Assembly (NCBI GenBank): GCA_938048815.1
Contig: CALIUI010000032.1
Coordinates: 1-34,381, forward strand
Length of the DNA stretch: 34,381 bases
Source of the DNA: an uncultured Aquificaceae bacterium
GTDB lineage: Bacteria; Aquificota; Aquificia; Aquificales; Aquificaceae
Reading direction: 5' to 3'
Under the pieces are notes generated by a model that was given only the letters and a program-made list of their open reading frames with translations, searched no databases and was not told the origin of the DNA. How positions within the stretch are numbered: the first letter of the stretch is position 1; every line of letters starts with the position of its first letter. Shown piece after piece: positions 1 through 34,381 of this stretch. The translations under genes were made by a program, and so were the position numbers.

Positions 1-396
1 CTTATACGTAGCTTTCTGTAAGGTTCTCCGTTAATGTGTCTTTTCTTTAGTTTCTCAAATAGAGCTCTACCGCCAAAGATGACCTTTTTGGGTTTTCGCC
101 TTTTTCTTTAGCAGCAGATAGAGTAGCTTGTGCTTTTATGACAGCGGAGTATGAATATCTTGAGTTAAGGCTGAAAAGGTTTTGAAGCTCCTTGCTTATA
201 TCACTTAGGCTTTTGCCTTCCAAAAGTCTTTTGTAGGCATATCTATAAGCAGAGGACCATCTTCTCATGAGGTCTTTTAGCAGGGCTAAGTCTTTGTTGC
301 TAAGTAAGATGAGTTTAGAGCAAATGGTTATTTTGCTCATCCTTTAAAATTGTAGCATAGGGGCATGTTTAGATTGGAGTTTTTGAAACAGCCTCT
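1..396 (-). pseudogene. tnpB/OrfB (IS200/IS605-IS607 type) N-terminal relic with element left end; continues past window start
   Basis: Minus strand encodes MSKITICSKLILLSNKDLALLKDLMRRWSSAYRYAYKRLLEGKS..., then after a frameshift near an A-run (~90) continues as KPKKVIFGGRALFEKLKKRHINGEPYRKLRIR, a TnpB-like N-terminal pattern. Left end CTGTTTCAAAAACTCCAATCTAAACATGC is shared with other copies in the window. Confidence 0.75.
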
Positions 397-540
397 AGGA
401 ACTCATTGACATATAAGAGATCTTTAGCGTATAAGTGTGAAAATTTTTGAAATTATTTCATAGCGTACGCTGGGTGAATAACTGTATTTAGGGTAATTCA
501 CAATTGCCCCTTTTGGGCAAATAGGGCGCTGATGCGTAAA

Positions 541-900
541 TAACTTGAGACTCCATAACTCTGTGGATATCCAAAGAAGCTATCTTCCTAAGGGAACATA
601 CACCTTGTCATAGACAGCACTGGGATAAAGGTGTATGGGGATGGAGAGTGAAAGCCTTCAAGCATGGCAGGTAGAAGAGAACCAAATGGATAAAGATGCA
701 CTTAGGCGTAGATGCTTAGACAGTGCAGGTACAGGCTGTAGAGATAACTGGTAAAAAAGTTCATGATAGCAAGGTGGTTAAGAACTTGTTAGGGCAAAGG
801 GAAGGGTGTTCTTAGGTATGGCGCTATCTGCGCTCTTTTCTAAGGGGATGCGTGTGCAATATGTTGAAAGTCTTTTTATGTACCAAAGCCGATTTACATC
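541..900 (+). pseudogene. IS5-family transposase relic
   Basis: Fragments HLVIDSTGIKVYGDGE / WRVKAFKHGR*KRTKWIKMHLGVDA*TVQVQAVEITGKKVHDSKVVKNLLGQ with frameshifts and stops; matches the DDE region pattern of IS5-like transposases. Confidence 0.75.
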
Positions 901-908
901 ATAAACTT

Positions 909-937
909 TTGCCTCCCTTTTTTAAAAGTGCTAAAAT
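909..937 (+). promoter_or_regulatory. putative sigma70-type promoter of nuoA (TTGCCT - 17 bp - TAAAAT, TG-extended)
   Basis: TTGCCT 909-914, TGCTAAAAT ending 937, ATG at 944. Confidence 0.55.
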
Positions 938-943
938 AAAAGC

Positions 944-1300
944 ATGGAGTATGTGGGAATACTATTATTTTTTCTAATAGCTCTCTTTGTTGGCTTTGCT
1001 TTTAGTTTTCTTAACGACCTTTTGGGTCCCAAAACCAAGGAAAAGATGGAAGGCTATCCCTATGAGTGTGGAGTTCCCCTTTATGATCCAGAGGCAAGGA
1101 GCGCTTTCAAGCAAGGTTATTATCTGCTTGGTATATCCCTTATTCTCTTTGATATAGAGGTTGCCTTTCTTTTCCCTTGGGTGGTGGTTTTTGAAGAGGT
1201 AGGGCTTTATGGATTGGTGGGAGCCCTTGTTTTTATCTTTATTCTTACCCTTGGACTTGTTTATGAGTGGAAAAAGGAAGCTCTAAAATGGCAGTTCTAA
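944..1300 (+). CDS. nuoA: NADH-quinone oxidoreductase subunit A
   Basis: YPYECGVPLYDPEARSAFKQGYYLLGISLILFDIEVAFLFPWVVVF is the NuoA signature; adjacent to nuoB. Confidence 0.95.
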   Translation: MEYVGILLFFLIALFVGFAFSFLNDLLGPKTKEKMEGYPYECGVPLYDPEARSAFKQGYYLLGISLILFDIEVAFLFPWVVVFEEVGLYGLVGALVFIFILTLGLVYEWKKEALKWQF

Positions 1301-1329
1301 AGTATATTTTTGTTTAAGGAGGTGAAAGA

Positions 1330-1857
1330 ATGGCCATGCTCAATTCCAATGGCTTTGTTTTAACTACAGTAGATGAGCTTTTGAGCTGGGGAAGGCGTAA
1401 TGCCCTTTGGCCCCTTACCATAGGGCTTGCCTGTTGTGCTATAGAGATGATGCATGCGGCCGCTTCAAGGTTTGACCTTGACAGGCTTGGTGTTATCTTT
1501 AGAGCCTCTCCAAGGCAGGCAGACCTTTTGATAGTTGCAGGTACGGTGGTTAATAAGGTGGCTCCTATGCTTAAACTCCTTTGGGAACAGATGCCAGACC
1601 CTAAATGGTGTATAACCATGGGCGGTTGTGCTTCCGCAGGAGGTCCTTTCCCCACCTATTCAACCTTGCAAGGTATGGATAGGATAATACCTGTGGATGT
1701 TTATATACCAGGTTGTCCTCCCCATCCTCAGGGTCTTTTATATGGAATGCTACAGCTTCAAAAGAAGATAAAGGAAAAGGGCGTTAAAAAGTACGACAAA
1801 GCCTTTGAAGAGTTTAGAAAGGATATAGAGCGTCAAGGTAGGGAAATAAGCGTGTGA
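1330..1857 (+). CDS. nuoB: NADH-quinone oxidoreductase subunit B
   Basis: [21 protein letters not shown] and [13 protein letters not shown] motifs (4Fe-4S N2 cluster ligands). Confidence 0.97.
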
Positions 1858-1865
1858 GGTAGGCT

Positions 1866-3623
1866 ATGCCTTGGATGAACAGAATAAGCGCAGACCGCAT
1901 AAAGTTTGAGTTCAAGGATGTGGAAATAGAATTCACCAAACACACCACAAATCTGCATGTAAGCAAGGAAAGGCTAATAGACTTCCTTAAACATCTAAAG
2001 GAAAAAGAGGGATACAAGCATTTTATAGACCATACCTGCATAGACTTCCCAGATAAAAAAGAGAGATTTCAAGGCATTTACATCCTTTATAACCCCGATA
2101 CCAATGAAAGGGTAATAGTGAAGACTTGGGCAAAGGATGGTAAGCTACCCTCTGTTGAAAAGCTTTGGCAATGTGCCCGATGGTCCGAAAGGGAAGCTTA
2201 CGACATGTTTGGTGTAGAGTACGAAGGACACGAAAACCTCCGAAGGATGTTCATGTGGGAAGGCTATCCCTATTACCCCCTTAGGAAAGATTTTCCCTTG
2301 GGTGGCTTTCCAGAGGTAGAGCTTCCCTCCCTTACAGAGCTGTATGCAGGTAGAGCAGAGCCTCCAAGCCACGACTATGAGGTCGTACATACAAAGGTTC
2401 CAACCCTTGAAGATCTTGAAAGGACAGAAAAGGCAAGGCTTAAAAAGAAGGCACAGCTCGTTTTAAACTGGGGACCTTTACATCCGGGGACTCATGGTAC
2501 CATATGGTTTCTCTTTGACCTTGATGGGGAGAGGGTAGTCCAATCGGATGTGATCCTTGGGCAACTTCATAGAGGAATGGAAAAGATAGCGGAGAACGTC
2601 TATTACTTCCAGTTTTTACCCTACACAGACCGTATGGATTACATATCCGCCATATGCAATGAACTTTCTTATGCGACCGCTGTTGAAAAGCTTTTGGAGA
2701 TAGAGATTCCAGAAAAGGCGCGCTACATAAGAACTATGTTCGCAGAATTACAGAGGATAAACTCCCACCTTTTGTGGCTTGGCACAGGAGCCTTGGACTT
2801 GGGAGCTTTAACTGTATTCTTGTATGCCTTTAGAGAAAGAGAAAAGATAATGGACATTATAGAAGGTAATGCGGGCTTTAGGCTTACTTCTGCTTTTCTT
2901 AGGATAGGTGGCGTGCATTACGACCTTGCAGAGGGTACCTTAGATGTTGTAAAGGCTTTTGTAAAGGACTTTCCTAACAGGCTAAGGGAGTATCACAATC
3001 TCCTTACAAGGAACCGCATATGGCTAAGAAGGACAAAAGATATAGGAGTGATAAGTAGGGAAGATGTGTTTAACTACGGACTTACAGGACCAGTAGCAAG
3101 GGGCTCCGGTGTGCCTTACGACATTAGGAAGTTGGAGCCCTACGCTGCTTACGATGAGGTAGAATTTGACATTCCCGTGGGAGAAGTGGGGGATGTGTAT
3201 GATAGGTACTTGGTACGTATGGAGGAAATGGTCCAAAGCCTTAGGATAATAGAGCAGTGTGTGGCAAAGCTTGAGAAACTTCCAAAGTCTGCCCCTTATA
3301 TAAACAAAGAACACCCTGCCGTTATGTCTCCAAAGGAAGAGGTTTTTAACGCCCTTGAGGATATGGTTAAAAACTTCCGCATTGTGGTTCATGGAGAATC
3401 CGCTCCACCGGGAGAGGTCTACTCCAGCGGCGAAAATCCAAGGGGAGAGCTTGGATTTTATATATACTCGGTGGGTGGTTCAAAGCCCTACAGGCTTAGA
3501 ATAAGGTCTGGAGCCCTTTATAACCTTTCCATCTTTCCAAAGCTTATAAAGGATGGTAGTATTGCGGACGCCATAGCTCTTTTGGGTAGCATTGACCCCG
3601 TTGTGGGAGAAACGGATAGATAA
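1866..3623 (+). CDS. nuoCD: NADH-quinone oxidoreductase subunit C/D fusion
   Basis: N-terminal NuoC (ERVIVKTWAKDGKLPSVEKLWQCARWSEREAYDMFGVEYEGHENLRRMF) followed in the same ORF by NuoD (LNWGPLHPGTHGTIWFLFDLDGERVVQSDVILGQLHRGMEKIAEN). Confidence 0.95.
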   Translation: MPWMNRISADRIKFEFKDVEIEFTKHTTNLHVSKERLIDFLKHLKEKEGYKHFIDHTCIDFPDKKERFQGIYILYNPDTNERVIVKTWAKDGKLPSVEKLWQCARWSEREAYDMFGVEYEGHENLRRMFMWEGYPYYPLRKDFPLGGFPEVELPSLTELYAGRAEPPSHDYEVVHTKVPTLEDLERTEKARLKKKAQLVLNWGPLHPGTHGTIWFLFDLDGERVVQSDVILGQLHRGMEKIAENVYYFQFLPYTDRMDYISAICNELSYATAVEKLLEIEIPEKARYIRTMFAELQRINSHLLWLGTGALDLGALTVFLYAFREREKIMDIIEGNAGFRLTSAFLRIGGVHYDLAEGTLDVVKAFVKDFPNRLREYHNLLTRNRIWLRRTKDIGVISREDVFNYGLTGPVARGSGVPYDIRKLEPYAAYDEVEFDIPVGEVGDVYDRYLVRMEEMVQSLRIIEQCVAKLEKLPKSAPYINKEHPAVMSPKEEVFNALEDMVKNFRIVVHGESAPPGEVYSSGENPRGELGFYIYSVGGSKPYRLRIRSGALYNLSIFPKLIKDGSIADAIALLGSIDPVVGETDR

Positions 3624-3634
3624 GGAGGTAATAG

Positions 3635-4642
3635 ATGGAGCTTTGGCTTTCTGTCTTGATAACCCTTATAAAAATCCTTGTGGTGCTTGGAGTCTTTCTT
3701 GGCATCGGTGCCTATCTTACATGGTTTGAAAGAAAGCTTGCAGGTCATATTCAGGCACGTATGGGACCAAAGCTTGTGGGACCTTTTGGTCTATTGCAGC
3801 CCCTTGCAGATGGTATAAAGCTTTTAACCAAGGAATCTATAATTCCCCAAAATGCGGACAAAGTTGTTTATTATCTGGCTGTGGTGATGGCGGTGGCTCC
3901 CGCTTTGCTTCTATTTTCTGTAATACCCTTTGGACCCAGTTTTACCTTGTTTGGTTATGAGATAAAGCCTGTAATATCCGATGTAAATATAGCTCTCCTT
4001 TTGGTCTTTGCCTTTGGATCTTTGGTAGTCTATGGTACCATCTTTTCAGGATGGGCTTCCAACTCCAAGTATGCCTTTCTTGGATCCTTGAGAAAGTCTG
4101 CGGTGGTTATCTCTTATGAGGTAGTGCTTGGTTTTTCTGTTCTTGGCGTTATCCTTTTGGCGGGAACCATGAGTACAACAGGAATAGTACAGGCTCAGAT
4201 AGAGAGGGGAGTTTGGTTTATTGTTTATCAACCGGTAGCTTTTATTCTATATCTTTTCTGTATGCTGGCAGAGTCGGGCAGAGTTCCCTTTGACATCCAA
4301 GAGGCAGAGGCGGAACTTGTTACAGGCTATAACGTGGAATATGGTGGTATGAGGTTTGGTGTTTTTCCTTTGGCAGAATGGTATTTGAATGTTATGGCTC
4401 TTTCTGCTATCGCCGTGGTGCTTTTCTTGGGTGGATGGTCTGGACCTAACATCTTTGGACCTTTATCTCCTTACCTTTGGTTCTTGATAAAGATGTTTGG
4501 GCTTGTCTTTTTTGTTCTATGGCTTCATTGGACCTTGCCAAGGTTTCAGGCAAAGGATATAATGGAGATAGGTTGGAAGATAATGCTGCCCATATCCATA
4601 GTTAATGTGGTGATAACGGCTATCTTGGCATATATTTTGTAG
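3635..4642 (+). CDS. nuoH: NADH-quinone oxidoreductase subunit H
   Basis: TWFERKLAGHIQARMGPKLVGPFGLLQPLADGIKLLTKE and ESGRVPFDIQEAEAELVTGYNVEYGGMRF motifs. Confidence 0.97.
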   Translation: MELWLSVLITLIKILVVLGVFLGIGAYLTWFERKLAGHIQARMGPKLVGPFGLLQPLADGIKLLTKESIIPQNADKVVYYLAVVMAVAPALLLFSVIPFGPSFTLFGYEIKPVISDVNIALLLVFAFGSLVVYGTIFSGWASNSKYAFLGSLRKSAVVISYEVVLGFSVLGVILLAGTMSTTGIVQAQIERGVWFIVYQPVAFILYLFCMLAESGRVPFDIQEAEAELVTGYNVEYGGMRFGVFPLAEWYLNVMALSAIAVVLFLGGWSGPNIFGPLSPYLWFLIKMFGLVFFVLWLHWTLPRFQAKDIMEIGWKIMLPISIVNVVITAILAYIL

Positions 4643-4656
4643 GGCTGGAGCATATT

Positions 4657-5394
4657 ATGGATTTGGAAAAGCTTGCCGAAAAGTTAAAAGACCTTATATT
4701 AGGGGAGTTAAAGGAGGAGTTCAGAGAGTTTAAAGCTATTGTTAGCGGAGAGCTTGCGGGCTTTAGGCTTATTGCGGAGTCTTTAAACCAAAGGATGGCT
4801 TCCCTTGAAGCAAGACAAAACAGCCTTGAGGAGGAACTAAGAGAAGTAAAAAGAATTCTTGAGTATATAAACCAGAGAATAGACGAGACAAGGGCGGAGT
4901 TAAAGGAAGAAATAGCTCAAAACACCCAAAGGATTGATGAGGTCAATAGAAGGCTTGACGATACCAATAAGAGAATTGATGATACCAATAAGAGAATTGA
5001 CGAAACAAGAGCAGAGTTAAAGGCGGAAATAGCTCAAAATACTCAAAGGATTGATGAGGTCAATAGAAGGCTTGACGATACAAATAAGAGAATTGATGAC
5101 ACCAACGGAAGAATAGACGAAACGAGAGCGGAGTTAAAGGCGGAAATAGCTCAAAACACCCAAAGGATTGATGAGGTCAATAGAAGGCTTGACTACATCA
5201 ATATGAGAATAGACGAGACAAGGGCGGAGTTAAAGGAAGAAATAGCTAAAAACACCCAAAGGATTGATTACCTTTATATGGAAGTTTCCTATATAAGAGG
5301 AGATTTAAACAAGGCTTTATCCCAAAAGGATATAATTGACGATATGCTTATAAGAATACAAAGGCTTGAAAGGAGAGCCTTTGAATCAAAGTGA
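4657..5394 (+). CDS. coiled-coil protein with internal tandem repeats, unknown function
   Basis: Heptad-patterned repeats RIDETRAELKxEIAQNTQRIDEVNRRLDDTNKRIDDTN; short gap after nuoH and before ilvD. Confidence 0.85.
   Translation: MDLEKLAEKLKDLILGELKEEFREFKAIVSGELAGFRLIAESLNQRMASLEARQNSLEEELREVKRILEYINQRIDETRAELKEEIAQNTQRIDEVNRRLDDTNKRIDDTNKRIDETRAELKAEIAQNTQRIDEVNRRLDDTNKRIDDTNGRIDETRAELKAEIAQNTQRIDEVNRRLDYINMRIDETRAELKEEIAKNTQRIDYLYMEVSYIRGDLNKALSQKDIIDDMLIRIQRLERRAFESK
4876..5271 (+). repeat. intragenic tandem repeat (39-aa/117-bp unit, then a 32-aa unit and a partial unit)
   Basis: Units begin at RIDETRAELK at 4876, 4993, 5110 and 5206; nearly identical at nucleotide level. Confidence 0.9.
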
Positions 5395-5405
5395 GGAGGT
5401 AAAAG

Positions 5406-7073
5406 ATGTATAGAAGTGATAAGGTTAAGAAGGGTATAGAAAGGGCGCCCCATAGGGCACTTCTTAGAGCTTGCGGGCTTTCGGAAGAGGATTTTGATAA
5501 ACCCCTTATTGGTATAGCCAATTCCTACACAGACATAATCCCCGGTCATGTGCACCTTAGGGAATTTGTCCAGCCCATAAAGGAAGAAGTCAGAAAGGCA
5601 GGCGGTGTTCCCATAGAGTTCAATGTGATAGGTGTGGATGATGGTATAGCTATGGGGCACTACGGAATGCACTACTCTCTTCCATCAAGGGAGCTTATAG
5701 CGGATTGTATAGAGACAGTAGTGGAAGCTCATCAGCTTGATGCTCTTATATGCATACCTAACTGCGACAAGATAGTTCCCGGCATGCTTATGGCGGTGGC
5801 AAGGTTAAACATCCCAGCCATTTTTATAAGCGGTGGTCCCATGTTGGCGGGAGAGGTAAATGGGAAAAAAGTGGACCTTATAAGCGTCTTTGAGGGCATA
5901 GGTAAAGTAAAGACAGGAGCTATAACAGAGAAGGAATTAAAGGTCATAGAGGAGCACGCATGCCCCACCTGCGGTAGTTGCTCGGGTATGTTTACCGCCA
6001 ATTCTATGAACTGTATAACGGAAGTTTTGGGTATGGGGCTTCCGGGAAACGGCACCATACCTGCAATAGACCCAAGAAGAGAAATCCTTGCAAGAAGGGC
6101 AGCAAGGCAGATTATGGAGCTTCTAAAAAGAGATATAAAACCAAGGGATATATTAACCCAAGAAGCCTTTGACAACGCCTTTGCAGTGGATATAGCTATG
6201 GGAGGCTCTTCCAACACCATCCTGCACCTTTTGGCAATAGCCAGAGAGGCTGGCATAGATTACGACCTTGCACGGATTAACGAAATATCAAAAAGAACAC
6301 CAAATATATGCAAAATATCTCCCGCTTCCCACTATCACATACAAGACTTGGATAATGTAGGGGGTATACCTGCCCTTCTAAAAGAGCTTATAAGGGGTGG
6401 CTATCTTCCCCATCCTGATAAGCTAACGGTAAGCCTAAAAACCCTAAGGGAAATAGCGCAAGAAGCCCCGCCCGCCGATGGAGAAGTGATAAGAAGTATA
6501 GAAGATCCCTATTCAAGGGAGGGTGGTATAGCCATACTCTTTGGAAACCTTGCACCAGAGGGTGCGGTAGTAAAAACCGCAGGTGTGGATCCCAAAATGT
6601 TTCAATTTAGAGGAAAAGCTATATGCTTCAACTCGGAAGAAGAAGCCATAGAAGGCATATTGGGTGGAAAAGTAAAGGAAGGGCACGTAGTTGTGATCAG
6701 GTACGAAGGACCCAAAGGAGGCCCCGGCATGAGGGAGATGCTATCTCCCACTTCTGCCATAATGGGTATGGGATTGGGAGATAAGGTTGCCCTTATAACG
6801 GACGGAAGGTTCTCCGGTGGCACAAGGGGAGCCTGTGTGGGGCATATATCTCCAGAGGCTGCAAGCGGAGGACCCATAGGCATAGTCCAAGATGGCGACG
6901 AGATCCTAATAGACATACCCAACAGAAGAATAGAACTACTGATAGATGAAGAAGAATTCAAAAGAAGGATGGAAAACTTCAAGCCCGTACAAAAGGAAAT
7001 AAAAAGCCCGTGGCTTAGAAGGTATGTGAAGTTTGTAGCTTCTGCTTCCAAGGGGGCAGTTTTGGAGGCTTAG
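5406..7073 (+). CDS. ilvD: dihydroxy-acid dehydratase
   Basis: [32 protein letters not shown] and [26 protein letters not shown] motifs. Confidence 0.97.
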
Positions 7074-7104
7074 GTTAAAAATGTTAAAGGAAGGGGAGGA
7101 AAAG

Positions 7105-8040
7105 ATGGGAAGGGTTGCGGTTTTTGATATTGAAACTTTTTGTCCTATTGAGGAGATAGAAGAGGAAGACCTGAATTATCTACAAAACAGGAGGGACTAT
7201 AAATCACAGGAAGATTTCAAAAGGGAGCTTTCTACTAATCCTTATGTAGCCTGCATAATATCCTTTGCCCTTTTCTTTCCAGAAGAAAATAAGGCAGAGG
7301 TTTATTATCTTTCTGATACAGAGGTAAAGGATGAAGATGTCTGGAAGATAGAAGGCAGGAACATAAATATTTCATACAACTCTTTATCAATTGTGGATGA
7401 TTTATACAATGGGGAAAAAGAGCTTATAAAGACATTATGGGAAAGGCTTTCTCAAGTGGATAAGCTCATAACCTTTCATGGTATAACTTTTGATATGTAC
7501 TTTCTAAGAATAAGAACTATTATACACAACCTAAAACCCAAGAATTTCTTTTATAAAATTTACCACATTGACTTAAAAGACCATTTGGGCACGCGTGGAA
7601 AGAACTATACCCTTAATTTTATAGCCAAAAGGATGAAAATAACTTTAAGTAAGGGAGATATGGATGGCTCAAAGGTGGATCATCTATTCAGGAATAAAAG
7701 ATACAAAGAAATAGCTCAATACAACCTTAAAGATGTCTTGATCACAGGGCTACTATATGAAAGGGTTAAAGATTATATATACGAGGACTACATGCATGAA
7801 TGCATGCAAAGCCTAAAGGATCTTAAATACATACAACAAGCTATAGATGATAATATAATATCTTCAAAGGAAATTTCAGAACTAATAGATTTCTGCAAAA
7901 ACAAACAAACACCTACAGATAAACAGAAGCAATATCTTAAGGATTTAATACAAAATGTATACCCAGAGGATATATACTCCAAGCTAAGACCAGAAACCAT
8001 AGAAAGGATTCTTAGACACTTTGAAGAAGAGATAACTTAG
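7105..8040 (+). CDS. predicted 3'-5' exonuclease related to the PolB exonuclease domain
   Basis: VAVFDIETF (DxE), KLITFHGITFDMYFLRIR and YNLKDVLITGLLYERV motifs. Start at 7105 preferred over 7081 because GGGGAGG lies just upstream. Confidence 0.75.
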   Translation: MGRVAVFDIETFCPIEEIEEEDLNYLQNRRDYKSQEDFKRELSTNPYVACIISFALFFPEENKAEVYYLSDTEVKDEDVWKIEGRNINISYNSLSIVDDLYNGEKELIKTLWERLSQVDKLITFHGITFDMYFLRIRTIIHNLKPKNFFYKIYHIDLKDHLGTRGKNYTLNFIAKRMKITLSKGDMDGSKVDHLFRNKRYKEIAQYNLKDVLITGLLYERVKDYIYEDYMHECMQSLKDLKYIQQAIDDNIISSKEISELIDFCKNKQTPTDKQKQYLKDLIQNVYPEDIYSKLRPETIERILRHFEEEIT

Positions 8041-8102
8041 GTATCATAAAACCTCTCCCTAAAAGCCCTAACTTCATGCATACTCCCAAAGGTTATCCAC
8101 AC

Positions 8103-8240
8103 ATCATATACCACTTATGTAGGAGAGGATAAAGATAGCTGCTATTTGGATATCTGTTAGTTTGGGCTTTCTGCCTGCTTTGGGTTTTGACACTTCTAAG
8201 AAGGGCAGGGCATTTTCAAAGGTGTTGTAGGGCTAATATT
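8103..8240 (-). pseudogene. transposase N-terminal relic (non-IS5 family)
   Basis: Minus strand reads PYNTFENALPFLEVSKPKAGRKPKLTDIQIAAIFILSYISGI*, resembling the GRKPKLTDxQI start of several transposase families. Confidence 0.5.
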
Positions 8241-8256
8241 ATAGCCCTACTGCCTC
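8227..8256 (+). terminator. inverted repeat GTAGGGCTA-ATATTA-TAGCCCTAC, possible terminator
   Basis: Perfect 9-bp stem, 6-nt loop; a T-rich stretch (CTCTTTTTATT) follows shortly after. Confidence 0.45.
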
Positions 8257-8334
8257 TTTTTATTGATGGGCTTATCTCTGAACTTTCTTGAATTTCTCAC
8301 CCAGCATATTGAGGAAGTATTTTAAAATTAAACT

Positions 8335-9387
8335 ATGAACTACCAGGGAGGATTTGAAACTTTCAAAGAAGCTACAAGATATATGTTTGAAGCTCCAAGT
8401 TTGCATGATGTACTTTTCATTTTAGTGGGGTTTTTCCTTGTCCTTTTTCTTTTGATGGGGCTACCTTACCTTTGGTCAAAGTATAGAGCAAAGATGAACC
8501 TAAGGAGGGAATTTATTAACTTAGGTAAATCTTATGGACTTGAAGAATCTGAGATCCTTCTGTTGTGGAAGTGTGAAGGTTTTATAAAAGAACCCAACAA
8601 GGTACTACAAAGCAAAGGGGTCTTTGAAAGGTGTGCCAGCAAACTTATAAAGGAAGATGTATCAAGAGCTAATACAATAACACAGATAAGAAAAAAGTTA
8701 AGTTTCGAAAGCCTCCCTTGGTTCCTGCCTCTTACGAGCACAAGGGATATAGAGCTTTATCAAACGGGTTTCATAACCCTTGATAACAAAGCTTACAGCG
8801 CTGCTGTGTGGGATAAAGATGAGGTTGAAATACACATAGCTTTTCTTGATAAGCCGGAAAGAACACCAAAACCAAAGGACAAGGTTAAGTTCTCTTTCCT
8901 TAGAGAAGATGATGGTAGATACTATTTTCAGGGTGAGGTCCTCAGGATTTATGAAGATGGTACAAAGTTTGTCCTTGTTTTACCTCACACAGAAGAACTG
9001 TCAAAGATACAATTAAGGGAAAGTCTAAGATGGAAGGTGAAGATACCGGCAAAGGTATCCTTTTCCAAAGATAAAGGTGAATACACTGTAGACGCTCTTA
9101 TAGAGGATATAAGTCCAAAGGGTGCAAAGGTATGCTTGCCCGGATATATGCAAGCAGAAATTGGAGAAAGTATAGTAGTCCAGTTTGAATTAAAACCTGT
9201 GAGTGTAAAAGCTCTAAGCACGGTAAGAAATGTAAAAGGTGGAACGGATAAAACTTGCTTGGGCGTGAGCTTTGATGATTTAGACCCTTCGATAGAAGAT
9301 CATATAAGAAGGTTTATAATAGAAGAACAAAGAGAAACTCTTAAAGCCTATAAGCTTGGGGAACTTAAAGAAGGTTCCTTTTCTTAA
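8335..9387 (+). CDS. membrane-anchored PilZ-domain (predicted c-di-GMP-binding) protein
   Basis: N-terminal TM segment [23 protein letters not shown]; PilZ motifs RESLR and DISPKG. Confidence 0.75.
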
Positions 9388-9565
9388 GAGATTTTATCAT
9401 TCTCTTCCTTGCTTGCCTTTCCTTTCTCTTTTTCTTTTCGCTTGGCTTTTCATAAAACTGACGCCTTTTAACCTCTGTGAGTATGCCTTCCCTTTCCACT
9501 ATCCTTTTAAACCTCTTAAAAGCCTTCTCAAAGGACTCATTATCAAAAACTTCCACTATCGCCAC
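9365..9565 (-). CDS. rpsU: 30S ribosomal protein S21
   Basis: [55 protein letters not shown]. Confidence 0.9.
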
Positions 9566-9580
9566 TTACCTTTCACCTCC

Positions 9581-11947
9581 TTAAGTTTTGCTAAAGATTA
9601 TACCAAAAACCTCTTCTAAATGTTCAACAAAATAGAGCTTCATCTGGTCTCTCACATAAAAAGGGAGGTCTTCCATAACCTCTTCTTTGTTCTTAGAGGG
9701 CAGTATTACTTGGTATATACCAGCCCTTTTGGCGGCAAGGATCTTTTCCTTTAGGCCTCCCACGGGTAGCACCCTTCCCCTTAGGGTTATCTCACCTGTC
9801 ATGGCTATGTCTGTTCTTGCCTCTTTTCCTGTAAAAAGGGAAAGGAGGGCTACCGCAAGGGTTATACCCGCAGAGGGTCCATCCTTTGGTACAGCCCCTT
9901 CTGGTACGTGTATATGCACATCCACCTGCGAAAAGACCTCCGGGTCTATGTTATAATCCTCTGCACGAGATTTTATATAGGAAAGGGCCGCTTGGGCGGA
10001 TTCCTTCATAACCTCTCCCAAAGAGCCTGTAAGGATAAGATTTCCCTTTCCTTTGAACTTGGTGGCTTCTATTATCATTATCTCACCGCCCACCTCTGTC
10101 CAAGCGAGCCCAACCGCTATGCCCGCCATGGGCTTTTCTTCTGATACAACATGCCTTTTGGAAACTCCAAGGAGCCCCTTTATATCCTGAGGCTTTATCT
10201 CAAAGGGTGGCTTTTCTCCCTTTAGGCGTTTCAGAGCAAGCTTTCTAAGTATGGAGCTTATCTGCCTTTGAAGGTTTCTTACCCCAGACTCTCTTGTGTA
10301 TCCCCTTATCACCTCAAGGAGGGCATCCTCCTCAAAGATCACCTCTCCTTCCTTAAAGCCATGCTCTGGAAGTAGCTTTGGTAAAAGGTGATTCCTTGCT
10401 ATGAAAACCTTCTCCTCTTCCGAATACCCTGCAAGGTATATAACCTCCATCCTGTCCAATAGGGGCTTTGGTATAGTATCCACACGGTTAGCGGTGCATA
10501 TAAAGAAAACCTCCGAAAGGTCAAAAGGAAGCCCTATGTAAAGGTCTACAAAGCTTTTATTTTGTTCTGGGTCAAGGACTTCAAGAAGGGCGGCGGAGGG
10601 GTCTCCTTGAAAGGAAAGGGAAAGCTTATCTACCTCGTCAAGCACTATAAGGGGGTTTTTTGTGCCCGCTTGCTTTATAGCCTGTATTATCCTGCCGGGC
10701 ATGGCTCCCACGTAGGTTCTTCTGTGTCCCCTTATCTCCGCCTCGTCCCTTATGCCCCCCAAGGATATGCGTACAAAACGCCTGCCAAGGGCTTCTGCAA
10801 TAGACCTTCCCAAGGAAGTCTTTCCCACGCCGGGGGGACCCACAAAGCATAGTATCTGCACCATGCCCCTTTTACCCTTTGTTAGATTTTTGACCGCCAA
10901 ATGTTCCACGATCCTTTCCTTGACCTTTTCCAAGTTGTAATGGTCCCTGTCCAGTATCTCCTTTACCTTGTCTATGTGGTACCTATCCTTGCTGTTTTTG
11001 TTCCATGGTAGTTCAAGGACCCAATCAAGCCAAGTTCTTAGCACTCCAGCCTCTGCAGACTCAGGATGTAGCTTTTCTAACCTTCTTATTTGCTTTTCTA
11101 TTTCTTCCTTGGACTCCTTTGGGATCCTTAGTTTACTTAACTTCTTCTTGTACTCTTCTATCTCTACCTTTCTCTCATCCCCCTCTCCAAGCTCCTCCAG
11201 TATAGCCTTCAGCTGCTGGCGTAAAAAGTATTCCCTCTGTTCCTTTTCAATCCTTTCTTTGGCAACGCCCCTTATTTTACTTTGAACTTCTAAAAGGCTA
11301 ACCTCCTTTTGAAGGAGCTCATGAACTATCTTTAATCTCTCTATGGGGTCAAAGGCTTCCAAGACCTTTTGTGCTTCTGTGGTTTTTATCTCCAAAATAG
11401 AAGCGGTTAAATCCGCCACCTTTCCCGGGTCTTCCAAATCCTTTATTAGCATTACAAGGTCTGGGATAACCTGTTTTCCAAGGGAAAAGGCAGCATCAAG
11501 CTGTTCCTTTATAGACCTTATATAGGCTCTTATCTCCTCCGATAAACTTTCCACGTCCATCTTGGGCTCTTCTATGGGCTCCACAAGGGCGCTAAAGTAT
11601 TCACCTTCTTGTTTATAATCCAAAAGCCTTGCCCTTTTTATGCCCTGTACCAAAAGCTTTAGCCTTCCTTCCTCTATGGATGCAGACCTTATCACATAGG
11701 CTATGGTGCCAATAGAGTAAAGGTCTTCTCTTGTGGGGTTTTCTATATTCTTGTCCTGTTGTAGTACCAGAAAGATAAGCCTATCCCTTTTTAGGGCTTC
11801 TTCTATAGCCCTTATGGAAAAAGTCCTTCCCACAAAGAGGGGAATAACCATGGAGGGAAATACTACAAGGTCTCTAAGGGGCATAAGGGGAACTTCAAAG
11901 GAGTTTGAGGGCACTTCTGGGGTTTTTATAAACTCTTCTGGAAACAT
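9581..11947 (-). CDS. lon: ATP-dependent Lon protease
   Basis: [42 protein letters not shown] and catalytic [12 protein letters not shown]. Confidence 0.98.
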
Positions 11948-11956
11948 GATTTCCTC

Positions 11957-13330
11957 CTAAGATGCGAGCTCTTCTATAAAGGATTTTGCATCAAAAGGTT
12001 GAATATCCTCTATACCTTCACCTACACCTATAAGCTTTATAGGAATACCAAGCTCTTTACATATGGGCACTACCGCACCGCCCTTGGCAGAACCATCCAG
12101 CTTTGTAAGGATTATACCTGTTATATCAAGGGCTTCTTTGAATACCTTTGCCTGTTGTAAAGAGTTTTGACCTATGGTGGCGTCAAGCACCAAAAGGATC
12201 TCCCTTGGTTCCTCTGGGAAAAACTTCTTTATCACATCCCTTATCTTCCTCAACTCCCTTATCAAGGGCTCCTTTGTATGAAGCCTACCTGCGGTATCTA
12301 TAAGGATCACCTCATAGTTTTCTTCCTTTGCCCTTTGCATGGCTTCATAGACAACAGAAGCTGGGTCTGCTCCTTCGTGCCTTTTTACTATGTCTGCGCC
12401 GCTTCTTTCTGCCCACACTTGAAGCTGTTCTATTGCCGCAGACCTAAAGGTGTCCGCCGCCACCAATAAAGTTCTTTTACCTTCCTTTGTAAATCCATAG
12501 GCAAGCTTACCAATGGTGGTTGTTTTACCAGAGCCGTTCACTCCAAGGAAAAGGTATATGCTTTTACCCTCTTTTGGTTTCCATAGGGATGCTTCACACT
12601 TTACCATTTGGCTTGCAAGGAGCTTTTTAAAGTATTCAAGAAGTTGGTCTGAGGTTTTTAGGTTCCTTCTTATAGCTTCTTTTTTTAGCTCTTCCACAAG
12701 GTAAAGGGCTGTTTTACTTCCAATGTCTGCCCTTATGAGCTTTTCTTCCAACTCCTCAAAGAGCTCTTCGTCTATCTTCCTGTTGGCAAAGATGATTCCA
12801 AACTCTACCGCCTCCTTTGTTTTTTGTAATCCCTTTTTTAACCTTTGGATGAAGCTTTCCTTTTGAGCAAGGCCAAGTTCTTCCTTTATTTTGTTTATTA
12901 TCTCTTCTATTTCCTGTCTTTTTATAGAAGGGGCAAGCTTTAAAGACCTTTCAAGTAGTTCAAGGGCTTCTTGGGGCTTTTTTGCCTGCCAAAGCAATGA
13001 CCCTGCCTTTTTAAGACTTTCCCAATCTCCAAGCTTGGCGTATTCCTTAGAAGCCTTCTCAAGCTCGCCTACTCTTTCGTATATAAGAGCTTTTTCCTTT
13101 GCGGTGGCAAGGTTTGGATCGTAATGCTCTATCAACTGATAAGCATAGTAGTATTTGCCCTCCCCCATATAAAGTTTGAAAAGGATAGGTCTTAGCTCCT
13201 CTCTGTCTTTGAACCTTTCAAGGATCTCTATTGCCTTTTCCTTCTTTCCCTTTTCTATAAGGCTTAGTATGGCTTCTTTGCTACCTTCTTCCGCCTTTTT
13301 TTCCTCTTGGGACTTTCTCCAGAAAAACAT
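11957..13330 (-). CDS. ftsY: signal recognition particle receptor FtsY with TPR-like N-terminal region
   Basis: NG domain GVNGSGKTTTIGKLA, DTFRSAAIEQL, DTAGRLHT, TKLDGSAKGG; first ~150 aa helical and TPR-like (KPQEALELLERSLKLAPS). Confidence 0.95.
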   Translation of the reverse strand: MFFWRKSQEEKKAEEGSKEAILSLIEKGKKEKAIEILERFKDREELRPILFKLYMGEGKYYYAYQLIEHYDPNLATAKEKALIYERVGELEKASKEYAKLGDWESLKKAGSLLWQAKKPQEALELLERSLKLAPSIKRQEIEEIINKIKEELGLAQKESFIQRLKKGLQKTKEAVEFGIIFANRKIDEELFEELEEKLIRADIGSKTALYLVEELKKEAIRRNLKTSDQLLEYFKKLLASQMVKCEASLWKPKEGKSIYLFLGVNGSGKTTTIGKLAYGFTKEGKRTLLVAADTFRSAAIEQLQVWAERSGADIVKRHEGADPASVVYEAMQRAKEENYEVILIDTAGRLHTKEPLIRELRKIRDVIKKFFPEEPREILLVLDATIGQNSLQQAKVFKEALDITGIILTKLDGSAKGGAVVPICKELGIPIKLIGVGEGIEDIQPFDAKSFIEELAS

Positions 13331-13392
13331 AGGATTAATATTTTAATGCCTTTTTGGGAAATCCAATCGGTGTAGGCTTATGGATCTGTACC

Positions 13393-14043
13393 TTACTCCC
13401 TTGCCTTAACCAAGGAGATGACCCTTTCTACAACTTCCTCTACGGTTAGCCCTGTGGTATCTATTATTACTGCGTCCTCCGCAGGCTTGAAGGGGTATTG
13501 AGGCCTGTTTTTATCCCTTTCATCCCTCTCCACTATGGCTTTTAGAATATCCTCGTAATCAGCAGATATACCTTCCACCCTTAGCTGGTTATACCTTCTT
13601 TTTGCCCTCTCTTCCGCAGACGCTGTTAAAAATACCTTCAGCTCTGCTTCTGGGAATATATGGGTTCCCGCATCTCTGCCTTCCGCAACCACCTGTTTAT
13701 CGCCTACCAAATTTCTAAAGAATTGGTTTATCTTTTCTCTGAGGGTAGGAAGCTGTGCTATCTGAGAAGCCTTTTGACCTACCACCTCGGAGATCAAGTT
13801 TTGGCTTATGTTTTCACCTTTATAGAATATCTCTGTGGAGGAGATGTCTGCTTTCACTTCAAGGGGCTTTTCAAAAACTTGAAAGATCTCCTCTTCCGAT
13901 AGTTCTTCAAGAATGCTTACATAGGCAAAAGCTCTGTAAACCAAACCTGTGTTTAGGTAAGGAACGCCAAGTTTTTTAGAGACCTCCTTGGCAACGGTAC
14001 TTTTGCCGCTGCCCGCAGGGCCATCTATGGTTATCTTCATCAA
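13393..14043 (-). CDS. cmk: cytidylate kinase
   Basis: [35 protein letters not shown] and [30 protein letters not shown]. Confidence 0.95.
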
Positions 14044-15134
14044 AAACTCCTACCACCCGTTGTAATACCTTTTAGCTTTAGCTCCAAGTCTGTAGGCTTA
14101 TTTGCATACATGAGGGCTACATTGTAGTCTATTAGCTTTTTCCTGCATAACTCCTCCAGGTGTTGGTCAAAGGTTTGCGTTCCATAAATGGACTTTCCTT
14201 TCTCAAGAAGCATGGGTATTTCATCGAACTTTGTAGTATCTATGATGGCTTCTTTTATGGAGGCTGTGTTTATCAAAATTTCAACGGCGGGGACTATGCC
14301 CGAGCCATCCGCCTTTGGAAGAAGCCTTTGAGAGAATATAGCCACCAAAGTTTCCGCCAACTGCATCCTTATCTGTTCTCTAACCTCCAAGTTAAACATA
14401 CCTATAAACCTGTTTATGGTCTCCTTTGCGTCAAGGGTGTGAAGGGTGGACATAACAAGGTGTCCCGTCTCTGCCGCCTGAAGGGCTATATGGGCAGTTT
14501 CTGGGTCTCTTATCTCGCCAACCATTATGATATCTGGGTCTTCTCTTAGGGCTGCGCGTAATCCTCTTGCAAAGGAGGATGTATCCATACCAACCTCACG
14601 CTGGGCTATGTAGCATTTATCGTCCTTAAAAAGGTATTCTATGGGATCTTCTATGGTGATTATCACATCCTCTCTCGTTGAGTTTATTATGTTTATAAGG
14701 GATGCAAGGGTTGTAGATTTTCCAGAGCCCGTTGGACCCGTTACCAATATTAGTCCTTTAGTATTTTCAAGTACCACTTTTTTCATAACCTGCGGAAGCC
14801 CAAGGCTCTCAAAGGGTGGTATGTTGAAGGGAATAGTTCTAAAGGCAATACCTATGCTTGTTCTCTGTTTATAAATGTTAACACGAAAACGGGCAACGCC
14901 CGGTAAAGAGTAAGAAATATCCGTTTCTCCAAGCTCCTCAAACTCTGCCATCTTTTTCTTGTTTTTCTCAAGTATTTCGTTCACTACAAGTTCCATAGCT
15001 TTTTCGTCCAACGCCTGAAAATCTGCAAGCCTTTGAAGCTTCTTCTTTACCCTGATCACTGGAAAGCTTCCCGTCTTTAAATGAATATCGGAAGCACCAA
15101 GCTCTATTGCCTTTTTAAGTATCAACTGTAGCAA
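14040..15134 (-). CDS. pilT: twitching motility ATPase PilT
   Basis: [68 protein letters not shown]. Confidence 0.93.
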
Positions 15135-16125
15135 GGCCAGCCACCTCCCTTACTTTGTTTTCAATTTCCTTTGCCAACTCTGGATTGTCCATAAGAAACT
15201 TCTTTGCCTGCTCTTTACCCTGTCCAAGCCTTATATCTCCATAGCTGTACCAAGCTCCGCTCTTGTTTATTACCTTTAACTCGCTTGCCACATCTATAAG
15301 GTCGCAGAGCTTGCATATACCCTCTCCATACAGTACATCAAACTCCGCCTCTTGGAAGGGTGGAGCAAGCTTATTCTTTACCACCTTTACCCTTACCCTA
15401 TTGCCCGTCTTTTCCCCACTGTCTTTTACCTCTCCTACACGCCTTACATCCAACCTCATGTCCGCAAAGAACTTAAGAGCCCTACCGCCGGGTGTCGTTT
15501 CTGGATTTCCAAACATAACACCTATCTTTTCCCTAAGCTGGTTTATAAAGATTATGGCGGTGTTTGCTTTATGAGCCATCCCCTTTAGCTTCCTCAGAGC
15601 CTGAGACATAAGCCTTGCCTGCTTGCCCACATGAGCTTCTCCTATCTCCCCCTCTAATTCATCCTTTGGCACAAGGGCAGCAACAGAGTCTATCACTATC
15701 ACATCCACCGCATTACTGGCTATAAGGCTTTCTGCTATTTCTAAAGCTTGTTCTCCATAATCGGGCTGGGATATGTAAAGGTTTTCTGTATCCACACCTA
15801 TTTTTTCTGCATACTTGGGGTCAAGGGCATGTTCTGCGTCTATGAAAACGGCAACGCCGCCTCTCTTTTGAGCCTGCGCTATTATGTGAAGGGCAAGTGT
15901 GGTTTTGCCGGAAGACTCCGGACCAAAGATCTCAATTACCCTACCCTTTGGCATTCCTCCTATGCCCGTGGCTATGTCCAAAGCCAAAGACCCTGTGGGG
16001 ATAACATCCACCTTTACCTTTTCTGCGTTTTTTAGGGGCATTATAGAGCCTTTACCAAAGCGTCTTTCTATGCTTGTTAAAGCGCTTTCAAGGGCTTTCC
16101 TCTTTTCAAAGGTTTCCTTTTCCAT
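15115..16125 (-). CDS. recA: recombinase A
   Basis: [63 protein letters not shown]. Confidence 0.98.
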
Positions 16126-16128
16126 GGT

Positions 16129-16401
16129 TTAATATTCTACCACTCTTGGTACTACAAAAAAGTTTCCCTCGCCATCGGGTGCCTGCTTAAGTATCAAGGT
16201 AGGATCAAAGTTCCTTACAGGGTCGTCTTCCCTCATGGGAGTTTCCTCAAAGGTTGGAGTGTAGGGTTCTACCCCTTCTGTCCTTACCCCTTGGAGTTGT
16301 TCCACAAAGGATAGTATGCTTTGAAACTGCCTTTCAAAGTATTCCTTTTCTTCCTCCGTTAGTCTTATACGTGCTAACTGGGCTACTTTTTCTATCTTCA
16401 T
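16129..16401 (-). CDS. gatC: aspartyl/glutamyl-tRNA amidotransferase subunit C
   Basis: MKIEKVAQLARIRLTEEEKEYFERQFQSILSFVEQLQGV...EDDPVRNF. Start at 16401 preferred over the longer ORF start at 16440. Confidence 0.85.
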   Translation of the reverse strand: MKIEKVAQLARIRLTEEEKEYFERQFQSILSFVEQLQGVRTEGVEPYTPTFEETPMREDDPVRNFDPTLILKQAPDGEGNFFVVPRVVEY

Positions 16402-16459
16402 AGAATTATAAATATAATATCTCTGGCAAAAAAAATTCATATTTTGTAGGGGTGTATGG

Positions 16460-16582
16460 GATACGCCGGGGCAATCGGTGAATTGCCCTTACTTACACAA
16501 AGAATTCAAAATTCCGGTATTTCAGGCTTCCGGCCTGTCTTTTATAAGGATGCCTGCGCTACCAAATAAAAAAGGTATATTC
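16460..16582 (+). repeat. dispersed foldable intergenic repeat, copy A
   Basis: TACGCCGGGGCAATCGGTGAATTGCCC ... CACAAAGAATTCAAAATTCCGGTATTTCAGGCTTCCGGCCTG...AAGGATGCCTGCGCTACC; left arm of the second hairpin missing. Confidence 0.75.
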
Positions 16583-16722
16583 TCGGCTCACAGACCTGCT
16601 GACTGGCTTCTTAGATATGAATGCAAAGTGTTTTTCCAAAGCTCCTTTTACGTACTTATTTACCAAAGCCATTTCCCCGTACTAAGAAACAAAATAAGGG
16701 TGCCTTTATTCCATATTTGGTT

Positions 16723-16758
16723 TATAATTTATACCCTAACCTGAAGTATCTTAGGAGG
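16723..16758 (+). promoter_or_regulatory. metE -10 box (TATAAT) and Shine-Dalgarno (AGGAGGT)
   Basis: TATAAT 16723-16728; AGGAGGT just before ATG 16766. Confidence 0.5.
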
Positions 16759-16765
16759 TAAAGCT

Positions 16766-19042
16766 ATGAAAACCTTAGCTTATGGCTTTCCCAAGCTGGG
16801 AGAGAAAAGGGAGTTTAAAAGTCTTTTGGAGGACTTCTGGAAAGGCAAAATAAGCGAGAAAGATTTTATAGATGGAATGAACTCCCTAAGGGTTTGGATG
16901 GCGAGCCTTTACAGTGGGTATGTAGACCTTTTTCCATCGGGAGACCTTTCCTACTACGACTTTATGTTGGACACTGCCATAAGCCTTGGAGCTATACCAA
17001 AAAGGTTTGGTGATTACAAGGGCTTGGAAACCTATTTTCAAATGGCAAGGGGTGCCCAGGCTTTGGAGATGACCAAATACTTCAACACCAACTACCACTA
17101 CCTGGTACCAGAGTTAGAGGGAAAAGATTTTAGACTCTTTAAAAATATACCCCTTGAGGAATACAAAATACTAAAGGAAAAGGGCTACAATCCTATTCCC
17201 AAGATAATAGCTCCTTATACTTTCCTTAAACTTTCAAAGGTTCTTAAAAAATCTCCCACATCACCAATCCCTCTGTATGAGCTTTCAAAGATAGAAAGTC
17301 AAAAGGATATGGAGGATTATCTTGATGCTATATTCCCCGCCTATGAGGAAATTTTAAAAGACCTTGCTTCTAAGGGTGTATCTCAGGTTCTTATGGAAGA
17401 CCCTGCCCTATGCCTTGATATGGAGGATTGGGAGTGGGACCTTGTGGAAGAAGTTTATGGATGCCTCAGTAAGCATGTGGATATATACCTTATTACCTAT
17501 TACGACAGCGTTTCCAACTATAAAAGATTTGTAGAGCTTCCTGTAAAAGCCTTGGGCTTGGACCTTGTATCCAACAGAGAAAACATCCAAAACATAAGAG
17601 AGCATGGCTCTCCAGAGGACAAAATTCTTATAGCGGGCATCATCAACGGAAGAAACGTATGGAGGGCTAACCTTAAAGAAAAGCTAAACCTGGTTGAAGA
17701 GCTTTACAAGATAAATAAAAATTTAATAATCTCCAACTCATGTCCCCTCTTCCACCTGCCCGTAAGCGTGGAGCCCGAGGATAGCTTGCCAGAAGGACTT
17801 AAAGAAAGGTTATCCTTTGCAAAGGAAAAATTAAGGGAATTGCAAACTTTAAAGTTAGCCTTTGAGGGTGATAGCCAAGCCCTTAAAGAGGTGGAACTCT
17901 CCGAAAGGGTTGCCCTTACAGGTGTTGGTGTAAAGGAAGATATAAGGAAAAGGATAGCCTCTTTGAAAGAAAAGGACTTTCAGAGGGAAAAGCCCTACGC
18001 AGAAAGAATTCTGATACAGCAAGAGATTTTAAAGCTTCCTCTTTTGCCAACCACCACCATAGGCTCTTTTCCTCAAACAGAAGAGGTTAGAAAAACAAGG
18101 ACAGCTTACAACACGGGCAAGATATCGGAAAAGGAGTACAAGGATTTTATCAGAAAACAGATAGAACATGTTATAAGGGTTCAAGAGGAGATAGGCTTGG
18201 ATGTTTTGGTTCATGGTGAGTTTGAAAGGACAGATATGGTGGAGTTTTTTGCCCAGAAGATGGAAGGTATAGCTACCACAAAGCATGGATGGGTACTCTC
18301 TTATGGTTCAAGGGTCTACAGGCCGCCTATCATATACGGAGATGTTCATAGACCAAAGCCTATGACGGTGGAAGAAATAGCCTACGCCCAATCTTTGACA
18401 GATAAACCTGTAAAGGGCATGCTTACAGGTCCTGTGACCATTCTTAATTGGAGCTACTACCGAGAAGATATACCAAAGCATGAGATAGCTTATCAGATAG
18501 CCTTGGCTCTTTTGGAGGAGATAAAGGACTTGGAAAAGGCCGGCATAAAGATAATACAGATAGATGAACCAGCTTTTAGAGAAGGTGCTCCTCTCAAAAG
18601 AAGAGATTGGAAAGAGTACTTTGATTGGGCAGTAAAGGCTTTTAGGTTGTGTTCAAAGGCAGAGCCTCAAACTCAAATCCACACCCACATGTGCTACAGT
18701 GAGTTTAACGAGGTAATTGAGTACATATATAAGATGGACTTTGACGTAATATCCATAGAAGCTTCTCGTAGCAAAGGGGAGATAATCTCCGCCTTTGAAG
18801 CCTTTAAGGATTGGGACAGACAGATAGGTATAGGAGTCTATGATATTCACTCTCCTGCCGTACCTACCAAAGAACAGATCAGGTCTGTATTGGAAAGGTC
18901 TATGAAGGTGCTTCCTGTGGAGCTTCTTTGGGTTAATCCCGATTGCGGCCTAAAAACAAGAAGGTGGGAAGAGGTAGTGCCCTCCCTTAAAAACATGGTG
19001 GAGGTCGCAAAGGAGCTTAGGAAGGAGCTTGTAAGAACATGA
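16766..19042 (+). CDS. metE: cobalamin-independent methionine synthase
   Basis: [56 protein letters not shown]. Confidence 0.95.
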
Positions 19043-21021
19043 GTAAAGATGAATTGATGATAAACACCATAAGATTTTTGAGTCTTGATCAGGTGGAAAG
19101 GGCAAAGTCGGGCCATCCGGGTATGCCCCTTGGCGCCAGCCATATAGCTTATTTAATCTTTGACAGGTTTTTAAAGTTCAACCCTAAAAATCCCAAATGG
19201 ATAAACAGGGACCGTTTTGTGCTCTCGGCAGGGCATGCCAGCGCTATGCTATATTCCGTCCTCTTTCTTATGGGCTATGAGCTTACCCTTGAAGACCTTA
19301 AGGCTTTCAGGCAGCTAAACAGCAAAACACCTGGACATCCGGAAAGCTTTTTAACCCCCGGAGTGGAGGCTACCACAGGACCTCTTGGTCAAGGCATAGG
19401 CAACGCAGTGGGGATGGCTTTGGCAGAAAGGTACTTGGCATCCTACTTCAACAGAGAAGGCTTTCCCATTATAGACCACTACACCTTTGCCCTTGTAAGC
19501 GACGGAGACCTTATGGAAGGAGTTTCTTGCGAGGTAGCCCAACTTGCGGGGCATTTAAAGCTTAACAAGTTGATAGTTATATGGGACAATAACAAGGTAT
19601 CCATAGATGGTCCCACCTCTTTGGCATGGTCTGAGGATGTTTTAAAAAGGTTTTCTGCCTTTGGTTGGTATGTGGAGGAGGTAGAAGAGGGCTACGACCT
19701 TGAAAAGGTAGAAAATGCCATAAGAAGAGCACTGCAACAAAGGGAAAAGCCCTCTTTTATATCTGCAAGGACCCATTTAGGCTACGGCTCTCCAAAACAG
19801 GATGATGCAAGCGTGCACGGAGCACCCCTTGGAAAGGAGCTTGCTTTGCAGACAAAGAAAAACTTTGGATGGGTTGAAGAAGAGTTTTTTGTACCACAAG
19901 AAGCATGGTCTTACAGGGAAGAAAAGATAAAAAGAGGGAAAGCCCTGGAAGAAGAGTGGCAAAAGCTTTTTGAAAGCTACAAAGAAAAATATCCCCAATT
20001 GGCAGAGCTTTTGGTAAGGTCTTTTAACAAGGATTGGGGAGAGGAGTATAAAAAGCATATACCTTTATTTACCGAGCCTATGGCAACACGTCAGGCAAGT
20101 GGTAAAGTTTTAAATAGCATAGCCAAGTATATGCCAACACTTTTGGGAGGCTCTGCAGACCTTTCTGAATCTAACAACACCTACCTACATGGTATGGGAG
20201 ACTTTTCTGCAGAAAACCCCTTGGGAAGAAATATACACTTTGGTGTACGTGAGCACGCTATGGGCGCCCTTCTTAACGGAATGGCCTACCACGGAGGCCT
20301 TCTTCCCTATGGCGGTACCTTTTTGATCTTTTCCGACTACATGAGGCCTTCCATCAGAATGGCAAGCCTTTCAGGCCTTCAGGTTATTTATGTTTTTACC
20401 CACGACTCCATATGCCTTGGTGAAGATGGTCCCACACACCAACCCGTTGAGCAGCTTTCATCCTTAAGGCTCATACCAAACCTTTGGGTTATAAGGCCTG
20501 CGGATGCCAACGAAACTGCCATAGCATGGCAGATGGCAATAGAAAGAAAAGAAGGACCCACTGCTTTGATACTCACAAGGCAAAAGGTCCCTCTACTGGA
20601 TAGGTCCAAGTATCCCTCTCCAGAAGGAATAAAGAAGGGAGCGTACATACTTCTTGATTGTGAGGGTCTTCCACATATAATCCTTTTGGCAAGTGGTTCA
20701 GAAGTGCATCCCACCCTAAAAGCGGGAGAGCTTCTAACGGAAGAAGGCTACAAGGTAAGGGTTATAAATATGGCAAGCTTTGAGGCCTTTGAGGTACAGG
20801 AGGAAGAGTATAAAAGGTTTTTATTGCCCGCAGAGGTAAAAAGAAGGGTGGCGGTGGAAGCTGGCAGAGGTCTGTGTTGGTATAAATATGTAGGTGTGGA
20901 AGGATTGGTGATAGGGATGGAAGGATTTGGCAAATCTGCGCCGGGAGACATCCTTATGGACCACTTTGGCTTTACACCGGAGAAGATAGTAAGGAGAATA
21001 AAGGAACACTTTAAGCTGTAG
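19039..21021 (+). CDS. tkt: transketolase
   Basis: [63 protein letters not shown] overlap with metE stop. Confidence 0.95.
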
Positions 21022-21184
21022 TATAATCAGGTTAAAAATCTTTTTATAGGGGTAGTTCGAGAACCACCCGATACATACATTTCTATCGGAATTTTTAAAT
21101 GGAGTGGGGTCAAAATAATTTCAAAAAAACGTCTGTTGAAAATTTTCCCTCTTTTGGAAATATGCTATAGGTTCCAAGCCTTTT

Positions 21185-21679
21185 CTATAGTATTTTAAAC
21201 CTTTTTAAATAGGCGCTTAAAATATCAAGCAGTATATGAAAAACCTCCGAAAGCACCACGCCAAGGGCAAAGTAAAAGGTCTCTTCCTTTCTTGCCATTT
21301 GAGATAAAAAGCTAAAGGGGTCAAGGCTCAAAAGGAGGGCTTCCAAGCTTGGTATGTATCTTGAGGAGATTCCCAAAAGCACAAAGTAGGCAAAAAGAAA
21401 AACAAATAAGAGATAGGAGAGCCTGAGGGCTGTCCCAAGTATGGGAAAGTGGGAAAGACCCCTATGCTTTGAAATTTTTTGATAGGGTTTCCATACAAAT
21501 CTTAGCTTTCTCCATCTTTTGGAGGGCTTTGATTGGGGTAGGTCAAGGTCTGGTGAAAGGAAAAAACTGCCAAAAAGATAGCCAAGGGTAAGGGGAATGT
21601 AAAACTCCTTTGGTGTATAGTAGAGGCAAAGGGGTAAAAGGGTTAGATTGGCAAAGTCATGGGTTCTTCCAAGAGCCAT
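21185..21679 (-). CDS. DUF2227-like membrane protein
   Basis: MALGRTHDFANLTLLPL...GSFFLSPDLDLPQSKPSKRWRKLRFVWKPYQKISKHRGLSHFPILGTALRL. The 22 extra N-terminal residues of the track ORF come from tnpB-relic DNA. Confidence 0.65.
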   Translation of the reverse strand: MALGRTHDFANLTLLPLCLYYTPKEFYIPLTLGYLFGSFFLSPDLDLPQSKPSKRWRKLRFVWKPYQKISKHRGLSHFPILGTALRLSYLLFVFLFAYFVLLGISSRYIPSLEALLLSLDPFSFLSQMARKEETFYFALGVVLSEVFHILLDILSAYLKRFKIL

Positions 21680-21981
21680 TATGCTAAAATTATAAAAGAT
21701 GGGCAAAATAACAATCTGTTCTAAACTCATTTTCTTTAGCAACAAAGACTTAGCTCTACTAAAAGACCTAAGGAGAAAGTTCCTAAGGTTTATAGGGATT
21801 TGCTAAACAAACTACAGAATAATCTGGATGGAACAAGCAAGGGTATCCCTAATCCTTGGCAAGTTCTTAAGGTAGTGGTGCTGACGGCACTCTCTCCTGA
21901 GAGGGTTTTATATGGGCACGAGCTCCTGCTTCAGGGGGCAGGGGCGGTGGTCCTGTGAAAGGGCTATTTTTGAAACACCCT
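21680..21981 (+). mobile_element. tnpB-element relic (internally deleted, retains N-terminal fragment and right end)
   Basis: ATGCTAAAATTATAAAAGATGGGCAAAATAACAATCTGTTCTAAACTCATTTTCTTTAGCAACAAAGACTTAGC matches the other copies; right end ATCCTTGGCAAG...TTTTTGAAACACCCT shared with 24881-25066. Confidence 0.75.
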
Positions 21982-21984
21982 GAT

Positions 21985-22500
21985 CTAAATTATGGTGAAA
22001 ATTTCTTCAAGGCTTCTTCTGGGTGTAGGGATGGGTGCCTCCGCAGGGTATCCTACGGTAAGTATGGCAACGGGCTTTAGGTCTGCAGGAACGGAAAGGC
22101 AGGCTTTTAAACCCATCTCCTCAAAGGCACCCACCCAACAGGTGCCAAGGCCAAGGGCAACTGCGGATAGTTGAGCGTAGGCACAGGCTATGGTGGCATC
22201 CTGTATGCAATAAAACTCCGCCCCCCTTTTTCCATACTTTATGGCGCTTCTTTTTGGATGGGCAAAAAAGACAAAAACTACAGGCGCCTCTGCTATAAAC
22301 CATTGGTTCAAAGCCCATCGGGATATCTCCTGTTTTTTACCCTCTTCAAGAACCACAAAGACCTCATAGGCTTGGAGGTTCCCGGCGGAAGGAGCACTTC
22401 TTACCGCCTCCATTATCTTTATAAGCTTTTCCTTCTCTATGGGCTTTTTTTGATAGCTTCTTACAGACTTTCTCTTTTTAAGCACTTCAAAGAAGTCCAT
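21985..22500 (-). CDS. nitroreductase-family protein
   Basis: MDFFEVLKKRKSVRSYQKKPIEKEKLIKIMEAVRSAPSAGNLQAYEVFVV; ALGLGTCWVGAF; LTVGYPAEAP. Confidence 0.85.
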   Translation of the reverse strand: MDFFEVLKKRKSVRSYQKKPIEKEKLIKIMEAVRSAPSAGNLQAYEVFVVLEEGKKQEISRWALNQWFIAEAPVVFVFFAHPKRSAIKYGKRGAEFYCIQDATIACAYAQLSAVALGLGTCWVGAFEEMGLKACLSVPADLKPVAILTVGYPAEAPIPTPRRSLEEIFTII

Positions 22501-23122
22501 CTTTCAATATCTCCTCTACCTCTGAATCTTCCACTTGATGAAAATCCCTGTAGAACATACCTACCGCAAAGGTAGGCTCTTGCGCTATATGATAGCAATA
22601 AACTTCCTCTGTATACTTTCTTAGCTTATCAAGGGTTTCTTTCGGACATACGGGCGTAGCCACTATAACATCTTTGGCTCCTTTTCTTCTCAAATACTCA
22701 ACGCCCGCTATAACAGTTTGCCCCGTTGCTATACCGTCATCTACTACCAAAACCCTTTTACCAAAAACCTCCAAGGCTTTTCCCTTTAAAAACTTTTCTT
22801 CCCTCTCTCTTATCTTTTTTAGCTCCTCTTGGGCTACCTCTTTTATATCCCTTTCCGAAAGGCCAAAGTACCTTACAGTCCAAGGGTCCGTGTATATTTT
22901 TCCATCGGGATCTATGGCGCCAAAGGCAAGCTCTCGGTTGGAGGGAACGCCCAGCTTTCTCACTATTAACAAGCTCAAGGGGACTGAAAAGATCTTGGCT
23001 ACCTCCTTTGCTACCACCACACCACCCCTTGGAATCCCAAGGACAAGGTCAATCTTGCCCACTTTGTCCTTTAAATACTCTCCCAGTATCTTACCAGCTT
23101 CTTCCCTGTTTGAGAACAGCAT
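22487..23122 (-). CDS. phosphoribosyltransferase-family protein
   Basis: LGIPRGGVVVAKEVAK and VLVVDDGIATGQTVIAGVEYLRRKGAK (PRPP-binding loop). Confidence 0.85.
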   Translation of the reverse strand: MLFSNREEAGKILGEYLKDKVGKIDLVLGIPRGGVVVAKEVAKIFSVPLSLLIVRKLGVPSNRELAFGAIDPDGKIYTDPWTVRYFGLSERDIKEVAQEELKKIREREEKFLKGKALEVFGKRVLVVDDGIATGQTVIAGVEYLRRKGAKDVIVATPVCPKETLDKLRKYTEEVYCYHIAQEPTFAVGMFYRDFHQVEDSEVEEILKDGLL

Positions 23123-23146
23123 TAATATAATTTTAGGACTATACGC

Positions 23147-23294
23147 TGGATAAGGAAATTGGATGTAGGGTTTAATCCGCCAATTGCCCGTTAAACAAAA
23201 ACCATTGGGCAGTTTATGATTTAACTCGTAGGGGCGTATTGCCGTACGCCAAAAAAAATGGGCGCTCCTACAGGGGAATTTCTCACCCGGCGTG
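23147..23294. repeat. dispersed intergenic repeat with inverted ends, between the PRT gene and thrC
   Basis: Left TACGCTGGATAAGGAAATT, right AATTTCTCACCCGGCGTG (inverted); interior CGTAGGGGCGTATTGCCGTACGCC and GGGCGCTCCTAC. Confidence 0.7.
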
Positions 23295-23324
23295 CATTAT
23301 AAAGTATAATATTCTTTGGCTGTT

Positions 23325-24383
23325 ATGGGATATTGGCGAGGTATAATCAACAAATATAGGGAATTTTTACCCGTAGGAGACACCACTCCAATAATAACCC
23401 TTTGCGAAGGGAATACGCCCCTTATAAAAGCGGACAACCTTGCAAAAACCATAGGCTTTAAAGGCGATATTTACCTAAAATACGAAGGCTTGAACCCCAC
23501 AGGTTCTTTTAAAGATAGGGGTATGACAGTTGCCATATCAAAGGCTGTAGAGTTCGGTAAAAAGGCTGTAATATGCGCTTCTACAGGAAACACTTCCGCT
23601 TCGGCAGCTGCCTATGCGGCAAAGGCGCGGCTTAAGGCTTATGTTTTGTTGCCAAAGGGTGCCGTTGCTCTGGGTAAGCTTTCTCAGGCGGTTATATACG
23701 GAGCTAAGGTTATAGCTATTCAGGGAAACTTTGACGATGCTTTGTACATAGTTAGAAAGATAGGAGAGCTTTTGCCTGTAGAAATAGTAAATTCCGTAAA
23801 TCCTTACAGAATAGAGGGTCAAAAGACAGGTGCCTTTGAAATATGCGATGCCTTGGGAAGAGCACCTGACTATCACTTTATACCGGTGGGTAATGCGGGC
23901 AACATAACCGCCTATTGGAAAGGCTATAAGGAGTATTATCAAGCGGGCAAGATAAACAGCCTTCCCAAGATGATGGGATGGCAAGCGGAAGGCGCCGCTC
24001 CTATTGTAAAGGGATATCCCATAAAAAACCCTCAAACCATAGCAACCGCAATAAGGATAGGCAATCCCTACAGCTGGCAATCGGCATTACAGGCGATACA
24101 AGAATCTGGCGGTCTTATAGATGCGGTAAGCGATGAAGAGATCCTCCATGCCTACAAGCTTATAGCCTCCACGGAAGGAGTTTTTTGCGAGCCTGCATCC
24201 GCTGCTTCCGTAGCGGGGCTTATCAAGCTTAACCGTGAAGGCTACTTTAAGGGTGGTGAGCTTGTGGTATGCGTATTGACGGGAAACGGTTTGAAGGATC
24301 CAGACACCGCTATGAAGGTATGTGATTCTCCAATAACCCTACCACCCGACGTGGAAAAGGTTATGGAGTACGTAGAGATATAG
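23325..24383 (+). CDS. thrC: threonine synthase
   Basis: [53 protein letters not shown]. Track start is a TTG at 23316; ATG at 23325 preferred. Confidence 0.93.
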
Positions 24384-24720
24384 AAATGGAAAAAGAATAT
24401 AGGGAAATGACAGAGGTTAGCCACGAGGATTATCTTGGGTTTATTGAAAACAATGCATCAGTCTTTATTGAAGATGTTGAGATTAAACTTGGAAAGCTAT
24501 TCTCAATCAAAAGCTTTGGACCGCCAGAGGATTATAGGATAGAAGATTCCACAGTGTGGAGCTTTCCAAACAGGGGCAATTGGGCTACTCATAAAAGCAA
24601 CTACAGGGGCAACTGGTCTCCTTACATTCCCAGAAATCTTATTCTTAAATACACAAAAGAGGGAGACTGGGTATTAGACCAGATGATGGGAAGTGGCACC
24701 ACTTTGATAGAGGCAAAGTG

Positions 24721-25066
24721 AGGATGTGTCAAAAACTCCAATCTAAACATGCCCCTATGCTAAAATTGTAAAGGATAGGTAAAATAATCATTTGCTCTAA
24801 ACTTATCCTACTTAGCAACAAAGATTTAGCCCTACTAAAAGACCTAATGAGAAGATGGTCATCTGCTCATAGATATGCTTATCCTTGGCAAGTTCTTAAG
24901 GTAGTGGTGCTGACGGCACTCTCTCCTGAGAGGGTCATAAGAGACCTCTCTGTCCTGAAAGAAAAACTCTTTCGGGGCTTGTGGGGAGACCCAATAGGGG
25001 CATTAGCTCCTGCTTCAGGGGGTGGGGGCGATAGTCCTGTAAGAGGGACTATTTTTGAAACACCCT
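24721..25066 (+). mobile_element. 346-bp tnpB deletion derivative with inverted ends
   Basis: Ends AGGATGTGTCAAAAAC / TTTTTGAAACACCCT (13/15 inverted match). Encodes IIICSKLILLSNKDLALLKDLMRRWSSAHRYAY fused in frame to PWQVLKVVVLTALSPERV.... Confidence 0.75.
24900..25066 (+). ncRNA. candidate structured right-end RNA (omega-RNA-like scaffold), unproven
   Basis: Hairpins ACTCTC-tcctga-GAGGGT, CTGAAAGA-aaaac-TCTTTCGG and ATAGTCC-tgtaagag-GGACTAT; last and first conserved in copy 21856-21981. Confidence 0.3.
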
Positions 25067-25249
25067 GATATAATCTCTTACACCAAAAATAACAAAACTA
25101 AGGATGACCTATCACAGCTTCCCTTTGAGGAATATCTCCATGAGATGAAAAAAGTAGCTCAAGAAGCCTTTAGGGTGCTAAAGAAGAGATATGGTGGTGT
25201 GGTTTGGGACTGGAAGGTCTAATTTTAAGGTGTCAAAAAGGGATTTTAT

Positions 25250-25384
25250 AAAGCCTTCTGTTCTTCTGTTATCCAGTTTAAACTATAAGCATGGTTTCTA
25301 TGGCTATGTTGGTTTATTGGAGAACCATAGGGATATGGCTTCTTGGGATATCCACAGGTCTCTTCTGTGGTATTCTTTAGTCAT
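25250..25384 (-). pseudogene. IS5-like transposase N-terminal relic
   Basis: MTKEYHRRDLWISQEAISLWFSNKPT*; homologous to the relic at 28103. Confidence 0.65.
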
Positions 25385-25424
25385 GCTTAACTAATATACC
25401 ATAAGTTATTTAAGCACCAACGCC

Positions 25425-25540
25425 CATGAACCACCACAAAAAATTCAAAATTCTGGTAGTTCAGGCTTCCAGCCTGTATTTTATCGCAGGCAAGGATGCC
25501 TGCGCTACCGATAAAAGGGGGGATTTCTTACCGGGCGTAT
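25425..25540 (+). repeat. dispersed foldable intergenic repeat, copy B (best-preserved)
   Basis: GGTAG 25455-25459, CAGGCT-tcc-AGCCTG 25462-25476, GCAGGCA-agga-TGCCTGC 25486-25503, CTACC 25505-25509, right end GATTTCTTACCGGGCGTAT. Confidence 0.85.
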
Positions 25541-25590
25541 ATTTTATCCAGCTTATTGTTATAATATTATAAGCCTTTGTGGAGGTCAAA

Positions 25591-26691
25591 ATGTCAAAGA
25601 TAAGAATAGCCATAGCGGGCGTGGGCAACTGTGCCAGCAGTTTGATCCAAGGTATATGGTACTACGCAAAGCACAGAGAAGATGTAAGCGGGCTTATGTT
25701 TGAGGACGTGGGGGGCTACAAGCCTTGGGATATTCAGGTGGTTGCTGCTTGGGACATTGACGCAAGAAAAGTTGGCAAAGATGTATCAGAAGCCATATTT
25801 TCACCACCCAATTGTACCGCAATTTTTGAACCCGATATACCAAAGACGGGCGTAATAGTCAGAAAGGGCAAGGTGCTTGACGGCTATGCAAGCCATATGG
25901 CTAACTATCCACCAGAAAGAAGCTTTGTTTTATCTGAGGAAAAAGAGGACGAGCTTGAGGATGTGGTAAGGGTACTAAAGGAAACACAAGCGGACATCCT
26001 TATAAACTATGTGCCCGTTGGATCAGAGCAGGCAGCACGTTTTTATGCAGAGGCTTGCCTTAAGGCTGGCGTTTCCTTTATAAACGGCATGCCTACCTTT
26101 ATAGTCTCAGATCCAGAATGGGCAAAGAAGTTTGAAAGTGAAGGTATTCCAGTGGTAGGAGATGATATAAAATCCCAAGTGGGTGCCACCATAGTTCATA
26201 GGACTTTGGTACAGCTTTTCTTGGATAGGGGTGTAAAGATAGACAGGACTTATCAGCTTAACTTTGGAGGAAATACAGACTTTTTAAATATGCTTGAAAG
26301 GGAAAGGCTAAAGACTAAAAAGGTTTCAAAAACAGAAGCGGTATCTTCCCTTATACCTTACGAGATGGACAGCATGAACATTCATATAGGACCTTCCGAC
26401 TGGGTGCCTTGGCTAAAAGATAGGAAGATAGCCTATATACGCATAGAGGGTAGGCTTTTTGGTGATGTGCCCATGTACCTGGAGCTCAAACTTGATGTGG
26501 AGGATTCTCCCAACAGTGCAGGTTCAATGATAGATGCCATAAGATGCTGTAAATTGGCAAGGGACAGGGGTATAGGTGGTCCCCTTTATTCAATCAGCGC
26601 CTATACGATGAAACACCCCCCCATCCAATACCCCGACTGGCAGGCAAGAAAAATGGTAGAAGAATTCATTCGTGGAGAAAGAGAAAGATAG
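25591..26691 (+). CDS. ino1: myo-inositol-1-phosphate synthase
   Basis: [73 protein letters not shown] 25591 preceded by GGAGGT. Confidence 0.93.
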
Positions 26692-27700
26692 CCTTTGGGT
26701 ACATACTGCAAGCGTTGGCGAGTTTAATACCCTAAAGCCTTTGCTTAAAAGGCTATATCCTCATTACCACATAGTGCTTACCTATTTTTCCCTTAGGGCA
26801 AAGGGCTATTTAGAAAGTCAAAAGGGATACTTTCATGAACTGCACAGACTTCCCCCTGACCTTCCACCCTTTGTAAAAAGCTTTGAAAATAGAATAAAGC
26901 CAAGGGCTATCCTTATAATGGAAAGGGAGCTATGGCCTTCCCTTTTACTTTTTACAAGGGCGCCAAAAATATGGCTAAACGCCTACGCAAAGGGAGGCTT
27001 TTGGGAAAGGTGGTTAGCCAAGAGCTTTTCTTTGATAATAACCAAAGAGGAGGCTTTTGTAGAAAGGTTTAGGTCTTATGGGTGTAAAAGGGTTGTAGCC
27101 TGTGGCAATCTAAAGTTTGCCTTAGAAGAGCCTAAAAGGATCTCCTTAAACTGCAAAGAGTCAAAGCTTATAGTGGCAGGAAGCACCCACCAAGGTGAAG
27201 AGGTTTTGATAAAAAAAGTCTATGAAAAGCTTAAAAAGGACTTTACCAACTTAAGGCTAATTATTGCCCCAAGACATGTAAAAAGATGCCATGAGGTTGC
27301 AGAAATCTTCAAGGATTACAAGGCATCCCTAAAAAGCAAAGAGGAGGAAAGTTGGGAAGTGCTTGTGGTGGATACCCTCGGAGAGCTTTTTCCCCTTTAT
27401 GAGTACGCAGACGTTACCTTTGTGGGCGGCACCTTTGCAAGGGTTGGAGGTCATAATCTCCTTGAGCCCGCCTATTTTGGAAAGCCTGTAGTTTTTGGAC
27501 CCTACACTCAAAAGGTGGAAGACCTAAAAGACTTCCTTCAAAAGAAAGGCTTGGGCTTCCAAGTAAAGGATGAGGAGGAGCTTTATAAGGTCTTTTATAA
27601 GCTACTCACAGAAGAAACAGAAGATAGGAACTTTAATTTCAAATATTATGGAGAAAATATCTTAAATTGCTACCTTTCTCACCTTATGGAGATGGTATAA
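26672..27700 (+). CDS. kdtA: 3-deoxy-D-manno-octulosonic acid transferase
   Basis: [78 protein letters not shown] start, overlaps ino1 by 20 bp. Confidence 0.9.
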
Positions 27701-27708
27701 AAAAGCTA

Positions 27709-28074
27709 TACACCGAATGAAAATTATCTTTACGTGGAGACAACTCACCAATTGCCTCCATGAAAGGTAAATCTCCACCCTGTATATGATTTATATTATA
27801 TATTTTTACGCTGAAGTGAGAAATTATCTTTTGTAGGGGTATATGGCTTTGGTGAATAAATCTATAAAGGGGGCTTTTTAACATTCCTATCTAAGGAAGC
27901 CAATGGGCAAGTCTATAAACAAAACGCTGGGGCGGGTGATTTACCGCCACAAGGAATTTAAAATTCTGGTAGCTCAGGCTTCCAGCCTGTTTTTTTATCG
28001 CAGGCAGAGGTGCCTGTGCTACCGATAAAAAGTGAGATTTCTCACCCGGCGTATGATTTATATTATATATTTTT
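27709..28074. repeat. two tandem inverted-end repeat units, each followed by an identical 23-bp AT-rich tail
   Basis: TATGATTTATATTATATATTTTT at 27785-27807 and 28052-28074; units start ACACCGAATGAAAATTATCTTT and TACGCTGAAGTGAGAAATTATCTTT. Confidence 0.8.
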
Positions 28075-28102
28075 GATTTAGCTTTGTGCATAATTAAGCC
28101 TA

Positions 28103-28200
28103 ATGAATAAGGGATACCACAAAATAGATCTGTGGGTATCCCAAGAAACCATCTCTCTGTTGAGTAATAAGATATTGTGGGTGGAGTTTGTGTTGAATAT
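28103..28200 (+). pseudogene. IS5-like transposase N-terminal relic
   Basis: MNKGYHKIDLWVSQETISLLSNKILWVEFVLN, homologous to MTKEYHRRDLWISQEAISL at 25384. Confidence 0.6.
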
Positions 28201-28230
28201 TTTTTTATGCACCAATGCCACCATTTCCTA

Positions 28231-28279
28231 TGATTTCAGTATAGGGGTATGTTTAACCTGGGATTTTTGAAACAACCTC
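28231..28279 (-). mobile_element. solo left end of the tnpB-type element
   Basis: Minus strand GAGGTTGTTTCAAAAATCCCAGGTTAAACATACCCCTATACTGAAAT, matching left ends at 396 and 24721. Confidence 0.6.
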
Positions 28280-28359
28280 AACACTTTATTGACTTATAAA
28301 AAAGAGGTTCTCTATCCAGAGTGGGTGTAAAATATCTTCAAAAGTGCAGGAGGTGAAAG

Positions 28360-29301
28360 ATGCAAGCCTTTGAGATGTTGGAAGACTTTCCAAACCAGTT
28401 TAGCCCTGTGGAGGTCCAAGAGATAGACCTCCAGGATTATCAGGGCGTGGTCTTTAGCGGAATGGGTGGTTCTGGTATAGTGGGAGACTTTATGAAGCTT
28501 TTCCTAAAGGCGTATAAGCCCATACTTTCCATAAAGGGCTATGAGCTTCCTCCTTTTGTGAAGGAGGGCTGGCTTTTGGTGTGCACAAGCTACAGCGGAA
28601 ATACGGAGGAAACTATTAAGGTCCTTGAGGAAGCCCTAAAAAGAGGTCTAAAGCCTTTATGCGTAAGCTCTGGCGGTAAAATAGAGGAAATAGCTAAAGA
28701 GAACAAGCTTTTACATATACCCCTTCCTCAAGGATATCCTCCAAGGTATGCCCTTGGCTTTATGCTTTCTGCCTTGCTTAGCCTTTTTGGCATGGAAGAA
28801 GAGATACACAAGGTTAGAGAACATTTAACAAAGCACAAGGAAAGCTTAAAATCCAACGCCAAATCCATAGCCCACACCCTCTTTGGCTATCTTCCCGTGG
28901 TATACGGTACACCCCTTACAGAGCCCGTAGCCTTTAGGTGGAAGACCCAAATAAACGAGAATTCAAAAACCCTATGCTACAATGCCATCCTCCCAGAGAT
29001 GCACCACAACGAAGTGGTAGGGCTTGACAATGCCTCCATAAGAGACCTTTGCGCCTTTACCTTACTTTGGGACCCCCAAGACCATCCAAGGGTGATAAAA
29101 AGGGTTTCCATAACGGAGGAGATCTTTAGAGACTTTGGGATTTTTCTCAGGCTTCTTCAGGGCAAAGGCACCACTCTGATAGAAAGGCTTTTGTACCTCA
29201 CTTATCTTGGAGATTGGGTAAGCCTTCATCTGGCAGAGCTTTACAAACAAGATCCCATACCTGTAAAGGTCATAGATTTCATAAAAAAGAGCTTGGCATA
29301 A
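28360..29301 (+). CDS. bifunctional phosphoglucose/phosphomannose isomerase
   Basis: VVFSGMGGSGIVGDFM, CTSYSGNTEETIKVLEEA, RWKTQINENSKTLCYNAILPEMHHNEVVG. Confidence 0.88.
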   Translation: MQAFEMLEDFPNQFSPVEVQEIDLQDYQGVVFSGMGGSGIVGDFMKLFLKAYKPILSIKGYELPPFVKEGWLLVCTSYSGNTEETIKVLEEALKRGLKPLCVSSGGKIEEIAKENKLLHIPLPQGYPPRYALGFMLSALLSLFGMEEEIHKVREHLTKHKESLKSNAKSIAHTLFGYLPVVYGTPLTEPVAFRWKTQINENSKTLCYNAILPEMHHNEVVGLDNASIRDLCAFTLLWDPQDHPRVIKRVSITEEIFRDFGIFLRLLQGKGTTLIERLLYLTYLGDWVSLHLAELYKQDPIPVKVIDFIKKSLA

Positions 29302-29310
29302 TCAAAGCTT

Positions 29311-30219
29311 ATGGAATTTAGTTGGCTGGTTTTTGGCATTGTGGTTTTGAGTGCCCTTTTCCTGGACCTTTTTGTCTTTCACAGACACCCCCACAAGATA
29401 TCCCTAAGAGAAGCCCTTTTGCTCTCCGCCTTTTGGATAGCCTTGGGTTTAGCCTTCGCTGGCTTTGTTTATTACACAAGGGACTACGATAGAACGGTGG
29501 AGTACCTTACGGGCTACCTCCTTGAAAAAGCCCTTAGCCTTGACAATATTTTTGTCTTTATCCTCATCTTCTCCTACTTTAAAATACCAGAAGAATACCG
29601 ACATAAGGTACTTTTCTGGGGAGTCTTAGGAGCTATAGTTTTTAGGGCCATATTTATCTTTACAGGGCTTGAACTTATCAAGCACTTCCACTGGGTTATC
29701 TATATTTTTGGAATTATTTTGATCCTGTCTGCTATAAAGCTTTTGACCACTGAGGAAAAGGAGTTTCATCCTGAGCAGACCTTGGTCTACCGAATAGCCA
29801 AAAGAATAATACCCCTAAGACCCCACAATGGTGATGGTAGGTTTTTCATAAGGGAAGGGGGGAAACTCTACGCTACTCCCATGTTTTTAACGCTTCTTTT
29901 TGTGGAAACTTCAGACATCATGTTTGCCATAGACTCGGTGCCCGCCATAATAGCCATATCCAGAGATCCCTTCGTGGTATACACCTCCAACATCTTTGCC
30001 ATATTAGGACTTAGGTCTTTGTACTTTGCTGCCGCAGGCATACTTCCCCTATTTCATTACCTACACTACGGGCTATCCTTTATTTTGGGTTTTATAGGGG
30101 TTAAGATGCTTATATCCGACTTTTACAAAATACCCGTTGAGATCTCTCTCCTTTTGATAGGTAGTGCAGTGTTTATCTCTGTGGTTGCCTCTTTGCTGGT
30201 TAAAAAGAAGGATGCTTAG
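29311..30219 (+). CDS. TerC/Alx-family integral membrane protein
   Basis: EKALSLDNIFVFILIFSYF, FVETSDIMFAIDSVPAIIAISRDPFVVYTSNIFAILGLRSLYF. Confidence 0.92.
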   Translation: MEFSWLVFGIVVLSALFLDLFVFHRHPHKISLREALLLSAFWIALGLAFAGFVYYTRDYDRTVEYLTGYLLEKALSLDNIFVFILIFSYFKIPEEYRHKVLFWGVLGAIVFRAIFIFTGLELIKHFHWVIYIFGIILILSAIKLLTTEEKEFHPEQTLVYRIAKRIIPLRPHNGDGRFFIREGGKLYATPMFLTLLFVETSDIMFAIDSVPAIIAISRDPFVVYTSNIFAILGLRSLYFAAAGILPLFHYLHYGLSFILGFIGVKMLISDFYKIPVEISLLLIGSAVFISVVASLLVKKKDA

Positions 30220-31312
30220 AATTCTTCAAATAGTGGATGGTGAAGGTTGGAGCGGTACAAAGGAGCAAACCTACCTTATCTCAAGGGAGTTATCCCTTAG
30301 AGGTTTTGAAGTTCATATGGCTTTATCTTTCCAGTATGACCTTATGGTGAAAAAGTTAAAGGACTATGGAATAAAGTTCCATTTTTTTGAAAAACATAAC
30401 AAGTTTTCAAGGTTTAATCCTTTGAACTATTACAGACTTTGGAAGATAATGACCCATATACCTTTTCATATAGCCATTGCTAATTCACCGCATGCTTTTG
30501 ATTTCCTTAGAGGTGTGCTTAGTTTTCTTCCAAAAAAGCCCAAGATAATAGCCTACAAAAGAACTGGGAAAAGCTCCAGCTTTTTATCCAAGCTTGTAAA
30601 ATACTCGGTGGCAGATAAAATAGTTGTAGTGGACAAAAGCACTTATGAAAAGTTAAAAGAGGAAAAATTTTTCCCAGAAAAACTCACATATATTCCAAGC
30701 GGGCTTGACTTAAGCAGGTTTAAGGTAAAGGATACAGATATAAGGTTAAAGCTAAGAAAAGATCTTGGTATAGATCCTAAAAGCAAGGTCTTTATAAACG
30801 TGGCAAACTGGAATCCTCAACATAAGGGACAATTGCTTTTAATAGAAGCTTTCTCCAAATTGAATTGTTCTGATTGCATTCTTATTTTAGTTGGTCTAAA
30901 AACGGAAGAAGAAGCCCCTAAGTATGCTCAAAAATATGGACTTGATGGAAGATTAATAGGCCTGGGCTTTAGAGAAGATATACCAGACCTTTTAAACATG
31001 GCGGATTATTTTGTGTTTTCCTCCTACTTTGAAGGTATTGCCGGTGCGGTACTTCAAGCCATGGCTTGTGGGAAGGTGGTTGTATCAACCCTTGCGGGCG
31101 GTATAAAGGACTATTTAAGGGATGGAGAAAATGGCTTGGCGGTAAAGGTAGGTGATTTACAGGGTTTTGTAGATAAACTTAAAAGAGCCCTTAGTTTGTC
31201 GCAAGAAGAAAAGGAAAAGATCTCAAAAAAGGCTATACAGACCGCAAAAGCTTATTCCATAGAAAGCACCGTTGATAAGTATATGGAGCTCTTTAAGGAA
31301 CTTGTAGGATAA
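30212..31312 (+). CDS. glycosyltransferase (GT4-like)
   Basis: MLRILQIVDGEGWSGTKEQTYLISRELSLRGFEVHMA; YFVFSSYFEGIAGAVLQAMACGKVVVSTLAGGIKDYLRDGENGLAV. Start corrected from 30164. Confidence 0.85.
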   Translation: MLRILQIVDGEGWSGTKEQTYLISRELSLRGFEVHMALSFQYDLMVKKLKDYGIKFHFFEKHNKFSRFNPLNYYRLWKIMTHIPFHIAIANSPHAFDFLRGVLSFLPKKPKIIAYKRTGKSSSFLSKLVKYSVADKIVVVDKSTYEKLKEEKFFPEKLTYIPSGLDLSRFKVKDTDIRLKLRKDLGIDPKSKVFINVANWNPQHKGQLLLIEAFSKLNCSDCILILVGLKTEEEAPKYAQKYGLDGRLIGLGFREDIPDLLNMADYFVFSSYFEGIAGAVLQAMACGKVVVSTLAGGIKDYLRDGENGLAVKVGDLQGFVDKLKRALSLSQEEKEKISKKAIQTAKAYSIESTVDKYMELFKELVG

Positions 31313-32169
31313 AGCTTAAGGCTTTCAAAGTATTCCATAAAAGCCCTATTTACAAAAAAGGTACCATCCTCAAAGAGTAAAAGCACGCCTATTTGGGGGG
31401 TTTCTCTTAAAAACCTTTCCCTATTGTCGTCATCCATAGCCAAAAGGGCTGTTTCTATGGCGTCGGTAAAGGTACAATCCCAATGGGCAACGGTGGCTTG
31501 TAGAAGGCTGTTTTTAGCTCCCAGTATATGTTTTCTAAGGTAATTACCGCCTGTGGATATACATAGATCCTTTGAGTTAATACCCTCTGCAAGTATGTGG
31601 TTGTTTATAGGATTGTATATGGCTAAAAGCCTTTTATGCCCCCAAACCCTTAGATCGCCTGCTATGGATATAAAGCCCCAAGGAGTTTTCAGGCTTTCGT
31701 AAGCCTTTTGCACCGCGTAGCCCTTCCCAATACCTCCCAAATCTATAGCCATGCCCCTTTTCAAAAGGCATACCTTATTCCCTTCTATCCTTATATTTCT
31801 GTAATCTATAAGAGCCTTTGCCTTTTCTTGATCTATAAGCCCCTTTCTTTTGTGGTTTATTGTATAACTGCCTACACTTATGTCGAAGAAGCCATAGGTC
31901 TTTTCCGATATCTCTATAGACTTTTTTATAACCTCAAGGGTTTCATCGGAGACCTCCACACATCCTTTTCCCGCCCTTTGGTTTATATTGGATACTTCGG
32001 AAGTTTCCATATAATCGGAAAGTTTTTCCTCAAGGCTTTTCATATACCTGTAGGCTTCATATTCCTTACCTTCTGGCAACTCAATAAGAGCATAGGTACC
32101 CATAAGATGAAAAATCTTTTCTTGAGAAAAACAAAGGGAAAGAAAAAGAAGGATAGATAAAAATCTCAC
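31252..32169 (-). CDS. apbE: FAD:protein FMN transferase (ApbE family)
   Basis: FHLMGTYALIEL, IDLGGIGKGYAVQKA, SIAGDLRVWG, ATVAHWDCTFTDAIETALLAM. GTG start with signal-like N-terminus. Confidence 0.88.
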   Translation of the reverse strand: MRFLSILLFLSLCFSQEKIFHLMGTYALIELPEGKEYEAYRYMKSLEEKLSDYMETSEVSNINQRAGKGCVEVSDETLEVIKKSIEISEKTYGFFDISVGSYTINHKRKGLIDQEKAKALIDYRNIRIEGNKVCLLKRGMAIDLGGIGKGYAVQKAYESLKTPWGFISIAGDLRVWGHKRLLAIYNPINNHILAEGINSKDLCISTGGNYLRKHILGAKNSLLQATVAHWDCTFTDAIETALLAMDDDNRERFLRETPQIGVLLLFEDGTFFVNRAFMEYFESLKLYPTSSLKSSIYLSTVLSME

Positions 32170-32792
32170 CTTTTTCTTTGTTTTTGTTTTGTGGGTGGTG
32201 GTTTTGGCTCAAAAGTAGAAACAACCACCTCGTAATCCTTTATAGAAACCCTTGCGGGTTTTACTTTACCACTTTCAAAGACAAAGCTAAGCATAGTATT
32301 GCTCTGAAGGACAGTGTAAAGGGTTTCATCCACCACCACACCGCTTACAAAACCCAGACTTACCAAAGAAGGCTGAAGAATAAGGCTTGGTTTGTTGTTG
32401 TATGTTAGTACCCTTTTAAGGTCATTGTTAAATTGGGATTGTACCTCCTCGTAGGGCCTTTCTCCAAAGTATGCCATATATACATGGAAAGGCTGCAAAA
32501 GTTTAAGCCTTTCCTCAAGTCCTTCTCCACCCTTCACATAATAAGCTTCCACTCCCAAAGTTTTCAAAGAAGCCACTAAGGAGGCGGAAAAAAGAGCACA
32601 CAGGTCTGCGGTTTCCATATAAACCACCGCAATGCGGTTGTATCCCATATCCTTCAGTAGTTTAGCTATTTGAACGCTGGCGTCTATTCTTGCATTTGCC
32701 CTCTCCGGTGTCAAAAAGGGATTTGCCTGCTGGGAATAAGAAGGGACTAAAAGACTCACCAATGCTAAAAAACTAACTAAGGCTTTTTTCAT
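32166..32792 (-). CDS. secreted/periplasmic protein of unknown function
   Basis: Signal peptide MKKALVSFLALVSLLVPSYSQ; GTGA overlap with apbE; TATAAT 11 nt upstream of ATG. Confidence 0.75.
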   Translation of the reverse strand: MKKALVSFLALVSLLVPSYSQQANPFLTPERANARIDASVQIAKLLKDMGYNRIAVVYMETADLCALFSASLVASLKTLGVEAYYVKGGEGLEERLKLLQPFHVYMAYFGERPYEEVQSQFNNDLKRVLTYNNKPSLILQPSLVSLGFVSGVVVDETLYTVLQSNTMLSFVFESGKVKPARVSIKDYEVVVSTFEPKPPPTKQKQRKR

Positions 32793-32816
32793 GGTAAATG
32801 GGATTATACCATAACA

Positions 32817-32920
32817 TAAGCCGATTAAGGAATCCCCCTTTTTATTTGATAGCCTTGCCTGCGATAAAAACAGGCTAAAAGCCTGAAATACCTAAAATTT
32901 AAATTTTGTGGTCAATCACA
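32817..32920 (-). repeat. dispersed foldable intergenic repeat, copy D
   Basis: Minus strand CACAAAATTTAAATTTTAGGTATTTCAGGCTTTTAGCCTGTTTTTATCGCAGGCAAGGCTATCAAATAAAAAGGGGGATTCCTTAATCGGC. Confidence 0.75.
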
Positions 32921-32962
32921 GGCAAGCTATATTATAATTATCCTCTAAGGAGGGTGCAGGCC

Positions 32963-34381
32963 ATGAAAAAAAGGCTTCTATGGTATTCCATAGCCATGCT
33001 GTGCTTTCTATTGATCCTTGCCCCACTTTCCAAAGCCCTAAAATTAAAGGCGCTACAGCCAGTTGTTTTAAAGGCTATCGGTAACATAGAATTTGGAAGC
33101 GACCCCGGTATAGTGGATGGGAGCGACGTTGTTTTGGGAGTTATTGATCATAGTGTTTCTAAACCAGTCCTAATAAAAATAAACAGCTCTGGTAATGTTG
33201 TTTTTAATAAAGAGTATGATATCACCGATGCCCCTAACATATTTCCCAAAATAGTACTCAGTACAGCTGCAGAATATCTTTACATAGTTAGAAAATCATT
33301 AGATCTTTTCATCCTGAAAATAGATAAAGCAAATGGTGATGTAAATAGTGCTCTGCAGGTTAACCTTTCTGATATTTGTTCTACCTTTAGCATATATGAT
33401 AGCGTCGCAGATGCCTCCAACAATATATACATGGTAGGGAAATGCGACAACGATAGTCTCCTTATTAAGTTTGATAGCTCTCTAAGCGGTACGGCCTATA
33501 GGTACAACATAAGCCCTACTACGGAATACTTCTATAAAGTTTTGTGGGATGGTTCAAACCTTCAAGTTTTTGGTGTAGCGGACTTCTCCGGAAATATAGA
33601 TATAGTGCATTTAACCATAAACCCATCAACCGGTAACGTATCCTCCTCGGTAAGATACAATAGTGGAGGCTCAGATTTTATTTTAAGCGCCGTTAAATTG
33701 GGTGGTAGCTACTATATACTTGCTTCAAGTGGCTCTAATACTATAATCTTTGATACATCCAATCCCTCCTCTTCAAAAGTCTTTGATTCCTCCGTTTCTC
33801 TTAAAGAGCTTTCTGTTTTGGGCAGTAATATACTCGCCATGGGCTATTATAGCACAGGAGCCGATCATTATGCTCTTTTTTCTCTTATTGTTCCTTCTAC
33901 ATTGACTGCCATCGATTCCTATATATACGGACAGCCCAGTAGTTCCTTTGTTTCAAGCAACGTGATTTTGTCTCCTGCGGGGAATGTTCTGCTTTGGACC
34001 GGTAGCCTATACATAGGCTTTGCAGACCCAGGTATACAGATAACGGGCTATCCATATATGTCTGCGGTTAGTGTAAACATGTCCTCCGGTCCTAGTTTTA
34101 GCTCTCCTTCACTAACTTCGCCAAGTCCCACGACAACCTCTCTTTCTCCAAGCAATACAACTGTAAGCTCTGCTAATTCCTCCATCACTATACAAACTGT
34201 CCACCCCTACAGCCCGCCCTCTGGCGGAGGAGGTGGCGGAGGTGGAGGAGGAGGACCGCCACCAGAGGAAACACCACCCTCTCCACCACAGCCCCCACCA
34301 GAGGAGCCCCCACCTACTTCGCAGCCCCCATCAGAGGAGCCCCCACCCCCAGATAACGTGGTGGAGCTTCCCATCCCAGTG
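32963..34381 (+). CDS. large secreted protein, repeat-rich N-terminal region then poly-Gly/Pro-Glu linker; 3' end beyond window
   Basis: Open frame from ATG 32963 to the window end: MKKRLLWYSIAMLCFLLILAPLSKALKLKALQPVVLKAIGNIEFGSDPG...SPPSGGGGGGGGGGGPPPEETPPSPPQPPPEEPPPTSQPPSEEPPPPDNVVELPIPV; AGGAGG upstream. Missing from the ORF track because no stop occurs. Confidence 0.85.
   Translation, partial: MKKRLLWYSIAMLCFLLILAPLSKALKLKALQPVVLKAIGNIEFGSDPGIVDGSDVVLGVIDHSVSKPVLIKINSSGNVVFNKEYDITDAPNIFPKIVLSTAAEYLYIVRKSLDLFILKIDKANGDVNSALQVNLSDICSTFSIYDSVADASNNIYMVGKCDNDSLLIKFDSSLSGTAYRYNISPTTEYFYKVLWDGSNLQVFGVADFSGNIDIVHLTINPSTGNVSSSVRYNSGGSDFILSAVKLGGSYYILASSGSNTIIFDTSNPSSSKVFDSSVSLKELSVLGSNILAMGYYSTGADHYALFSLIVPSTLTAIDSYIYGQPSSSFVSSNVILSPAGNVLLWTGSLYIGFADPGIQITGYPYMSAVSVNMSSGPSFSSPSLTSPSPTTTSLSPSNTTVSSANSSITIQTVHPYSPPSGGGGGGGGGGGPPPEETPPSPPQPPPEEPPPTSQPPSEEPPPPDNVVELPIPV

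Follow-up and report, generated by a model that had tools for sequence, protein, structure and literature searches.

A probable mini-transposon insertion beside a decayed relative, with a duplicated 22-bp target, and its long-duplication IS982-like kin

The window analysed here, a stretch of 34,381 nucleotides from an uncultured Aquificaceae bacterium (contig CALIUI010000032.1), contains two short units with inverted ends, each of which is followed by the same AT-rich tail, and the question is how this tail came to be present twice. The 23-mer TATGATTTATATTATATATTTTT stands at 27785-27807 and again at 28052-28074, and the two copies are perfect, exactly as the preliminary description had it. 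When the whole 1,594,706-base genome was searched with up to two mismatches allowed, only these two sites were found, while the reversed control pattern of the 23-mer gave 0 sites in the same 1.59-Mb genome. Thus, the repeat is not a matter of chance. The first T of each 23-mer (27785 and 28052) is the final base of the terminal repeat of the preceding unit, so the 23-bp repeat is real but only 22 bp of it, ATGATTTATATTATATATTTTT, are duplicated flank. Its left copy (27786..27807) is exact and anchored at the 5' end of unit 2, and its right copy lies at 28053..28074, these being its only two genomic sites.

The units themselves were compared with each other and with the rest of the genome. Unit 1 (27710..27785, + strand) is a decayed 76-bp family member with the ends ACACCGAATGAAAATTATC...AATCTCCACCCTGTAT. 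None of 5000 shuffles aligned to the family consensus end as well as its 5' end, and the alignment of its 3' end gave p=0.0004 against shuffles. No second copy of unit 1 was found in the window's genome, its left flank has no match to the tail, and its own target duplication is not seen. Judging by its sequence, we read unit 1 as probably an older, shrunken and decayed member of the family, and its end lies directly against the target edge of the duplication. Unit 2 (27808..28052, + strand) is a 245-bp miniature element (MITE) of a dispersed family, as indicated by its genomic matches and by termini like those of an autonomous insertion sequence (IS) described below. Its ends are ACGCTGAAGTGAGAAATT (5') and GATTTCTCACCCGGCGT (3'); relative to the family end ACGCYGGGTGARAAATT, the 5' terminal inverted repeat (27808..27825, + strand) carries a one-base insertion and the 3' repeat (28036..28052, - strand) has 1 mismatch. 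A pair of inverted REP-like palindromes can be read in its interior at 27968..28023, with the sequences GGTAGCTCAGGCTTCCAGCCTG and CGCAGGCAGAGGTGCCTGTGCTACC, and both are present also in other copies. Unit 2 holds no open reading frame of 100 aa or more, and Rfam gave zero matches across the window. The earlier view of tandem inverted-end units is therefore correct as to the inverted ends, which belong to one family, but the units (76 vs 245 bp) are alike only at these ends and are not tandem copies of each other.

Members of this family, about 150-245 bp long and with the terminal inverted repeats ACGCYGGGTGARAAATT, are dispersed in the window's genome in at least 40 copies. Two BLAST searches of this genome, with the best 40 candidates scored in each, gave 46 and 45 matching segments, some of which are two pieces of one copy, and many of the 46 terminate at unit 2's own ends. 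The end ACGCYGGGTGARAAATT, with up to three mismatches, occurs at 175 sites in this genome versus 12 for the reversed control. The typical copy is about 150 bp long, is bounded by ACGCYGGGTGARAAATT and its inverse and contains two inverted REP-like palindromes; unit 2 is a 245-bp variant, whose additional interior is common to copies on contigs C128, C79 and C28. Mobilization of the element as a REP/BIME by a RAYT (Y1/HUH transposase) was considered and rejected, as the window's genome gave no PF01797 match; within the genus, such a match was found in G006 only. Elsewhere in the window, a copy of the 150-bp MITE that lacks its 5' part lies upstream of the gene for inositol-phosphate synthase (25430-25538). 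Two ends of the family type, one of them perfect and the other with 4 mismatches, stand 151 bp apart at 23143-23293 and may mark a further MITE. Several MITEs have a second, GAGGCTGTTTCAAAAACC-like dispersed repeat nearby, which was seen at 28268-28290 of the window and in the flanks of three further loci (L026, L031 and L040).

The complete, single-contig genome of a member of the same genus (G005) contains 21 complete ISs of 966 bp with the termini of this family, and the unit 2 family and this IS have the same 17-bp termini. The IS encodes a 282-aa protein, an IS982/IS5-like DDE transposase, whose match to the NCBIfam IS982 model is weak (E=1.3e-6). For the transposases of the family as a whole, NCBIfam IS982 is the best or near-best match (24-48 bits, E from 3e-5 to 1e-12), at scores that do not reach the curated cut-off of 130 bits. 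Relatives also match IS5 models, and the G056 member exceeds the Pfam DDE_Tnp_1 cut-off. An AlphaFold2 model of the transposase was modest (pLDDT 71, pTM 0.64), and the top Foldseek matches were Mos1 and other DDE transposases, none at E<0.001; neither result was given any weight. The window's genome itself carries fragments of the IS, at most 83% identical to the G005 protein and several of them at or near contig ends, as would be expected if a repeated IS had broken a short-read assembly. The - strand of the window also bears a remnant of this IS (8040-8307), with transposase fragments at 8052-8223 and one terminal repeat at 8291-8307. In a genome of another family, G056, a 185-aa transposase fragment (L212, G056:C1:1003413-1003967) is 98% identical to the G005 IS, a likeness in sequence that suggests recent horizontal transfer. 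Contig scans of named genomes for the IS gave no relatives.

The reading of the tail as a long target duplication, offered in the preliminary description as one of several, is strongly supported by the behaviour of this family, which makes duplications of 23-38 bp at many sites. In G005, 14 of the 21 complete ISs lie between direct repeats of 23-38 bp that adjoin the IS ends to the base; 12 of these repeat pairs are perfect and 2 imperfect. These repeats score 14-38, against a 99th percentile of 4 when flanks were swapped between copies; the 99.9th percentile of this null was 23 and its maximum 27, and at least some of the high swapped-set scores stem from overlapping fetched stretches or from exchanged flanks. 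The comparisons used the stretches of sequence around the matches. Some of the repeat-less IS copies have swapped flanks with one another: the pairs L133/L135 and L147/L149 share them crosswise, a pattern that marks rearrangement through recombination between IS copies. A pair of IS copies in G012 (L232/L245) has crosswise-shared flanks attributed to the same cause. Solo MITEs of G005 have repeats of 24-31 bp in 5 cases. Outside the genus, related ISs carry repeats of 24-33 bp in 7 of 8 copies (3/4 in G056, 3/3 in G038 and 1/1 in G079), at transposase identities of about 49% (G056 and G038 vs G005) and 63% (G079 vs G056). No long repeat was found at the single-copy or degraded ISs of G083 and G097, nor, inside the genus, at the ISs of G009 and G012.

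In the window's own genome, 6 of 31 elements have direct repeats above the 99th percentile of the null, versus 0.3 expected, among them L037 (15 bp) and L192 (about 24 bp). The other 25 MITEs are within the null and show no clear long repeat, which we read as a reflection of their age. The edge shared by the two units also has parallels, as at three loci of G005 (L153, L165 and L166) one element ends exactly at the start of the duplicated stretch of the next, as in the window. The simplest explanation of this shared edge would be that a favoured target was used again. It would not account for everything, since the outermost tail copy, on the left side of the first element, is absent from the window and from L166; at L165 it is present with one mismatch, but the IS there lacks its right end. 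In none of the 11 relatives examined does waaA lie upstream of pgi, and no empty counterpart of the waaA-pgi locus could be compared. A tRNA as the insertion target was rejected, as none was found.

We thus consider it very probable, at roughly 0.9, that unit 2 is a MITE that inserted beside unit 1, and that the 23-mer tail consists of the 22-bp target-site duplication plus the last base of the unit. Members of the family share their termini, the autonomous elements carry a transposase gene, and end-anchored repeats of 22-38 bp accompany many of them. Unit 2 would then be a non-autonomous mini-transposon, presumably mobilized by an IS982-like DDE transposase, that inserted directly beside an older, decayed relative, unit 1. 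The transposase would link the element to both strands of the target at points separated by 22 bp, and the subsequent gap repair would turn the 22-bp stretch into a direct repeat, leaving the order unit 1, tail, unit 2, tail. Several points speak against this explanation: most MITEs of the window's genome show no clear long repeat, the left flank of unit 1 does not resemble the tail, and unit 2 combines a perfect duplication with diverged termini, its 5' end having gained 1 bp.

The order of unit, tail, unit and tail resembles a tandem array, and it could in principle have arisen by duplication of one unit together with its tail, followed by divergence of the units. However, the tails are 100% identical while the units differ in both length and interior, the interior of unit 2 matches dispersed copies elsewhere, and relatives often carry solo elements with long repeats on either side, so we regard this origin as very unlikely. 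Slightly less probable still is copying of the tail by gene conversion or recombination between family members. The IS copies of G005 did exchange flanks by recombination, but the tail is confined to the window locus, which leaves no donor elsewhere, and its edges match the unit ends to the base. Recent tandem duplication and gene conversion, both proposed earlier, are therefore unsupported here. That the AT-rich tail adjoins both units could also mean that it is a part of the repeat element, in which case the 23-mer should accompany every copy, as had been envisaged before. It does not: other family copies are bordered by different sequences, including their own flanking repeats, and even with 2 mismatches the tail has two sites genome-wide. 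This last idea is refuted in the window's own genome, and we assign it next to no probability.

Returning to insertion of unit 2 with duplication of its target, the duplicated stretches were examined for features of the target site. Among the 42 edges of 21 duplications pooled, C stands just outside in 28 cases, and the first and second positions inside hold A in 35 and T in 38, giving the consensus C^AT...AT^G. Of 22 duplications, 9 contain an exact TATAAT, where shuffles give 3.5 (p=0.0015). The mean distance of the best TATAAT-like hexamer from the centre is 3.3 bases versus 5.8 (0/2000 shuffles). Both results come from a set of 22 sequences dominated by G005. TATAAT (listed as ATTATA) is also the most enriched A/T-only hexamer (12/27 vs 4.8). 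In the 5 sequences from G056 and G038, centring of TATAAT was not significant (p=0.23). Eight of the nine exact boxes begin 7-12 bases from the element edge, which would place the terminal-repeat motif TTCTCA 15-20 bases upstream of them. These results suggest that the targets tend to centre on TATAAT, and hence may be core promoters; a plain preference for flexible AT-rich centres, instead of promoters, is the alternative. At 7 of 13 IS loci with a repeat pair, an edge lies inside a predicted start codon (AT^G); by a rough estimate, this number could result from the preference for C^AT within intergenic DNA, and start-codon targeting is not claimed. Tentatively, and at somewhat less than even odds, we propose a distinct IS982-like lineage that makes duplications of 22-38 bp and chooses core promoters. 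Its C^AT...AT^G joining would bracket a roughly central TATAAT-like box, so that each insertion doubles the -10 region and leaves the adjacent gene with a copy of the promoter, to which the element end may contribute a -35-like TTCTCA.

The length of a target duplication reflects the spacing at which a DDE transposase joins the target strands, and it is usually short and typical of the family. We see the divergent, long-duplication IS982-like lineage as the new part of this work, with promoter targeting as a hypothesis. A small IS982-like transposase spanning 22-38 bp in several genera would imply an unusual target geometry and offer a small system for its study. If the centring on TATAAT is true, the transposon would enter promoters while leaving its neighbour a copy of the -10 region. 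Tandem arrays of element and tail may moreover be readable as repeated hits on one target.

Among known systems, the IS982 family has ISs that measure 845-1282 bp and carry a single transposase gene of about 208-326 aa, and its published duplications are 2-10 bp long (Fayad et al. 2020, PMC7335449). The lineage described here resembles it in IS length (966 bp), transposase size (282 aa), ends beginning with 5'-AC and the match to NCBIfam IS982. Compared by eye with the IS982 terminal repeat AC(N)6T(N)5TT, ACGCCGGGTGAGAAATT agrees in the initial AC, in the T of position 9 and in just one of the two final T positions. In contrast, its transposases score 24-48 bits against the cut-off of 130, and its duplications are 22-38 bp instead of 2-10 bp; a literature search covering open-licence papers found no long duplications for IS982. 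Unusually long duplications are shared with the IS1202 group of the IS1202 family (16-28 bp, PMC10132070). However, the ISAjo2-type ISs are about 1.5 kb long, with TnsB-like transposases of 441-457 aa and ends starting with TGT (PMC10132070), whereas here the ends start with ACGC and the transposase has 282 aa. The long and variable duplications of IS1634/IS1549 (8-514 bp) and of the IS1182 family (2-60 bp) are likewise similar; as to differences, no IS1634 model came up in the NCBIfam scans, and IS1182 was matched only once, at E=0.08. Finally, unit 2 is like the bacterial MITEs in being short (245 bp) and non-coding, in sharing its 17-bp termini with an autonomous IS and in having a target duplication, and it differs from them in the length of this duplication, 22 bp, next to the 23-38 bp of the IS itself.
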